NCBI GenBank assembly: GCA_004353515.1
Contig: SMNZ01000004.1
Location: 248,001 to 312,000 of the forward strand
Length of the DNA stretch: 64,000 bases
Source of the DNA: Alteromonadaceae bacterium M269
Lineage (GTDB): Bacteria; Pseudomonadota; Gammaproteobacteria; Enterobacterales; Alteromonadaceae
Direction: 5' to 3'
Every line of letters begins with the position of its first letter. Positions within the stretch are counted from its first letter, which is position 1. Shown here one piece after another: positions 1 through 64,000 of this stretch. The translations under genes and the position numbers were made by a program. The notes beneath the pieces were generated by a model. That model was given only the letters and a program-made list of their open reading frames with translations, did not search any database and was not told the DNA's origin.

Positions 1-1397
1 CCAAACCCCGGTTTTCACCCGATGCAAGTAAAGTGGCTTTTCTAAGAAAAGAAGGTAAAAAGTTTGACATATTAGTGGGCAACTATAGCAATGACGGGAG
101 AATTGATAATACTCAATCCGTCTACTCTTCACATTTGCCAATTGGGAACATCATATGGAACGAATACGGTGACAGCCTTTTCTTTTCAGCACTTGATGAA
201 CGCTTTATTTACTCTGTATTCGTACTGAACCTTTTGGACAATACAGTTACACGCCTTACTTTGCCTGCATCCAACAGTGGTGGGGACTATCTAATTGCGC
301 TAAGCGATGATAAAGATCATATCGCCGTTGCTAGGCTTGCAGGCAACGAAACTGAAATTATCGTTTATCGCTTAGAGGGGTTCTCTCCAACCTATTTCAG
401 TAAAGTGAACGCCATCGTAAAATCACTGAGTTGGCACGACAATGAACTTTTATATCTCAAAGGAAGTTCTATTTTCGCTTTATCTCCAGACAATGATTGG
501 GAAATGAGCTTGTACCATGAAAGCCGAGAACTTATCAGCCAGTTTCATTCAGTTGCTGGAAGGGTATTTGCGATACAAGGGGATCTCAGTAACAGCGAAA
601 TTCGTCAAGTCGCCAACCCATTAACAAGTCTTGAAGGCGATGATAAGAACTTCACTATTAGCTCGCCTCAACGCGACTTCTCAGGCATCTATTCCAAAGT
701 GAGTGACCGTATCTACTTCCTATCGCACCGAAGTGGATTGAGGCAAATTTGGCAGTGGGACAAAGCTTCTGGCTATGAACAGTTAACAAACTTAGATACT
801 TATCAACAAATAGACAATTTACAGGCTAGTAATCACAGTGAGCTGTTGGTTGGCACTATCGGCCGGCAGTTATTCATGTTGAACGCCGAATCTACGGAAA
901 TGACCTATTTATCACCAGAAAATCACTATGTGACGAGTCCAGTATGGTCTCTGGACGGTAGTTCGATTTTTTATATCAATCACTACCTGGGCGAATACGA
1001 ACTCTGGAAAGCTGATATTACCTCTGGAAATGTGGAACGAATTGATAAGAATATAACTTCCATTCAACCCTACTTAGGTAGTAACCAATTTGTAGCTCAC
1101 GACGGTAAATCCGCATTCTTCTATAACATTAATAACGGTAGTCGTTCTCCTATTCCCCACGACATTGAATTACAAATTAATATGTCGTGGCAAGTCCTCA
1201 ACAATAACTTGTACTGGACTTTATCTTCCGGTGGCGGAGCTGTGTTAAATAAACTCGATCTTAAAAATAATCGGGTAGAACAATCATCCGAACTGGTTAC
1301 TGGACTAAACCATAAATTCAACATAAAAAAGGACGAATCGAGCATTCTTTTTAACGTATCATCATCCCCTCAAACCGATATTGTAGAATTGAAATGA
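1..1397 (+). CDS. TolB-like beta-propeller protein, C-terminal part (5' truncated)
   Basis: The reading frame is open from base 3, and a propeller-type motif (PRFSPDASKVAF) spans the first possible start, so the gene begins left of the window. The visible part of about 465 residues has WD40/PD40-like blade motifs such as SPDASKVAFL near the start, HRSGLRQIW in the middle and SLDGSSIFYIN near residue 310. There is no catalytic motif. In gammaproteobacteria this type of propeller is often the periplasmic sensor half of CadC-like membrane regulators (winged helix, one membrane helix, TolB propeller). That assignment is inference, because the N-terminus is missing. A TolB/Pal-type or peptidase-associated propeller cannot be excluded. 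Confidence 0.7.
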   Translation, partial: KPRFSPDASKVAFLRKEGKKFDILVGNYSNDGRIDNTQSVYSSHLPIGNIIWNEYGDSLFFSALDERFIYSVFVLNLLDNTVTRLTLPASNSGGDYLIALSDDKDHIAVARLAGNETEIIVYRLEGFSPTYFSKVNAIVKSLSWHDNELLYLKGSSIFALSPDNDWEMSLYHESRELISQFHSVAGRVFAIQGDLSNSEIRQVANPLTSLEGDDKNFTISSPQRDFSGIYSKVSDRIYFLSHRSGLRQIWQWDKASGYEQLTNLDTYQQIDNLQASNHSELLVGTIGRQLFMLNAESTEMTYLSPENHYVTSPVWSLDGSSIFYINHYLGEYELWKADITSGNVERIDKNITSIQPYLGSNQFVAHDGKSAFFYNINNGSRSPIPHDIELQINMSWQVLNNNLYWTLSSGGGAVLNKLDLKNNRVEQSSELVTGLNHKFNIKKDESSILFNVSSSPQTDIVELK

Positions 1398-1625
1398 AGC
1401 CTGCGCGTCTTCGTTATTAGCGCTGCACACCCAACGATTATTAGGTGGCTGCCATTCCTTTAGCGCACCACCCCATACTCAGAAGAAAAGTCAGGCGAGT
1501 TAATTATTTTCGCCTCTCGTTGTTTAGTTCAATTAACTACCGATGAATAAATACATACGTCAGATTCAAAGCGCTATTGCCACATAAAATAACTGATTAA
1601 GCCATTTCATAATCTGTAGCCAAGT

Positions 1626-1853
1626 CTACTTAATTCTTTTCTTACCCCTTTTTCCATTTTTGTTGGCATCGTCATCGTTAGGCAGAATGCACTCAGGAAA
1701 TGGGTGGCATATTTCGTCATCAAACCACTTTAAAAGGTTTTGAATTGTTTCAGTTTGCTTACCCTCAACCTTATCGTTTGCGTATACAACCGAGCTTGTC
1801 ATAACAAGTCCAAGGATTAGGCTAAGGCATGTTTTTGTTTTACGTAATTTCAT
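1626..1853 (-). CDS. small secreted protein of unknown function
   Basis: A 75-residue protein with a clear signal peptide: basic MKLRKTK, a hydrophobic core, and a likely cut after VVYA. The mature part has two cysteines (ICHPFPEC) that could form a disulfide, and a very basic end (KNGKRGKKRIK). An in-frame start lies 22 codons further upstream, but ATG at 1853 fits better: GGAG sits about nine bases before it and the signal peptide then begins at once. No family recognised. It stands alone and converges on the propeller gene. Confidence 0.55.
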   Translation of the reverse strand: MKLRKTKTCLSLILGLVMTSSVVYANDKVEGKQTETIQNLLKWFDDEICHPFPECILPNDDDANKNGKRGKKRIK

Positions 1854-2270
1854 CTGAATATCTCCGCAGCAAAGTAATTTTGTTTTATATGAGCTTTCCA
1901 ACTCTTTCTTTGGAATCATCTCTCAGGACCTGTTTACCTGAGCGATGAATTAACTTTGGTGCACGGAAGGAGAAAAGTAAATGATGTACAGGTGAGGTAT
2001 TTGTGATATCGATGTTTGCAAAGGTATTCTTTATATTTCAATACCTTAATTGACCATAAAAAGTGTTAGGTATTTATTATGTCGTTGATTCAGCTGTTCG
2101 TTGTTCATTAATCGAACAGGTTAGAAGAGTTCTCAATGCTGATGACTTAAATCTATTTGATGTTAAGGAAACAAACTGAGTGAGCATTGTTAAGTAGGGG
2201 TGAGTGACTAGAGCAATGCAGAAAGTACACTGTAACGGACAGCACGCTCTAGTTGCACGAACATTATTGA
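1854..2270. other. 417-base gap with inverted repeats, no convincing gene
   Basis: This gap between the small secreted gene and the end of the SMC-like operon holds three things. A stem-loop has 8-base arms (AAGGTATT/AATACCTT, 2021-2047). A wider inverted repeat lies at 2207-2253. A 38-codon reading frame starting at GTG 2063 and ending at 2179 has protein-like composition but no ribosome-binding site. The short frame may be a gene remnant; I do not call it a gene. Confidence 0.4.
2207..2253. repeat. inverted repeat downstream of the SMC-like operon
   Basis: Perfect 8-base arms ACTAGAGC (2207-2214) and GCTCTAGT (2246-2253) flank a 31-base loop. It lies 18 bases beyond the last gene of the SMC-like operon. 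It could be a transcript-end structure or a protein site. There is no T-tract, so I do not call it an intrinsic terminator. Confidence 0.35.
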
Positions 2271-3491
2271 TTAACGAAGTCCCAATTCGACATCATGAAT
2301 AATGTAATTACCTGTATAGATAGGATCAGGTTCACCACTCGCTTCAATAGCGAAGTAACTCTGTTCCTCCAAGGTTAAACTTTGGTAGCCGCCGATAACC
2401 TGATAAATCCAAACTTCAGGATCAAAATCCAGACCTTGCTGCTGCTGATACTCAAGTGCAGTCAAGCGTTCCCCAGTGTCAATAACCTCACAGAAATAGG
2501 CTTCAACGGCTTCTTTAAGCTTATCCTCTTCAAAGGTTACAGAGGTTTGTTCAGTAACATCGATATTAGTAGCAGCTCTATCGGCAGAGTAAGCCGGTTT
2601 AACGCGGTTAAGCGCTTTGATTGTACCAACTAATTGCTGCAATTCTTGCTCATGTTCCACACGCCTAACGTCAGCAGCAGCAGGTTTAACAATAGCTTTT
2701 GCTTGATTAAACAACATAGAGACTTGCGTTAACTGGCTGTAATCTGCTGGTGCGAAGTCCGGCTTCTGTTCCATATGCAGCATAAAGCCTTTAAGCAATC
2801 GAGTACGTCCTCTAAACTCACGGAAACGCCCTAGCAAACTCAGTAGTCTAGCCTGCACAATCGAAAGCTCCTGCGTCACTTTCGAGAAGCTTTGTTGCAG
2901 TGTTACAACCAACAAGTGTCGCAACTCTCTGTTACTTCCTGCCAGTTCACTCAACTCGTCAAAACGAAACATTTCAAGCTGTTTAAGTAACTCAGACACT
3001 TGCTCCTGTGCTAACTCGTTCTCGCGAATTTTGGCATCAATAGATGATACATAACCAAATTCATTGTTGATGCGGCTAAACAGTACCCTAACGCTATTAC
3101 CTAAGGATTCAGTAACTGCGTAAACATGTTGGCTCAAGTCCGCCATATAAGTTTCAGACTCTGCATAACGTGCATGATGTAACGACTCTTTGTAGTGCTG
3201 CGTCAGCGTTTTTAAGCTCGCCAGCGAAGAGCCAATGTTGGCATCAATTTGACGGTTGCGCTCATCATGCAGATTACCTTCCAGCATTACACGCACAGCC
3301 TGCTTAAGACGCACTTCGGCGTCACCTTCAGGGCGCCATAAAATCCCAAGTTGAATGAGGCTTTCAATAACTTTAGCACTATGTCGACGCGCATCTAACG
3401 AGCCAGACAAGTAGACTTGCATAATCAAGTCCGCATGGCGACTCAACGCATTGAGAAACTTAACCCCTGCACTATGAAGATGCTGATTCAT
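2271..3491 (-). CDS. kleisin-like (MukF/MksF/JetA-type) subunit of an SMC-like complex
   Basis: This 406-residue, mostly helical protein ends a three-gene operon. It has an N-terminal region compatible with winged helices (about residues 10-60, ending LIQLGILWRPEGDAEVRL) and long helical stretches in the middle. It has no enzymatic motif. Size, position and helical make-up match the MukF/MksF/JetA family, which bridges the heads of an SMC ATPase dimer and recruits the small KITE subunit. Its ATG overlaps the TGA of the preceding gene (ATGA at 3488-3491), which indicates translational coupling. The call rests mainly on context and size rather than on a diagnostic motif. Confidence 0.6.
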   Translation of the reverse strand: MNQHLHSAGVKFLNALSRHADLIMQVYLSGSLDARRHSAKVIESLIQLGILWRPEGDAEVRLKQAVRVMLEGNLHDERNRQIDANIGSSLASLKTLTQHYKESLHHARYAESETYMADLSQHVYAVTESLGNSVRVLFSRINNEFGYVSSIDAKIRENELAQEQVSELLKQLEMFRFDELSELAGSNRELRHLLVVTLQQSFSKVTQELSIVQARLLSLLGRFREFRGRTRLLKGFMLHMEQKPDFAPADYSQLTQVSMLFNQAKAIVKPAAADVRRVEHEQELQQLVGTIKALNRVKPAYSADRAATNIDVTEQTSVTFEEDKLKEAVEAYFCEVIDTGERLTALEYQQQQGLDFDPEVWIYQVIGGYQSLTLEEQSYFAIEASGEPDPIYTGNYIIHDVELGLR

Positions 3492-4123
3492 AGCAAGCGC
3501 CCTTGCTGCACAGCATTTTCTGCTTGCTCAGACAAAGACAGCGCTTCAGTCTCGTCAATAAACTTCAGCACGTCATACAAATACTCGATTTTCCCAGTCG
3601 CGATGAAGATTTGCTTTTCAGGATTGGGCTTCAATAAGTATCCCAAATCGGTCAAACGCTTAAAGACCTGCTTTATTTGCCCATCGACCGCCACACTGGT
3701 GGAACCAAACAGACGGTATCGTGAGATTTTTTCCAACTGTTCGGCAAAAGCAGGCGTATCCTCTATTACGGACTGCAATTCATTGAGTCGAATTGCGCTA
3801 CCTTGTGTAATAGGCACATCACTTCCATTGGCTTGCTGCACCAGTACTAACCATTCGACAAGCGGTAATAGGTGACTGGATATTTCTTGAAACTGGCCTG
3901 CTAACACTTTTCTTTCGCTATTTCCGAGTGTTTGGTACGCAGCAAAGAACACATCACCTTCTGCGCAAGTTGCCAGTGTTCTATTTAATAATGTTAGGTG
4001 TGGTTCAATTTTTTCGGCATTCCCCGACGTTTTCAGAAAGCGCCAAGCCTCTTCATCACTAACCTGGCAAATGAAGGAGCCTGATAACAGTAACTCAACG
4101 ACACGACCTTGTTCTGTAATCAT
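3488..4123 (-). CDS. KITE-like (MukE/MksE/JetB-type) subunit of an SMC-like complex
   Basis: A 211-residue protein between the ATPase and the kleisin-like gene, with ATGA overlaps on both sides. It has no signal peptide or membrane segment. The C-terminal third (QIKQVFKRLTDLGYLLKP, followed by KQIFIATGKIEYLYDVL) looks like a winged helix, as in MukE, MksE and JetB, which are about this size. In those complexes two copies sit on the kleisin. The function is inferred from operon structure; I see no signature that identifies the family alone. Confidence 0.58.
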   Translation of the reverse strand: MITEQGRVVELLLSGSFICQVSDEEAWRFLKTSGNAEKIEPHLTLLNRTLATCAEGDVFFAAYQTLGNSERKVLAGQFQEISSHLLPLVEWLVLVQQANGSDVPITQGSAIRLNELQSVIEDTPAFAEQLEKISRYRLFGSTSVAVDGQIKQVFKRLTDLGYLLKPNPEKQIFIATGKIEYLYDVLKFIDETEALSLSEQAENAVQQGRLL

Positions 4124-7100
4124 GATTTATCTCCTTCTATCTCTGCTACTTTCTTCTTTTTAGGCGTTGTTTTCTTTGTAGCTGAAGGTTTCTTTGTTGT
4201 TGCGGCACCTTTCTTCGCTTTATCACTAGCGGGTTCGTTATCTGATTTATTAGCACGGTTTTTAAGACGCTCAGAGATAACACTCACCTTAGGTTGAACG
4301 ACTTGCAACTGTCTGGTGGCTTTATCAATCAAGTAACGGTTATCGAATAAGGTTAATACGTCAGATTCAGGGTTCGGGAACGCACCAACAACAGAAATGT
4401 TATTGTTCTGACAAGCGTCAAAAATCTTCTTCACGTTGCTTTGGTGCAAGGTTCCCAGCTCATCAATAGGCCAGTGGATAACAGCGTCGGCTTCACCTCG
4501 AAGCAGCCGAGTAAATGCCAGCAAGAATTTACACAGAATCAGATAAGCCATACCATGACTCGACGATTCGTTAAGCTGCCTATCCGTCCTAATGACCAAG
4601 TTGCTATTGCCTTCTTTGAGGTGCAACTCAATGTCGAGAAGCTTGCTAATACCCCCCGTTAGCGCAGCACGGCCCAGAATATCAAGCACTCTCCTGATAC
4701 TTTGTGCATATTCATCATCCGGTAATTCATTAGCACCGTTTTCCATCCACTCGTGATAGAGCTTGTTGAAAAGTGCCAATTCTGGCCAAAACTCCAGTTC
4801 ACTGATGCGCGAACGTATTTTAACTGCAGACTCGGAAACACCATCCAAGAACAACTCTTCATCAACTTCTTTACTGATTCTGCGGCTCTGAGTTGCAATA
4901 CGCTTGTCGATGTCCTCTAGGACATTGTAGAACTGAGTGAGGTCAGCCCCAAAGATGCGCCCTTGCTCACGTAAACCTTGCAGTTTCTGCGGAACAATAA
5001 CATTCAAGAGTTGTGCTAAGTGACTAACCAAACGTCTGTGGTCAATACTCTTGATACCTTGCACATTAATGGTTGCGCAATCTTCACGTGATCGTTCCCA
5101 GGTATCCGAAAGTCCAGTACCAGCTTGAGCTGCAATTAGCTTGTCGAAATGCTCGACATAGGCTTTGATGTCATTCAGTAAGTTTTCTCGGCTTTGCAAC
5201 AGTTCCTGCCCTTCCGACAATCTCTGTGCAATATTGATGGTATCTGAACCTTTTTCACCGGCGACTTCGGCTGGAGGTAAACTGACTTTTGCCAGTAAAC
5301 GCGTAACAACCTGCACTTCTCCTTGTTGTTCTTTGGCAACCTTGAGTGCAGCTTCTGTCTCGCTTTGCTTATCTTTTAACTGCTGTCTTTTTTGTTTGTA
5401 TTCAGCACTCTGCTGATTGAGATCACGCTCAGATTTTGTCACCACTTTTTTGGCGCGCGTCAGCTCCTTCTGCCATGTAACTTTGTGCCCCATAAAGATA
5501 GTTTGATACCAACGCTCATAGTCTTTCACTTTATGACGGTTAGTTTCAGTGGTTTGAATATCAGCTTTTAGTTTCTTAATCTGCTTCTGCAAGCTGCCAA
5601 TTTCATCAACGTCAACACCGCGATTTTCCATTTCGTTGGCAAGCCACTGCTCACATTGTGTTTTATCTTCCTTCGCACTCTGTTTGGCCTGTTGGATATG
5701 CAACTCAACCTGTGCGACTTGCTGCTCGCTGTCGCCAATCAATTGTTGCCAATGGAACTGATGTTCAGTCTCAGCTTCACGTTGCTGATCGCGAATTTCG
5801 TCTCGCAACTCTTCAAGCTGCGCTTGGCACTTCTTTTGTTCAACATCATTAGCGGCTAAGCGCTTTTTATTTTGTTGCTTCCGATCAGACAGAGCCTGAT
5901 TGTATTCTTGTTGGACTTGTTCTTTGTCCTGTTGAATACGCTTGCGATTGGTCTCACATGTTCGACATTCACTTTCGCTTTTTGCTTGGCTAAGCTCTTG
6001 ATTTCGAACAGTTTCACTTGCTTTCGCCAAGGCCAACTCAGCGTCATTTTGTGCTTCGAGTGACTCAGCCAAAATCGCCTGTTCCGCAGCGAGTTGTTCC
6101 TGTAACTCCTGTTCAGACTGCGCATAATCGGGCGTGTCTACCAAGGACAAATCAAGCTTCATTCCAAAGATGCTGTCCTTATCCTTCGAATCGGTACTGG
6201 CAGGTTTCAGATCTTGTCTCTTTAACAATTCAGGATGAATGACTTTACCGATTTGCTGATGCCACTCAGGGTTTTCTTTACGTAGGAACTCCAGCAAGCT
6301 GCCAGTTCCCGGATAGAGAAGTTCTTCCACCTTCTCAACTTGGCTTTGCTGTTGTTGATAATCTTTTCGCGCTTTTTCTAGCGAACGAGAGGCTTCTTCC
6401 CGATCTTGTAGCGATTGCTGATACGCTTGTTGCATAGAGCGCAAATTATCGCGAGCAGCATCTTCTAAGGTGCTAGCTTCTTTGATACTGGCATCTAACA
6501 AATCTAACTGCGTTTGTTCAAACTCGCTATACCCCGCATTCTTCAAACTGGCTTCAATAGACGCCCGCTCAACTCTTAAACCTTCCAGTTGTTCGCGATA
6601 AGTGTTTTCAACATCAGCTATCTGTTGCTGATAATCCTGTTTAATCTGTTGAAGTTGGTTTTGCTCGTCTACTCTCTGCTGGCTGAGCTTATCTTGCTCT
6701 TGTTGCTTCTGCTCTGCATAAGCGGCTAGCTGTTCGTTAAGCCTTTCCTCAAGTTCAGCAATACGCTTGTGATAAGCCGATTCGACATCTTTATGTTTGT
6801 CGGTCAGCAAGTTATAGCGGCTTTCAGCAATATCTAAGTCATTCTGCCATTGAGGAAGGTGTTGTAGGTTCTGTTGCAGCTCTTCAATATTTTGTTCTTG
6901 CCAGTGATCGAACTCATCTTCAACTTGTTGCAGATCTGACTCATATTTATCCGCATCAGCTTTGGCAGAAGAAAGCGCTTGATTCAAGTTATCACGCTGT
7001 GTTACCCAATCAGTTTCTTGCTTCTTGATGGTTAAGACTGTTTCATCGAACTCACCTTGATGCTCAACAATCGCCGCCGCTAACTTACTCAAGTCAAAGT

Positions 7101-7920
7101 TAAATTGCTGTTGAAGTTGAGCTAAGCGTTCTTCGGATTGCGTTAGCTGATGATCTGAACGTTCTAATTTCGCAAATTCCGGACGGATAGCCTCAAACTC
7201 TTTGATGAGATGGCATTCGCGTATCCAATCTTCAACACGATTGCGGCTCAGGTTCGAGCTCGGCGGCTGCACGCCGTCTTCTTCCAAGATAGCGGCGATC
7301 ATGGCTTTGATCGTTTCCATCTTGCCTTCTTTCGAATGAACAGCCTTGGCAAGCTTTTCGATATGACGAAGATGACGCCCTTGGTCGCAAAGACTAAAGA
7401 TTCGAGAATACCCTAACAGTTCACGGCTATTAGCACAGGTATTGAGTACCCCTCTATCATTCTGTAAAACCGCGCGGTATTCCTTTGTATTCAACAGGTT
7501 GGTTACCATGATATCCGAGCGCTTCAGATTTCTAGCTAACTCGTTCATTGAAACGCTGGTGTGCTCGCCCGATTTATTGCGATAGAGATAGTCGTCTAAG
7601 TCAAAAGGTTTACCGATAAAACGATAATTTACACCGTTACCATTAGAAGCCAGAACGACCTGACATAAGTCGCCTTCGTTACGTTGGAATTCATAGATAA
7701 TAAAACTCGATTCACGGGGTAAGTACCAACGTTCAAAACTGTCTCGAGTTGCAGGCACTACCCTGCTGGGATATTCACCATAGAAAACGGGAATAAGGCG
7801 TTGTAGTGTTGTTTTCCCTGATGCGTTTGTACCACAAATATTGGTATGTCCATCAAGTTTTAATTCGACGACACCAGGCAAATGGGTGTCTATAAGAACA
7901 ATGCGAGATAATCCTGGCAT
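4120..7920 (-). CDS. SMC-like ATPase (MukB/MksB/DUF3584-type), large subunit
   Basis: A 1,266-residue protein built like an SMC ATPase. The Walker A motif GTNASGKTT is at residues 30-38. Several hundred residues of Gln/Glu-rich coiled coil with a central hinge-like region follow. Near the end come a signature-like segment (ESSSHGMAYLIL) and a Walker B motif (AVIHWPIDELG, Asp near 1153). The signature segment is not the LSGGQ of classical SMCs and resembles DUF3584 and Mks-type proteins. The last 45 residues are rich in Lys/Ala/Thr and may touch DNA. I start it at ATG 7920, with AAGGA eight bases upstream, not at the in-frame start 27 codons earlier, because MPGLSRIVLID fits an SMC head N-terminus. 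It is the first gene of the operon, whereas Mks/Jet operons usually run kleisin, KITE, ATPase. Likely role: DNA loop extrusion, or exclusion of foreign DNA. Confidence 0.72.
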   Translation of the reverse strand: MPGLSRIVLIDTHLPGVVELKLDGHTNICGTNASGKTTLQRLIPVFYGEYPSRVVPATRDSFERWYLPRESSFIIYEFQRNEGDLCQVVLASNGNGVNYRFIGKPFDLDDYLYRNKSGEHTSVSMNELARNLKRSDIMVTNLLNTKEYRAVLQNDRGVLNTCANSRELLGYSRIFSLCDQGRHLRHIEKLAKAVHSKEGKMETIKAMIAAILEEDGVQPPSSNLSRNRVEDWIRECHLIKEFEAIRPEFAKLERSDHQLTQSEERLAQLQQQFNFDLSKLAAAIVEHQGEFDETVLTIKKQETDWVTQRDNLNQALSSAKADADKYESDLQQVEDEFDHWQEQNIEELQQNLQHLPQWQNDLDIAESRYNLLTDKHKDVESAYHKRIAELEERLNEQLAAYAEQKQQEQDKLSQQRVDEQNQLQQIKQDYQQQIADVENTYREQLEGLRVERASIEASLKNAGYSEFEQTQLDLLDASIKEASTLEDAARDNLRSMQQAYQQSLQDREEASRSLEKARKDYQQQQSQVEKVEELLYPGTGSLLEFLRKENPEWHQQIGKVIHPELLKRQDLKPASTDSKDKDSIFGMKLDLSLVDTPDYAQSEQELQEQLAAEQAILAESLEAQNDAELALAKASETVRNQELSQAKSESECRTCETNRKRIQQDKEQVQQEYNQALSDRKQQNKKRLAANDVEQKKCQAQLEELRDEIRDQQREAETEHQFHWQQLIGDSEQQVAQVELHIQQAKQSAKEDKTQCEQWLANEMENRGVDVDEIGSLQKQIKKLKADIQTTETNRHKVKDYERWYQTIFMGHKVTWQKELTRAKKVVTKSERDLNQQSAEYKQKRQQLKDKQSETEAALKVAKEQQGEVQVVTRLLAKVSLPPAEVAGEKGSDTINIAQRLSEGQELLQSRENLLNDIKAYVEHFDKLIAAQAGTGLSDTWERSREDCATINVQGIKSIDHRRLVSHLAQLLNVIVPQKLQGLREQGRIFGADLTQFYNVLEDIDKRIATQSRRISKEVDEELFLDGVSESAVKIRSRISELEFWPELALFNKLYHEWMENGANELPDDEYAQSIRRVLDILGRAALTGGISKLLDIELHLKEGNSNLVIRTDRQLNESSSHGMAYLILCKFLLAFTRLLRGEADAVIHWPIDELGTLHQSNVKKIFDACQNNNISVVGAFPNPESDVLTLFDNRYLIDKATRQLQVVQPKVSVISERLKNRANKSDNEPASDKAKKGAATTKKPSATKKTTPKKKKVAEIEGDKS

Positions 7921-8312
7921 AGCATTCCTTAAGTTGGGGAGATAGCTTATACCCTTCCCTCTTGAAAATGCCTGTTTAATGACTGCTCGCGTTCGCCACA
8001 ATCACTTAGCTTGTCTAAGCTCATTTGCGTCAATCGTTTGCCGCCATGCATTTCAATAAGTTTGGGTATCTAATTAGTGCGCCTGAATCTATCTCAGACG
8101 AAGCCATTCTTTGTTTTCTTATTCTTAGCTTATGACGGCGAATTTTAGCGGGTATTTATTGGCTTGAACACAACAATAGCGCATTCACTGCAAATGATAA
8201 CCATAAGATATTGTTTTACTTCATATTGAAACATTCATCATTTGCTATCTCGGTAAAATTCACTCACCATATTGCTCAAGTTAATACGCGTTTTAAGAGA
8301 TGTACGGCACCC
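7921..8312. other. divergent intergenic region upstream of the SMC-like operon
   Basis: This stretch of 392 bases separates the SMC-like operon (reverse) from the unknown gene at 8313 (forward). Promoters for both must lie here, but I find no confident -35/-10 pair. A weak inverted repeat (CTTAG/CTAAG) sits near 8006-8022. The forward reading frame extends back to a TTG at 8211 without a ribosome-binding site. Confidence 0.3.
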
Positions 8313-8942
8313 ATGGCGAAACGTTTAGGGGAAATAAATCAACTAAAAAAGAAAATCACCTTTGGCAATATCCCCAATAACTACCATGCACTTTCTACCT
8401 CTATTTCGACAGCAGAAGGTATGAGTAAGTACGGCTTTGATAATCGACTCGATACGCTCTTAAACAAAGAAAACTGGAACCTAGACTATTTAGGGGGTCA
8501 CAAAACAGCGGTTGGAGAAATTTTGTGCGAAAAAAGGCCGCGAATATCTCTCTACAAACTCTTCACACCAGAAGGCTTCGAAGTTCACTGTATTCCCTGG
8601 ATACGCAACGAAGAGTTTGACTTCGAACTCTACGGCAGGCCCGAGATGGACTTTAAGCATTGGAATCCGACGACAATGAAAGTCGTCTTTAAAATCATCC
8701 ATCTTCACACTTTCATTTATCAGTACTTTGATCACGGTGACGAAGCGGACCTCGAACTCATAAAGTACGCTCATGGCGTTGTCGAGAATTTTGTCGAAAA
8801 AACGAGCTTGTTATTCGATACCCAAAAAGTCCATGGCATCAGCGTGCGTTCATTCTTCGATTATGTTGACAAAAAGCGTCAGAGCGGCGAAGAAATCCTG
8901 CTCCCCAGAGTCTATCGAATAGATCGTAACTTAGATACGTAG
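8313..8942 (+). CDS. unknown soluble protein, about 209 residues
   Basis: I do not recognise the family. The protein is soluble, with alternating charged and aromatic residues, and no signal peptide, membrane segment or enzymatic motif. The frame extends 34 codons upstream to a TTG, but that part has no ribosome-binding site. ATG 8313 (MAKRLGEINQ), with AAGAGA about a dozen bases before it, is the better start. It is divergent from the SMC-like operon and lies between it and a WYL regulator. A link to that operon is possible but unproven. Confidence 0.55.
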   Translation: MAKRLGEINQLKKKITFGNIPNNYHALSTSISTAEGMSKYGFDNRLDTLLNKENWNLDYLGGHKTAVGEILCEKRPRISLYKLFTPEGFEVHCIPWIRNEEFDFELYGRPEMDFKHWNPTTMKVVFKIIHLHTFIYQYFDHGDEADLELIKYAHGVVENFVEKTSLLFDTQKVHGISVRSFFDYVDKKRQSGEEILLPRVYRIDRNLDT

Positions 8943-9091
8943 AACACCTGCCAAACTGTACTGACCACTTTTTATTCATTGACCCGAAGAGGAAAATAGC
9001 TATATTAATAGTATGAATAGTCTAGGTTGTATTCTTACATTGTTGTCCTAGTTAGCGACTTTGAATTTCAAAAAGGAAAAGTATCATTTCA

Positions 9092-9820
9092 ATGATGCGC
9101 TTGAAGGTTCTACTGACAGCCTTGCTCATATCTGCATTCACCGAAGCCGCAGATCCCATGCGTTACGGCATAGTCGGGCAAAAAAATTGGGCTCCCTACT
9201 TCACTCAGAACGAGAAACACCCTGGACTTTTTGTAGAAATTCTCGAAAGTGTGCTCAAAGAAGCAAAGATCCCTGCCATTCCCGTTAGGGCACTTTCACA
9301 TACCTCACCTATCGCTATAGATGCCGGTGAAGTTGACGTTGATATCATCAGTCCCTCATGGTTCAAAAACAATAAAATCCCTAGCGAATACATTATCAGT
9401 GCCAGGATTATGCCCATTGTGGAGTACTTGGTTTTCAGGCCTGAAGATGAAGGAAAGTGGCCGAATAAGACATCAATTGTTAACCAATCGGTTGGTGTTG
9501 TTGAAAACTATCTCTATCACGATGAGAAAAGTTATATCAGGCAAGATTTCGAATCTGAAAAAGCGCTATTACTGGGACTAAGAGACAGAAAAATAGACGT
9601 CGCTATCGTTGGAGAGCTGCCCTTTAATCATTGGACAAGTAAACTCGATATTAACGTGAAAATAGGCCCTTTACATTCTCGTGGCTATTTACACATCAGA
9701 ATTAGCAAAGACTACCTTAATCATCTTAAATCGATTAATCGCGCTATAGTTGCTCTGCAAGAGTCCGGCGAAATAAGTCGAATTTTCGAAACTTATAACG
9801 CCAACAAAGCCAACCTTTAG
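9092..9820 (+). CDS. secreted family 3 solute-binding protein, orphan
   Basis: A 242-residue protein with a short signal peptide (cut after FTEA) followed by a periplasmic binding fold of the amino-acid/amine type (SBP family 3). Typical features are MRYGIVGQKNWAPYF at the start of the mature chain, a central VDVDIISPSWF segment and the closing NRAIVALQESGEISRIFE. No permease or ATPase is nearby, so it may feed a transporter elsewhere or act as a sensor. ATG 9092 follows AAAAGGA. A second ATG comes directly after it. Its stop overlaps the stop of the convergent WYL regulator by four bases. Confidence 0.72.
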   Translation: MMRLKVLLTALLISAFTEAADPMRYGIVGQKNWAPYFTQNEKHPGLFVEILESVLKEAKIPAIPVRALSHTSPIAIDAGEVDVDIISPSWFKNNKIPSEYIISARIMPIVEYLVFRPEDEGKWPNKTSIVNQSVGVVENYLYHDEKSYIRQDFESEKALLLGLRDRKIDVAIVGELPFNHWTSKLDINVKIGPLHSRGYLHIRISKDYLNHLKSINRAIVALQESGEISRIFETYNANKANL

Positions 9821-10692
9821 TGCCCTTTGTAACCGGGGGCTATGGTGTTGTTCTCTATGCCATCAAGCACGTCCAGATTAGATAGAGCTAACTGACATCC
9901 TTGGTCAGTAAATCGGTAACCTTCAGAGCAATCCACTTGCCACTGGCGCAATATATAAGCTGCTAAAGGGGCTCTAACACTCATAACCAGCTTGCCGTCT
10001 GTCATGTCGTAGTCCATTTCAACCGCTTTAGATTGCTTGATGCTTGGATGTGGTATCAGAGTCAACTCAACCATTTGATTCCATTGCTCATCGGCTTGTC
10101 GACCTTCCGAATTAGCAATATCTCTATCGACCACTTCAATAAAAGTAAAACGACTACAAACAAAATCGCGGAAGCTCTGATGTTTTCGATCGTAAGCGCG
10201 AACGTGCCAACGATGCCCATTATTCACCACAGCATGAGGGACTAGCTCACGAACACTTTCTCCAGAAGAAACTGACACATAGCCACAGCGTATGGGTCTC
10301 TTGTTATGAATGGCTCGCATGAGAGCGGATATGATATCGGCGTTAGGGTGTATTAAATGCGTTGCGTCAAAACATTGCTCTGAAGGCTGAATTCCGTGTG
10401 ATATACCATTACCAAACCCTCGGCTTAAGGAGGTGAGTATAACTTCTGGATCATGTTTAAATATGGGTTTGAAATCATCAGTACGATGATAGTTTTTAGT
10501 CTGATGGACCAAAACTAAGTTATTTGGAGCAATCGTCTTATAAGCGGAAAAATCGCGTGTACTAGCCGCTAAACCAGTCTTAAATCGCTGGATTAAATCA
10601 CTCCTCGAGATATGTCCAAAGTACTGCAAACTAAAATCAATAAAAGCCAGTCGCTCTCTTTGAGCATGGGATAACTCTTCAACTGCCAACAT
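9817..10692 (-). CDS. WYL-domain transcriptional regulator, BrxR/CapW type
   Basis: This 291-residue protein has the three-part plan of BrxR/CapW regulators. An N-terminal winged helix comes first (about 1-75, with FGHISRSDLIQRF). A WYL domain follows (about 125-190), where the usual WYL triad reads RWHVRAYD and is followed by RDFVCSRF. The C-terminal extension contains APLAAYILRQW. Known members are homodimeric repressors of phage-defence operons, thought to sense nucleic-acid ligands. Here no BREX or CBASS genes adjoin; the SMC-like operon is about 1.9 kb away. An inverted repeat at 10813-10856, upstream of its start, is a possible operator. Confidence 0.75.
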   Translation of the reverse strand: MLAVEELSHAQRERLAFIDFSLQYFGHISRSDLIQRFKTGLAASTRDFSAYKTIAPNNLVLVHQTKNYHRTDDFKPIFKHDPEVILTSLSRGFGNGISHGIQPSEQCFDATHLIHPNADIISALMRAIHNKRPIRCGYVSVSSGESVRELVPHAVVNNGHRWHVRAYDRKHQSFRDFVCSRFTFIEVVDRDIANSEGRQADEQWNQMVELTLIPHPSIKQSKAVEMDYDMTDGKLVMSVRAPLAAYILRQWQVDCSEGYRFTDQGCQLALSNLDVLDGIENNTIAPGYKGH

Positions 10693-10812
10693 TAGATAAA
10701 CTCATTTTGATTCGATGTATTCAAAGTAGCATAACCAAGAACAAATGCAATCATTTTGATGACATCTTTTTGAATTCATGTGAGAGAGTCATAGGCAATT
10801 AGTCTAAAAATG

Positions 10813-10856
10813 AACAAAAAACGAATGGCAAGGGTAGACATCAAATTCGTTTTGTT
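10813..10856. promoter_or_regulatory. inverted repeat between the WYL regulator and the small membrane gene, possible operator
   Basis: Left arm 10813-10826 (AACAAAAAACGAAT) and right arm 10845-10856 (ATTCGTTTTGTT) match apart from two extra A residues on the left. The dyad lies about 120 bases upstream of the WYL regulator and 88 bases before the gene at 10944. Winged-helix WYL repressors bind such dyads, so autoregulation is plausible but unproven. Confidence 0.4.
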
Positions 10857-10943
10857 ACATTTTTATGACTCCTGAAGGGAATCAAATCCGTACCAGTGAG
10901 GTCTTATAGTTTAAGCAGGTTACTTACGAGGTGAAATTTGCTT

Positions 10944-11291
10944 ATGAATACTTATGAAGCCAAATCCATTTTTCTCATGCTGGAAAGAGCCGGTAAGGAA
11001 GGCTCTGGTATACTTTCTCTTTCTCAAAAAACGCACATTAAGCCTTCTAGATTAAGACGTTACCTTTCCACCTATTCTGAGTTCTTTACACAGGTCGATA
11101 GCGATCTTAAATATCGATTGAATACGTCAAACCATTTTCATGGTTCAACTCAAGACATGTTAACTGCATTAAAGAGCGAAAGTCGTATAGATCGTATTAA
11201 GCAGACATTTGAGCTATACAATGTCTGGCCAATTTTAACCTCGGCACTCGTTTTATTAGCCATTCTCAACTCTTCTTGGGATATTTTTTAG
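10944..11291 (+). CDS. small protein with helix-turn-helix-like N-terminus and C-terminal membrane helix
   Basis: A 115-residue protein of unknown family. Residues 1-60 look like a winged helix (GILSLSQKTHIKPSRLRRYL, then YSEFFTQVDSDLKYRL). Residues 90-110 form one hydrophobic segment (WPILTSALVLLAIL), which predicts tail anchoring in the inner membrane. I chose ATG 10944, preceded by GAGGTG ten bases away, over the in-frame TTG at 10938. A strong stem-loop follows the gene. Confidence 0.55.
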   Translation: MNTYEAKSIFLMLERAGKEGSGILSLSQKTHIKPSRLRRYLSTYSEFFTQVDSDLKYRLNTSNHFHGSTQDMLTALKSESRIDRIKQTFELYNVWPILTSALVLLAILNSSWDIF

Positions 11292-11313
11292 GGATAAAAT
11301 GTCTACTAGCGAT

Positions 11314-11345
11314 CTTGAATAGAAAAATATAGAAATCTATTCAAG
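11314..11345. terminator. stem-loop downstream of the small membrane gene
   Basis: A perfect 10-base inverted repeat (CTTGAATAGA/TCTATTCAAG) with a 12-base loop starts 23 bases after the stop. No T-run follows. A second small hairpin (CCCATG/CATGGG, 11368-11388) lies beyond it. The placement suggests a transcript end, but not a classical intrinsic terminator. Confidence 0.4.
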
Positions 11346-11516
11346 TCGCTCCATTAAATAAGCTTTACCCATGCATTTTCCCCATGGGCAATTAAACTAT
11401 TCGAACCAATCCTATCAACAATACTGCAATCATCCTTTTCCCTTATGTGTTGAATATTAGCGTTCCTCTACTAATATTTAGTTGTTCTTTTATTTAAAAA
11501 CTGTAGGTTTTAAACA

Positions 11517-14500
11517 ATGCCTAGTTCACGCTCTGACAAAGAGCTTGCTGCACGTGACCAATACATTACGACAATTATTGACTCTACACCTGATCCTCTG
11601 CTCGTTGTCGACCATCATGGCAAAATACTTATTGTAAACAATCAACTTAAAAATGAGTTCGGATACGAAAAGGACGAATTAATCGGTAAGAAAATAGAAA
11701 TATTACTGCCGCATCAATTCAGGAAAAACCATGTTCAATTTAGAGATTCTTTCTTTAAAAAAGGCTCTATCAGACAAATGGGTGAAGGGTCAGAACTCTT
11801 CGCCGAACGTAAAAATGGAGAGCATTTCCCAGTAGAAATTTGCTTAAGCCCCATTCCTGAAAAAAAACAGGTTATCGCAATTGTTAGAAACGTCACAAAA
11901 AGAAAAGAGTTGGACAGATTGATTGAAGCCAGAGACAAATACGTTACTGCTTTAATGGAATCTACACCTGACCCCATGCTGGTAGTAAACAAGCAAGGTG
12001 AGATCGTTATTGTGAACAACCAAATGCTGTTGGTGTTCGAATATAAGAGAACAGAGTTAATTGGGCAAAAAGTTGAAATGCTGTTGCCCGAAGAGTTTAA
12101 GCACCATCACATCAACTTAAGGGAACGCTTTTTTAACAACAGCTCTGTAAGGTTAATGGGAGAAGGGACAGAACTATATGCTGTAAAAAAAGGTGGGCAG
12201 AAATTCCCGGTTGAAATTAGTTTAAGCCCGTTCCCTGAGGAAGATCAGGTTATTGCCGTTGTTAGAGATATAACAAAACGTAAAACCGTTGATCAACAAC
12301 TTGCTAGAGCAATAGAAGAAGCGAAAGCAAGTAATCAAGCTAAGAGTGAATTTTTAGCCAATATGTCCCATGAAATACGTACACCAATGAATGCAATCAT
12401 TGGAATGTCGTACCTTGCATTACAAACTGATTTAAGTCAAAAGCAGCACAATTACATCCAAAAAGTTCACCGTTCTGGAGAAAGTTTGCTGGGTATTATC
12501 AACGATATCCTAGACTTTTCTAAAATAGAAGCAGGAAAGCTTGAAATGGAATCTATCGAATTTCAACTCGAGGAAGTATTCGACCATCTATCTAATCTCT
12601 TAGGATTAAAGGCAGAAGAAAAGGGGCTTGAGCTTATGTTTAAGATACCTAATACACTGCCAACATCATTAATAGGCGATCCACTTCGATTGGGTCAAAT
12701 ACTGATTAACCTAGGTAACAACGCTGTCAAATTTACTGACCCAGGCGGCGAGATTACCATCATAGTTGAAGTCCTCAATTCTCAGGAAAAATCAGTATTA
12801 ATGCAGTTCTCAGTACGGGACTCGGGTATTGGCATGTCTGAAGAGCAGCAAGAAAAGCTCTTTCAATCATTCACTCAAGCAGATTCATCCACAAGCAGAA
12901 AGTACGGAGGTACAGGGCTCGGCTTAGCTATCAGTAAAACCATGTCGAAACTCATGGGCGGAGAAATTTGGGTTGAAAGTGGATTGGGTGTCGGAAGTAC
13001 ATTCCACTTCACTGCAGAGTTTCGTCTTCAAGACTCCAATAAAATGGAAAACACGAGCTGGAGTGATGAACTCATTAATCTGGATAACCTTCGTGTATTA
13101 GTAGTCGATGATAATACGATGGCTCGTGAAATTTTGACAACCATGACCGAAAATTTCGGGATTCGAGTGGAACAAGCAGAAAGTGGCGCTAAGGCGATAT
13201 CCATGCTCAACGATGCTTCCGAAAAAGAGCCATTTCAGCTTGTACTTATGGATTGGAAAATGCCGGGTCTTGATGGCATTGCGACAGCTAGAGCAATAGA
13301 GAAAGACAGTAAATTAAAGGAAATACCGAAGGTAATCATGGTAACAGCCTATGGTCAAGATGAAGCAGGAAGCGCCGGTAGTGACTTAGACATAAAATCG
13401 TATTTAACAAAACCCATTACACAGTCAACCCTTCTAGAAGCTATTCTTTCTGCTCTAGGTTTGAGCACAACTCGTAAGAATCGCTCTGAAATACGTAAAA
13501 CAGAATCATCGAAAGATGTAGAAAAATTATGTGGCGCTAGCATCCTGTTGGTCGAAGACAACGAAATTAATCAAGAACTAGCCAAGGAACTTTTGGAAAC
13601 TAACGGCATTGCAGTGACCATAGCCAATAACGGGGTAGAAGCATTAAATCAACTATCCAGAAATCGGTTTGATGGCGTTTTAATGGATTGTCAAATGCCT
13701 GTAATGGATGGTTTTGAAGCAGCGAGAAAAATCAGAGAGGAAAGTCAGTACATGACTCTCCCCGTTATTGCAATGACAGCCAACGCAATGGTCGGAGACA
13801 AGGAGAAAGTGTTGGCTGCTGGGATGAACGACCACATAGGTAAACCAATTAACATCAAAAAGATGTTCAGCACCATGGCCAGATGGATAACACCAAAATA
13901 TAGGGAAGACATCTCAAAGCTCAATGTATCGGATGTCGATATTGAAGAGAGTTTTAATCTTGAAGGTATAGATTCAAATATAGGGTTAGAAATTACTCAA
14001 GGAAATAAAGCGCTATATAAGAGAGTATTAATAAAGTTCAGACGCTCTCAAGTAGACTTTGTCAGTCGATTTACCAAACTAATTAACAAAGGGGACAAGG
14101 CCGCTGCAGAGATTCTGGCACACTCATTAAAAGGTGTCTCGGGAAGTATAGGAGCAAAAGCTCTCCAATACGCTGCCGCTGAATTAGAAGCGTCCTGCCA
14201 AACTTATTCCTGCCAAGAGTTAATCCAAGAACAGCTCAGTATCGTGGATAAAGAGTTAACTATTATTTTGAGTTCCTTAAAAACTCTATCTAACGATAAC
14301 AGCAATAATGGTAAGAGCACTGCTGAGCTTGACCTTAAACAACTGAAATCGATATTGGATCCATTAACTCGATTAATTGAAGAAAGCGATACGGATGTTG
14401 GAGACTTAATGATCGAGTTGCAACAAATCCCTGGCATCACAACATTTGATAATCAACTAAAGCAGTTAACTGCAGCAATAGATACCTATGACTTTGATAA

Positions 14501-14543
14501 AGCACTAGAGATAGTCACATTATTGAACGATGAAATAGCATAA
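11517..14543 (+). CDS. soluble hybrid histidine kinase: PAS-PAS-HisKA-HATPase-REC-REC-HPt
   Basis: A 1,008-residue cytoplasmic phosphorelay kinase with no membrane segment. Two PAS domains (about 15-130 and 140-255) are unusually alike, pointing to internal duplication (STPDPLLVV and [18 protein letters not shown] and MGEGTELYA). The dimerisation domain has its His at 285 ([15 protein letters not shown]). The ATPase domain carries DSGIGMS and GGTGLGLA. Receiver 1 has Asp579 ([11 protein letters not shown]) and receiver 2 Asp724 ([11 protein letters not shown]). The C-terminal HPt has His869 ([13 protein letters not shown]). All phosphorelay residues are present. The HD-GYP regulator 14 bases downstream is the likely output, so the pair would lower cyclic di-GMP in response to a cytoplasmic cue sensed by PAS. 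Confidence 0.93.
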
Positions 14544-14557
14544 TAGAGAGTAATTTC

Positions 14558-15583
14558 ATGGACAAACCTATAATTCTTGTCGTCGATGATACCCCCGAAA
14601 ATATCGACGTACTTAGTGGGGTATTGAGGAATGAATATAAAGTAAAAGCGGCGCTCAATGGAGAAAAAGCATTGCAGATCGCCAACAAATCCCCTCAACC
14701 ATCCATGATACTTCTGGATATCATGATGCCAGGCATGGACGGTTATCAAGTTTGTGCACACCTCAAAGAGAATCCCTTAACAGCCAAAATACCAGTCATC
14801 TTCGTTACCGCTAAAGATCAAGATAATGATGAAAAGAAAGGCTTGGAGTTAGGTGCTGCTGACTACATTACGAAACCAATAACCCCATCCTTAGTTCTGG
14901 CTCGAGTCAGCACTCATTTAGCGTTGTACGATCAAAATCTGGCGTTAGAAAAGAAAGTCCAAGAACGCACTAAAGAGCTTAGAGATGCCCAGCTAAAGAT
15001 TATCCACCGTCTTGGTCGTGCAGCCGAATTCAAAGACAATGAAACCGGTTTACATGTCACGAGGATGAGTCATTACGCACGACTAATTGCGGGCTCGCTG
15101 TCACTAGGAAAGGAACGGGAAGAGTTAATTTTCAATGCTGCACCTATGCATGATATCGGTAAAATTGGCATTCCCGACAATGTCTTACTTAAAAACGGAA
15201 AGTTAAATGAAGAAGAATGGAACTTAATGAAAAACCACCCACAATTTGGTGCAGATATCATCGGTGATCATGACTCTGAGCTATTAAAAGTTTGCCAAAT
15301 GATTGCTTTAACTCACCACGAAAAATGGGACGGTAGTGGCTACCCCAATCAACTGAAAGGAGAAGAAATTCCAATTGAAGGTCGTATAGTGGCCGTTGCT
15401 GATGTTTTTGACGCACTGACTACTGAGAGAGCTTATAAAAAGGCTTGGTCTGTAGATGACGCGATAAATCTAATTGATGAAAATGCAGGTTCTCACTTCG
15501 ATCCCAATGTCGTGGCGCATTTCCATCAGGTATTGCCTGATATCTTGGACATTAAACGTACTTATGCAGAATCAACCGGTTGA
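14558..15583 (+). CDS. response regulator with HD-GYP cyclic di-GMP phosphodiesterase domain (RpfG-like)
   Basis: A 341-residue protein: a receiver domain (Asp54, LLDIMMPGMDG, and Lys in YITKPI), a short coiled linker and a complete HD-GYP domain. The catalytic HD pair (MHDIGKIGIPD), HHEKWDGSGYP and DVFDALTTERAYKKAW are all intact, so hydrolysis of cyclic di-GMP is expected. It follows the hybrid kinase by 14 bases and is almost certainly co-transcribed; the HPt of that kinase is the natural phosphodonor. Confidence 0.93.
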   Translation: MDKPIILVVDDTPENIDVLSGVLRNEYKVKAALNGEKALQIANKSPQPSMILLDIMMPGMDGYQVCAHLKENPLTAKIPVIFVTAKDQDNDEKKGLELGAADYITKPITPSLVLARVSTHLALYDQNLALEKKVQERTKELRDAQLKIIHRLGRAAEFKDNETGLHVTRMSHYARLIAGSLSLGKEREELIFNAAPMHDIGKIGIPDNVLLKNGKLNEEEWNLMKNHPQFGADIIGDHDSELLKVCQMIALTHHEKWDGSGYPNQLKGEEIPIEGRIVAVADVFDALTTERAYKKAWSVDDAINLIDENAGSHFDPNVVAHFHQVLPDILDIKRTYAESTG

Positions 15584-15617
15584 AGATAATCCACCCACTA
15601 TATTTAAAGGAGGCTTG

Positions 15618-15649
15618 GAATAACCATTACCCCGCTCATAGAGTTATTC
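15618..15649. other. inverted repeat between convergent genes
   Basis: Seven-base arms GAATAAC and GTTATTC flank an 18-base loop between the HD-GYP gene and the convergent deacetylase-like gene, overlapping the latter's stop codon. It may help end both transcripts, but it lacks a T-tract. Confidence 0.25.
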
Positions 15650-16546
15650 TGTACAAACACCCGCGGCTTTGAACAATTGGAGATGAACATTAGACAAAGC
15701 CGCAATATTTCGTTGATATCCCCCACCAATCACCGCAGCAACCGGTAACTCCATTCTTTTGCACGCATCAAAAACAAGACAATCTCGTTGATAAACGCCA
15801 TGAGTACTGATATTCAAATGTCCTAGATCGTCATCAATATGAATATCAACACCTGCGTCATAAATCACTGCATCGGGCTGGTAGGTATTTATAGCTATTT
15901 GCAGTGCTTGTTCTACCGTCTCAAGATACTCCTCATCACCAGTACCTTTAGCGAGTGCGAAGTCTAAGTCAGAAATCTGTTTTCGATATGGAAAGTTCTT
16001 CTCACCATGAAGCGACACAGTCACTATCGACTCGTTCCCCTGAGCCAATTTCGCTGTTCCGTCACCTTGATGCACATCACAGTCGAAAATTAATACCTTG
16101 TCGATATCAGGCTTAATCAGCATGTTTAGAGCGCAAAGGTACAAATCATTCACCATACAAAAGCCTGAACCAAAGTTTGCAAAGGCATGATGATAACCGC
16201 CAGTCAGGTTGATAGCTTTTCCATGCTCTAACGCTAATTCTCCTGTTAATACAGTACCTCCTGATGCAGTTAGCGTCCGTCTAACTAATTGCTCAGACCA
16301 TGGAAAGCCTATTCTGCGCATGGCTTTTTTATCCAAACTCCCATCTACTAACTCCTGAATATAACGAGGCTCGAAAATCGTTTTGAGTTTGCTAATATCC
16401 AACGCTGTAGGTTCGTGAAAAACTGATTCACTAACACCGAGTTCCAGCAAACTATCCTTTATCGCTTGATACTTCTCAATAGGAAATCGGTGCTTAAAAG
16501 GGAGTTCTAGTTGGCTATAAATCGGGTGGAAAACAAGTGGGATCAT
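15644..16546 (-). CDS. histone-deacetylase-family zinc hydrolase
   Basis: A 300-residue enzyme of the arginase/deacetylase fold. Family landmarks are GGYHHAFANFGSGFCMVND (active-site His pair), FDCDVHQGDGT (zinc ligands Asp and His), DAGVDIHIDDDLG (second zinc Asp) and the closing IGGGYQRN. Bacterial relatives remove acetyl groups from polyamines, small molecules or protein lysines; the substrate cannot be read from sequence. It is shorter than acetylpolyamine amidohydrolases and closest to the short 'HDAC-like' group. It stands alone, convergent with the HD-GYP gene. Confidence 0.9.
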   Translation of the reverse strand: MIPLVFHPIYSQLELPFKHRFPIEKYQAIKDSLLELGVSESVFHEPTALDISKLKTIFEPRYIQELVDGSLDKKAMRRIGFPWSEQLVRRTLTASGGTVLTGELALEHGKAINLTGGYHHAFANFGSGFCMVNDLYLCALNMLIKPDIDKVLIFDCDVHQGDGTAKLAQGNESIVTVSLHGEKNFPYRKQISDLDFALAKGTGDEEYLETVEQALQIAINTYQPDAVIYDAGVDIHIDDDLGHLNISTHGVYQRDCLVFDACKRMELPVAAVIGGGYQRNIAALSNVHLQLFKAAGVCTE

Positions 16547-16647
16547 TAATGTTCAATTGAAGTGCTTTGATCTTATTATATCGTTCGTTGCAATGTATGA
16601 AATCGCTTGATGAGAATACTCACCAAGCGAATAAACGTCATTATAGA

Positions 16648-18564
16648 TTACCAAGCAATACCGTAATCTTCACCAAAATCACTGGCTCCACCCCACATAG
16701 TGCCATTCTCTTCATCGAAGTAGATAGCCGTAATAGGGCCTGAAGTACGTTTAGCAAACTCCACTTTGTAGCCTTTTTTCTCAAGATCTTCGACAACCCA
16801 ATTAGGTACGTCGTCCCTAATCAACAAACGTCCAGGCTGAGATTGATGATCACCAAATGAACTTTGCATTTGATAACTGTTGATATTAGCAGCTTCAACG
16901 GCTTGCTGAACGTTCATATCAAACTCAACCATATTCAGGAAAAACTGCAGTAAATTCTGATCTTGCGAATCACCACCTTGTACCGCAAAAGACAGATAAG
17001 GTTTACCGTCTTTCAATGCCATACCCGGTGTCAAAGTCGCTCGAGGACGTTGCCCTGGGCGAAGAACGTTGTAGGGATTAATCGCTTCATCCAACACGAA
17101 ACTTTGCATACGCTGGCTCAAACCAATGCCCGTTTTTCCAGCGATAAAAGGTGGGATCCAGCCGCCACTCGGCGTTATAGATACCACCCAGCCTTCAGCG
17201 TCTGCAGTTTGAATAGAAGTTGTGCCAGCCAAGAAAGCTTCATCATGTGTCATCAAATTAGCTTGCTGGAATCCAGCTTCGCCTGCAGCACCTGATTTAG
17301 GTGGAATAGGCGACCAGTTTTTTAATAAATTTTTATAGGGGTTCTTACCTTTTTGAAAACGGTAAGGGTCGCCAGGCTTGGCATTAACGTCATTCTTTTC
17401 CCAATTGATTTGGTCATAACGATGCTTGGCATACTTCTTAGATAATAGGCCATCAATCGGCTCTTCAGGCGGCACATAAGGGTCGCCGTAATAGAAATCC
17501 CTATCAGCAAACGCCATATTCATACTTTGATAAAGCGTATGTATATACTGACTGCTGTTGTAGCCCATAGACTTAACATCGGCATTTTCTAAAATATTCA
17601 GAGCCTGCAACATAGCAGGCCCTTGGACCCAATGCGTTAGCTTGTAAACATCAACACCACGATAATTAGTACTAACAGGTTCCTCAATGTAGACCTGCCA
17701 ATTGGCGAGATCTTCCATAGTGATTAGCCCGCCTTCAGCCTGAGTCGCCCTAACAATTTCCTGAGCGATATCACCTTTATAGAAGCGATCATAGGCAGCC
17801 ATGATAGCACCTTTTCGAGATTTGCCAGCAGATAGCGCTTTTTGCTCAGCTTCCACCAGCTTCATCAACGTATTGTACAAATCGGTTTGGACTAAGACCT
17901 CTCCAGCACTTACTGCTGCGCGCTTAGAAGGATCACTCTCGTCTAGATGAGGCAACAGTATGCGTTTGCTATCCGGCCATTGGGCAATAGTGTCACGATG
18001 GCGTTCGATATTATTCGCTTGAGACTCCTCAATGGGATACCCCTTCGCCATATTCATCGCTGGCTCAAGCACATCTTTCAAACTCATGGTGCCGTACTCG
18101 GCCAACATCACCATAAGACCACCTGGCGTGCCCGGTGTCACAGCTGCTAGAGGCCCATATTCAGGCGGATATAGCATTCCTTTCCCTCTAAAGAAATCAA
18201 CCGTAGCACCACTTGGAGCGACACCCAATGCATTAATCCCCTTAACTTCTTTCGTATGGGGGTTGTATATAAGCGCCTGAGTTTCACCACCCCATCCTAA
18301 GGTATCCCACATAGTGGATGTTGCTGCCAACATAGTACAGGCCGCATCAATAGCATTTCCGCCACGAGTAAATGTCATTGCGCCTGCCGTTGCAGCTAGT
18401 GGTTTACCCGTTATTGCAACCCAATGTTTGCCATGCAATACTGGTTTTGCTGTTCTTTCAGCAGCTTGAGAATGGGCAGAAGTAAGGGATAGCACTAGAG
18501 TTAAACCGCCAATGGCAGCACGACCAAACAGAGCTTTTGGTCGTTTAAAAGCCTCAACGAACAT
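16648..18564 (-). CDS. periplasmic gamma-glutamyltransferase family protein
   Basis: A 638-residue Ntn-hydrolase precursor with a signal peptide (residues 1-34, ending AHSQA). The N-terminal half shows GGNAIDAACTML and the GWGGETQAL region. The expected autocleavage site lies in AFLAGTTSIQTAD, where the first Thr of TTS would become the nucleophile of the small subunit. The later part has PSGGWIPPFIAGKTGIGL, and ALKDGKPYLSFAVQGGDSQ corresponds to the glycine-rich oxyanion region. The family cleaves or transfers gamma-glutamyl groups; members with GTTS rather than HTTH are often assigned only generically. GAGAGG lies nine bases before the ATG. Confidence 0.87.
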   Translation of the reverse strand: MFVEAFKRPKALFGRAAIGGLTLVLSLTSAHSQAAERTAKPVLHGKHWVAITGKPLAATAGAMTFTRGGNAIDAACTMLAATSTMWDTLGWGGETQALIYNPHTKEVKGINALGVAPSGATVDFFRGKGMLYPPEYGPLAAVTPGTPGGLMVMLAEYGTMSLKDVLEPAMNMAKGYPIEESQANNIERHRDTIAQWPDSKRILLPHLDESDPSKRAAVSAGEVLVQTDLYNTLMKLVEAEQKALSAGKSRKGAIMAAYDRFYKGDIAQEIVRATQAEGGLITMEDLANWQVYIEEPVSTNYRGVDVYKLTHWVQGPAMLQALNILENADVKSMGYNSSQYIHTLYQSMNMAFADRDFYYGDPYVPPEEPIDGLLSKKYAKHRYDQINWEKNDVNAKPGDPYRFQKGKNPYKNLLKNWSPIPPKSGAAGEAGFQQANLMTHDEAFLAGTTSIQTADAEGWVVSITPSGGWIPPFIAGKTGIGLSQRMQSFVLDEAINPYNVLRPGQRPRATLTPGMALKDGKPYLSFAVQGGDSQDQNLLQFFLNMVEFDMNVQQAVEAANINSYQMQSSFGDHQSQPGRLLIRDDVPNWVVEDLEKKGYKVEFAKRTSGPITAIYFDEENGTMWGGASDFGEDYGIAW

Positions 18565-18674
18565 AAGGTAAACCTCTCTTTTTTAAGTTGGGAATGACTT
18601 TAATCAGGAACCTAGTTTTCCTCATGTTAAACAGCGATTTTAGGATAAGCAATATCACGCTTTGTATTGATTTT

Positions 18675-19205
18675 ATGCAACTGGAAACCTGGCTTAAACG
18701 CATACCCACAAAAACAATACTCACCTTCTTCACTCTTTTCTTAGTTAACGCATGTGCAGCACAAAACCAATCAAGACATTTAATAGCAGACATTGCTAAA
18801 GATTATTTCGAGGTATATGCCAAGCGCCAAGACTTCAAGAGGTTTATGAGCTTTTACGATGACAATGCACAATTTAACGACATCATTTACGGTAACCATT
18901 TATCAGGTAAGCATGAAATCGCCGAATTTTTAAACTGGAATAAAGGTCATTTTAAGCTGCTATCTGGAAATGAAATACTGACAGTCACGAGCCAAACAGT
19001 CGAAGACAATAGCGTCGTTACCGAAGGCTACTTTCATCAGTTTTCGTACGATAAACAAAACCTTGGCCCTTGGCTGTTTATTATCAAACTTGAGTTCAAC
19101 GACCAAGGTAAAGTAGTCAAACAGACTGACTGGATAAATTATACGCCTCGGGAGCATTTCCTGGGAGGCCAGAACATGAACAATAAGCTCATCAAAGATA
19201 AATAA
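18675..19205 (+). CDS. NTF2/SnoaL-like lipoprotein
   Basis: A 176-residue protein whose first 25 residues form a lipoprotein signal (ILTFFTLFLVNAC, lipobox Cys near 25). The rest fits the NTF2-like fold: an N-terminal helix (IADIAKDYFEVYAKRQDFKR), FYDDNAQFND as the cone opening, and LEFNDQGKVVKQTDW near the end, typical of SnoaL-like domains. The frame runs 29 codons further upstream, but ATG 18675 places the signal peptide correctly; I see no good ribosome-binding site for either start. It ends 10 bases before yceH. Function unknown. Confidence 0.68.
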   Translation: MQLETWLKRIPTKTILTFFTLFLVNACAAQNQSRHLIADIAKDYFEVYAKRQDFKRFMSFYDDNAQFNDIIYGNHLSGKHEIAEFLNWNKGHFKLLSGNEILTVTSQTVEDNSVVTEGYFHQFSYDKQNLGPWLFIIKLEFNDQGKVVKQTDWINYTPREHFLGGQNMNNKLIKDK

Positions 19206-19215
19206 GGGATAATCA

Positions 19216-19890
19216 ATGATCGTAAATTTAACACCAGCTCAAGCACGCGTTATCGGCGTTATGCTTGAAAAAGAAGTTACAACACCGGACCAATATCCGT
19301 TATCACTCAATGGCCTGACAACAGGTTGCAACCAAAAGAGCAATAGAGAGCCTGTTATGTCGTTAAGTGAACAGGAAGTTCAGGTCATCCTAGATGAGCT
19401 CAAAGAGAAGAAGCTGATCAATGACCAAGCGGGTTATGGCAGCCGTGTTGTCAAATACTCACACCGATTCTGTAATACTGAATTTGGTGATTTAAAATTC
19501 ACTCAACAACAAACAGCCATCATTTGCGTATTGTTATTAAGAGGTCCGCAAACACCTGGTGAATTAAGAACTCGCACCAACAGGCTCGCCGAATTCAATA
19601 ATGTTGATGAGGTTGAAGCCGCTTTGAATTCAATCAAAGCAGTAAATGGCGATCCTGTTGTTATCAAGCTTGAAAGAGAACCTGGAAAACGCGAATCGCG
19701 TTATATGCACTTGTTTACGGATATTAGCGAATACAAAGCAGCATCAGTTGACACCAGCCAACCTGCTACTTCTCAGGAAAGTCTACCCAATGACACCATC
19801 TCGCGAATTGAGTCATTGGAAGAACAAGTGGAAGCATTGACTAAACAAGTTGCGTCATTGACAGAGATGGTAGAGATATTGTCTGAGTAA
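19216..19890 (+). CDS. yceH: YceH family protein (DUF480/UPF0502)
   Basis: A 224-residue soluble protein that matches YceH throughout: a first winged-helix unit with RVIGVMLEKEVTTPDQYPL, NGLTTGCNQKSNREPV, and a second unit with LLLRGPQTPGELRTRTNR. A C-terminal coiled coil (ESLEEQVEALTKQVASL) follows. The two winged helices suggest DNA or protein binding, but the role of the family is not settled. GGGATAATC precedes the ATG. Confidence 0.92.
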   Translation: MIVNLTPAQARVIGVMLEKEVTTPDQYPLSLNGLTTGCNQKSNREPVMSLSEQEVQVILDELKEKKLINDQAGYGSRVVKYSHRFCNTEFGDLKFTQQQTAIICVLLLRGPQTPGELRTRTNRLAEFNNVDEVEAALNSIKAVNGDPVVIKLEREPGKRESRYMHLFTDISEYKAASVDTSQPATSQESLPNDTISRIESLEEQVEALTKQVASLTEMVEILSE

Positions 19891-19911
19891 TGTTTTTTCG
19901 TGCTGAAGAGG

Positions 19912-20083
19912 TTCGCGGATAAATCCAGCTCCTACATCCCAAATCCAAGCCTGTAGGAGCAAGCTTTAACTGCAAATAAGCCTCTAAGTTTGAAGTTATT
20001 CGCGAACAAGTTCGGCTCCTACATCTAATCAAACCAAAACCTGTAGGAGTAAGCTTTAGCTGCGAACAAGTTCAGTTCCTATA
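19912..20083. repeat. cluster of REP-like palindromic units
   Basis: Between yceH and ybiT lie alternating copies of a short palindromic unit: GCTCCTACA (19928-19936), TGTAGGAGC (19952-19960), GGCTCCTACA (20014-20023), TGTAGGAGT (20042-20050) and a decayed TTCCTATA end. They are interspersed with GCGAACAAG and AAGCTTTA motifs. The layout is that of bacterial interspersed mosaic elements. A related pair occurs at 30904-30974. No REP-associated transposase gene is in the window. Confidence 0.8.
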
Positions 20084-20087
20084 AGCC

Positions 20088-21674
20088 CTATACTTCTTGG
20101 CTTGCTAAGTACTCGTCATAAGTACCGTGGAAATCAACAATGCCATTCGGCGTTAATTCAATAATGCGAGTAGCCAAAGAAGATACAAACTCACGGTCAT
20201 GACTTACAAAAATCAGTGTGCCTGCGTAATTTTCTAACGCTAAGTTAAGTGATTCAATAGACTCCATATCCAAGTGGTTAGTCGGCTCATCCATCACCAT
20301 GATATTCGGCTTTTGAAGCATCAACTTACCAAATAGCATCCGTCCTTGTTCACCACCTGAAATCACATCAACTGTTTTTTTAATTTCATTTTGGGAGAAC
20401 AACAAACGCCCTAGCGTTGATCGCATAACTTGCTCGTCGTCACCTTCTTTACCCCATTGATACATCCAATCCATGAGGTTTTTATCACTTTCGAAATCAG
20501 CCGCATGGTCTTGTGCGTAATAGCCAATATTGGCATTTTCAGACCATTTGATGTCACCACCATCTGCGTCTAAGTCGCCAACTAAGCACTTAAGCAATGT
20601 GGTTTTACCGATACCATTCGGACCGATAATCGCCAAACGCTCTCCTACTTCGAGCATTAAATCCAACCCAGCAAAAAGAGGCTCATCAAATGACTTGGCT
20701 AGCCCGTTGATTTCCAGTGCTTGCCTATGCAATTTTTTCTCTTGCTCAAATCGGATATAAGGATTCTGGCGGCTAGAAGGTTTAACTTCTTCAAGCTGGA
20801 TTTTGTCAATCTGCTTCGCACGTGATGTTGCCTGTTTTGACTTAGATGCATTAGCAGAGAATCGACTTACGAAAGTTCTTAGTTCAGCTATTTGCGCTTT
20901 CTTCTTGGCATTATCTGCCAACAAACGTTCACGAGCTTGGGTTGCTGCTGTCATATATTCATCGTAGTTGCCAGCAAACACTCGAAGTTCACCATAATCC
21001 AAGTCAGCCATATGTGTACAAACGCTGTTTAAGAAGTGGCGATCGTGCGAGATGATAATCATAGTGCACTGACGTTCATTCAACACACCTTCTAACCAAC
21101 GAATAGTATTGATATCCAAGTTGTTGGTTGGTTCATCGAGCAACATGATATCTGGATCACCGAACAGCACCTGAGCCAGTAACACACGTAGTTTCCACCC
21201 AGGTGCAATTTCACTCATTGGGCCATAATGTTGTTCAACGGGAATACCAACACCAATCAGCAGCTCTCCGGCTCTTGCTTCCGCTGTGTAACCATCCATC
21301 TCAGCAAATTCAGCTTCCAAATCGCCAGCACGTATACCGTCTTCATCTGTCATCTCAGCTTTGGCATAAATAGCATCACGCTCCGACTTAACCGCCCAAA
21401 GCTCTTCATGGCCCATAACAACAGTGTCGATAACGCTGTACTCTTCGTACGCAAATTGATCCTGCTTTAGCTTACCGATACGCTCATTTGGATCTTTGGA
21501 AACATTTCCTGCACTTGGCTCTAAGTCTTTACCTAAGATCTTCATAAAGGTCGATTTACCACAGCCGTTAGCACCAATTAAACCGTAGCGATTACCTTCA
21601 CCAAATTTAACTGAGACATTTTCAAAAAGTGGCTTAGCGCCAAATTGCATTGTGATATTTGCGGTAGTAAGCAA
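20088..21674 (-). CDS. ybiT: ABC-F ATPase YbiT
   Basis: A 528-residue ABC-F protein, closely similar along its length to E. coli YbiT (from memory of that protein). Two ATPase domains carry Walker A motifs GANGCGKST (near 34-42) and GPNGIGKTT (near 350). Signature-type segments and Walker B/H-loop parts are present ([37 protein letters not shown]). The linker ([16 protein letters not shown]) is the P-site tRNA interaction motif of ABC-F factors. It has no membrane segment and acts on ribosomes rather than in transport. Translation starts at TTG, supported by AGGA eight bases upstream. Confidence 0.95.
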
Positions 21675-21864
21675 TGTTCTATTCCTGTATGAAGGGTGAG
21701 CTGGGTATTAGGGTGTGTTGACCTTAGGGCACAAAAACGGCGCGTATTATGCCCGAAAAGCACCAAAACCCCAACAAAAGAAGCTCTACAGCCTGTTGAT
21801 TATTGTGCTCCCATAAAGCAAAAGCTACTATACGCGTCAACTTATGCCTTCTAGTTAACAGACT

Positions 21865-22833
21865 ATGTTACTCAGACTGTTTTTGTGGTCGCTTTTAGCC
21901 TTTCTGATGATGCATACAGCATCTGTTTTCGCAGCTCCAATTGCAGAGTTACAAGACCCTTCTCCGAAAACGCCCAAACAGGAGCCCGATAGCAAATTGA
22001 CATTTGTCGGCTCTGATACCATGGCTAATTTAATCTTTTTTTGGATGGAAGAGTTTCAACGAACCCACCCTAACATTGGATCTGAGGTACATGCTGAAGG
22101 CTCATCAACGGCTCCAGCCGCTTTATTGAAGGGGCAATCGAATATTGCTCCCATGAGTCGGGCAATGACAAAAACTGAGCTAACGACATTTGAAGAAGCA
22201 TGGGGCTATAAACCCACTCGAGTGAGAGTAGCGTTGGATGCCCTCGCCATCTTTGTTCATAGTGAAAACCCAATTAACACTCTGACTTTAGAACAAATCG
22301 ACAGCATTTTTTCATCTACACAAAACTGTTCGACAACCCCCAGCATTGTCAGTTGGGGGAAAATACCTGGAGGCCTTGAAGGGCAGCCTATCAGGCTTTA
22401 TGGGCGCACTAAAAACTCAGGTTCCAGTGACTTTTTTAAAGAAGTAGGACTATGCAAAGGCTCTTACAAACGCTCTATCATTGAGCTCCCCGGCTCAGCA
22501 TCTGTCATACAAGCTATATCATCAGATATTGCAGCAATTGGTTTTTCAGGAATAGGTTATAAAACCTCTGGGGTTAAAAACGTTCACCCAATCACCTCGA
22601 GCGGACAGGTTTTACTGCCAAGTAATGAAAATATCACCAGTGGCGATTATCCGTTTTCCCGTTATCTGTATTTGTACCTAAACAAAAAACCGGGACACCC
22701 ATTACCTCAATTAGAACAAGAGTTCATGGAACTCGTTTTATCCGCTGCAGGACAAAACATCGTTGAGTTAGACGGTTTTAGCGCTTTAACAAGAAATGAA
22801 ATCACCAAACAGCTAAAACTCATTCAGCCATAA
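21865..22833 (+). CDS. PstS-like periplasmic phosphate-binding protein
   Basis: A 322-residue secreted protein (signal peptide ending VFA/AP, residue 24). Its binding fold matches the PstS group: FVGSDTMANLIFFW at the start, EGSSTAPAALLKG for ligand contact, IAPMSRAMT and GRTKNSGSSDFFKE. The two cysteines (NCST and LCKG) could pair. There are no pstCAB or phoU genes nearby, so it is an orphan copy that may serve phosphate scavenging or another anion. It converges on the GGDEF-EAL gene with six bases between the stops. Confidence 0.82.
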   Translation: MLLRLFLWSLLAFLMMHTASVFAAPIAELQDPSPKTPKQEPDSKLTFVGSDTMANLIFFWMEEFQRTHPNIGSEVHAEGSSTAPAALLKGQSNIAPMSRAMTKTELTTFEEAWGYKPTRVRVALDALAIFVHSENPINTLTLEQIDSIFSSTQNCSTTPSIVSWGKIPGGLEGQPIRLYGRTKNSGSSDFFKEVGLCKGSYKRSIIELPGSASVIQAISSDIAAIGFSGIGYKTSGVKNVHPITSSGQVLLPSNENITSGDYPFSRYLYLYLNKKPGHPLPQLEQEFMELVLSAAGQNIVELDGFSALTRNEITKQLKLIQP

Positions 22834-22839
22834 AAATCA

Positions 22840-25719
22840 TCACAGCGCTATTTTACTCGTATAGGATTGTAAAAACTGAGCGAAGTTTTCAGGTTTTGAA
22901 ATCGCAAAGCCCTGTGCAAAGTTAACTCCGATATCTTGCAGCAATCTCTCCGTTTTCTCATCCCCGACAAACTCAGCAATGGTCTGTTTTCCCATACTGG
23001 ATGCAATGTCATGAATGGCTTTAACGGTTGCCAAGTCGCTCTTATCTTTAGCCATATCTTTTACGAAAGAACCGTCGATTTTCACGTAATCAACATCCAT
23101 ATTTTTAAGGTAGGTAAAGGACGACATACCCGCCCCGAAATCATCTAACGCAAATTGGCAACCAATTTCCCTTATCTCATCAATAAAGTTACTCGCATTC
23201 ACCAAGTTGGTCACAGCTGAGGTTTCGGTAATTTCAAAACAGAGCTTATCAACCGGAACCGGTGTATTTTTCAGGCGTGATAAAATGGTTTGCAGAACGG
23301 TAGGACTGTTCAAGCTAGCACCTGATAAATTAATCGCACACTTTTCGAGAACATGCAGGTGAGCAGGATATTCTTCAAGTAATGCCACCGTCTTTTCAAA
23401 TACCCATTCATCAATTCTAGGCATTAGTCCATAACGCTCAGCAATAGGGATAAACATTGCGGGACTCACCAAAGACTCATCGTCGTCAAACATGCGTAAC
23501 AAGATTTCATACCTAAGCTTGTCACGGTCACCCGCTAGCGACTTAATTGTTTGAAAATGAAGTTCGAAATAATCTTTATCTAACGCTTTTTGTATTTGAG
23601 ACAAACATTCCAACTCCCTGTTACGATAATCCATATCCATGTCGTCTTGGTCATAAATGTAATATTGGTTTCGACCGTTACTCTTAGCGGTATAACAGGC
23701 GTTATCTGCATCCTTAACGAGATCAACGGCGTTTAAGCGATGTTTGTCAATTTCAACAACACCAATACTGGCACCAACATGAAAAACCTTGCCTTCCCAA
23801 GAGAACCTAAATGCCGCCACATTCTTCAGTATATGCTGGAGCTTAGGCACCGCATCCTGTGCACCAACATCTTTTAAAATCATACAAAATTCATCGCCAC
23901 CAACACGCGAGAGTAAATCGCTCTCTTCTAAGCTCTGACTTAAGATATTGGCAATATTTCTAAGCAGCTGGTCACCTGCCTGATGACCACAGGTGTCATT
24001 GACTAGCTTAAACTTATCCATATCGATATAGCACAAGGTTGAAACTGAATCCTTCTTAGCAATGACATCAATGGTTTCTTGCAAAATGCGTTCGAACGCA
24101 TAACGGTTGAAGAGTCCGGTTAACTGGTCATGATTAGCTTGGAAAAAGACTTTCTGCTGCATCTCCAAGTCCTTAGTCACATCACGTCCAATGCCTTCAA
24201 TCGCGATTAAATCGCCCTGTTTATCAAAGACAGGGGAATCAGAATAGCTAATGGTTTTTAACGTGTTCATCGAAGAGCGGTAAGTAATTTGATAAGGCTC
24301 AGATTTATGCTTTAAGCGAGACATCCTATCGTAGTCAAGCGCATCGGAGGCTGCCCCCACGACGTACTTCTTGTGATTAACTTTAAATTCATTGGCTGAA
24401 TAGCCCAGGATATCCTCGACACCCGAACTGATATACGTAAGCTCCCCTTTAGCATCAACAGAATAAATAAAGTGTCCGTTTAAGCCGTCGACCAGACGCC
24501 TGAATTTCTCTTCACTTTGAATTAACCTTTGTTGATTAAGATACCTGGCAGTGATATCCCTCGCTGTCATTGCCAGCCCATTATCCGCTTTAACAACTTG
24601 TATTTTTAACCACTGCGCATTGGAAACAGGAGTGATGTTATGCCACTGGTATTCAAAGGGTTTCCCGGATGTCGCAACATCAAGATAATCCTCAAAATAT
24701 TGCTCCATACCCATCATTTTTAACTGTCGCGAAAGCAAGTAATTCTTGGGAGATCGTAGATTAAAGTTAAACCGGTGAGAGGCCACCTTATTCAAGTCAG
24801 TTAACCTAAAGTCGTCTATATTTCCGGTTTTACCTTCAACAACTTCATAAACAAACATACTGTCCAAGGCCGCTTCACCTGCAGCTTTATAAAGCATTTG
24901 ACTCTTGTTCAAGCTGGCAGAACTCTTGAGTTGCCAATACAGGAATAACGCCAGTAGCATAGACATTGAACATCCTGCATAGAACACAATAGCTCCCATA
25001 TTGATGTTCTTATCAGCTGTTTGGATAGTCATAGTCCACTGCCGATCGGCGAAGTCGATCATTCTTGTTACAGAAGTGAATTCATCGACAAAATCACCAT
25101 ACTGGATCAGCATATTGCTGCCGTCTTTCAGCATAACACTGAATTGAGAGCCAATTAGTTCACCAATTAACACGTTCAACGTGGAGTTCAGATCAAACTC
25201 GGCAACGACATACCCAAGATCAACATTATTCTTATCGATTTGTATGGCAAAAAAGCTGATGGGGTAATCACTGCTCATAAAGCTGGTACTCACCCCGTCA
25301 TCAATTAAGCTGTCAGCATCAAAATTAAAATCAGCTAAAGAACGACCGAGCACTTCATCCCTTTGCTCAGACAAGATCGACCATTGAATAAGTAAATCAG
25401 ATGAAATCCACCAAACATCTTTGATGCCAGGCAGGACGTTCTTCATGCTCGCTGCACGAGTATGGAACCAATCGGTAGGATTTGGGTGACGGCTAGGCCA
25501 GGTTCTGGTGAGCTCTCTTAATGAGCGCTTTCGATCAGCAGAGAAAACTTCTAACGCATTAACAACTTGCTCTGCAACGGCTGTCGCTAAAGCTTCCCTA
25601 CGCTCAGCTTCTCTGGCATCTAAGTAATAACGAGTAAAAGAAAAAAGCCCGGCTAAGCTCAAGAAAATGAAAATGGGCAATCCAATAACTCGTCGCCGCT
25701 GATCAATAAAAAACTTCAT
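22840..25719 (-). CDS. membrane sensor with PAS, GGDEF and EAL domains
   Basis: A 959-residue inner-membrane protein. A first helix (about 13-32) and a second (about 246-266) bracket a periplasmic sensor domain of about 210 residues. PAS-like domains follow (about 280-400 and 405-525, the second with SYSDSPVFDKQGDL). The GGDEF motif is intact (GGDEF at 607-611, with DMDKFKLVNDTCGH). The EAL domain has EILLR at 738 in place of EALLR, but keeps ETSA, DDFGAGMSSF, KIDGSFV and AEFVGDE. Both cyclase and phosphodiesterase activity look possible. The signal sensed is unknown. Confidence 0.92.
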   Translation of the reverse strand: MKFFIDQRRRVIGLPIFIFLSLAGLFSFTRYYLDAREAERREALATAVAEQVVNALEVFSADRKRSLRELTRTWPSRHPNPTDWFHTRAASMKNVLPGIKDVWWISSDLLIQWSILSEQRDEVLGRSLADFNFDADSLIDDGVSTSFMSSDYPISFFAIQIDKNNVDLGYVVAEFDLNSTLNVLIGELIGSQFSVMLKDGSNMLIQYGDFVDEFTSVTRMIDFADRQWTMTIQTADKNINMGAIVFYAGCSMSMLLALFLYWQLKSSASLNKSQMLYKAAGEAALDSMFVYEVVEGKTGNIDDFRLTDLNKVASHRFNFNLRSPKNYLLSRQLKMMGMEQYFEDYLDVATSGKPFEYQWHNITPVSNAQWLKIQVVKADNGLAMTARDITARYLNQQRLIQSEEKFRRLVDGLNGHFIYSVDAKGELTYISSGVEDILGYSANEFKVNHKKYVVGAASDALDYDRMSRLKHKSEPYQITYRSSMNTLKTISYSDSPVFDKQGDLIAIEGIGRDVTKDLEMQQKVFFQANHDQLTGLFNRYAFERILQETIDVIAKKDSVSTLCYIDMDKFKLVNDTCGHQAGDQLLRNIANILSQSLEESDLLSRVGGDEFCMILKDVGAQDAVPKLQHILKNVAAFRFSWEGKVFHVGASIGVVEIDKHRLNAVDLVKDADNACYTAKSNGRNQYYIYDQDDMDMDYRNRELECLSQIQKALDKDYFELHFQTIKSLAGDRDKLRYEILLRMFDDDESLVSPAMFIPIAERYGLMPRIDEWVFEKTVALLEEYPAHLHVLEKCAINLSGASLNSPTVLQTILSRLKNTPVPVDKLCFEITETSAVTNLVNASNFIDEIREIGCQFALDDFGAGMSSFTYLKNMDVDYVKIDGSFVKDMAKDKSDLATVKAIHDIASSMGKQTIAEFVGDEKTERLLQDIGVNFAQGFAISKPENFAQFLQSYTSKIAL

Positions 25720-25957
25720 GATTCACTCTCTAAAACAATGCGCTATTCGATGTTAAGCAGCATAACCAAATGAAATTATCACTAAGGATGCACGCAACGA
25801 CTTTGATCCATGGATTGTTATGCTGGAATCACCTTCAATTCATCCCTGCCTGCGATCATTGGGCATGAAGATTCTGTGACAAGGATATGACAGCTTTATG
25901 ACGACAATTAAGGTGAAGTAGAGTTAATTGAAAAGATATGTTGAGGAGGGTATTGGT

Positions 25958-26464
25958 TTAGAAGCTCATATTGATGGTTTTACCTTGCTTACGCGAACTT
26001 AAACCGAATTGTTTCAGCTCATCCAACAATTGTTTCTTATCATCAATATTGAGAAAGGTCCCTATCTCTACACACTGTTTTTGATCTTGTAGCATCAAAC
26101 CCAGAGGATCATCAGGGTGGTCAGGCTCTACAACGATCACTTTGACATTTATTTTATTGAGCCTCCACCCACGAGCCGGTTTATAAACACCAAGCTGAAC
26201 ATAAATATCTTCATCGTTGATATGAATAACCTGTTGTTGATAAGTCGCAAAACAAACTCTGTGCATCAAAAATGCGAGTAGCCCGACTTCTAACCCCGCA
26301 AAAGGCAAAATAACCCAAGCGCCAGCAAAACTCCATGCAAGTGCAATAGTCAAAGAAACACCACCCAAAACAAAGAGCAGGTGTTTGGTTTGAACCCAAC
26401 TAGCCGAACGATTGGGTTTCAGGATAAGTTGATTAGCGCCTTTGTGAGTTTGGACAATAACCAC
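25958..26464 (-). CDS. DUF2244 membrane protein
   Basis: A 168-residue protein with two adjacent membrane helices (about 27-47 and 50-66) joined by the conserved GAWVILPFAGLEVGLL, a hallmark of DUF2244. The N-terminal LILKPNRSASW and the cytoplasmic C-terminal domain (EPDHPDDPLGLMLQDQ) also fit. The family often sits near cytochrome oxidase genes, which are absent here. Function unknown. Confidence 0.8.
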   Translation of the reverse strand: MVIVQTHKGANQLILKPNRSASWVQTKHLLFVLGGVSLTIALAWSFAGAWVILPFAGLEVGLLAFLMHRVCFATYQQQVIHINDEDIYVQLGVYKPARGWRLNKINVKVIVVEPDHPDDPLGLMLQDQKQCVEIGTFLNIDDKKQLLDELKQFGLSSRKQGKTINMSF

Positions 26465-26546
26465 GTCAAAATTCCAATTTGCTGCGCTTCATGTCATTTT
26501 GCATAATGCGTGTTTTCATTTCCCAATACAAATACCTAAGTTAACG

Positions 26547-26978
26547 ATGAATTCCAATAGTAGCAACTCGCCATTAATAAGTGATCTAGATACGCTAGTA
26601 GAGATTGATATGATCACAACAAACGAAACTGGCAAATCTGTGTTCACCAAAGTCACTCATCCTCTATCCAATCATGGTGGTATGTATATTTCTGAGCGCC
26701 AACAAGCTCTTAACTTTCGCCATCGCAAAAGTGCTGTAGGCTACAAAAGTGACTGGCACACGGCGGGAGATCCAACGCTGATACTTGTTATGCAAGGACA
26801 GATAACTCTCGAGTTACGTTCAGGTGAAAGCAAAACGTTCACCTCTGGACAACAATTTATCGCGGCAGACTACACTTTAGAAACAGCAGATGAATCGATT
26901 ACTGGTCATAGAGCTTACGTTGAGGGTGAAATAGATCTGCAAGCAGTGCATATCAAACTGAGTCAAAGAAGTAATTAA
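26547..26978 (+). CDS. small cupin-like protein
   Basis: A 143-residue protein with a single cupin-like barrel: DWHTAGDPTLILVMQGQITL (His plus the gly-rich turn) and ESKTFTSGQQFIAADYTLE. The metal-binding histidines of classical cupins are incomplete, so catalysis is uncertain. I start at ATG 26547 (MNSNSSNSPL) rather than 16 codons earlier, where the residues resemble no domain. Possibly co-transcribed with the next gene, 58 bases on. Confidence 0.55.
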   Translation: MNSNSSNSPLISDLDTLVEIDMITTNETGKSVFTKVTHPLSNHGGMYISERQQALNFRHRKSAVGYKSDWHTAGDPTLILVMQGQITLELRSGESKTFTSGQQFIAADYTLETADESITGHRAYVEGEIDLQAVHIKLSQRSN

Positions 26979-27036
26979 CGAAAGCTATCAGCTGAAGTCC
27001 GGTCTATAGCTAAATTAATACACAAACAGGATAAGT

Positions 27037-27363
27037 ATGGTCACATTGATAGAAAACTGGTATCTCGTTCACCTATATGGTGATGAACAAGGTGTCGATC
27101 TATCAGAATGGTGGGGACGAGTGTTGTGGGGAAACGTGCTTATGGATGCATCAGGTAATTTTGAGCCTGGTCAATTCGTATGCTCCAGCCCAGTTGTTAA
27201 GTTTATCCCCCCCTCCGTTAAAACACGCTCTGGTCTAATTTATTCATTGCAAGGCAAAGGAGAACGAGTTGATCTCCCATTCAAGTTTTTCCATAAGCTA
27301 CGCAGCGGCGTATCACCCGAAAAACTATTACCTTACGCCAAAGATTACCCTGCTCCGCCTTAG
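27037..27363 (+). CDS. small conserved-looking protein of unknown function
   Basis: A 108-residue protein without a signal or membrane segment. It starts MVTLIENWYLVHLYGD, has a central block WWGRVLWGNVLMDASGNF, and ends in YSLQGKGERVDLP. The GxFxPGxFVCSSPV and T-R-x-G-x-IYSL pattern recalls small DUF6957-like proteins, but I am not certain. It ends 18 bases from the convergent lipoprotein gene, with a stem-loop across both stops. Confidence 0.5.
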   Translation: MVTLIENWYLVHLYGDEQGVDLSEWWGRVLWGNVLMDASGNFEPGQFVCSSPVVKFIPPSVKTRSGLIYSLQGKGERVDLPFKFFHKLRSGVSPEKLLPYAKDYPAPP

Positions 27364-27368
27364 GCCAG

Positions 27369-27408
27369 CTAGATAGGCTTATTACTCGCTAATATAAGCC
27401 TGATCTAG
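27369..27408. terminator. stem-loop spanning convergent stop codons
   Basis: Arms CTAGAT-AGGCTTAT (27369-27382) and ATAAGCCT-G-ATCTAG (27394-27408) pair over 14 bases with one bulged G and an 11-base loop. It lies directly after the forward gene and includes the last codons and stop of the reverse gene. It is a likely bidirectional transcript-end structure, although T-tracts are weak. Confidence 0.45.
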
Positions 27409-28584
27409 CGGGTTTATTGCGCCAACAACACCAGCCATGGTTTGGATCATATGTTCAAATTGCGGATTAAAGGTTAAGCGCGCATGCACTTTTCCTTGTC
27501 GACGAGTCCCCCAAGCTGAGTACCAAATATCGCCACCAGTTTTGCATTGCTGATAACCAGACGCACTTTGTCCATTGCGGCAAAATCGATAGTCACCTTC
27601 AACGCCGTAGTGATTATTCTTTGGACTAAACAACAGCCCCATATGCGAGTAGTTGGTCACTTGAAATTCTGGAACACCTTCTGGCATTTGTAGGATACGT
27701 TTATCGGCGAACTCTTCTTGCTTGCTTCCATACCAAATCAGGCGGCTCGAAGGATGAGTGAAGTGCTCACTAAATAAAGTACGCACATGATTAACATCAA
27801 CAACACTGTCTTTTTCACTCATCACCATTAAAGTGGGTTTCTGATAGCCGTGTTTTTCAATTTCCTTGCGTACGTTTTTTGATGTTTTGTAAAACTGTGC
27901 GAAGGCATTTGAAGGTACGACTTCATATCGAGCATAATTCGTATGTGGGTCAGCATTTTCGCTGGGCTTGTATAACCAGTGTTTAAAAACAGAGGCAACT
28001 CCCGCATACCTGTCTAACCCAACGTTAGACTTAAACGCAGGAGAAAATAGAACCAGGCCTTCAATTTCTGGTATCTCAATTGCCAACTCAGTTGCTAAAT
28101 TTGCTCCGGTTGAAAAACCACCGAGGTAAACTTTTGACGTGTCTTGCTGTAAGAGTTTAATATTTTCCTCAACAACATAACGCCATTGTTTGTATTTCAC
28201 ATGCAACATATCACCTGGCTTGCTGCCGTGCCCGGGCAATAAAACTGTGTGGACAAGAAAACCTCGATTAGCGAGTTCCCTACCAATATCAACAAAAGAG
28301 TATGGTGAATCACCTAGTCCATGGATCAACAAAACGCCTTTGCCGTTAGGTTTACGTGGAATCAACGCGTAAGGCGTATTCGCTTTAAGTTCCGTTGTCT
28401 TATCATCAGTCACAAAAACACGATTTTGAGCTAACCATGTTCCAGTGCTTTGAACATATTCTTCATATGAAGACACTGACGGCATAATGCCTTCTTCGGA
28501 TTCTAAATAGAGCGGATTCTCCGGTGAGGTGCTACAAGCACTTATCCCTATAAGCCACAGAATCCAAAATACAGTCCTTAACAA
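27382..28584 (-). CDS. lipoprotein alpha/beta hydrolase
   Basis: A 400-residue protein with a lipoprotein signal (LRTVFWILWLIGISAC) followed by an alpha/beta hydrolase domain. GVLLIHGLGDSPYSF is the oxyanion region, GGFSTGANLA holds the Ser nucleophile, VMSEKDSVVD an acidic residue and NYSHMGLLF the His. Substrate unknown; lipase, esterase or thioesterase are all possible. The frame reaches a GTG at 28617, but the TTG at 28584, with AGGAG seven bases upstream, gives a shorter, typical lipoprotein leader. Divergent from the CapA-like gene. Confidence 0.78.
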   Translation of the reverse strand: MLRTVFWILWLIGISACSTSPENPLYLESEEGIMPSVSSYEEYVQSTGTWLAQNRVFVTDDKTTELKANTPYALIPRKPNGKGVLLIHGLGDSPYSFVDIGRELANRGFLVHTVLLPGHGSKPGDMLHVKYKQWRYVVEENIKLLQQDTSKVYLGGFSTGANLATELAIEIPEIEGLVLFSPAFKSNVGLDRYAGVASVFKHWLYKPSENADPHTNYARYEVVPSNAFAQFYKTSKNVRKEIEKHGYQKPTLMVMSEKDSVVDVNHVRTLFSEHFTHPSSRLIWYGSKQEEFADKRILQMPEGVPEFQVTNYSHMGLLFSPKNNHYGVEGDYRFCRNGQSASGYQQCKTGGDIWYSAWGTRRQGKVHARLTFNPQFEHMIQTMAGVVGAINPLDQAYISE

Positions 28585-28819
28585 CCTCTTTCTCCTAAAC
28601 TCTTTTCTTAAAAACACTTACTGATAGCATGAGGATTAACATGATATCGCTAAATGTCTTATCAGTTCATCACAGAAACATAAACTAAACTTCTCACCCT
28701 TAAGTGAAACTTAACGGACATAACCTAGGGTTATGACTTCCCTATTCTTTTTTGGCGTTGCAGCACCTTAGCTTCAGGTATATTGGTCGCTCATTAATTT
28801 CCATCTGAGCACTATAACT

Positions 28820-30838
28820 ATGATAAAGAAGCCATACCTTAGTTTCTTACTCTTATCACTGACAGCAATCAACTTTAGTACCCTAGCATTTCCTCTTTCA
28901 GGTCAAGTGTTCAATGAGAAGAATAAAAGACTACAGGGTGTTCAGATAACGATTAATAGCAAACAGACCGCCACTAATAAGCAAGGTAAATTCGAAATCG
29001 ATCTTGATAGCGCCGATGTCTACCAGTTCACCTTTCAAAAATCAGGCTATTACACGTCAGTACATACATTCAATGCTAGAGAGCTAGCCGACGGGAAAAT
29101 TCCAAACTCTGTCACGATGGTCGCAAAGGTCCCCAATAGGACTCTCTTCGCTTTTGGTGGTGACGTCATGATGGGACGACGCTACAACCAACCCAAATTC
29201 GATAATTCAGTCCTGATTCACGAGCAAACAAAAGAAGAAGATACCAAAGCTGTTCTAAAGCATATCAAACCTTATATGCAGCTGGCAGACTATGCTGTTG
29301 TAAATCTAGAAACCCAAGTTGCTGATCACAAACCGACAGAGAAAGCTCCCAAATCAGTAACCTTCATCTCTCCACCTGAAACCTTGAATGCATTGACATG
29401 GGCAGGAATAGATTATGTCACTCTAGGCAATAACCACACCTTCGACTATTTGGATTCGGGCTTAAAATCAACACTTGAACATCTCAAACACAGTGGCCTT
29501 GGCTATTCCGGTGCAGGGCACAACGAAGAAACTGCACTCGCTCCATACTCAGCGAAATTGAACAATAGTGATTATGCCATGCTGGGATACGTAGGTTGGG
29601 AAGGTAGTGCGAGACCAAGTCAAACAGCCTCACCTAACAAAGGGGGTGCAGCACACGGAACAATGGAAAATATAACGTATTCAGTGAGTCAAGCTGTTAA
29701 GAACAAGCAGCTACCTATAGTGCAATATCATGGTAGTTTGGAATACACCGACGAACCCACTGGCGTAACCGAGCAACGCCTAAAATCAGCTATCGACCAA
29801 GGTGCCGTTATGGCGGTTGCACACCACCCTCATGTTGCCCAAGGTTTTGAAGTTTATAACGGTAAGCTGATTGCCTACTCAATGGGTAACTTCGTTTTCG
29901 ACCAATACTTCTACTCAACCCCTCATAGCTTTGTGCTCTATGTTTGGATGGATGGTGAAGACTTTCATCGTGCAGAGATTGTTCCCGTGTATCTACAAGG
30001 TTATAAGCCAACTCCCGCTATCGGCAACAACCGTGACATCACAATGAAACGCCTTAAAACACTGTCGGCTTTGCGCGGCACCGATATGCTTGCATCAGGT
30101 GGTCATGGCGTCATACAAAATACAACAGACAAAGTTAAGACAAAGTCGAACAAACATCGCCTTGAAGTAAACAACAGTAACCTCGCTCCTTTATTTACTC
30201 TCCCGTGGCAAGCTTCAGTTGAGCAAATTCAAGTACCAAAAAATACTTCATACAGACTCGGTTCGGGTTTAACAAACAATGGTGATTTTGAAAACTTCGT
30301 CAGCTTCGATAGCCCTGAAAGAGGTTGGTGGAGCAGTTCTGAATACGAAATAGCCGGAGACAAGAACAATAAGTACTTGTCAGCAAAATCTGGTGACGAA
30401 TCTCACTGGTTTGGCATGCAGAACTTTAGAAGAGTTTTTAAACCCAGTAACCCAATGACTGCTACCTTTAGAATTAAAGCACCGAAAGGCACGGGAGTGA
30501 AACTTTATTGGCAAGGCCGTAAAACAAGGCAGAAGTTCCAGGAAGCGCTAGAGCAAGGCGAAAAGCATTTAGTCAAACAAGTTGAGCTCGAAAGCAACGA
30601 ATGGCAGCAGTTTAACGTTGACTTCAATTCACCTCGCATCGGATATAGAAGCTACCGTATATTGTTAGAAATAGACGCAGAAGCCTTCGAACTTGACGAC
30701 ATTGATCTTGTAGAGTGGCAAACAGCTTATACTAAAGATTCCGTCCCACCTAGAGTCAACCACCAAGCGAAACAAGCCACCTATATTGGCTTTCAAAAAT
30801 CAATATCTGGTAGTGTTAACCTGGTTTTGTCGGAATGA
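28820..30838 (+). CDS. secreted CapA-family protein with N-terminal regulatory-like and C-terminal binding domains
   Basis: A 672-residue secreted protein. After a signal peptide (cut near TLAFP) comes a carboxypeptidase-regulatory-like beta sandwich (GQVFNEKNKRLQGVQITIN, to about residue 100). A CapA/PGA_cap metallophosphatase-like domain follows, with FAFGGDVMMGRRYN, NLETQ, LGNNHTFDY and HHPHVAQGFE. The C-terminal 200 residues resemble a carbohydrate-binding-like beta sandwich (GDFENFVSFDSPERGWW). CapA proteins are tied to poly-gamma-glutamate capsule in Bacillus, but no pgs/cap genes are present here. The fusion suggests a surface polymer as target. Confidence 0.83.
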   Translation: MIKKPYLSFLLLSLTAINFSTLAFPLSGQVFNEKNKRLQGVQITINSKQTATNKQGKFEIDLDSADVYQFTFQKSGYYTSVHTFNARELADGKIPNSVTMVAKVPNRTLFAFGGDVMMGRRYNQPKFDNSVLIHEQTKEEDTKAVLKHIKPYMQLADYAVVNLETQVADHKPTEKAPKSVTFISPPETLNALTWAGIDYVTLGNNHTFDYLDSGLKSTLEHLKHSGLGYSGAGHNEETALAPYSAKLNNSDYAMLGYVGWEGSARPSQTASPNKGGAAHGTMENITYSVSQAVKNKQLPIVQYHGSLEYTDEPTGVTEQRLKSAIDQGAVMAVAHHPHVAQGFEVYNGKLIAYSMGNFVFDQYFYSTPHSFVLYVWMDGEDFHRAEIVPVYLQGYKPTPAIGNNRDITMKRLKTLSALRGTDMLASGGHGVIQNTTDKVKTKSNKHRLEVNNSNLAPLFTLPWQASVEQIQVPKNTSYRLGSGLTNNGDFENFVSFDSPERGWWSSSEYEIAGDKNNKYLSAKSGDESHWFGMQNFRRVFKPSNPMTATFRIKAPKGTGVKLYWQGRKTRQKFQEALEQGEKHLVKQVELESNEWQQFNVDFNSPRIGYRSYRILLEIDAEAFELDDIDLVEWQTAYTKDSVPPRVNHQAKQATYIGFQKSISGSVNLVLSE

Positions 30839-30903
30839 ATCATTGACCTCAGCATAAATTAATCAAGTTAAAACTAGCTTCCATACATTAAGCTACCTGC
30901 TCA

Positions 30904-30974
30904 TGTAGGAGCCGGATTTATCCGCGAAAAAGCTTTAAGTCAATCGCTCTTCGCGCACAAGTGCAGCTCCTACA
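30904..30974. repeat. REP-like inverted pair
   Basis: TGTAGGAGC (30904-30912) and GCTCCTACA (30966-30974) face each other. Between them are internal units GGATTTATCC and TTCGCGCACAAG that match the elements at 19912-20083. The pair could fold into a long hairpin at the end of the CapA-like transcript. It sits inside a 235-base gap that otherwise shows nothing. Confidence 0.75.
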
Positions 30975-31073
30975 GGACAACAAAATAAACAGCCTAGTAT
31001 AATTTTTTCAAAAAATGACAAAAGGGATTAACTAAGTACAATTGAATTACACTGACCTAGCCAAAACTCCTCC

Positions 31074-33179
31074 CTACAAATCAAGCTCTATTTTTTCACT
31101 GCCTTTTGCTGGAACGGCGCAACAAATTAGCACTTCACTGCGATCAGTTTCGAAAGACGGCCTCGTTTTATAAGCGACTTCACCCTGCTTAATTTTCACA
31201 GCACATTCGCCACAAATGCCGTTTCGACAAGCATATTCTGGCTTCAATCCATGATTCTCCGCCAACTCCAGTAAAGTGCCTTCATTAGGCGTCCACGCTT
31301 GCTCTATTTGCGACTGAGAAAAAGTTACAACTGCGCTGTCAGCTTTTTGCGCTCGATTACGCGCAACAACCACTTCATCAACCTCATCTTTCTGACGTTT
31401 CAAGGACGCTGGCCCAAAACTCTCAGCATGGATATGTTTGTCAGGAACTCCCAGAGACAACAGTAAATCATAAGTACCCTGCATAAAGGCTGCAGGACCA
31501 CATAGATAAAAATCACAAGGCTCGCCAGGAAGCATGGTTCTTAACATTTCGGCTGACAAGCGCCCTTCAAAGTGAAAGTCCACTCCAGATTTCTCGTTAG
31601 CTTCAGGTTGGCTTATCACAGAGAAATATTGCGTTGGATAAGTAATCTTTTTGCTGAGTTGCTGAAACTCTTCATTAAACGCCAAGTTAGCGGTTTTTCT
31701 AGCCGCATGAATAACAGTTACCGAACGTGATTGACCATAACGATGAACCGCAGTAGCAAAATCGCGGAACATAGAGATAACCGGCGTAATACCCACACCA
31801 GCACCAATGAGAACCGCAGGGCGTTGGGTTTTAGTGTCAGGCACAAATAACCCTGAGGGGCCTTTTGCATCAATCAAGGAACCTACTTTCAGGTGTTTAT
31901 GTAAGTAACTAGAAACTACACCTTCAGGTTTGTCTCCGTCTGCTTCTTCTCGTTTCACTGAGATACGATAAAAGTCATCTCCTGGCGCTGAAGATAGCGT
32001 ATAGGTTCGACCAATATACTTTTCAGCACCTTCAGGTTTAACTCGAATAGATAGGAACTGCCCTGCTTTATACGGCAACAGCTTTCCTGCATCTTGAGGC
32101 TGTAAATAGAATGAACGAATATGAGAGTCTTCATCTACCACTTTAGTCACTTCATAAGGTAACCACTGTCGACGCATCGCCTGTAAGGCCAAAACATCAT
32201 TCGCTTCATCCCAATTCCCCATCTTAGTCGAAGTAGGAGAATACTCACCAAAGCGCATACGAACTGGCGCCGCTTGTTTGATACATACACCGCGTGTCAG
32301 GTTAAATCTCCAAGCTCTATCAGCGCCTTTAAACGCTTCTACTTCGGGATGATCTTCCCATAAGATTTCAGTGGTACCGGTCAAATAAATCAAATCACCG
32401 GTATCAAAATCAATAAACAGTAATCCGGCTTTTGGATTGACAATGAAGTTGCCAAGAGTGTTAAACAGGTAGTTACCAGAATAGTCTGGAATAGTTAGAG
32501 TATTCCCTTCAACTTTAACGAAACCGCTACGTCCACCTCGATGATTAACATCGACGCCACCCGTATCATTTTGATCATCCTTATGATTATGGCTCGCAAC
32601 AAAGAAAGTGTCGGCTTTACGGATGACTTCAGTCACATGCTCTGGTAACTCACTGAACGTTGAGCTTTCCAAGTTAGGAACAGCTCCGCCAGGTTCACGG
32701 GTAAACTCGATATCGCGTGTTTGAATGTACTTAGGGCAATTCCCAAAAGAATGCACAACTTCAGCACTAAACCCGCGCCCTTCGGAAGCAACAGCCGTCA
32801 TATTCACTCGATTCCTTCTACGAGTAGGCAGTTCAATACCCAGAAAAGAAAGAGGTTTACCAACTTCCACATTGTTCTTAAGCGGGTCGTCTTTCAGTAA
32901 CTCAGCATCGAAGTTCAGCGTTTTGTCATTCGGTGTTGAAATGAATCCCGGCTTTCCAAAAACAATAGAAGCCCAAGGTTGCCCAGAGTCATCAATACTA
33001 CCGATAATGCCAAAAGGCAGTGAACTAAAGAACTCCCTATGCTGATCTGGCATAAAGGGGCGCATAATCATCTTACCAATCGCTTCTTGCTGCTCTTTAA
33101 GCCCATAACGCTCTTGCATAAAACGCTCACCAGAATGGAATGGTGATGTTTCTTTGCCCCAGCCCGCCAATTCAGTCAT
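31074..33179 (-). CDS. fusion oxidoreductase: PNPOx-like, FAD/NAD reductase and 2Fe-2S ferredoxin domains
   Basis: A 701-residue cytoplasmic protein with three parts. The N-terminal split-barrel flavin domain of pyridoxamine-phosphate-oxidase type covers about 40-330 (SLPFGIIGSIDDSGQPWASI, LFIDFDTGDLIYLTG). A ferredoxin-reductase domain covers about 340-590 (RTYTLSSAPGD for FAD, GAGVGITPVISMF for NAD(P)H, YLCGPAAFM). The C-terminal plant-type 2Fe-2S domain has CRNGICGEC and a distant Cys in LICCAVP. The layout implies electron flow from NAD(P)H through FAD to Fe-S or FMN. It follows the GST gene by 46 bases and is likely under the divergent LysR regulator. Substrate unknown. Confidence 0.88.
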   Translation of the reverse strand: MTELAGWGKETSPFHSGERFMQERYGLKEQQEAIGKMIMRPFMPDQHREFFSSLPFGIIGSIDDSGQPWASIVFGKPGFISTPNDKTLNFDAELLKDDPLKNNVEVGKPLSFLGIELPTRRRNRVNMTAVASEGRGFSAEVVHSFGNCPKYIQTRDIEFTREPGGAVPNLESSTFSELPEHVTEVIRKADTFFVASHNHKDDQNDTGGVDVNHRGGRSGFVKVEGNTLTIPDYSGNYLFNTLGNFIVNPKAGLLFIDFDTGDLIYLTGTTEILWEDHPEVEAFKGADRAWRFNLTRGVCIKQAAPVRMRFGEYSPTSTKMGNWDEANDVLALQAMRRQWLPYEVTKVVDEDSHIRSFYLQPQDAGKLLPYKAGQFLSIRVKPEGAEKYIGRTYTLSSAPGDDFYRISVKREEADGDKPEGVVSSYLHKHLKVGSLIDAKGPSGLFVPDTKTQRPAVLIGAGVGITPVISMFRDFATAVHRYGQSRSVTVIHAARKTANLAFNEEFQQLSKKITYPTQYFSVISQPEANEKSGVDFHFEGRLSAEMLRTMLPGEPCDFYLCGPAAFMQGTYDLLLSLGVPDKHIHAESFGPASLKRQKDEVDEVVVARNRAQKADSAVVTFSQSQIEQAWTPNEGTLLELAENHGLKPEYACRNGICGECAVKIKQGEVAYKTRPSFETDRSEVLICCAVPAKGSEKIELDL

Positions 33180-33225
33180 AAGGTACTCCTTAGATCTTAA
33201 TTACGTGATTTCAGTCTGAATAACA

Positions 33226-33837
33226 TTAAGCAAAGTCAGAAGCATGAGGCATAGGTTCAAAACCCTCAATACCTTCAACACGCTCAAGCCATGCTCTAAT
33301 GTTAGGATAATTATCCAAACTTACTTCGCCTTCATTTACTCTTGCGATATAACTATAGTTTGCAATATCCGCAATGGTAGGTGCATCACCGACTAACCAA
33401 TCCTGTTTAGCTAGGTGAGGTTCAAAAAGCTGAGTGAAAACAGCGTGCGCTTTCTCAACAGCTTTTGCGTGGTCACTGTCGTAATTGAACAGCTTAATTA
33501 ATCTTGTCACACAAGGGCCATCAAATACTTCATGGACACTGACAGACAGCCAAGATTGCACTTCTGCTGCTAATGCAGGGTCAGTTGGTAACCAAGTGCG
33601 TGATTGATCGTATTTCAGCGCGAGGTAAGTCAGAATTGCTGTTGAATCTCTGAGATTAACCTCTCCGTCCGTTAATGTAGGCACTTGACCTAGTGGGTTA
33701 ATTTTCAAAAATTCAGGTGTCTTGTGTTCACCATTTGCTAAATCCATCACGTGAATATCAGCATCTACAGACAATAGGCTCAACATAGCTCTTGCGCGAT
33801 GGGCATGTCCCGAAAGTGGAAAGTCGTAAAGTTTCAT
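33226..33837 (-). CDS. glutathione S-transferase
   Basis: A 203-residue protein with an N-terminal thioredoxin-like domain (MKLYDFPLSGHAHRARAML, NPLGQVPTL, RDSTAILTYL) and an all-helical C-terminal domain (DWLVGDAPTIADIANYSYI). The early SGHAHR region suggests a Ser-type active site. I start it at ATG 33837, with AGGGGGA five bases upstream, rather than at the ATG 11 codons earlier. Probably co-transcribed with the fusion oxidoreductase, suggesting a detoxification unit controlled by LysR. Confidence 0.9.
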   Translation of the reverse strand: MKLYDFPLSGHAHRARAMLSLLSVDADIHVMDLANGEHKTPEFLKINPLGQVPTLTDGEVNLRDSTAILTYLALKYDQSRTWLPTDPALAAEVQSWLSVSVHEVFDGPCVTRLIKLFNYDSDHAKAVEKAHAVFTQLFEPHLAKQDWLVGDAPTIADIANYSYIARVNEGEVSLDNYPNIRAWLERVEGIEGFEPMPHASDFA

Positions 33838-33956
33838 AATTCCCCCTGCATTGGATAAAAATACGTTCATTCGTCTTTGTCGAGTTGATAATATAGACCA
33901 AGCTATTACACTTGATAACCGACATTAAACAATCATAGTGATCGCTTTTTAGAACA

Positions 33957-34856
33957 ATGAAACAAGATTACTTAAATGAACTCTCTGTATTCGTTGAAGT
34001 CGCTCGTCAAGGAGGCTTCCGCGCAGCCGCACAAAAATTACACATGGGTGCTGGTTCTATCAGCGAATCGATTAAACGTCTTGAGGATAAATTGAACGTT
34101 CGCTTGTTCGAAAGAACAACGCGCAAAATCGCATTAACGCATGATGGTGAAGCACTCTACAGGCGCAGCTTACCTGCAGTGACAGACCTGGAAAGTGCCA
34201 TTCGTGATATCAACGACAATCAAACCGAAATTGCCGGTAAGTTAAGATTAAGCGCACCGCCAAGCTGTGGGCCTCTGTTTCTCAATGAATTCATGATTGA
34301 ATACAAAGCGCTTTACCCTAATGTCGATTTGGAACTTATCTATGATGCACACAAGGTAGATTTGGTCACCTCAGGCATAGATGCCACTATTCGCGCTAAT
34401 TCGCTTTTAGAGCCAGATACTTATGCAGTCTCGGTTGGTCCTGCTGTCAAAATGATGGTTCTTGCGTCTCCCAGTTATCTTGAAGAAAAGGGAATGCCTA
34501 AAGAGCCTAGTAATATTAGGGAACACGACGGGATTTGTTATGCATTTGGAAATGCAGACACGCTGGCACAATGGAAATTTACGAATGGAGACGGTGAATA
34601 TTCTGTTCAACCAAAGCCTAAAATCGTAGTTAACGACCTGAAAAATCTCACGCTCTATGCAGAAGCAGGCCTAGGATTGATTTATACCTACGCCTCTTTT
34701 GTCGAGGAAAGTGTTCAGAAAGGTTCTTTAGTTAAGGTATTAGAATCCTATATCGCACCATTGCCTCGCTACACCATCAATTATTTAAGCAAGCGCCACA
34801 TGCCGAACAGGCTTAAAGCCTTGATCGAGTTAGCAAGAACTAAAACCTATTCCTAA
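33957..34856 (+). CDS. LysR-family transcriptional regulator
   Basis: A 299-residue regulator with the family's N-terminal helix-turn-helix (FVEVARQGGFRAAAQKLHMG, then LEDKLNVRLFERTTRKIALT) and a C-terminal periplasmic-binding-like effector domain. It is divergent from the GST/oxidoreductase pair. The 119-base intergenic region contains T-N11-A type dyads (for example TTACACTTGATAA near 33906), as LysR proteins bind. Likely activator of that pair in response to a small molecule. It ends six bases from the convergent dioxygenase. Confidence 0.92.
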   Translation: MKQDYLNELSVFVEVARQGGFRAAAQKLHMGAGSISESIKRLEDKLNVRLFERTTRKIALTHDGEALYRRSLPAVTDLESAIRDINDNQTEIAGKLRLSAPPSCGPLFLNEFMIEYKALYPNVDLELIYDAHKVDLVTSGIDATIRANSLLEPDTYAVSVGPAVKMMVLASPSYLEEKGMPKEPSNIREHDGICYAFGNADTLAQWKFTNGDGEYSVQPKPKIVVNDLKNLTLYAEAGLGLIYTYASFVEESVQKGSLVKVLESYIAPLPRYTINYLSKRHMPNRLKALIELARTKTYS

Positions 34857-34862
34857 AGCGTG

Positions 34863-35702
34863 TTAGAGAAGACTAGGCGGGCTTTGTATCCAGTTTTCTT
34901 TTGCATAAGCGGTACTGCCACAAGTGACGTGCAAGGTATAAGCATGTCGAGATTTACTGGATAGATTAGGCGCGCTGTAATGAGGCAATAAGCCATTAAA
35001 AACAACTAAGGTGCCCTTCCTCACTTCCAGTGGCATAGCCGAATCATCTGCTGGCCAAGGTATATCATGCAGCACTTTAAGCTCAGTGCTATCGTCAGGG
35101 AAACGCAAAAACTGTTCTTTTAGCGGCATGCCCGGCCCAGAAGACTGAACTTGTAAACAGCCGTTTTCGATAGTCGCATCTTCAATCGCAAACCAATAAG
35201 TGATGACTGATATTGGATCTGTTAAAAAATAAGTAGCGTCTTGGTGCCAACGCACCACACCACCAATCTTTGGCTGTTTAAAAATATACATGGACTGATG
35301 GATTTGTGGCTTCTCCAACCCCAAATCCTTAGCTACCATTTGTATCTTATCGCTGTGACTAAAGCGTTCAAAATCAGGATGGAGTCGATGTAGTGCATGC
35401 CCAATTTTATTAATACTTAATGATTTATCCTGTGCGAGATGGCCATCAACGTCGAATGCACCTTCTTCAAAGAAACACCTCACTTTATCTCCCGATGATA
35501 AGAAATAGTCATTGCGCGTCTTATCGTGATCTTCTGTAGAAAAAATTGAACGCGTCGACTCGGGATCAAAATCTTCGACAATCTGATTGGCAGCCTGCTT
35601 TAATTCATCCATCTCTTGTTCTGAAAATAACTCAGGCAGTACCAGGTAGCCCTTCTCTTTGTATTCGTTTAACTGCTCATTTGTTAGCATGAATTGGCTC
35701 AT
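34863..35702 (-). CDS. phytanoyl-CoA dioxygenase family protein
   Basis: A 279-residue non-haem Fe(II)/2-oxoglutarate oxygenase. The iron ligands His and Asp lie in RWHQDATYF (about residue 153) and the distal His in LLPHYSAPNLSSKSRHAY, with the Arg that would bind 2-oxoglutarate nearby. The family hydroxylates lipids, small acids or natural products; substrate unknown. Its start overlaps the end of the MOSC gene by 26 bases, so the two are translated from one message. Confidence 0.87.
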   Translation of the reverse strand: MSQFMLTNEQLNEYKEKGYLVLPELFSEQEMDELKQAANQIVEDFDPESTRSIFSTEDHDKTRNDYFLSSGDKVRCFFEEGAFDVDGHLAQDKSLSINKIGHALHRLHPDFERFSHSDKIQMVAKDLGLEKPQIHQSMYIFKQPKIGGVVRWHQDATYFLTDPISVITYWFAIEDATIENGCLQVQSSGPGMPLKEQFLRFPDDSTELKVLHDIPWPADDSAMPLEVRKGTLVVFNGLLPHYSAPNLSSKSRHAYTLHVTCGSTAYAKENWIQSPPSLL

Positions 35703-36540
35703 TCCTTAAACTATCTCCAACCTTGATCACTGCCTTTTCACCGGCAGTCAGAATAGCATTTCCTCCAAAGTAAGCGCCTTTTTTATCTTCCAACGGATTT
35801 AGCTCGCGCAACAATGCTAGCGGTTGAGTTGGTGTTTCGCGCTCACCACTTGTTTGATCAACCGTGGTTACTGGGCATCGTTCACAGGGTTTGCGTATAG
35901 AAAGCTGATATTGACCATCAACCTGTTCAATATTCCGATCAAACAACTCATCAAATGGATTATCCAGTGTATCAACCACAACATTGGGCCTAAAACGTTC
36001 CATTCCTATTGCAGGGAACCCGGCTTCTTCAAGCCTTTCATTAACCTCATCTAAGGTTTGAATTGATGTAATCAGATAAGGAAATCCATCGGCAAAATAG
36101 GTTTGCGAAACTTCATCGCCTTTCAAATACTTTTCTTTAATAGGTCTTGTTTGTCGATTGTTGAAACGAACTAGGCGTAGTGCCTGTCCACGAAACTCAC
36201 CAATAGCCTTAACCAACCAATCACTGACTTCTTGCCCTTCATCCAACGCTGTCAATTCACTTTGCCAAACGCGGACTGACGTTTCCTGTTCAGGCACTTC
36301 TGCTAAAGAGATAGATATAGAGCCCGCCTCATCATGTGATAACACAAGGTGCGTTTCTGTAATTTGAGTGGATATAGTGGCTAACTTGGGTAACTGACGC
36401 TGCGTCATAAAACCACCTCGATTATCGACTAGCATCCATTGCCTATCGAAAGGCAACCCTTCCATACGAAGCTCACTTTGTGCCAATCGAATCCCTTGAA
36501 GCGATTTGACTGGGTATATAAATAAATCTGTAACTTGCAT
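35677..36540 (-). CDS. MOSC domain protein (YcbX-like N-terminus)
   Basis: A 287-residue protein with the MOSC N-terminal beta barrel (LFIYPVKSLQGIRLAQSEL, EGLPFDRQWMLVD, FMTQRQLPKL) and the MOSC domain with its conserved Cys in RKPCERCPVTTVD. The family binds molybdenum cofactor and takes part in N-hydroxylated compound reduction (YcbX, mARC). It is shorter than E. coli YcbX and lacks the C-terminal 2Fe-2S domain. First gene of a two-gene operon with the dioxygenase. Confidence 0.9.
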   Translation of the reverse strand: MQVTDLFIYPVKSLQGIRLAQSELRMEGLPFDRQWMLVDNRGGFMTQRQLPKLATISTQITETHLVLSHDEAGSISISLAEVPEQETSVRVWQSELTALDEGQEVSDWLVKAIGEFRGQALRLVRFNNRQTRPIKEKYLKGDEVSQTYFADGFPYLITSIQTLDEVNERLEEAGFPAIGMERFRPNVVVDTLDNPFDELFDRNIEQVDGQYQLSIRKPCERCPVTTVDQTSGERETPTQPLALLRELNPLEDKKGAYFGGNAILTAGEKAVIKVGDSLRNEPIHANK

Positions 36541-36587
36541 TTAAAAACCTAGGAGAAACTTATATTTTGGTTTATTGAAGTGATGGC

Positions 36588-37283
36588 CTAACGAGTGCTT
36601 ATTTCGCAATCAAGATTCTCAATTTTAACATTAGTCACTTGCTCGTACTCGGAAAATTGAAACAGAGAAGTTAACGTGATTTCACTTCTATTATTTGCCA
36701 TAACTTGATGCGTATCCTGCTGATTATTCTCTTGCTTTTTCCAGTTAAAGGAGTCTTCAAGCTTATATTCTATTTCGATGTCACACTCGACGCCCACTTC
36801 AACATCCATGGCCTCTCTGAGTTCAGAAAAGATATCGTAACTTACTTTCACTTCACATCGCTGCCAAAATTCGGCGGTTGCAGCTTTACGGCAATCTAAG
36901 ATTGCATCGCGAGTATCGACACAGACTTTACCTCGTCCAGGTCGATGCCACGCACAATCCTGACTCTTTGCGATAAAGTTTCTTTTAATAGAACTGCTTA
37001 ATGAGCTAGAACCCGTTATTTCTATCAACTCAGCTTCAAGCCACCCAACTTGTTCTTGCTGGTTATCACCACTCACAGACCATCTAACTTGTGCCCAACC
37101 ATCAGCAACTTGCATCAATGTCAGTACAGTATGAGGTGGGATAGAGGTTACAACATTCCCATTAGCTCGCTCTCTTATCTCAACTGGTTTGTCAGTCGAA
37201 ATAGCAGGTGTTTGGGCCGATACACTTAATATGAAAAACAAGGGGAAAAGGTAAACTACAGTGAACAGCCTTTTCTTCATCAT
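36588..37283 (-). CDS. secreted SH3-domain protein
   Basis: A 231-residue exported protein: signal peptide (cut after VSA, residue 23), then a bacterial SH3-like domain (KPVEIRERANGNVVTSIPP, DGWAQVRW, GWLEAELI). The C-terminal half of about 130 residues is unknown, rich in Cys (six, including QDCAWHR and RGKVCVD). SH3_3 domains often bind peptidoglycan or divalent ions. Two adjacent ATG codons are possible; GAGAGG lies two bases from the first and five from the second, so the second (37280) may be used. Confidence 0.7.
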   Translation of the reverse strand: MMKKRLFTVVYLFPLFFILSVSAQTPAISTDKPVEIRERANGNVVTSIPPHTVLTLMQVADGWAQVRWSVSGDNQQEQVGWLEAELIEITGSSSLSSSIKRNFIAKSQDCAWHRPGRGKVCVDTRDAILDCRKAATAEFWQRCEVKVSYDIFSELREAMDVEVGVECDIEIEYKLEDSFNWKKQENNQQDTHQVMANNRSEITLTSLFQFSEYEQVTNVKIENLDCEISTR

Positions 37284-37415
37284 ATCCTCTCTAATGCTTG
37301 CTTCATGGGTGACTAAGCTCCTAAATTACACCTTACGCAATAAAAAGGGTAGCGACCAGTTCTTATATAGCTATATCAGCAAAGATCAACACGCTCTAGC
37401 GAGTTAGGGAATATT

Positions 37416-38066
37416 ATGGCCAATCAGCTCAAAATTGATATCGTTTCTGACGTAGTCTGTCCGTGGTGCATCATCGGTTACAAGAGACTCCAACAAGCCA
37501 TCAGCGAACTAAAAGGCGAGATTGAATTCGATATTGAGTGGCACCCCTTTGAACTGAACCCTCACATGCCTGCCGAAGGCCAAGATGCGATTGAACACAT
37601 TACTCAAAAGTACGGCCGTTCCTTAGATGAGATGAAAGCTGCCAGAGCACAAATGGCTGCAATTGGTGAACAGCTAGGGTTTCACTTTTACCAAGGCGAT
37701 GACAGACGTGTATACAACTCCTTTGATGCACATCGCTTATTACATTGGGCTAAGTCTCAACATAAACAGACAGAGCTCAAGTTAGCATTATTCGCTGCCT
37801 ACTTTACCCATAACCTCAATATCTCATCGCATGAAGTGCTGCTAAATTCAGTAGAAGAAGTCGGCCTCGATAAAACGGAAGCTGCAGACATACTTGCGTC
37901 AGACCAGTTTAAGAAAGACGTTCAAGAAGAACTGCAACGTTCCCGTGCAATGGGTATTCAATCAGTACCAAGCTACATTATTAATCAGAAGTATTTACTG
38001 TCTGGCGCCAGAGAAAGCCAAGATCTTGTCGCAGGATTCAGGCAAATCGCCTCTGAGGCAGCATAA
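37416..38066 (+). CDS. DsbA-family oxidoreductase (FrnE-like)
   Basis: A 216-residue cytoplasmic thioredoxin-fold protein with CPWC at residues 15-18 (SDVVCPWCIIGYKRL) and an inserted helical domain. The cis-Pro loop reads GIQSVPSYIIN. This is the FrnE/DsbA subfamily, which lacks a signal peptide and acts as a disulfide exchange factor in the cytosol. GAGTTAGGGA precedes the ATG. Followed by small membrane protein genes. Confidence 0.88.
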   Translation: MANQLKIDIVSDVVCPWCIIGYKRLQQAISELKGEIEFDIEWHPFELNPHMPAEGQDAIEHITQKYGRSLDEMKAARAQMAAIGEQLGFHFYQGDDRRVYNSFDAHRLLHWAKSQHKQTELKLALFAAYFTHNLNISSHEVLLNSVEEVGLDKTEAADILASDQFKKDVQEELQRSRAMGIQSVPSYIINQKYLLSGARESQDLVAGFRQIASEAA

Positions 38067-38114
38067 GTTAAGTTTTAATTGAGCTAACTTATTCAATCGA
38101 ACGTGGAGTTTGAC

Positions 38115-38309
38115 ATGAGAGCTTTTATAAACAAAAGACCATTTTTATTAGCGGGAATTCTCTTCTACTTGGCAGGCTTTATATCAATAGTCTCTGCAGT
38201 GCTTAACGGAAATACCACAAGTATCGCAAGTGGTGCCATGTTTATAGCCGTTGGTTCTCTCTATGTTCTACTCGATAAAAGAAAGAAAAAAACTAAGTGC
38301 CAGTCATGA
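38115..38309 (+). CDS. small two-helix membrane protein
   Basis: A 64-residue protein with two hydrophobic segments (FLLAGILFYLAGFISIVSAV and ASGAMFIAVGSLYVLL) and a basic tail (KRKKKTK). I start at ATG 38115 with GGAG six bases upstream; the GTG four codons earlier overlaps that site. No family recognised. Confidence 0.5.
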   Translation: MRAFINKRPFLLAGILFYLAGFISIVSAVLNGNTTSIASGAMFIAVGSLYVLLDKRKKKTKCQS

Positions 38310-38371
38310 AATTAAGAAGCAAATACGGATTAGATAAGGTTTAACAAAACACATAAACAAGGATGTTATTA

Positions 38372-38701
38372 ATGGAGTATATCTGCCCTAAGTGCACAAC
38401 ATCATTTGATGACAAAATGGCTCTCTGCGAAAGCCGACGTGATAAAGATCGATGTTTTGGTTGCCCGACATGCCAAACCTTTTTTCGCAAAGAGCTTGTT
38501 TACCCAAAACTCAATAGAAAGATATTAATTCCTTCTATTTTTCTGACTGTGGTAACAACCACTTTCGCCGTTTCAGCAATAACACAATCCAAACTATGGG
38601 CTTTGCTTATGACGCCTGTCACGAGCTATTTAAGCTATCTTCTTGTCAGAAAGTTAACAGCCAAAGCACCACGCGTCGAATTGCATTTAGTTGATAGATA
38701 G
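38372..38701 (+). CDS. zinc-ribbon membrane protein
   Basis: A 109-residue protein: an N-terminal zinc ribbon (YICPKC and FGCPTC pairs) followed by two membrane helices (IPSIFLTVVTTTFAV and LLMTPVTSYLSYLLV). AAGG nine bases before ATG 38372 favours this start over an ATG three codons earlier. Function unknown; small zinc-ribbon membrane proteins often regulate or assemble envelope complexes. Confidence 0.55.
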   Translation: MEYICPKCTTSFDDKMALCESRRDKDRCFGCPTCQTFFRKELVYPKLNRKILIPSIFLTVVTTTFAVSAITQSKLWALLMTPVTSYLSYLLVRKLTAKAPRVELHLVDR

Positions 38702-38773
38702 TGTGGTAACATATACCAAGATTTTAGAGCATGGAGCTTTATTAAATCTCATCGACACCAGCAAAGGAAAAAC

Positions 38774-39124
38774 ATGAAAAAACTTATACTCTTAATTGCC
38801 TTAACCCTACCAACATTTGCTAATGCAGTTCCTACCGGTGACACGCAAGGTAAAGTGTCAGCAGTTATCGTTCATCACAACTTTCAACGAGGATACAATT
38901 CGTTCAGCATTTGGTTTAACGATATCCAAAACGACCGCTTCAATTGCCTTAAAGACAACGGTTACATTACCGTCAGAGATAATGGTGTTGGCGTCGATGC
39001 CGTCAACTATCAACAAATGTTCTCCACTGCTTTAGCGGCACAAACGTCAGGTAAAACCCTAGCATTGTCATCATCGGGTACAAGCCCTTGCATCAATGTG
39101 AATAGTGCTTGGATGATGCAATAA
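38774..39124 (+). CDS. small secreted protein, paralogue of the one at 52233
   Basis: A 116-residue exported protein (MKKLILLIALTLPTFANA signal). The mature chain of about 98 residues has two Cys (FNCLKDN and SPCINVN) and the segment FSTALAAQTSGKTLALS. A matching segment (FSMALTAQTTNQKLRVH) with a similar cysteine layout occurs in the small secreted protein at 52233-52550, so the two are likely paralogues. The pattern of a Cys, a strand and an '..LLaAqasgk' helix also recalls B-subunit-like oligonucleotide-binding folds, but that comparison is loose. Function unknown. Confidence 0.6.
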   Translation: MKKLILLIALTLPTFANAVPTGDTQGKVSAVIVHHNFQRGYNSFSIWFNDIQNDRFNCLKDNGYITVRDNGVGVDAVNYQQMFSTALAAQTSGKTLALSSSGTSPCINVNSAWMMQ

Positions 39125-39150
39125 AAAGCGCATTTCTTTACCTTTGTAAT

Positions 39151-39181
39151 GCTTGTTGGTTATTCACTATAGTCAACAAGC
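39151..39181. other. inverted repeat upstream of the truncated haemoglobin gene
   Basis: Perfect 8-base arms GCTTGTTG and CAACAAGC with a 15-base loop begin 26 bases after the small secreted gene. They may end that transcript, or serve as a protein site in front of the haemoglobin gene, which starts 133 bases further on. No T-tract follows. Confidence 0.35.
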
Positions 39182-39314
39182 TTGCACTCTCTTTCCAACT
39201 GCGAGCCTAACCAACGATTTACAGTCCATGTTGTAAAAGTCCTATTGCTCATTTGACAAACTCAAGCCCCTACACAAAGCTAAGTGAGTAAAAAAAAGAC
39301 CAAAGGAACAAGCA

Positions 39315-39686
39315 ATGACCGACAAAACACTCTATGAACGTTTAGGTGGTTACGATGCCATCACCACATTTGTAAACGACTTGATGCCGCGCTTGGAATC
39401 AGATCCTCAGCTCGGACGATTTTGGCAGCACAGAGGCTCCGACGGTGTGCAAAGGGAAAAGCAACTACTGATAGATTACTTATGCAATAAAGCAGGGGGA
39501 CCGGTTTACTATACGGGACGAGACATGCGGACATCACACGTAGGCATGAACATCAGCGAAAGCGACTGGGCAGCCTTTCTCGGTCACGCAGGAGATACTA
39601 TGACTGCTCTCAATATCCCTCAGCAGGAATGCGACGATGTCGTTACTTTTGTCTTGAGCCTAAAAGACGACATAGTCGGGATCTAG
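39315..39686 (+). CDS. truncated haemoglobin (group I type)
   Basis: A 123-residue 2-on-2 globin. Landmarks are LYERLGGYDAITTFV at the start, GGPVYYTGRDM, and the proximal His75 in RTSHVGMNIS. The length and motifs fit group I (TrHbN-like). Group I globins bind O2 and can dioxygenate NO to nitrate, but some serve other roles. The gene is convergent with hnoB, nine bases between stops, at the edge of the NO-signalling cluster. Confidence 0.88.
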   Translation: MTDKTLYERLGGYDAITTFVNDLMPRLESDPQLGRFWQHRGSDGVQREKQLLIDYLCNKAGGPVYYTGRDMRTSHVGMNISESDWAAFLGHAGDTMTALNIPQQECDDVVTFVLSLKDDIVGI

Positions 39687-39694
39687 CTCTACCG

Positions 39695-41425
39695 CTATTC
39701 CGCAAAAGGCTGTTCAAAACACAGCTGATTAAAGGTATCGAAATCAACAGCTGGGCTAAACAAGAACCCTTGAATACTATCACAGGGCATCTGTTCCAAA
39801 ATAGCCAGCTGTTTACTGTCCTCAACACCCTCTACAACTGTTTTTATTCCTAAGGAATAAGTCATCTGGAGGATATGGCCAACCAGTGCTCGATTTGCTG
39901 ATGAGTGACTAATATCGTCTATCAGTATCTTATCGAGTTTAACAACATCTATTGGCAATTTAGCGATATAAGCGAGCGATGAATACCCAGAACCAAAGTC
40001 ATCAATAGATAGCAAAAAGCCTAGTTTTTTGAGCGCGAGTATCGTTTGCTGACAAGTTTCGATGTTATCAACCACACTGGTTTCGGTAATTTCTAGTTCT
40101 ATACATTCTGCCGATAAATCGTGTTCTTCCAACAACATTCGCAATTCATCAACCAAACTACCGGACGTTAACTGCCCGGCGGATATATTGATAGAGATTC
40201 TGTCCAACACAGGGTGCATCTCAAAAAGCCGTTTTATTGCAGCAAAACTGGCTCGAGACATCCATTGCCAAATAGCATCAATTTGTTTATCCAACTCGCT
40301 TAACTTTATAAACTCTTCAGGCGGTATCCATCCTAATTCCTGATGATTCCATCGAAGCAGTATTTCGGCACTTTCTATCTTACGATTCCGCAATGATATT
40401 TTCGGCTGAAAATAGAGCTCAAATCCATTCTGTTCAATAGCGGGTTGAATACTGTCACAAATCGTTTTCTGTCGTTGCAACGCTTCAAGATGCTCACTTC
40501 CTACTTGCAGGGCACTATCATGCGGATAACTCGTATCGTTTTGAACACTTAGAAGGCTTTGGATGATGGTTTCTGGCGTATGCTTCTCGGGTTCCGTAAC
40601 TTCCAGGTACGCAAGCTTGCAATAGATATTGAACGTCTCATCTACTGTATGAAACGGCATATCTAGCCTTGCATATAAACTTGAGATAGCAGATTCCAAT
40701 TTCCTTTTTAAACCACGCTTTTTACCTACAAGATAAAAACCACCATCTCCGGCATACAAGCATTTACATTCTTCACAAAACCCTTCGTGTCCATAAGCCG
40801 TCAACTGGCACTGCAATAGCTCAGCCAAATGAATATCGCACTTGGACTTCAAATAAGAAAAGTTATCGATCTGTATCTGAATAACGTAGAAGTCCTGCTG
40901 GCTTTTCAATAACGCATTTAGCTCCGCTGTAACAACATGCTTTAGTGACGCCGCCAATATCGCGTTAGGTTCTAACAAGGTTTGAGTATAAGCTGTCGCA
41001 GCTTGGGTTGTATCGAAATTGTCATGAAGTCGATCGTACTCAGAAAAAGCCTGCTCGATATGCCTTATCAACTCACCGTTGTCCCAGGGTTTTGATAAGA
41101 AACGAAATGCAGTGCCTGAATTAATAACCTCTTGCGCATTTGAAAAGTCTGCATAACCAGACAAGATCATCGCAATAGTATCAGGATGCTCTTGTTTAAC
41201 TTGTTTCAGCAACTCCCCGCCGTCAACATCTGGCATTTGATAGTCAGATAAAAGAACTTGAACGTCATAACTCGCCATCAGCTCCTTCGCTTGTTTTGCG
41301 CTATTGGCTACAAGCACTTTATAAGGACATTGATTCAGCGCTCTCGACAATGACCGTAAAACTGCTGGCTCATCGTCTACAAGAAGTAATGTATGTTCTT
41401 TTTGATAGGCAGATGCTTGCTCCAT
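39695..41425 (-). CDS. hnoB: HnoB-like response regulator with EAL cyclic di-GMP phosphodiesterase domain
   Basis: A 576-residue receiver-EAL protein. The receiver has Asp61 (LLSDYQMPDVDGG) and KPWDN. The middle 170 residues contain a degenerate GGDEF-like stretch (YAGDGGFYLV) with no cyclase signature. The EAL domain begins with FQPKISL; EILLRW (Glu354) replaces EALLRW, and ETSVVDN, DDFGSGYSSLAY, VKLDK and VEGVED are intact, so hydrolysis is expected. In Shewanella oneidensis HnoB is the EAL regulator phosphorylated by HnoK in NO signalling (from memory of published work). Naming is by architecture plus location beside hnoC, hnoD, hnoX and hnoK. It follows the porin-like gene by 41 bases. 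Confidence 0.85.
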   Translation of the reverse strand: MEQASAYQKEHTLLLVDDEPAVLRSLSRALNQCPYKVLVANSAKQAKELMASYDVQVLLSDYQMPDVDGGELLKQVKQEHPDTIAMILSGYADFSNAQEVINSGTAFRFLSKPWDNGELIRHIEQAFSEYDRLHDNFDTTQAATAYTQTLLEPNAILAASLKHVVTAELNALLKSQQDFYVIQIQIDNFSYLKSKCDIHLAELLQCQLTAYGHEGFCEECKCLYAGDGGFYLVGKKRGLKRKLESAISSLYARLDMPFHTVDETFNIYCKLAYLEVTEPEKHTPETIIQSLLSVQNDTSYPHDSALQVGSEHLEALQRQKTICDSIQPAIEQNGFELYFQPKISLRNRKIESAEILLRWNHQELGWIPPEEFIKLSELDKQIDAIWQWMSRASFAAIKRLFEMHPVLDRISINISAGQLTSGSLVDELRMLLEEHDLSAECIELEITETSVVDNIETCQQTILALKKLGFLLSIDDFGSGYSSLAYIAKLPIDVVKLDKILIDDISHSSANRALVGHILQMTYSLGIKTVVEGVEDSKQLAILEQMPCDSIQGFLFSPAVDFDTFNQLCFEQPFAE

Positions 41426-41466
41426 AATACCCTCTCAAATAAGTTAGCTAGCTCTAAGTGTAGACG

Positions 41467-42504
41467 TTAAAAATCATATCGGGCTTCAATTCGAAAACGA
41501 ATGCCTTCTTCTTGCAAACCAACCAGTCTTTGAAGCTGACTAAAGCGCGTACCCAACCACCATTTCTTGCCCATTTTGCGGCGTAATCTAAGATCAAAAC
41601 CTTGTGTATTCGCTGTATCAACAGGCGATGTCGCATTTTGTGCGAACTCAGTAATAACGGCAAAACGTTCAACGCGTAAGAAGCGAACATGCCATTGATA
41701 ATTGCCAACCTGTTTTAAATTTCCATGTTTAATTTCAGCAACTACACTATTCTTTTGGTCATCAAATCCTTGGTCGGTGAATTGATCGAAGCTCTCTATC
41801 GAACGCCCTAAATCAAGACCAAATTGCCACGCACCTTTTTTAATAAAAGTCGATAAACGAACAAAACGGTTATCAATCGCCGTATCTCGACGAGCAAAGT
41901 CTGCATCCGCCTGTCCATTGTAGTTGACTAGCCAAGGCGCAATAGTCCATTGCCAGTCTTTGATTTTGAGTTTGTGTTGCCATTGAGCAATAGACATTTG
42001 ACCAATAGTGTTGGTAGCTCCATCCAGAGGAGCAAAATGAGCAACAGAGAAAGTATCGTTTTTGTCTAAAGTGTAATCGAGGTGCACACCTTGGGGGTTC
42101 AAGTCACGATCCCAGAATATGTCGCTAACTTGTTTTGTTCCCCACGGAATTTTACCGATATTCAGTTTTAAGTTGTCGAACTTACCTGTGATATAGAACC
42201 TGTCAATGAAGATATCATTGGGCGGTTGTCTTTGCTCCGTGAATCTCGCAATAGTAATCGCAGGAACATTTTGTCTATTTTTAAGACCTGTTCTCAGGCC
42301 GATTCGAGTAGACCAAGTTTCGTTAAATTTAACATCAATGCCAGCACGGGCGATAAGTCTTAATCTCTCTCTATCTCTAAAAAAGTCATGCTCGACTTCA
42401 TTCTCATATCTCAAAATAGCGTTAGCGTAAGGATTTATATCAACAGCCTCAGCTACATAACTCGTTACTATTAACAAAAGCAAAGCGACTTTTTTCATAC
42501 TCAT
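41467..42504 (-). CDS. putative outer-membrane porin-like beta-barrel protein
   Basis: A 345-residue exported protein (signal MKKVALLLLIVTSYVAEA). It has alternating-residue beta-strand patterns throughout (RVRLIARAG-type segments such as WSTRIGLRTGLKN and WHVRFLRVERFAV) and a C-terminal aromatic residue (EARYDF) typical of beta-barrel assembly signals. No family recognised for certain; it resembles generic putative porins. The start at ATG 42504, with GGAG five bases upstream, is preferred to an upstream TTG. It is the first gene of the hnoB arm, so may be controlled with it by the repeat at 42609-42635. Confidence 0.62.
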   Translation of the reverse strand: MSMKKVALLLLIVTSYVAEAVDINPYANAILRYENEVEHDFFRDRERLRLIARAGIDVKFNETWSTRIGLRTGLKNRQNVPAITIARFTEQRQPPNDIFIDRFYITGKFDNLKLNIGKIPWGTKQVSDIFWDRDLNPQGVHLDYTLDKNDTFSVAHFAPLDGATNTIGQMSIAQWQHKLKIKDWQWTIAPWLVNYNGQADADFARRDTAIDNRFVRLSTFIKKGAWQFGLDLGRSIESFDQFTDQGFDDQKNSVVAEIKHGNLKQVGNYQWHVRFLRVERFAVITEFAQNATSPVDTANTQGFDLRLRRKMGKKWWLGTRFSQLQRLVGLQEEGIRFRIEARYDF

Positions 42505-42591
42505 ATTCTCCAATTGCGCTTTGGCGCTCCTTCGAAGTTCAAAAACGCAAACTACTGGTTTAGATGAAACAATTTATGAGAACTTGAAAAC

Positions 42592-42621
42592 ATCATAGCA
42601 TAAAAAACGCAAATGTCGCAA
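42592..42621 (-). promoter_or_regulatory. candidate promoter for the porin-hnoB operon
   Basis: Read on the reverse strand, TTGCGA (42616-42621) and TATGAT (42592-42597) stand 18 bases apart, a fair -35/-10 pair about 88 bases before the porin start. Its -35 overlaps the repeat array at 42609-42635. Confidence 0.4.
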
Positions 42622-42635
42622 ATGTCGCATTTGAC
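42609..42635. promoter_or_regulatory. repeat/palindrome in divergent promoter, candidate HnoC operator
   Basis: Two direct copies GCAAATGTC (42609-42617, 42618-42626) are followed by GCATTTGAC (42627-42635). The second copy and the last unit form the perfect palindrome CAAATGTCGCATTTG (42619-42633). The array sits between the porin-hnoB and hnoC transcription units and overlaps candidate -35 boxes on both strands. HnoC of Shewanella is a repressor in its own network (established there); here that role is inferred. Confidence 0.6.
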
Positions 42636-42658
42636 TTTTTTGTCACACATGTTATAAA
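42631..42658 (+). promoter_or_regulatory. candidate promoter for the hnoC operon
   Basis: TTGACT (42631-42636) and TATAAA (42653-42658) are 16 bases apart and close to consensus. A start point near 42665 would leave a leader of about 17 bases with GAGG (42671-42674) before the ATG at 42682. The -35 box lies within the right end of the repeat array. Confidence 0.5.
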
Positions 42659-42681
42659 TATCCTTAATAGCGAGGTAAGCC

Positions 42682-43245
42682 ATGATACGAAACCACTCAT
42701 TAACAACCGGAGAGATAGCGAAGTACTGCGATGTTAATTTACGTACCGTTATCCGTTGGATTAATAAAGGTAGTCTAAAGGCCTATAAATTGCCCGGCCG
42801 TGGTAATAATAGAGTCCAAACCGAAGACTTTTTAGCATTTCTCTCAGAAAACAACATGCCCGTTCCTGAGGATCTACTACCTACTAAGCGCGAAGTGCTT
42901 ATCGTCGATGACGAGCCTGCTTATTCGAAATCCATAAAACGCGTGTTGTCCAAAGCTGGCTATGAATGCACTATCGCGAATGATGGCTTTCAGGCAGGCC
43001 TGATGCTGCACTCAAACCACCCGACACTAATGACTCTCGATTTAAGCATGCCTGGTCTAGATGGTTTTGAGGTTATTACTTTTACACGAGGGCAAGAGTC
43101 AGTCGCTAAAACCAAGATTCTAGTGATCTCTGCTTTGAATGAGAGAGAATTACAGCGGGCTCTCGAATTAGGTGCTGACTCTGCGATAAGCAAACCTTTC
43201 AGCAATGAAGAATTACTTAAGGTTATCAATGAGTTAATCGACTAG
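42682..43245 (+). CDS. hnoC: HnoC-like DNA-binding response regulator (helix-turn-helix N-terminal, receiver C-terminal)
   Basis: A 187-residue regulator with reversed order. A MerR/excisionase-like helix-turn-helix occupies residues 5-55 (LTTGEIAKYCDVNLRTVIRW, wing with KLPGRGNNRVQTEDF). A receiver domain covers 70-185, with the DD pair in IVDDEPAY, Asp120 (LDLSMPGLDG) and Lys in ISKPFSN. Classical response regulators put the receiver first. HnoC of Shewanella oneidensis is a helix-turn-helix response regulator and repressor of NO-signalling genes whose phosphorylation by HnoK relieves repression (established knowledge). It heads the rightward operon and lies next to a palindromic operator candidate. 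Confidence 0.8.
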   Translation: MIRNHSLTTGEIAKYCDVNLRTVIRWINKGSLKAYKLPGRGNNRVQTEDFLAFLSENNMPVPEDLLPTKREVLIVDDEPAYSKSIKRVLSKAGYECTIANDGFQAGLMLHSNHPTLMTLDLSMPGLDGFEVITFTRGQESVAKTKILVISALNERELQRALELGADSAISKPFSNEELLKVINELID

Positions 43246-43306
43246 TGCCACCTATAGGCAAGGAAATTGTCAGCCTAAAGGCAATATTTACTAAGGGGTA
43301 AATATC

Positions 43307-44137
43307 ATGAAAATCAGGATATTCAGTTTTTTTTCAATTGTGCTACCTGCGCTGTTCATATTCTCTCACAACAGCCAGGCAGACACCCTGACGTTCGGTA
43401 TTGTTCCCCAACAGTCGGCGAAAAAGCTCGCTGCTAACTGGTCACCGCTTTTTCAATATTTAAGCGAAAAGACTGGCGACAAAATTCAATTTGCGACTGC
43501 GAAAAACATCCCAACCTTTGAAAAGCGCTTAGCGCAAAAAGAATACGATATTGCTTACATGAACCCTTATCATTTCGCTGTGTTTAACCAACCCGACGGT
43601 TACCAAGCGTTAGCTAAACAGAGCGACAAAGCGATAAGAGGTATCATCGTTGTGCACAAAGATTCGGGTATCACCTCAATTGAGCAATTACATGAACAGA
43701 AGCTCGCTTTTCCAGCTCCAGCTGCCTTTGCTGCAACCATTATCCCAAGAGCCGAAATGCAAAAGAAAGGAATCAATGTGTTACCTAAATTCGTGTCATC
43801 ACATGATTCAGTTTACCTCAACGTTTCAAAGAAGTTCTTCGTAGCTGGTGGTGGCGTGATACGAACCCTTTCTAATACGCCAATAGAAGTAAGTGACCAA
43901 CTAAAAGTTATTTGGAAAAGCCAACCTTATACGCCACATGCGATAGCAGCCAGACACGATCTCAACCCAGAGACTCTGGAGCGCCTAAAGAAAGCGATGC
44001 TAGCAATGAATGACGATCCCGAAGCTAAAGCGTTGCTAGATAAGATCAAATTTAATGGTTTTACTCACGCCAGTAATAGCGACTGGGACGATGTCCGTGC
44101 ACTCGACATCAATATGTTGTCAGTGCCAGAGAGTTAA
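43307..44137 (+). CDS. PhnD-like phosphate/phosphonate-type periplasmic binding protein
   Basis: A 276-residue exported protein (signal peptide ending NSQA). PhnD-group landmarks are LTFGIVPQQSAKKLAANWSP, EYDIAYMNPYHFAVFN (ligand pocket) and HKDSGITSIEQLH. The family binds phosphonate, phosphite, phosphate or related oxyanions for ABC transport. No permease or ATPase is present; the gene is followed 14 bases later by a membrane histidine kinase, as in pairs where a binding protein presents ligand to a sensor. AAGGGG precedes the ATG. Confidence 0.87.
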   Translation: MKIRIFSFFSIVLPALFIFSHNSQADTLTFGIVPQQSAKKLAANWSPLFQYLSEKTGDKIQFATAKNIPTFEKRLAQKEYDIAYMNPYHFAVFNQPDGYQALAKQSDKAIRGIIVVHKDSGITSIEQLHEQKLAFPAPAAFAATIIPRAEMQKKGINVLPKFVSSHDSVYLNVSKKFFVAGGGVIRTLSNTPIEVSDQLKVIWKSQPYTPHAIAARHDLNPETLERLKKAMLAMNDDPEAKALLDKIKFNGFTHASNSDWDDVRALDINMLSVPES

Positions 44138-44151
44138 TAGGCGATAAACTC

Positions 44152-45825
44152 ATGTCTTTACGCAGCAAAACCATTATTGGTATCGCGATAATCGAAGCAT
44201 TACTGCTGATTTTATTAATCAGCGTAACGCTAAGTTTTATGCGCTCTACCATTAATGATGGCCTGACAAAAAGGGCGAGCACGGCTGCACAACTTTTCGC
44301 AACAACGACAAAAGATGCTGTTTTATCTTACGACCTAGCCTCTTTGGATGCGTTCGTGACGGAGGTTCTTACGAACCCCGACATGCAGTACGCGCGAGTA
44401 TTGGATGCTGAAGGTAATGTCTTCTCCGAAAAGGGAACTCAAGAATCCCTTACAAAAGCCTTCAGACTCGATAAACAAGTAGAGGACGTCGACGACAATG
44501 TCTTTGACACCTATGCTCTTATCAAAGAAGGAGACTTTATCTATGGTCGAGTTGAAATAGGGATAGGTGTTTCAGGTATCCAGAACTCATTTCAGCAAGT
44601 CATCCGGTGGACATCTGGCTTGGCTATTACCGAAATGTTGTTAGTTGCACTATTCTCATTTGTATTAGGTACCTACCTCACTCGGCAAATTAAAAGCTTG
44701 GTTATAGGCGCTAAGAACATCCGAAAGGCGGTAAGCGATGGTAATTATGATGATATTCATATTGAAGAAAAAGGACACGACGAGTTAACTGAAGTTGCGC
44801 ATTCATTTAACCGCTTAGTTGACAAATTGCAGCTAGAGCATAATAAGCGAGAAGAATATCAACGTGATTTAGAAAACTTAAATCAATCGTTGGAGCAACG
44901 TGTGGAAAGGCGCACCAAAATGCTTGCGGATAAAAATGAACAATTGCAACAAACCAATCAAGAGTTGCAAGCAGCACAGGCTCAATTACTGCAAGCAGAG
45001 AAAATGTCTTCTCTGGGTCAATTGGCAGCGGGAGTGGCTCATGAAATTAATAACCCTATTGGTTTTGTTAACAGTAACTTATCTTCGCTGAGTGATTACG
45101 TGTCTACCTACGAACAGTTGGTCACGCAACTGCAAGATTACCTGGGTTGCAAAGACGCTTTTGAGCGCAGGGATAAAGCGTACGCATTGCAAGATTTTTT
45201 GAAAGACGAGGATATGGAGTTCATCAATAACGACATAAGTGAGTTGGTTCATGAATCTATCGAAGGCTTAACGCGCGTTAAAGATATCGTACAAAGCTTA
45301 AAGCAGTTCGCACGTGCAGACTCCAATGAAATGCAATACATCAATATTAATGCTTGCGTCGAGACCACCTTAAAAATGGTTTCTAACGAGCTGAAATATC
45401 ACTGCGAAATTACAACCCAATTTGCTGAACTTCCTGATGCTCCAGTTAATGTCGGCAAACTGACTCAAGTACTGACTAATTTACTTGTTAACGCGGGACA
45501 TGCTATAGAAGGACATGGGGAAATAAAAGTATCAACGCAGTTACGTGATAACCATATTGCCATCGCAGTGCAAGACAATGGCAAGGGAATCGAAAAAGAT
45601 CATCTTAATCAATTATTTGACCCATTCTTCACCACCAAAGAAGAAGGTGTGGGTACCGGGCTAGGCTTGGCAATATCTTACGGAATAGTGCAAGAGCATG
45701 GCGGAGAGATAGAAGTCGATAGCGTAATCAACGAGGGAACAACCTTTACTGTTGTTTTGCCTCTTGAACAGAAAGAGCAAGGGTCAACAGACCTGAATGA
45801 GGAGACTCAGCATGTCAGTAGATGA
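44152..45825 (+). CDS. membrane histidine kinase paired with the PhnD-like protein
   Basis: A 557-residue kinase. Membrane helix 1 (about 7-27) and helix 2 (about 155-178) bracket a periplasmic domain of about 125 residues (Cache-like by size). A HAMP domain and a coiled coil follow (NQSLEQRVERRTK). The dimerisation domain has His297 (GQLAAGVAHEINNPIGFVNS) and the ATPase domain QDNGKGI and GVGTGLGLA. The catalytic core closely resembles HnoK in the same operon (GQLAAGVAHEINNPVGFSLS). It probably reads ligand-bound PhnD-like protein in the periplasm. Its end overlaps hnoD, so the two are translationally linked. Confidence 0.9.
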   Translation: MSLRSKTIIGIAIIEALLLILLISVTLSFMRSTINDGLTKRASTAAQLFATTTKDAVLSYDLASLDAFVTEVLTNPDMQYARVLDAEGNVFSEKGTQESLTKAFRLDKQVEDVDDNVFDTYALIKEGDFIYGRVEIGIGVSGIQNSFQQVIRWTSGLAITEMLLVALFSFVLGTYLTRQIKSLVIGAKNIRKAVSDGNYDDIHIEEKGHDELTEVAHSFNRLVDKLQLEHNKREEYQRDLENLNQSLEQRVERRTKMLADKNEQLQQTNQELQAAQAQLLQAEKMSSLGQLAAGVAHEINNPIGFVNSNLSSLSDYVSTYEQLVTQLQDYLGCKDAFERRDKAYALQDFLKDEDMEFINNDISELVHESIEGLTRVKDIVQSLKQFARADSNEMQYININACVETTLKMVSNELKYHCEITTQFAELPDAPVNVGKLTQVLTNLLVNAGHAIEGHGEIKVSTQLRDNHIAIAVQDNGKGIEKDHLNQLFDPFFTTKEEGVGTGLGLAISYGIVQEHGGEIEVDSVINEGTTFTVVLPLEQKEQGSTDLNEETQHVSR

Positions 45826-47143
45826 AAACGCAGAAAAAAAAGTACCTCAGGTAACTGTGTTGTGTGTGGATGATGAAAAGAATATTTTAAATTCTATGAA
45901 GCGCCTGCTACGCAAACAACCCTGCAAACTCCTAACAGCAGAAAGTGGTGCCGATGCGCTAGAGCTAATGAAGAGCAATAAGGTACATCTGATTATTTCA
46001 GACATGAGAATGCCTAATATGACAGGTGCAGAATTGCTAGAGCAGGTAGCTGAAAACTCGCCAGACACCTATCGCATTCTCTTGACAGGGTTCGCTGATA
46101 TGGAGTCGACAGTTGCCGCAGTCAACAAGGGTAAAATACACCGCTATATGCAAAAGCCCTGGGATAACGATGAGCTTATCGCGGCTATTGAAGAAGGTAT
46201 CGAAGCCGTCAGCTTAAAAGCAGAAAACAAACGATTACAACAGCGTGTAGCTGAGCAAAATAAACAGCTAAAGCAATCTAACCTCGCGCTTGAAGACAAA
46301 GTACTTTTAAGAACCAAGCAAATCCGTGCAGCCATGCATCGCATTGAAAACAATAACAATGCGACACAGCGTATGCTGTTTAACTTTATCGCCATAAATC
46401 CCAAGTTAGACGCAGGTTTCGCTAAAAATACCGGGCAACTTGCGGGTCGAATTGCCGAGCACTTAAAGCTTGAAAAGCAACAGATTAGTGATATCACTTT
46501 GGCCGGCTATCTGTGCGAAATAGGCATGCTAGGACTCGATCCTACCTTAGCTGAATTGCCTTTTTACAAACTGAATTACGATCAACAAAAACTCTTTTTC
46601 AGTCAGATACAAATGGCTCAATCCATCTTATCTCCAGCTCAGCATATGCATGCCATCACCGAAATTATTATGCATCAGTATGAACATGCTAACGGTTCCG
46701 GCTACCCCAATAAGCTAACAGAAGTGCAGATTCCAATGGGAGCCAAAATACTGGCTGTCGCACGTGATTACTGGCGTTACGCAACAGGCAAACTCAGTGA
46801 CGAAACCATGGATGTCGAACATATCCGCGTAGAAATGAACAAAAACCGAGGCACAAAATATGCGGGTAACGTCCTTGATGTTCTAATGAATAACCCGGAA
46901 CTTACCGCGAACACAGATCTAGAAAAAGGGTATTCTCCTGATCAGCTTAAACCCGGCATGATCCTGAAAAATAATCTACATACTGAAAATCATATGCTAA
47001 TACTACCTGAGGGGCATATTTTTTCCGAAGCCTCTATTGAGAAACTTAAAGCATTTGAGAAAAACAAACAGCAGTCACTTTCTGTTGTCGTTGTGAAAAA
47101 GGCGAAAGCGACTGAAAAGCCAGTATCAACTAAAGAGGAATAA
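45812..47143 (+). CDS. hnoD: HnoD-like response regulator with degenerate HD-GYP domain
   Basis: A 443-residue protein: receiver (Asp64, IISDMRMPNMTG, KPWDN), coiled coil, then an HD-GYP-like domain that has lost its metal site. The HD pair reads YLCEIGMLGLD and the GYP box is MHQYEHANGSGYP, with the first His shifted and no intact HHExxD. Hydrolysis is unlikely. In Shewanella oneidensis HnoD is a degenerate HD-GYP that inhibits HnoB until phosphorylated (from memory). I start at ATG 45812, with GAGGAGA before it, not at an upstream in-frame codon. Confidence 0.82.
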   Translation: MSVDENAEKKVPQVTVLCVDDEKNILNSMKRLLRKQPCKLLTAESGADALELMKSNKVHLIISDMRMPNMTGAELLEQVAENSPDTYRILLTGFADMESTVAAVNKGKIHRYMQKPWDNDELIAAIEEGIEAVSLKAENKRLQQRVAEQNKQLKQSNLALEDKVLLRTKQIRAAMHRIENNNNATQRMLFNFIAINPKLDAGFAKNTGQLAGRIAEHLKLEKQQISDITLAGYLCEIGMLGLDPTLAELPFYKLNYDQQKLFFSQIQMAQSILSPAQHMHAITEIIMHQYEHANGSGYPNKLTEVQIPMGAKILAVARDYWRYATGKLSDETMDVEHIRVEMNKNRGTKYAGNVLDVLMNNPELTANTDLEKGYSPDQLKPGMILKNNLHTENHMLILPEGHIFSEASIEKLKAFEKNKQQSLSVVVVKKAKATEKPVSTKEE

Positions 47144-47146
47144 CCT

Positions 47147-47692
47147 ATGCAAGGCTCTATTTTTACTGCATTTTCTGAACTTGTTATCGAACAACAAGGC
47201 ATGGCTGCCTGGGATGAGATGCTTGATAAGGTACAACCTGCATCCGATGGTATCTACACACGAGGACAGCAATACGACGATAACGAGCTGTTCGATTTAG
47301 TGGGTGCGTTAGCTGAAAAAACTGGCTTACCAGCTCCTGATCTGGTTAGAGCGTTTGGTCAGTTTCTATTCGACAAGCTGTATAACAACATGCCTCCCAA
47401 TGTAGGGAAAATTGAAGACTTTAGAGAATTCCTACTCGCTATCGACTCCGTCATTCACGTCGAGGTTCAGCGTATCCACCCTGATGCGTATCTCCCCAAA
47501 TTTGAGTATGACGATACGGAAGATGGTGATCTCATCATGTATTACGAATCCAAGCGCAAGCTATGCCACGCTGCAGAAGGCTTAATATTAGGAGCAGCTG
47601 CTCAGTTCAAGCAAGAGGTGAATATATTACACCCAGAATGCATGCATGATGGCGCCAAAAGATGTAAATTGATTATCCAAATTAAGGATTAG
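47147..47692 (+). CDS. hnoX: H-NOX haem nitric-oxide sensor (HnoX)
   Basis: A 181-residue haem NO-binding protein. The proximal haem ligand is His104 (AIDSVIHVEVQ), followed by HPDAYLPKF. The haem-propionate motif Y-x-S-x-R is Tyr133-Ser135-Arg137 (MYYESKRKLC). The N-terminal MQGSIFTAFSELVIEQQG is typical of the family. There are four cysteine residues, three of them near the C-terminus (LHPECM and KRCKL among them); such sites in some H-NOX proteins bind zinc. I see no distal Tyr marking O2-binding members, so NO is the likely ligand. The gene follows hnoD by three bases and precedes hnoK by three. Confidence 0.95.
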   Translation: MQGSIFTAFSELVIEQQGMAAWDEMLDKVQPASDGIYTRGQQYDDNELFDLVGALAEKTGLPAPDLVRAFGQFLFDKLYNNMPPNVGKIEDFREFLLAIDSVIHVEVQRIHPDAYLPKFEYDDTEDGDLIMYYESKRKLCHAAEGLILGAAAQFKQEVNILHPECMHDGAKRCKLIIQIKD

Positions 47693-47695
47693 CCT

Positions 47696-48628
47696 ATGGA
47701 TGAATCGGTAAACTACAAACGAGCTTACGAGCGCGAGAAAAAAGCTCGCGCTATGGCTGAACAGTTGCTGGATGACAAGTCTCGCGAGCTCTACGCCAAT
47801 GTCGTAGAGTTGCGGACAACCGTCGAAACGCTAAAGAAAACGCAGGCACAACTTGTTCAGTCAGAAAAGATGGCTTCTTTGGGCCAGCTTGCTGCCGGTG
47901 TCGCGCACGAGATCAACAACCCTGTAGGATTTTCACTGAGTAACATCACAACGCTAAAAGAGTACTTTGAGTCAATCATCGAAATTGATGATGCAATGAC
48001 ACAAGATGGCAAATCAGATAATGAACTGATGACAGACTACAGGGCGCAAAGAGAAGAACATGATATGGATTTCATTCGGGACGATACCCCTGAGTTGCTC
48101 GAAGACACTATCAATGGATTAGGTCGCGTTAAAGATATAGTCGCTAACTTGAGAAAACTCTCACATCAAGGGTCAGACGAATTTGAGCCTTGCAACATTA
48201 ACGAGTGCATTGAAGATTGTATAAAAGCAACAGATAACGAGCTTAAATACAAAATGACAGTCGAGCTTGAACTGGGTGATTGCCCAGAGATTCAAGGACA
48301 AGCAAGCGAGATTAACCAGATCTTTATCAATCTATTCGTTAACGCGAATCACGCTTGTGAACCCAGTGGCACACTCAAAGTAAAAAGCTACGCTACAGCC
48401 TCTGATGTGGTCGTTGAAGTTTCTGACGACGGTATGGGTATTCCACAAGATCGCATCAATAAGATATTCGATCCGTTTCATACATCAAAACCTGTTGGTG
48501 TAGGTACAGGCTTAGGCTTATCTATTTCTCACGGTATCATGGAAAAGCACAGCGGCAGTATCTCGGTTCAAAGCGAGGTGGGAGTGGGTACAACCTTTAC
48601 TTTACGTTTCCCAAAAACCAAAACCTAA
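47696..48628 (+). CDS. hnoK: H-NOX-associated histidine kinase (HnoK)
   Basis: A 310-residue soluble kinase without sensor domain or membrane segment. An N-terminal coiled coil (about 5-55) leads to the dimerisation domain with His71 (GVAHEINNPVGF). The ATPase domain follows with the N box (FINLFVNANHACE), SDDGMGIP and GVGTGLGLS. Kinases of this kind are inhibited by NO-bound H-NOX and phosphorylate HnoB, HnoC and HnoD in Shewanella. Here all those partners lie in the same cluster. AAGGATTAG precedes the ATG. Confidence 0.93.
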   Translation: MDESVNYKRAYEREKKARAMAEQLLDDKSRELYANVVELRTTVETLKKTQAQLVQSEKMASLGQLAAGVAHEINNPVGFSLSNITTLKEYFESIIEIDDAMTQDGKSDNELMTDYRAQREEHDMDFIRDDTPELLEDTINGLGRVKDIVANLRKLSHQGSDEFEPCNINECIEDCIKATDNELKYKMTVELELGDCPEIQGQASEINQIFINLFVNANHACEPSGTLKVKSYATASDVVVEVSDDGMGIPQDRINKIFDPFHTSKPVGVGTGLGLSISHGIMEKHSGSISVQSEVGVGTTFTLRFPKTKT

Positions 48629-48692
48629 CTTTGCGTAACCTCATTTAGCAAACTACTTTTATAGCCTATCAAAAATAAAAAAAGGAACAGGT

Positions 48693-50207
48693 ATGTCAAA
48701 GATATTAATCTTCAATTTTGATGGCACAGATAACGAACCTCAGGATGCAGATCAGTCAATCAAGAAAGGGAAAATTGAGGACGATAGCATCACCAATATC
48801 CTTAAGTTTCATATACTTTGCGGTGGTGACCTTAAAGAACAAAATACACCGTTAACAACCGGAACCCGAATACTGTATTACCATGGCGTTGGCACTTACG
48901 GCCATTTCTTCCAACGCAAATTCAATGCTGCTCTGTCTCCCAATAGAGGAGATGTAAAACATATTATCAATAACGCCCTCAAAGATTTCCAAAAATACTA
49001 TTTAGACGAAGGTGGGTTTGAAAAAATACTGATTACGGGCTTTAGTCGTGGTGGTGCCATTGCGAGGCGTTTTGCTTCATTAATCAATGATAGAGTTGCG
49101 GATAACGCCATCATCGAGGGCATCTTTGATACTGTCGCCTCAATTGGAGCGCCTAATCTCAGCAAGAGAGACAGACCATCATCAGATGTTGTGTTTGAAA
49201 ATGGTCATACTTTGCCATCAAATGTCGAAAAAGCCCTGCATATGGTCTCGCTTGACGATAAGAGACGAACTTTCCAACCAACGCTGATGAATCAGGAAGA
49301 CCGAGTACTCGAAGTCTGGTTTGCTGGTGCGCACTCTGATGTCGGAGGTGGTTATCACTACGATGGATTATCAGACAATGTGCTGCAATTCTTCTTGAGC
49401 TGGATAGAAGACTTAACCTTAGATATCGAACTACTCAATCCAAGAAAAATTGACTATGCCAGCTTAGTCGATGAGGGAGAGCAGGTCGTTATCACGCAAG
49501 AAGATATGATAATCGAAGGCTCACACTTAGGTTACAATCACCAACAAGACCGCGCTTTCCTAATTAAGCAACTGACCCTGACAGACAGAGCTTGCGTAGT
49601 CATCAAGCAAGACCGCGTAACTAACGAGCTCCCACTTGTACACTGGTCAGTAGCGGACAAAGTGTTTGAAGACAATGATTACAAGCCGCAATCGCTAAAG
49701 ACATCTCACAAGATACTTTATGCGGATGACAGCACGAAAGCTTTCTCCGGCTACAGTGAGCATAAATATCCGTTATCGCGAAACTTAGAAGCGCTACCTG
49801 AGACAGGAAAACAGACCAAAGTACACGCCTACATCAAATACAACCGCTCAGGGGTTGTGGTTGAAAAAGGAAAAACTTATAGCATCAAACGCATTGGCAA
49901 CCACACATGGCATGACGGCGGCATACGAGATTTAGATGGTAACGGCTGGAATTTGGACAATCAGCAACTTGGTTTAAAAGAGCCTCTGATTCGTGTTATG
50001 CAACCGTTAAGACGCGTTCCTGACGCCGATTGGTACGGCCTATGTGCCACGGTAGGTCAGAATGATGTGCACGCTAGGTTTATTGGTAACGAAGGAGAGT
50101 TTAAAGCACCGAAAGCTGGAGAGTTATGTTTATTTGCTAACGACCTGGATGGCCGATATGGTAATAACCGAGGAAAATTAATGGTCGAGATTAAATTAAA
50201 GCCGTAG
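48693..50207 (+). CDS. DUF2235 (Tle1-like) alpha/beta hydrolase
   Basis: A 504-residue protein whose N-terminal 320 residues are a DUF2235 hydrolase. NFDGTDNEPQDAD comes at the start, GFSRGGAIARR holds Ser118, IFDTVASIGAPN holds Asp146, and WFAGAHSDVGGGY holds His214. The C-terminal 180 residues are unknown, with one Ig-like stretch (VEKGKTYSIKRIGNHTWHDGG). Tle1-type phospholipases of type VI secretion belong here, but no vgrG, hcp, PAAR or immunity-like gene is near and there is no signal peptide. AAAAAGGAAC precedes the ATG. It starts 64 bases after hnoK and could be co-transcribed. Confidence 0.82.
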   Translation: MSKILIFNFDGTDNEPQDADQSIKKGKIEDDSITNILKFHILCGGDLKEQNTPLTTGTRILYYHGVGTYGHFFQRKFNAALSPNRGDVKHIINNALKDFQKYYLDEGGFEKILITGFSRGGAIARRFASLINDRVADNAIIEGIFDTVASIGAPNLSKRDRPSSDVVFENGHTLPSNVEKALHMVSLDDKRRTFQPTLMNQEDRVLEVWFAGAHSDVGGGYHYDGLSDNVLQFFLSWIEDLTLDIELLNPRKIDYASLVDEGEQVVITQEDMIIEGSHLGYNHQQDRAFLIKQLTLTDRACVVIKQDRVTNELPLVHWSVADKVFEDNDYKPQSLKTSHKILYADDSTKAFSGYSEHKYPLSRNLEALPETGKQTKVHAYIKYNRSGVVVEKGKTYSIKRIGNHTWHDGGIRDLDGNGWNLDNQQLGLKEPLIRVMQPLRRVPDADWYGLCATVGQNDVHARFIGNEGEFKAPKAGELCLFANDLDGRYGNNRGKLMVEIKLKP

Positions 50208-50226
50208 TCGTTTTTAGGAGAAGTAC

Positions 50227-50532
50227 ATGATTATTCTTACTGCGAGCGTCATTATTAACGAAGACAAAGTTCAAGAAGCTTTAGACTTAAGCCAAAAACA
50301 TGTGAACCGCTCTCGTCTCGAGCCCGGTTGTATTGCACACGGTGTTCACCGAGACAATGAAAACCCTAACCGCTTAGTTTTCGTAGAAAAGTGGAGCGAC
50401 ATTGAAGCGTTAGAAACACATTTTGAACTTACGGAATCTGTTACCTTCGCTAAATCATTAAGAGCTCTAGCCAAAAGCAGCCCAGAGATGTCAATCTATG
50501 AAGCAACACAGCTGAGGCAAATGTCAGTTTAA
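50227..50532 (+). CDS. antibiotic-biosynthesis-monooxygenase-fold protein
   Basis: A 101-residue ferredoxin-like fold of the ABM family: MIILTASVIINEDKVQEAL at the start, RLEPGCIAHGVHRDNENPN in the middle and FVEKWSDIEALETHF. Members include quinol monooxygenases and stress proteins; the specific role is not readable. AGGAG seven bases upstream. It follows the DUF2235 gene by 19 bases and is probably in the same message. Confidence 0.83.
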   Translation: MIILTASVIINEDKVQEALDLSQKHVNRSRLEPGCIAHGVHRDNENPNRLVFVEKWSDIEALETHFELTESVTFAKSLRALAKSSPEMSIYEATQLRQMSV

Positions 50533-50568
50533 AAAAGTTAACCTACGATAGATAACTGTAAGCTTGTA

Positions 50569-51822
50569 CTAATCTGAATTTAAACTTTCCAGTTCTTGCT
50601 GATAACGCTGCCTGTATCGCTTTGTCAGCTTGGCTTTTCGGACTTGATCTAATATTAGCGAAAGCAGCGGAGATGCATTCTTTACAGGTGACTTTTGCGC
50701 CCCCACTCGACGTAGGTTCCTTTTAATAATCGCCATGGTCGCCAAACCACTTAGGGTTTTATCTTTCCAAGAAACCAAGGGGATATCCCCGGTAATGTTT
50801 GAGTCTTCAAGCCACTGGTTAGGCAAATCTGGTGTTGATGCCAAAGCACTCGCCATACCAACCATGGCGACGCCTGAATCAATCACTTTATCAGCAACTG
50901 CTAAGCGGCGTACGCCACCTGTTGTCATAATCGGAAGCTTTGATGATTGCCCAATCTGCTCAGCAAAAGTTAAGAAATAGGCTTCACGCTCCAAGGTTCG
51001 ACCATCTGCTGTTCGTCCTTGCATTGCAGGTGCTTCATAACTCCCGCCCGACAGTTCCACCATATCAACACCTAAATCTGCGATAAGGTTTACGACTTGC
51101 TGGGCGTCATCAACATCAAATCCGCCTCGTTGAAAATCGGCAGAATTAAGCTTTACAGCAACAGCAAAAGTTGGTGCTACTTTCTCTCTAATGGCGCGAA
51201 TAACTTCCACTAATAGACGAGCCCGATTTTCAATACTACCGCCCCACTCGTCTTCCCGTTTATTGGTTAACGGCGATAAGAACTGAGCGATAAGATAACC
51301 ATGAGCGGCATGTACTTCGACGCCATCAAAACCGGCTTCTTCAGCTCGCGTTGCTGTAACCACAAAGCGTTGAATTACATCCTGAATTTGCTCTTCTGTC
51401 ATGGCATCAGGTTGACTAAACATCTTCGAGTGTTTACCCATATTCAGTGCAACATTTGAAGGTGAAAGGACCTTTCCGCCCATATTTTTAAATACTTGGC
51501 GTCCTGGGTGATTAATCTGCATCCAAATTGCCGCACCATTTTCTTTTCCTGCCGCGGCTAATCGCTGGAAAGGTGCTAAATCAGAGTCTTTTTCTAATGC
51601 AACACCACCAGGTCCTGTCATCGCTAAATGATCAATCATCACATTCCCCGTTATGATCAACCCTGAACCACCAGCAGCCCACTTACGATATAAATTAATC
51701 AGCAATTCACCAGGTAACTGATTACTCTCAGCAAGATTCTCTTCCATAGCGGCTTTCGCTATTCGGTTTTTTAGTACAAGACCACAGGGGAGTTCTATCG
51801 TTGAGAAAGCGCTATTCGGCAT
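50569..51822 (-). CDS. NADH:flavin oxidoreductase, Old Yellow Enzyme family
   Basis: A 417-residue FMN barrel enzyme. Landmarks are LVLKNRIAKAAMEENLAE, IWMQINHPGRQ (substrate-binding His), VHAAHGYLIAQFLSPLTNKR, AVAVKLNSADFQRGGFD, LSGGSYEAPAM and PIMTTGGVRR. There is no C-terminal Fe-S/FAD domain, unlike dienoyl-CoA reductase fusions. The first strand residue set (AMEENLAE) matches the group annotated as 2-enoate or xenobiotic reductases. Monocistronic. Confidence 0.88.
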   Translation of the reverse strand: MPNSAFSTIELPCGLVLKNRIAKAAMEENLAESNQLPGELLINLYRKWAAGGSGLIITGNVMIDHLAMTGPGGVALEKDSDLAPFQRLAAAGKENGAAIWMQINHPGRQVFKNMGGKVLSPSNVALNMGKHSKMFSQPDAMTEEQIQDVIQRFVVTATRAEEAGFDGVEVHAAHGYLIAQFLSPLTNKREDEWGGSIENRARLLVEVIRAIREKVAPTFAVAVKLNSADFQRGGFDVDDAQQVVNLIADLGVDMVELSGGSYEAPAMQGRTADGRTLEREAYFLTFAEQIGQSSKLPIMTTGGVRRLAVADKVIDSGVAMVGMASALASTPDLPNQWLEDSNITGDIPLVSWKDKTLSGLATMAIIKRNLRRVGAQKSPVKNASPLLSLILDQVRKAKLTKRYRQRYQQELESLNSD

Positions 51823-52232
51823 AATCAGTCACATATTGAAGGAAAGTGGCTCAAGCATAACGCAAAAAGCCTTTGAATAGGACGGCGTACACTAAAGTCT
51901 TTAAAAAGTGCACGTCTACAAAATAAAACGCCTTGAGAACCGCACCCCCAATTATTACAAAGCCTCATTTCCTAAGAAATAGCCATAAATGGAACTCAAG
52001 GTATATATATTACGTATTCACCTGTTCATAAGGTTTTGATAAAGTCACACTGTTATCAACAACAAATAAGCACTGAGCAAGGGATATGCAAACCACATTT
52101 TCACATCACCGACCAAATTTGCTTATTACACTTCAAATCAATTCAAGAATACCTAGCCCAGAGCATAGAGAACACTTTGCTAAACCTAATGAGCTTAGTT
52201 CTTGAACACAAAACCTTATCGGAGATTAAACT
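51823..52232. other. 410-base gap upstream of a small secreted gene, no gene seen
   Basis: I see no convincing gene or site in it. A 66-codon frame from TTG 52036 has no ribosome-binding site and unremarkable composition. A weak AT-rich stretch (GTATATATATTACG near 52001) might contribute to a promoter, but I cannot place a pair. Confidence 0.4.
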
Positions 52233-52550
52233 ATGAAGTACTTATTCGCTGCATTAGCCTTAATGGCAAGCGCTGCTCAAGCAACAGGCACTCAAGACTT
52301 TGAAGTAAGTGAACTCGGCATTGTAAGAGGTTCGGGCTATGCTTTTATAACAATTGCGCCAGCCCAAACTATATCGGATTGCCCTAGAAAAGACATGATA
52401 CGATGGGAACTATCTACAGAAGAAGACAAAGCAATTTTCAGCATGGCTTTAACCGCACAGACAACAAATCAGAAACTTCGTGTACACATGGTTGATGGCG
52501 ATTGCTTAGGCGACTCAGGAAGACCCAACATAACTAGGCTAGTAAAATAA
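52233..52550 (+). CDS. small secreted protein, paralogue of the one at 38774
   Basis: A 105-residue exported protein (signal MKYLFAALALMASAAQA). The mature part has two Cys (SDCPRKD and GDCLGDS) and the helix-like FSMALTAQTTNQKLRVH, which corresponds to FSTALAAQTSGKTLALS in the protein at 38774. GGAG lies eight bases before the ATG. Function unknown. Two diverged copies in one 64-kb window suggest a small exported family in this organism. Confidence 0.6.
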   Translation: MKYLFAALALMASAAQATGTQDFEVSELGIVRGSGYAFITIAPAQTISDCPRKDMIRWELSTEEDKAIFSMALTAQTTNQKLRVHMVDGDCLGDSGRPNITRLVK

Positions 52551-52715
52551 TTCATATAATATATGGAGCGGATGGCATTATCGGTTACTGCTATGTTCTC
52601 CATATCTCTCATCATTAATCACTCAATATCAAAACTAGAAAATAAATTCCCTTCATGAAGTAAAAAAACTACCATTGCGCCCAAAACACTCACCCGTAAA
52701 CCTACAGGAATATAT

Positions 52716-53288
52716 ATGGGCAAAATTAAAACATTTGCAAATAAAACAGCACTCGACCTCACAACGCCAACATCACTCTTTATCGTTTTCTTCCTAGTGA
52801 TGTCGTTACTCGCACAAGTATCTTTAAGGTTTCCCAATGCTGAGATACTAGGGGCTACATTCGTTAAGCATGTCAGCGATATTATGACTGAGCACGAAGC
52901 TGGTAAGTCTATGATTGTGCTTATGATTTGTGCATTTATTTTAAGCCTTGTGCGTCTTCTTTCTTATCGTAACGCTCCACAGAATAAATATACGCTGAGC
53001 CTTGTTCATCCCGTATGTAACTTTTTACTTTCCTTGGTCTTCGTCGAGCTTGCGATAACAGGTGCAGTCACACTTTCTGCATTAGGGAAGCCTTTATTTA
53101 AAGAGATGTTCCTCTACATGACACTTAAAAATATATTATTGAGTATCACTCTCTTGCTTAGCTTGATGTTGCTTAATTTGGAAAAAACACAAGATACCGC
53201 GAGCCGATTCTACCTCATCTCTTTCGCTGCAATATTGGCTGCTGTTCATGCTTGGATCCTTAACTCATGGCATGAAATACAGTTCTAA
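52716..53288 (+). CDS. unknown integral membrane protein with about four helices
   Basis: A 190-residue protein with hydrophobic segments near residues 20-37 (SLFIVFFLVMSLLAQV), 68-82 (IVLMICAFILSLVRL), 100-130 and 145-185. AGGAATATAT precedes the ATG. I do not recognise the family. Its stop overlaps the stop of the convergent AlkC-like gene by four bases. Confidence 0.6.
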   Translation: MGKIKTFANKTALDLTTPTSLFIVFFLVMSLLAQVSLRFPNAEILGATFVKHVSDIMTEHEAGKSMIVLMICAFILSLVRLLSYRNAPQNKYTLSLVHPVCNFLLSLVFVELAITGAVTLSALGKPLFKEMFLYMTLKNILLSITLLLSLMLLNLEKTQDTASRFYLISFAAILAAVHAWILNSWHEIQF

Positions 53289-54415
53289 TTATCGACGACA
53301 AATGTTTTGCGCTCAGCAACTCTGCCATTGACTAGCACTTCAATGGCGTAGGTTCCGGGATAATAGGTTCGTGTTGAGAGTTGCTTAAACGCTTGTTTAC
53401 CGGCTAACTGTGTCGCCTCATTAGGCGACATAGTCAACATTTTCAGTTTAAACACCTTCTTCGCCTTTTTCCCATTTGCTAGAGGCCTTTCTAGTGCGTA
53501 GTCGACAACCAGCTGACTTGGTTCTGATTCAGATGATTGTAATTCAAACCGGAAGCTCATTTCGTCACCAATTCGCACCGTCTCAGATGAAAGCTCAAAG
53601 TTGCTGACGACAATATTATCGCCACCAACAAATCCAAGAACCGCCAGTGCTTGGGGATTCCCCTTTTTAACTAACGTTCTTAAACCGTGTTTTACCGTCC
53701 ATTGAGAATCCTTGTTCCCCGTATCCCACCAACGTTTAGCTGTCTCAACAGTAGATTGCTCATTATCCTTAGCAATATCATTCAAATGATTGGCGACAGA
53801 GCGTCGAACAACTAAGTTTTCATCCCCATGGAGTCTATCCAAAATACGCAGTGTTGGAGACGGATCTTCAATAAAGGGTTTAAGTTGAATTCCCCAAGGT
53901 AAACGAGGTCGAGAGCCCTCCGATGCCAAACGCCTTACCCGCCAATCATCATGCTGAGACCAACGCCCAAGGTAAGTTAGCGCCAACTCTCTATACTCGA
54001 GAATATAAGGCCGAACGGCAAACTCAGCACTAAAAAACAGCGTCATATGCTCAAGCGTTTTAAGCGAGACTTCTGGAAAGTCCAAGCCGAATCGCTCCAC
54101 CACATCTAGGAAAGGTAGGTAGATAAAATCAGTATAACCTTCTACGCCACCGCTCCCATTGTCTTTCCCCATAGCTTTCAGCAGGACTTCTACAACTTGT
54201 TCAAAATCCCTATTCAGTTGCGAGTATAGCCTATCGGCGATCTGCGCAGAGCGTTGCTTTAAGGCTAAGCTTTCGAAGTTTTCTAGTGACCTTTCAACAA
54301 AACTGTCGACATCAAAATTAGCTTCAGCGCTAACTACCATCTCACCAATTTTCTCAATCACACTTTGATTGAAAAGTGTTTTGAGCTCTTGAGGTGTATT
54401 GCTATTGTCAGACAT
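53285..54415 (-). CDS. AlkC-like DNA alkylation repair protein with Ig-like C-terminus
   Basis: A 376-residue protein. Residues 60-260 form HEAT-like helical repeats of the AlkC/AlkD group, with the family-type segments WSQHDDWRVRRLASEGSRPR and VVRRSVANHLNDIAKDN. Residues 275-376 form an immunoglobulin-like sandwich (SSETVRIGDEMSFRFEL, RTYYPGTYAIEVLVNG), as described for AlkC. AlkC glycosylases excise cationic alkylated bases such as 3-methyladenine. It is the last gene of the reverse run headed by the exporter, 13 bases after the thioesterase. Confidence 0.83.
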   Translation of the reverse strand: MSDNSNTPQELKTLFNQSVIEKIGEMVVSAEANFDVDSFVERSLENFESLALKQRSAQIADRLYSQLNRDFEQVVEVLLKAMGKDNGSGGVEGYTDFIYLPFLDVVERFGLDFPEVSLKTLEHMTLFFSAEFAVRPYILEYRELALTYLGRWSQHDDWRVRRLASEGSRPRLPWGIQLKPFIEDPSPTLRILDRLHGDENLVVRRSVANHLNDIAKDNEQSTVETAKRWWDTGNKDSQWTVKHGLRTLVKKGNPQALAVLGFVGGDNIVVSNFELSSETVRIGDEMSFRFELQSSESEPSQLVVDYALERPLANGKKAKKVFKLKMLTMSPNEATQLAGKQAFKQLSTRTYYPGTYAIEVLVNGRVAERKTFVVDN

Positions 54416-54428
54416 TCATTTAACTCGC

Positions 54429-54863
54429 TTATTCGCCATAACCTTTTGCGTGGCTCAGCTGCAATTTACCGCGAACAAAGACTCCATTACCTCGTCCAAT
54501 CTCTCGGTCTTCAGAATCATATACCACTGCCTCAGCAATAAACTGCGTTTTGTTTTTACTTACAACTTTACCAACTGCTTTGAGTTGCCCTTCTGATACC
54601 GGCCTAGTTAGATAGGTAGTAAATGACGTGGTTAGTACGAAAAACTCCTGTTCAAGTGAATTAGCAGCGAAGAAAGCGGCATCATCTAGCATCTTAAAAT
54701 ACACAGAACCATGCACCCCACCGCCAGAATGGTGATATTGCTCAGACAATTCTATTTGAATCTCGGCCTGCCCTTCTGAAACGGTCATCGTTGGTTGGAA
54801 GATAGTATTGATAGGCGCTGCAGCATACATGCTTTCTAACGCTCTAAAGTGCATTTCACTCAT
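54429..54863 (-). CDS. PaaI-family hotdog thioesterase
   Basis: A 144-residue hotdog-fold protein: QYHHSGGGVHGSVYFKMLDD holds the active-site region with the His-Gly turn and Asp, and TTSFTTYLTRPVSEGQLKAV is the second strand pair. The family cleaves acyl- or phenylacetyl-CoA thioesters; substrate unknown. It begins 18 bases after the sensor kinase, so may be read from the same transcript. Confidence 0.85.
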   Translation of the reverse strand: MSEMHFRALESMYAAAPINTIFQPTMTVSEGQAEIQIELSEQYHHSGGGVHGSVYFKMLDDAAFFAANSLEQEFFVLTTSFTTYLTRPVSEGQLKAVGKVVSKNKTQFIAEAVVYDSEDREIGRGNGVFVRGKLQLSHAKGYGE

Positions 54864-54881
54864 AGACTAGGATCTCTTGAT

Positions 54882-56207
54882 CTATATTGTTTTAAAAAAT
54901 CGTGACGGTATATGAACCTCAAACACCGTCTTATCACTTTCACTGTCCAGCTGATAACTAAACTCGTGCAAATTGAGTATATCTCGAGCCAGTGTCAAAC
55001 CAAGCCCCTGTCCTGAAGGCTTCGAGGTATAAAACGGTTGAAAAAGATGTTCTTTGGCTTCTTTATCGAGTCCGCTACCATTATCAGTGATGGACAGGAC
55101 GATGGCTTGTTTTATTAGCGATACATTGATGCTTACCACACCACCATCATCGACTGCCTCCAAGGCGTTTTTCACAATGTTAATCAACACCTGTTCCAAC
55201 AAATTCTGATCCAGATCGACTTGAGGAAGCCCTTGTTCTATATCAACCTCAAACTGAATCTGTCGTTCAACACAAGCCGGCCTAAAAATAATGGCGATAG
55301 GCTCAACCAAATCTTCGATACTGGTGTAGTGCTTATCAGGCTCAGGTATCCTAGCGAGGCTCGCCAATCTGTGTGTAAACTCGTTGAGGTGACTATTACG
55401 CGTAATGAGCACATCTATCGCATGACTAAAATCTTGTCTGTCACTCTCTTCGAGTTCATCCCCATAGGACTGGCACGAATGCAACAATGAGTTAGTTGCA
55501 GCAACCGTGTTGTTCACTTCATGCGAGACCATTCGGATCAACTTCTCATAAGCACCACGTTCACTGCGTTGAAGTTCACGCGTGACATCCTCAATCAAAT
55601 AATAGGATCGAGGGAAGCCTCTGTCGTTAAACTCGCCGTGATGACACCTTAGCCTCTGCCCGGTAGGGCTGTTCCATAACTCGGATGTCCACAAATCTAA
55701 CTGCTCCAGATGGGCTGCGATTGGAGTATTCAACTGATTAAGGTTTTGCCCTTTTAGCTTGTCAGTCGGTAAGTTGAGAAAACGTTCAGAGCTTGGGTTG
55801 GTTACATGAATTTGGCGTTCAAAATTCAAAATCATCACACCAATAGGAGATACCTGCAGAAAGCGTTCTAGAAAGCCCCGCTGTTCTCCTAACGCTAACC
55901 TTTCTTGTTGGAGGCGCGACAACATTTGATTGTACACATCGACCAACTCATCCATTTCTTTCTGACCTGTTGAACGATAACGCGCATTATATTCACCCGC
56001 ATGTATTACATCAGAAAAAGCCTGCACAAACTCTAAAGGTCGAGCTCCACGTTTGATGAATCGCGCTCCAATTAGGAAGGATAAAATCACCAGAGCTTCA
56101 GCAATAAAAAACCACCAACCAAGCTGCTCCCGATAAACGATCAGCGCAGCAATAACAGCGGAGTGAATACTGATTAAGTAGAGATAAAATGCGGTTTTAC
56201 TCTTCAC
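54882..56207 (-). CDS. NtrY-like sensor histidine kinase
   Basis: A 441-residue membrane kinase with two closely spaced N-terminal helices (about 5-22 and 28-46) and almost no periplasmic loop. A HAMP-like region and a PAS domain (about 110-200, VSPIGVMILNFERQ) follow. The dimerisation domain has its His in MVSHEVNNTVAATNS, and the ATPase domain has TDNGSGLD and SGQGLGLTLA. Without a periplasmic domain it may sense a membrane or cytoplasmic cue. Starts at GTG overlapping the activator's TGA by four bases. Partner of the adjacent sigma-54 activator. Confidence 0.9.
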   Translation of the reverse strand: MKSKTAFYLYLISIHSAVIAALIVYREQLGWWFFIAEALVILSFLIGARFIKRGARPLEFVQAFSDVIHAGEYNARYRSTGQKEMDELVDVYNQMLSRLQQERLALGEQRGFLERFLQVSPIGVMILNFERQIHVTNPSSERFLNLPTDKLKGQNLNQLNTPIAAHLEQLDLWTSELWNSPTGQRLRCHHGEFNDRGFPRSYYLIEDVTRELQRSERGAYEKLIRMVSHEVNNTVAATNSLLHSCQSYGDELEESDRQDFSHAIDVLITRNSHLNEFTHRLASLARIPEPDKHYTSIEDLVEPIAIIFRPACVERQIQFEVDIEQGLPQVDLDQNLLEQVLINIVKNALEAVDDGGVVSINVSLIKQAIVLSITDNGSGLDKEAKEHLFQPFYTSKPSGQGLGLTLARDILNLHEFSYQLDSESDKTVFEVHIPSRFFKTI

Positions 56208-57577
56208 ACCTCGATCTCATGTTTCTCAAGTCGTCGATATAGTGCCGCCCGACTTAACCCAAGCTCTTGAGCAACCCGTGTTAGATTATTGTCGTATTGT
56301 TCAAGCGCCCGAGTAATCATCAAAACTTCAACTTCACTCAAAGTCAACTGTCCAACTGGCGGCCATTGTGATTGTCTGCGTGGAGAGCTTTGCATGCCAA
56401 ACGCTTCAAAATCTTCTGCTTCTAGCAGCGGTTTTGCACTCAACAACACAGTGCGCTCCAACGTATGCTTCAACTGTCTGACATTACCCGACCAAGGCTG
56501 TCGTTGCAGCCAGCTCAATGCACTAGGTGCAAGCTCAGTTTCCGGCAGCTGATGAGTTTCTCTCAGTTCGCGCAGGTGGTGAGTTGCAATCGCTGGAATA
56601 TCACTACGACGTTCACTCAAAGCAGGGACTTCGAGACTGATCAAATTGAGTCGATAGTAGAGGTCTTCCCTAAATTCACCACGTTCAACCTGTTCAGCCA
56701 AATTCCGGTTGGTTGCCGCTATCACTCGAAAATCTGAGGTCGAGGTTTGGTCACTGCCCACAGGTTGAAACCTTCTATCTTGCAATACGCGTAATAGCTT
56801 CACCTGTGAGACTTTATCAAGCTCACCGACTTCATCTAAAAACAACGTTCCACCGTTCGCTTCTTCAATGCGTCCTTTGCGGTCGCGTTTAGCATCGGTA
56901 AAAGCGCCTTTAACATGCCCAAAAAGCTCACTTTCAAAGAGTGCAGAAGGAATTGCACCTAAGTTAACTTTGATTAAAGGCTTGTCCGAGCGCGAGCTGT
57001 TGGCATGAATAGCATCCGCGATAAGCTCTTTCCCGGTTCCGCTTTCACCTAAAATCAAAACACCGGCATCCGTTTTCGCCACGCGACTAATGGCCGTTAG
57101 CACATTCAACAAGCTAGGTGCTTGACCAATAATATTGGAAAACTCATAAGCTTTGTCCAAGCTTTCTCGATTTTGACTGTGAGCAGATGGCGTGTCTTCA
57201 GCGAGATCAAGTGTGGTCTTTACCACTTGCAAGAGCCTATCGTTATCCCAAGGCTTAGTAATAAAGTCAGCGGCCCCAACTTTCATCCCCTCTACCGCTA
57301 AATCAATAGAACCCCAGGCAGTCATGAGAATGACGGGAATAGAAGGCCATTGCTTTTTAATTTGAGTAATCAGCTCTAGCCCTTCGTCACCACTGGTTTC
57401 ACGGGTGAAGTTCATGTCTTGAACAATGAGCCTAGGCTCTTGTTCCGATAAAAAGGTCAACGCCTCTTTGGGATCACTGCAAGAAGCAGACATAATGCCT
57501 GCTTTCTTAAATAACAAGGTCAATGATGCTGTCACTGATGGGTCATCATCAACGATTAAAACGTCAGTTTGGATCAT
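56204..57577 (-). CDS. NtrC-family sigma-54-dependent response regulator
   Basis: A 457-residue activator. The receiver has Asp54 in an unusual IVQDMNFTRETSGDEGLEL context rather than D-x-x-MP-x-x-DG, and KPWDN. The AAA+ domain has Walker A GESGTGKEL and Walker B GGTLFLDEVGEL. The sigma-54 contact loop reads GAFTDA, not the usual GAFTGA. A Fis-type helix-turn-helix (NNLTRVAQELGLSRAALYRR) closes it. It lies in the exporter operon, follows the second permease by 24 bases and overlaps the kinase. Probable target: the sigma-54 promoter at 62004-62019. Confidence 0.92.
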   Translation of the reverse strand: MIQTDVLIVDDDPSVTASLTLLFKKAGIMSASCSDPKEALTFLSEQEPRLIVQDMNFTRETSGDEGLELITQIKKQWPSIPVILMTAWGSIDLAVEGMKVGAADFITKPWDNDRLLQVVKTTLDLAEDTPSAHSQNRESLDKAYEFSNIIGQAPSLLNVLTAISRVAKTDAGVLILGESGTGKELIADAIHANSSRSDKPLIKVNLGAIPSALFESELFGHVKGAFTDAKRDRKGRIEEANGGTLFLDEVGELDKVSQVKLLRVLQDRRFQPVGSDQTSTSDFRVIAATNRNLAEQVERGEFREDLYYRLNLISLEVPALSERRSDIPAIATHHLRELRETHQLPETELAPSALSWLQRQPWSGNVRQLKHTLERTVLLSAKPLLEAEDFEAFGMQSSPRRQSQWPPVGQLTLSEVEVLMITRALEQYDNNLTRVAQELGLSRAALYRRLEKHEIEV

Positions 57578-57601
57578 ACCTCTCCAGGATACAGGTTTGG
57601 T

Positions 57602-58777
57602 TTATTCATATCGCAGTGCCTCCGATGGCGTATACCTTGCCGCAATGTAACTCGGATAGTAGGCGGCAAAAAACGACAACGCAAATATCATTAGTGCAGA
57701 TAAAACGAGAGCCATTGGTGTTGTCTGCCAATTGATAGCATCAATAAGTTCTAGCATGGGTAGTTGTGCGGCAAGCACACCACCAATAATGACGCCTAGC
57801 CCAGTAACGGCCAGCATTTCACCAATGATTTGCATACGCACATTACCACTAGGTGCCCCTAGTGCTCTTCGTAAACCTATCTCTTGTGTTCGACGTAAGA
57901 CATCCTGCCACAAGACACCAATAAGGCCCATAGCAACCATCAGCAGAAAAAAGCCAGCCAAGACAGTAGCAATACGAATAGGAGTGAGCACATTAGCATG
58001 ATGTTGCTCGCGCAGTTCACTCCAAGGAACAATCCCCATATCCCAATGAGGTGCAATAGATTTGGCCGTATTCAGCACCAATTCTTCATCACTGACAGGT
58101 GTTCCTGGCGCCATTTTGACGAATAAAGTGGTGACATTATTTCCGGGGTTACTCAAGTCGAGACTACCGATGGTATAGGACACTTGCTCGGTGAACTCAC
58201 CTCTCTGACGATAGTCTTCAAAAACGCCAACGATACGAAACTCAGACTCACCGTCAACAATGACTCGGTTAACGGCGTTAACATCATCCTCAAAGAAACG
58301 ATCCCTCATGTACCGATTGATGGCAACAACGGCTTTTTGAGGTTCCGATTCTCCAGCCAAAGGCCAGCGACCATCAATGAGTTTAATGCCTAAGGTTTCC
58401 TGCGCACCATCACTGAATAAATTTCGGTAAACACGCTCAGTGCTATCTTTTGCAGGCAGCCGAGTTGTCCAGCTCCAATTACGAAACGCAGGTGCTGACT
58501 GAGCATGCGTACTCACAACGTTAGGTAAGGCATTCAGTGCATTGATTACATCGGGCAATATCTGGGTGTCTTTGTCCTGCCAGCGTCCATCTATACGCAA
58601 ACTGATTTCCCAAACATTGTCGTAGTTATAACCGAGTGGACGCTGATAGTTGCTCCACAAATGGTAGCCAACACTAATCAATACAAACAACGCAAAGAAA
58701 GCGATGATAACTTCTAACATCACCAAGCTATTAGCCCAACGTCTATTCCAAGTTAAGGTTAAGATATGTTTAAGCAT
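57602..58777 (-). CDS. ABC transporter permease, MacB/FtsX type, second copy
   Basis: A 391-residue permease with one N-terminal helix (about 14-36), a large periplasmic domain of about 220 residues and three C-terminal helices separated by RRTQEIGLRRALGAPSGNVR. That segment is the coupling-helix motif of the MacB/FtsX superfamily. It overlaps the first permease by eight bases. The two permeases would form a heterodimer rather than the homodimer of MacB. Confidence 0.9.
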   Translation of the reverse strand: MLKHILTLTWNRRWANSLVMLEVIIAFFALFVLISVGYHLWSNYQRPLGYNYDNVWEISLRIDGRWQDKDTQILPDVINALNALPNVVSTHAQSAPAFRNWSWTTRLPAKDSTERVYRNLFSDGAQETLGIKLIDGRWPLAGESEPQKAVVAINRYMRDRFFEDDVNAVNRVIVDGESEFRIVGVFEDYRQRGEFTEQVSYTIGSLDLSNPGNNVTTLFVKMAPGTPVSDEELVLNTAKSIAPHWDMGIVPWSELREQHHANVLTPIRIATVLAGFFLLMVAMGLIGVLWQDVLRRTQEIGLRRALGAPSGNVRMQIIGEMLAVTGLGVIIGGVLAAQLPMLELIDAINWQTTPMALVLSALMIFALSFFAAYYPSYIAARYTPSEALRYE

Positions 58778-60020
58778 GGCGATGCCCTCCTCTCAATGCA
58801 TTAGCCGGTGCCAACTTTGACATTCGCCACGCTGGATAAACACCTGACAACAAACCGAATACCAGAATTAATCCAAGTCCAGCCATAAATACCCCTAAAC
58901 TCATACTCAACTGCCCATAGCGAATAAGCGTATTGTTCATAAAAGCTAACACCCAAGGTGCAATCACAAAGGCAACAACGCCACCTATGGTAGTCACTAC
59001 TAGAGTCTCTACTAAAAACTGTCCCACTAATAGACGGTTTGATGCCCCAGCAGCTTTGCGTAAACCAATTTCTGGTGCACGTTCCAAAATTCGACTGACA
59101 TTGAGATTAATCATGTTAATGGCTGGCAGTAACATAAAGACCAAAGTAATGGCAGCAATAACACTGATAAAGGTCGACGCATGACTGAGGTTCGTGCAAT
59201 TTTCACCCAGAAACTTATTCGAGACATTGTCCAAAGGTGTTTTAGCTAAAAACAAAGCCTGCTCGTAGCGAGTTGGGTCAGGCACATATTCAAATTGAGA
59301 CGCTAAGTCTTGCGTTTCACGGGCCATTAAATCGCGCTTGCTTGCATCCTCGATCCAAACTAAGACCTGACCATCACCAATCCACTCCTTTTGATAATTA
59401 GCCGATGGCGCTGTTGTTAAGGGTACCCAAATATCGCTAAAGGATGTTCGGCTCGTTTCAGGTTCGTCTTCGACCACACCTATAACATTGAAGGTCTGAC
59501 CGTTTATCCTAAGCGACTGGTTTAACGGGCTTTCACCGGCGAAGTATTGCTCTCGAAGAGACTCGTTAATCACCGCAACGAATTGGCCATTTTCAAGCTC
59601 TGCTTGATCATACCAACGACCTTCTAACAACTGATGTTGCATGATCTCCCAATAAGTTGCATCTGTTCGACGTATCGCAAAATTCAGTTTCTGTCCTTGC
59701 TGAAAGACTACTGCTGAATGTGCACTTGTAGAAAAACTTATCTTGTCGGGTGTTTGCATTGGCTGAAGGTGGCGAGTATAGAATTGATGGCCAACACCAC
59801 CATTTCTGGTATTTCTCTCACCGGTAAAGCACATCTCATCTATCACTAGATATTGTTCAGTGTTCCGAGCCGCTTTTTTAGGATTCAAACCCGAGTTCAA
59901 AGCGGCAACACCGACAATCAACGTCAGTAAAGTAATCACAATGCCAAAAATGTTAACGAAGGCCATAAATTTGCGCCGCCACAAAACCACTAAGGCCATT
60001 TTGAAGTAATGACTCAACAT
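58770..60020 (-). CDS. ABC transporter permease, MacB/FtsX type, first copy
   Basis: A 416-residue permease of the MacB/FtsX superfamily. One N-terminal helix (about 18-40), a periplasmic domain of about 230 residues and three C-terminal helices, with the coupling segment RAPEIGLRKAAGASNRLLVG. The periplasmic domain has Cys near position 63 and position 276, which may pair (MCFTGE, ENCTNL). It follows the ATPase by 12 bases. With its neighbour it forms the transmembrane part of an exporter driven by periplasmic shape changes. Confidence 0.9.
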   Translation of the reverse strand: MLSHYFKMALVVLWRRKFMAFVNIFGIVITLLTLIVGVAALNSGLNPKKAARNTEQYLVIDEMCFTGERNTRNGGVGHQFYTRHLQPMQTPDKISFSTSAHSAVVFQQGQKLNFAIRRTDATYWEIMQHQLLEGRWYDQAELENGQFVAVINESLREQYFAGESPLNQSLRINGQTFNVIGVVEDEPETSRTSFSDIWVPLTTAPSANYQKEWIGDGQVLVWIEDASKRDLMARETQDLASQFEYVPDPTRYEQALFLAKTPLDNVSNKFLGENCTNLSHASTFISVIAAITLVFMLLPAINMINLNVSRILERAPEIGLRKAAGASNRLLVGQFLVETLVVTTIGGVVAFVIAPWVLAFMNNTLIRYGQLSMSLGVFMAGLGLILVFGLLSGVYPAWRMSKLAPANALRGGHRHA

Positions 60021-60032
60021 GGGAAGCTCTCC

Positions 60033-60725
60033 TTAGTGCACTAATTGCCCATCAAAAACACGTACTGTCCGCTGTGTTTGATCAGCCTGTTCTCTGTCAT
60101 GTGTCACCATGACAATGGTCGTGCCGCGATTTTCGTTGAGATCAAACAAGATAGACATAATCTCGTTCCCCATATGGCTGTCGAGATTACCTGTTGGCTC
60201 ATCCGCTAGAATCACAGGCGGTTCACCAACTATTGCCCTGGCAATAGCCACACGCTGTTGCTGACCACCAGACAACTGCGTTGGGAAATGGTTAACGCGT
60301 GCATCCAATCCCACAATTTTTAGGGCATTTAGGGCTCGTTCACGTCTTTCTTTATTAGACATGGGGCGATATAGAAGCGGCAAAGCGACATTATCAACAA
60401 CGCGTAAATCAGGGATAAGATGAAAGGTTTGAAAAACAAAGCCCAGCTTCTCATTACGAATAGGGGCAAGCGCTTTGTCACTGAGTTTATCCAGTGTCTT
60501 TCCTTCAAACTCAATAGTTCCGGTACTAGGTCGATCCAGCAGCCCCAACATATTTAAAAGTGTGCTCTTGCCACAGCCCGAAGGTCCCATAATAGAAATG
60601 AACTCACCTTTGTTGATTTCTAAGTTGATGTCTTTCAGTGCCAGCGTCTCTATCTGGTCGGTGTAATACATCTTTCGGATATTCTTTAACGTAATGAGAG
60701 GTTGTTGATTTAAGTTGTCTGACAT
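60033..60725 (-). CDS. ABC transporter ATPase, MacB/LolD type
   Basis: A 230-residue ATPase with Walker [11 protein letters not shown] loop ([12 protein letters not shown]), signature [15 protein letters not shown], Walker [14 protein letters not shown] and H loop MVTHDREQA. The TFHLIPDL segment and length fit the LolD/MacB group that drives tripartite exporters. I start at ATG 60725; an in-frame TTG five codons upstream overlaps the adaptor's stop. Middle gene of the exporter operon. Confidence 0.93.
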
Positions 60726-60736
60726 AATGATTTCAC

Positions 60737-61972
60737 TCAATTAAGTTGTAATCGGGTACGATTTTTGTGTTCTGGTAATTCGGAGAGAATAATGCGGTCA
60801 CCAGCCGATAATCCGTTCTTCACTTCAATAAAATTCTGATTCGCCAAACCAAATTCAATTGATGTACGCACGGCTTCTTGGTCAACGATTTTAAAAATGC
60901 TAGCTTTACCGACACCTGTTGCGGCAGGCCCGCGTTTGAGCATAAGAGTGTCGAGTCTTGTTGCTGTAATGATTTCAACATCCACGCGCTGATTGGCGCG
61001 TAAACCGGGTGCTTCACTGTTATTTAATGCAATCACCAAAGTCAGCGAAGTGTCAGCTTCATTAGCGAGGATACGTTGTAACTTCCCATCAAGGTTCCCC
61101 GCAGAAGACTGCACATTAACCCTCTGTCCGGATGCCAGTTGTGGAGCGTAAAAATCAGAAAGGGTCGCCTCAACCTGAAACGCATGTTGCCCTGCCACTG
61201 ACGCAAGAACATCTCCCACATTAAAACGCACACCAGGCTGGTCAGCCAAGGTTGTGATCAAGCCTTTACGTGGCGCTCGTACGGTGGCTAAGTCCACCAG
61301 CTTTGCCTGTTCATCACGTCGTTTTAACAGAATTGAAATATCCAACTCCATACGTTCAACCTCGGCAGCTTTACGTTTTTCCAACAGCTCCAAGGTCACA
61401 CCAAGTTGTTCAATTTCTACATTAGCGCGTTGGACATTCAGTTGAGCTTCCAACAGATCGCCCTCAGACGCAGCTCCGAGTTTGGATAGTCGTAGCATCC
61501 GACTTTCCTGAGCCTGTCGACTTTTTAAATCAATGATACGAAGCTTTCTATCAGAGTCAGCTTGATGGTATGCCTGATCCAGCTCCAGGCTTTTACTGCG
61601 CAATTGCGCTTGCGCCTGAACAATTTGGCCATTGAGATCATCCAGTGCAATTTGAGCGGCATCGACCTTTAGTTGAAGTAATACATCGCCCTCTTCCACT
61701 TCGTCGCCGAGATTAACAAGTACTTCCGTCACTTCTGCATCAATAGGCGCAGCAATTGTATCAGTAAAAGCTGGATGCAAAGACCCAACCGCACTGATAG
61801 AAGCATTCAAATCACCACGAACAACGGTACCAAATCGAATGTCATCGACACTTACACCAGGACGCACCGCATCACGAACCAAGTAACCAGCAACAGCCAA
61901 CACCGTTATTACTGTCAACATAGTGATCAGCTTTCGTCTCTTTGCATGTTGTGTATTTCTTATCCTATCCAT
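60737..61972 (-). CDS. periplasmic adaptor (HlyD/MacA-like) of an exporter
   Basis: A 411-residue membrane-fusion protein: an N-terminal anchor (LITMLTVITVLAVAGYLV), a split lipoyl domain (IAAPIDAEVTEVLVNLGDEV and APRKGLITTLADQPGVRF), a helical hairpin of about 130 residues with a coiled-coil pattern, and beta barrels. ATG 61972, with GAGAAGAG eight bases upstream, is preferred over a TTG twelve codons earlier. It heads the exporter operon; a partner outer-membrane channel (TolC-type) is not in the window. Confidence 0.92.
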   Translation of the reverse strand: MDRIRNTQHAKRRKLITMLTVITVLAVAGYLVRDAVRPGVSVDDIRFGTVVRGDLNASISAVGSLHPAFTDTIAAPIDAEVTEVLVNLGDEVEEGDVLLQLKVDAAQIALDDLNGQIVQAQAQLRSKSLELDQAYHQADSDRKLRIIDLKSRQAQESRMLRLSKLGAASEGDLLEAQLNVQRANVEIEQLGVTLELLEKRKAAEVERMELDISILLKRRDEQAKLVDLATVRAPRKGLITTLADQPGVRFNVGDVLASVAGQHAFQVEATLSDFYAPQLASGQRVNVQSSAGNLDGKLQRILANEADTSLTLVIALNNSEAPGLRANQRVDVEIITATRLDTLMLKRGPAATGVGKASIFKIVDQEAVRTSIEFGLANQNFIEVKNGLSAGDRIILSELPEHKNRTRLQLN

Positions 61973-62003
61973 AACCGAACTCTTCTCTAAGTTCAGTCTT
62001 ATA

Positions 62004-62019
62004 GACAAATACTATGCCA
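62004..62019 (-). promoter_or_regulatory. candidate sigma-54 promoter of the exporter operon
   Basis: Reverse-strand sequence TGGCATAGTATTTGTC matches the -24/-12 consensus TGGCACGNNNNTTGCW at both cores (TGGCA and TTG) with exact spacing; the usual C after TTG is T. The expected start point near 61992 lies about 20 bases before the adaptor ATG and its ribosome-binding site. An activator of the sigma-54 class is encoded in the same operon. Confidence 0.6.
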
Positions 62020-62126
62020 GCTTAACACGAAACAATTAAGCAGCTGTTTTAATTGGATTTTTTAAAATATAGGTAAGAATATTGTAGAAAGAAAATCGAA
62101 ATTGATCGTACGGCTATGAACAGCAC

Positions 62127-62142
62127 CGTCCGGTATCGGACG
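62127..62142. promoter_or_regulatory. palindrome, candidate activator site for the sigma-54 promoter
   Basis: CGTCCG and CGGACG are separated by GTAT, forming a perfect 6-base-arm dyad about 140 bases upstream of the predicted start point of the exporter operon, a usual distance for an NtrC-type enhancer. A related dyad (GTCC-N7-GGAC) lies at 62259-62273. Confidence 0.45.
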
Positions 62143-62258
62143 CTTACCTCCAGAAGTTGATCCGCCGCTTCAGAGAAACCTATTTTATGCAATTGAGAAG
62201 AAAGTAATTTTTTTACCAAGACAATAAACTCAAAGGCAAAAATAATGTCCAATATACC

Positions 62259-62273
62259 GTCCATGTATGGGAC
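62259..62273. promoter_or_regulatory. second GTCC/GGAC dyad near the start of the fibronectin-repeat gene
   Basis: GTCC and GGAC with a 7-base spacer resemble the site at 62127 (both follow C and contain GTAT). It lies about 270 bases from the exporter start point and just before the ribosome-binding site of the gene at 62306. It may be a second enhancer half or coincidental. Confidence 0.3.
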
Positions 62274-62305
62274 ACATTTTTATTTTCAACCTAACAAGGA
62301 AATGG

Positions 62306-63781
62306 ATGGTAGTTATGATTTTTTTCAAAAAACATTCCCCTCTTTTATCTTTAACACTTTATCTATTATTTTCCACCAGCTTTTTTAGCAATGACGCCAA
62401 CGCAGCCCAATGCGAGAGAAAATTTGCAAATGATAGGTCCTTTTATGAATGTGACGGCGTCGCAGTAACGCAGCGAGTAGGCGCTATAACGAATAGGCGC
62501 GTAACCGGAATAGATGACTTTCGAGTCTTAGAAGACCGTGTTATTTGGCGACACATTGAAAGAAGCAGTATTGGTTCACCAACCCAAACATCTCGTTCCC
62601 AATATTTTACAAATACCTTTTCGGGAGATAGCCTAACCAGTTTCACTCAACAGACGCTGAACAACTCAAGAAACCGACAGATATTGTCAGAAGTTCAAAC
62701 TGATGGCTCTAGAGCAGTTTGGCGATTCTCTGCGGAAAGTATTGGATCTTGCGGTGTAGCTTGCACGTCACAAGCCGCATACTATTATATTTGTTTAGGA
62801 GACCAAAGCTTTCCATCTAGACCCATTACTCAAATACAAAATAGAGGACTAGGTCGACAAGAAAGATTATCTAATTTCGTTTTTGACTTCGAGCTTAGTA
62901 GCGCAACATGGACATTCTTCAATGGAGTAAGCACAAACAACCATCAAAAAGATTTAGATCCTTGTGTCGCTCCAAGTTCACCAGCTTTTGTTGAAGCTAC
63001 TGTTAACGGTCAAACAGTCAATATCTCTTGGGATAATGTTACAGAAGCCACGCATTACGATAGAGAAGTTAGTATTAATGGCGCTAGCTGGCAAAATCGT
63101 AGAACATATGATCAGCCACAAACTTCAGCGGTCTTTACTAATCAACAACCTCGTGAGTATCAATATCGTGTAAGAGCTTGCAATGATATTGGATGTTCAG
63201 ACTGGACGGCATCAGGCCGTGTTTCTGTGCAAGCGACAATACCAACAGCACCTTCGTCAGTAAACGCTTCCGTAAGTAATAGCGATGACATCACTATTTC
63301 TTGGTCAAACGTCTCAATCGCTACACACTATGAGAGAGAAGTTAGGATAAACGGTGGCGGTTGGCAAAACAATAGACGCTACAATCAGCCTCAAACCTCG
63401 GTAACTTTTACGAATCAACAACCCCGTAGCTACCAGTATCGAGTAAGAGCTTGTAACGCAGCGGGATGCTCTGGTTGGACGTTCTCAGGACAAGTGACTG
63501 TGCAGGCAACATTACCGTCACCTCCTTCATCTGTCGGCGCAGTTATAAACAATGGTGATGATATTACTATCTCTTGGTCTAATGTTTCCATAGCAACACA
63601 TTATGAACGAGAAGTCAGTATCAATGGCGGCGCTTGGCAAAACAATAGAACCTATAACCAACCACAGACTTCAGTCACATTCTTCAATCAACAGTCACGT
63701 TCATATCGCTATCGCGTGAGAGCTTGCAATACAGCGGGATGTTCAGGTTGGAGAACATCAGGCAGCGTAACAGTTAACTAA
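62306..63781 (+). CDS. secreted protein with three fibronectin type III repeats
   Basis: A 491-residue exported protein with a signal peptide (SLTLYLLFSTSFFSNDANA). The first 200 residues are an unknown domain with about six Cys (QCERKF, FYECDG, GSCGVACT). Three fibronectin type III repeats of about 90 residues (roughly 62970-63240, 63240-63510, 63510-63778) follow. The repeats share blocks such as NVSIATHYEREV and YRVRACN-GCSGW; the last two are the closest. I start at ATG 62306, preceded by AAGGAA, not at ATG 62267, because the signal peptide then begins correctly. It is divergent from the exporter operon and may serve in adhesion or binding at the surface. Confidence 0.78.
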   Translation: MVVMIFFKKHSPLLSLTLYLLFSTSFFSNDANAAQCERKFANDRSFYECDGVAVTQRVGAITNRRVTGIDDFRVLEDRVIWRHIERSSIGSPTQTSRSQYFTNTFSGDSLTSFTQQTLNNSRNRQILSEVQTDGSRAVWRFSAESIGSCGVACTSQAAYYYICLGDQSFPSRPITQIQNRGLGRQERLSNFVFDFELSSATWTFFNGVSTNNHQKDLDPCVAPSSPAFVEATVNGQTVNISWDNVTEATHYDREVSINGASWQNRRTYDQPQTSAVFTNQQPREYQYRVRACNDIGCSDWTASGRVSVQATIPTAPSSVNASVSNSDDITISWSNVSIATHYEREVRINGGGWQNNRRYNQPQTSVTFTNQQPRSYQYRVRACNAAGCSGWTFSGQVTVQATLPSPPSSVGAVINNGDDITISWSNVSIATHYEREVSINGGAWQNNRTYNQPQTSVTFFNQQSRSYRYRVRACNTAGCSGWRTSGSVTVN

Positions 63782-63796
63782 GTGAATATGTAAGCA

Positions 63797-63826
63797 AGAG
63801 AGCTAACACCACATTAGCTCTCTTTT
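63797..63826. terminator. strong hairpin terminator between convergent genes
   Basis: Perfect 10-base arms AGAGAGCTAA and TTAGCTCTCT with a 7-base loop, the right arm running into TTTT. It follows the fibronectin-repeat gene by 15 bases, and two bases further on is the end of the convergent partial gene. It probably works in both directions. Confidence 0.85.
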
Positions 63827-63828
63827 AC

Positions 63829-64000
63829 TTACTCGTTAACGCCTATCGCTCGATTGAAGTAGCTCACTGCAAAGTAATCTACAGGAAGCGTTTCATCAAA
63901 AACGATGGCGTTGACGGTTGTTGTCCCAAGCCATTTGTTTTGTTCTAAATTCCAATTTTCTGACTGATATGATTTCATCATGCCAGCAGTATTTTTCCAT
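63829..64000 (-). CDS. C-terminal end of a gene cut by the right window edge
   Basis: An open reverse-strand frame of 56 codons runs from the edge to a TAA at 63829. It includes YQSENWNLEQNKWLGTT and ends in NRAIGVNE. No start is visible within the window, and the frame meets the terminator as a gene end should. The family cannot be told from this fragment. Confidence 0.5.
   Translation of the reverse strand, partial: WKNTAGMMKSYQSENWNLEQNKWLGTTTVNAIVFDETLPVDYFAVSYFNRAIGVNE

What the first reader, a model, noticed from the sequence alone, without database searches (positions are those of the whole stretch)
39315..48628. Contiguous H-NOX/HnoK/HnoB/HnoC/HnoD nitric-oxide signalling cluster
Seen in the sequence: H-NOX (His104, YxSxR), an orphan soluble kinase directly after it, an EAL response regulator, a helix-turn-helix response regulator and a degenerate HD-GYP response regulator, all within about 9 kb. 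Established for Shewanella oneidensis: HnoK, controlled by NO through H-NOX, phosphorylates HnoB, HnoC and HnoD to tune cyclic di-GMP. As I recall, there the sensor/kinase pair and the regulators are at separate loci. Inference: here the whole network is one two-armed locus, which would make it self-contained.
Basis: partly seen in the sequence, partly recalled or inferred. Interest (0 to 1): 0.8.

Follow-up and report, generated by a model that had tools for sequence, protein, structure and literature searches.

The report
Nitric-oxide signalling cluster with second sensor

Summary
H-NOX, a soluble kinase (HnoK-like), RR-EAL (HnoB-like), HTH-RR (HnoC-like) and an RR with degenerate HD-GYP (HnoD-like) lie within 8.9 kb. 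In S. oneidensis the two loci are about 416 kb apart, as recalled. The contiguity is not special: 5 of 80 named H-NOX loci hold the whole set within the fetched flanks. (1) A periplasmic PhnD-like binding protein plus a membrane kinase (HK2) sit inside the same operon, in the slot that NosP and its kinase hold in S. oneidensis. (2) This pair recurs beside hno genes (10 of 80). (3) hnoC/hnoD loci carry different sensor arms in different genomes. (4) A 9-bp-period repeat in the divergent promoter is a predicted HnoC operator: found upstream of hnoC in 20 of 27 loci in leave-one-out tests, and upstream of S. oneidensis hnoX. Best reading: an autoregulated two-input version of the known network, one input NO, one an unidentified periplasmic ligand. 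New variant of a known kind; biochemistry untested.

The parts
39695..41425 (-). hnoB-like: receiver + degenerate-GGDEF-like middle (read by eye, no Pfam hit) + EAL with the expected catalytic motifs
   Evidence: Pfam RR 8.7e-23, EAL 1e-65; EILLR354, NIS413, EITE445, DDFG475, KLD496, EGVE532, QGF552; receiver reciprocal best with So HnoB; tree
41467..42513 (-). Porin_5-like outer-membrane protein, same strand as hnoB (41-bp gap)
   Evidence: PF16930 1.2e-9; same position in Agaribacter marinus L214, 41% identical
42608..42652 (.). predicted HnoC operator: five 9-bp units in the divergent promoter between the porin-like gene and hnoC
   Evidence: the 7 window matches with score 14 or more all overlap it
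42682..43245 (+). hnoC-like: HTH_17 + receiver transcription regulator
   Evidence: 49% to So HnoC; HnoC group SH-aLRT 98
43307..44137 (+). PhnD-like periplasmic binding protein with a hydrophobic N terminus, candidate sensor for HK2
   Evidence: PF12974 1.6e-62; TIGR03431 PhnD below cut-off, 117.4 vs 261.1; pocket comparison; hydropathy
44152..45825 (+). HK2: HAMP histidine kinase with two hydrophobic stretches
   Evidence: stretches about 8-32 and 155-173; 41.7% to window HnoK over 254 residues
45797..47143 (+). hnoD-like: receiver + HD-GYP lacking the HD pair
   Evidence: 40% to So HnoD; NCBIfam NF053512 'NosR family' 465.4 bits vs cut-off 400
47147..47692 (+). H-NOX NO sensor (hnoX)
47696..48628 (+). 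hnoK-like soluble histidine kinase, no hydrophobic stretch

Best explanation
The locus is a one-piece, two-input, autoregulated version of the S. oneidensis hno network. Shown by sequence: two divergent gene groups (porin-hnoB; hnoC-phnD-HK2-hnoD-hnoX-hnoK, gaps 61, 14, -29, 3 and 3 bp) share one predicted HnoC operator. Inferred from S. oneidensis: without NO, HnoK is active and phosphorylates HnoB (c-di-GMP hydrolysis on), HnoD (inhibition of HnoB relieved) and HnoC (repression of both groups relieved); NO-bound H-NOX inhibits HnoK, so c-di-GMP rises. Inferred here: a periplasmic ligand bound by the PhnD-like protein controls HK2, which feeds the same three regulators, taking the place that NosP and its kinase (NahK, earlier HnoS, as I recall) take in S. 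oneidensis.
For: Orthology by identity, reciprocal receiver hits and tree. Expected EAL motifs, degenerate HD. His104 and C140, C165, C173 invariant in A1. Agaribacter marinus has hnoB-porin-hnoC-phnD-HK2-hnoD in the same order and strands, with H-NOX/HnoK about 0.88 Mb away on the same contig. PhnD-like and full-length HK2-like genes occur in the same 10 of 80 named H-NOX loci. PhnD-like genes have a kinase beside them in 32 of 38 other loci. Operator: 20 of 27 hnoC upstream regions in leave-one-out vs 4.1% of 270 shuffles; the best match in the 20-kb S. oneidensis hnoX locus lies just upstream of hnoX. Published network: PMC6335343, PMC8846402, PMC8738867, passages only.
Against: No biochemistry. 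The HnoB EAL half is not the best match of So HnoB's EAL half. Of 38 other PhnD-like loci only 3 carry hnoC and hnoD; 28 sit beside large kinases (699-1219 aa; the 3 such loci put in the tree carry a receiver) with no hno regulator in range, so the pair is not dedicated to hno. 7 of 27 hnoC upstream regions lack the operator. Agaribacter has HnoC, yet its separate hnoX upstream scores only 5.1. Phosphotransfer from HK2 to the three regulators rests on operon membership and kinase similarity only. In Caulobacter NO-bound H-NOX does not inhibit HnoK (PMC12329717).
Confidence: 0.7

Rival explanations
1. Two insulated two-component systems that merely adjoin: PhnD-HK2 with HnoC (and perhaps HnoB) as one, H-NOX-HnoK with HnoD as the other.
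For: Agaribacter keeps hnoC-phnD-HK2-hnoD apart from H-NOX/HnoK; Alteromonas sp. 5E99-2 (L092) and three Colwellia loci (L104, L106, L107) have hnoD-hnoX-hnoK without hnoC or hnoB in range; window HnoD is 78% identical to the 5E99-2 one but only 39% to Agaribacter's, so hnoD may have come with hnoX-hnoK.
Against: In S. oneidensis two kinases share all three regulators (PMC6335343); the two window kinases are closer to each other (41.7% over 254 residues) than the two S. oneidensis ones (31.9% over 276).
Confidence: 0.2
2. The PhnD-like protein is an ordinary phosphonate/phosphite transport component and HK2 an unrelated kinase, both bystanders.
For: Pfam and NCBIfam place it in the PhnD superfamily.
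Against: No ABC permease or ATPase among the ten proteins scanned at 39315-50204; below the PhnD equivalog cut-off; S-T-S of PtxB aligned with A140-F141-A142; kinase beside it in 32 of 38 other loci.
Confidence: 0.06
3. H-NOX here answers to redox (zinc-cysteine oxidation) more than to NO, as reported for Caulobacter.
For: Three cysteines that match the 3-Cys zinc motif (positions recalled) are conserved; oxidative activation is reported for Caulobacter and V. cholerae H-NOX (PMC12329717, passages; PMC7108781, start of abstract).
Against: The protein is nearest to S. oneidensis H-NOX, an NO sensor; the two modes are not exclusive.
Confidence: 0.15

Closest known systems
S. oneidensis H-NOX/HnoK - HnoB/HnoC/HnoD network (with NosP and its kinase)
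   Same: H-NOX, soluble kinase, RR-EAL, HTH-RR and degenerate RR-HD-GYP, grouping together in the receiver tree; operator-like site upstream of So hnoC and So hnoX
   Different: One locus instead of two; second arm is a PhnD-like protein + HAMP kinase instead of NosP + kinase; the NosP-like gene of this genome lies elsewhere beside a GGDEF-EAL gene
Agaribacter marinus hnoB-porin-hnoC-phnD-HK2-hnoD locus
   Same: Same six genes, order and strands
   Different: H-NOX/HnoK at another place on that contig (L093)
Neptunomonas qingdaonensis and Amphritea atlantica hno clusters
   Same: hnoX, hnoK, hnoB, hnoC, hnoD, phnD and HK2 all within the 10-kb flanks (L153, L160)
   Different: Gene order and strands differ
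Burkholderia NosP-NosK-NosR
   Same: NosR is a degenerate HD-GYP response regulator fed by an NO-controlled kinase (PMC12570481, passages); window HnoD passes the NCBIfam 'NosR family' cut-off
   Different: Sensor is a FIST protein, not H-NOX; the described operon is nosRPK only
AioX/ArxX/ArrX sensing proteins with their kinases
   Same: Periplasmic PhnD-superfamily protein as first component of a signalling system (PMC5908839, passages); ArrX among the best profile hits
   Different: The two serines flanking the shared Phe in ArrX (S-F-S) read Ala here (A-F-A); output here would be c-di-GMP/HnoC

Membership tests
hno network (S. oneidensis type) | H-NOX with proximal His and YxSxR | tested here: met
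hno network (S. oneidensis type) | Soluble orphan kinase adjacent to hnoX | tested here: met
   3-bp gap, no hydrophobic stretch, 36% to So HnoK
hno network (S. oneidensis type) | HnoB: receiver + active-looking EAL | tested here: met
   receiver tree. The EAL half alone does not single out So HnoB
hno network (S. oneidensis type) | HnoC: HTH_17 + receiver | tested here: met
   same two Pfam domains as So HnoC; 49% identity; tree
hno network (S. oneidensis type) | HnoD: receiver + HD-GYP without HD | tested here: met
   C240-E241 in place of HD; So has S-E
hno network (S. oneidensis type) | HnoC site in the hno promoter | tested here: met
   predicted site only; not compared with the published footprint (paper not held)
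hno network (S. oneidensis type) | Second arm NosP + kinase at the hnoBCD locus | tested here: not met
   the one FIST match of the genome is on another contig; PhnD/HK2 takes the place
hno network (S. oneidensis type) | HnoK phosphorylates HnoB, HnoC, HnoD and is inhibited by NO-H-NOX | not testable with these tools
   needs purified proteins
PhnD phosphonate-transport binding protein | TIGR03431 equivalog cut-off | tested here: not met
   117.4 bits vs 261.1; the broader TIGR01098 subfamily is just missed, 106.4 vs 112.05
PhnD phosphonate-transport binding protein | Oxyanion-contact serines (S-T-S) | tested here: not met
   A140-F141-A142 at the PtxB S-T-S positions; contacts as described in PMC5908839
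AioX/ArrX subfamily | Pocket Ser161, Ser163, His192 (AioX numbering) | tested here: not met
   in the printed ArrX alignment S-F-S faces A-F-A; a His (H166) is conserved nearby. No AioX alignment was printed, so AioX numbering is carried over by inference

The most novel reading that the evidence does not exclude
hnoB/C/D is a shared c-di-GMP output hub onto which evolution plugs interchangeable sensor-kinase arms (H-NOX-HnoK, NosP-kinase, PhnD-HK2). The window operon carries two of them, so the cell sums cytoplasmic NO with an unidentified periplasmic small molecule that is unlikely to be a phosphonate, under feedback control by HnoC. This would be an undescribed extracellular input to the NO/c-di-GMP network.
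Probability: 0.45. Interest if true: 0.6.

Novelty: new variant of a known kind. Interest (0 to 1): 0.45.

Why it matters
The signal of the second kinase of the S. oneidensis network was called an open question in a 2019 review (PMC6335343, passage); as I recall, it was later assigned there to NosP. Here, and in Vibrio, Neptunomonas, Amphritea and Granulosicoccaceae loci, hno genes sit with a periplasmic binding protein and its kinase instead, which makes a ligand hunt direct: purify one soluble protein and screen small molecules. The one-operon layout also lets the whole network be moved and rebuilt in a laboratory strain, and the predicted operator gives a reporter.

Tried and rejected
Contiguity as the novelty: rejected after the 80-locus survey. 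NosP as the hidden second arm of this locus: rejected, the one FIST gene found lies elsewhere. Truncated globin (39315-39686) as a conserved member: no match with half coverage or more in the printed tables of 40 unnamed and 80 named H-NOX loci, and no operator match of 10 or more near it. The AlphaFold model of the PhnD-like protein from 10 sequences was poor (mean pLDDT 55.7), so no fold search was run. Plate and Marletta 2013 (PNAS and TIBS) are not held, so I could not check whether contiguous hno clusters or the exact HnoC site were already printed; searches for HnoS+HnoK (1 paper), H-NOX+PhnD (0) and three of NosP/NahK/HnoB/S. oneidensis (4) cover only openly licensed PMC papers. Receiver tree: quick method, 123 columns, SH-aLRT only, receivers of 41 chosen loci (the other receivers of the window genome were mostly not in it); labels come from my similarity thresholds; the HnoB label needed 7 changes and HnoD 3, so neither is one clade overall. 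Two of 29 hnoC upstream rows (L131, L120) were dropped as duplicates before the leave-one-out count; the matrix first used was trained on those 29 rows. Of the four hnoX upstream regions that exceed 12, L160 and L170 are the same DNA as hnoC upstream rows used in training, and L168 and L240 are both Shewanella, so only one independent case is left. The HnoC count is a lower bound: only 8 candidates per genome were scored, and G892 (L280) has an HnoC-like gene that it did not list.
Full report
OBSERVATION. The window holds all five proteins named, within 39695-48628. H-NOX matches PF07700 at 6e-39, is single copy in its 5.6-Mb genome, and its best solved relatives are S. oneidensis H-NOX entries. 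In a 7-row alignment His104, Y133, S135, R137 and the cysteines C140, C165 and C173 are invariant; that these are the zinc ligands is recalled, a 3-Cys zinc motif being described in PMC12329717 (passages). The EAL protein keeps the expected motif residues, and the HD-GYP protein has Cys-Glu where HD should stand. Three more genes in the interval were not mentioned: a Porin_5-like protein, a PhnD-like periplasmic protein and a HAMP kinase with two hydrophobic stretches, HK2. The stated start, 39315, belongs to a truncated globin that converges on hnoB.

SOURCE. The nearest named H-NOX is that of Alteromonas sp. 5E99-2 (85% identity; family Alteromonadaceae).

COMPARISON WITH S. ONEIDENSIS. hnoX-hnoK lie at about 2.252 Mb and hnoB(-) hnoC(-) / hnoD(+) nosP(+) kinase(+) at about 2.669-2.676 Mb, roughly 416 kb away. 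Identities to the window: HnoC 49%, HnoD 40%, H-NOX 38%, HnoK 36%, HnoB 37% in the receiver and 32% in the EAL. The HnoB receivers are each other's best receiver match between the two genomes, while the EAL halves are not singled out. In a tree of 115 receivers from 41 chosen loci (quick method) window HnoC lies in a 20-row all-HnoC group (98), window HnoD in a 14-row all-HnoD group with So HnoD (93, under the tool's 95 star) and window HnoB in a 9-row all-HnoB group with So HnoB (96). HnoB and HnoD as labels are not single clades on that tree (7 and 3 changes).

HOW COMMON IS THE ONE-PIECE LOCUS? Among the 80 best named H-NOX loci (of 199 confirmed), counting within the fetched flanks (up to 10 kb, shorter at contig ends) and by my similarity thresholds, 72 of 80 have an HnoK-like kinase, 45 an HnoD-like, 17 an HnoB-like, 10 an HnoC-like, 10 a PhnD-like and 10 a full-length HK2-like gene, the last two in the same 10 loci; 0 of 80 have NosP. 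All of hnoX, hnoK, hnoB, hnoC and hnoD occur together in 5 of 80 (L114, L120, L133, L153, L160), and with phnD and HK2 in 2 (Neptunomonas qingdaonensis, Amphritea atlantica). The unnamed G013 (L062) also has the five. So the contiguity is real but shared.

THE SECOND ARM. Agaribacter marinus has hnoB-porin-hnoC-phnD-HK2-hnoD in the window's order and strands, with H-NOX/HnoK about 0.88 Mb away on the same contig. HnoC was found in 12 of 394 sampled genomes of the order (a lower bound). In the 11 loci other than those of the window genome, hnoD is nearby in 10 (the eleventh, L255, is a 4.8-kb contig). The input differs: PhnD+HK2 in 2, H-NOX in 2, NosP in 1, a kinase without any of these in 5, undetermined in 1. 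The PhnD-like family was found in 39 of 394; of the 38 other than the window, 32 have a kinase beside it, 3 have hnoC and hnoD, and 0 have H-NOX in range. The pair is thus a widespread sensor-kinase module that in some lineages is wired to hno genes. In S. oneidensis the corresponding slot holds NosP and its kinase. As I recall from an abstract not held here, that kinase was first called HnoS and then NahK; PMC6335343 (passage) describes HnoS as feeding the same three regulators without responding to NO. In the window genome the one FIST/NosP-type gene found lies on another contig beside a GGDEF-EAL gene.

LIGAND OF THE SECOND ARM. The family profile finds PhnD, PtxB, ArrX and AioX structures. 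ArrX and AioX are sensing, not transport, members (PMC5908839, passages). At the S-T-S positions of PtxB (S-F-S in ArrX) the window family reads A140-F141-A142, each at least 90% conserved in 17 sequences; the paper names serines there as oxyanion contacts in AioX and PhnD. A phosphonate- or phosphate-like ligand is therefore unlikely. The ligand is unknown; a structure model failed (pLDDT 55.7).

REGULATION. Regions upstream of hnoC share TGTC-N5-TGTC. In leave-one-out tests 20 of 27 score above 9, against 4.1% of 270 shuffles. In the window it forms five 9-bp units at 42608-42652; the 7 matches scoring 14 or more in 64 kb all overlap it, with 1, 0 and 0 such matches in three shuffles. The exact core TGTCNCANNTGTC occurs once, 0.12 expected. 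The array contains the palindrome CAAATG-TCG-CATTTG, in keeping with the statement that HnoC recognises palindromic motifs over promoter elements and targets hnoD (PMC9938897, passage). The matrix, trained only on hnoC upstream regions, has its best hit in the 20-kb S. oneidensis hnoX locus (12.4 bits, next 8.7) just upstream of hnoX. Of 85 hnoX upstream regions four exceed 12: two are shared with hnoC upstream DNA used in training, two are Shewanella, one of them S. oneidensis. Against it, the separate hnoX of Agaribacter, which has HnoC, scores only 5.1. Unphosphorylated HnoC is reported to bind and repress, and phosphorylation to release it (PMC12471899, passage).

MECHANISM, shown and inferred. 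Shown: gene content, orthology, gene spacing, motif. Inferred: HnoK and HK2 both phosphorylate HnoB, HnoC and HnoD; NO acts through H-NOX on HnoK; a periplasmic ligand acts on HK2; HnoC closes a feedback loop on both gene groups. Both kinases carry HEINN, a motif that PMC12570481 (passages) takes as a sign of kinase/phosphatase bifunction, so either arm may also drain phosphate. HnoD passes the NCBIfam cut-off for the 'NosR family'; in Burkholderia, NosR is a degenerate HD-GYP regulator phosphorylated by a NosP-controlled kinase. V. cholerae VC1087, an RR-HD-GYP without the HD pair, was inactive as a phosphodiesterase (PMC4212101, passages); that VC1087 is V. cholerae HnoD is my recollection.

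VERDICT. A real, well-formed hno network in one locus, a new variant because of the joined PhnD-HK2 arm. Interest 0.45: the contiguity is shared with others, but the interchangeable arms and the missing ligand are testable.

Noticed in passing
window 39315-39686 (+): Truncated globin (PF01152), possibly an NO- or O2-handling protein, converging on hnoB with an 8-bp gap; not seen in the compared H-NOX loci.
   Followed up: partly
window 48693-50207 (+): Tle1-like (PF09994) phospholipase-effector-type protein 64 bp downstream of hnoK; not seen in the compared loci.
   Followed up: no
L215 5715-10537 (same genome, contig C27): A second HnoC-type regulator (53% identical) beside a PAS-containing kinase and two proteins without Pfam match that read by eye as porin-like and secreted: perhaps a paralogous sensor unit.
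   Followed up: partly
L249 7088-10156 (same genome, contig C11): NosP-like FIST protein beside a protein that reads as GGDEF-EAL, so the genome may have a second NO-type sensor outside this locus.
   Followed up: partly
L168, Shewanella xiamenensis: hnoX promoter keeps the HnoC-operator-like site (14.7 bits) although no full-length HnoC, HnoD or PhnD-like match was found in that genome at the thresholds used: perhaps a relic, or genome incompleteness.
   Followed up: no
L268-L298: The PhnD-like protein is most often beside a large kinase (699-1219 aa) in other genomes of the order (28 of 38 loci); what these systems sense and control is open.
   Followed up: no
L212 8807-10412, Vibrio metoecus: The kinase beside the PhnD-like gene is split over two reading frames.
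   Followed up: no
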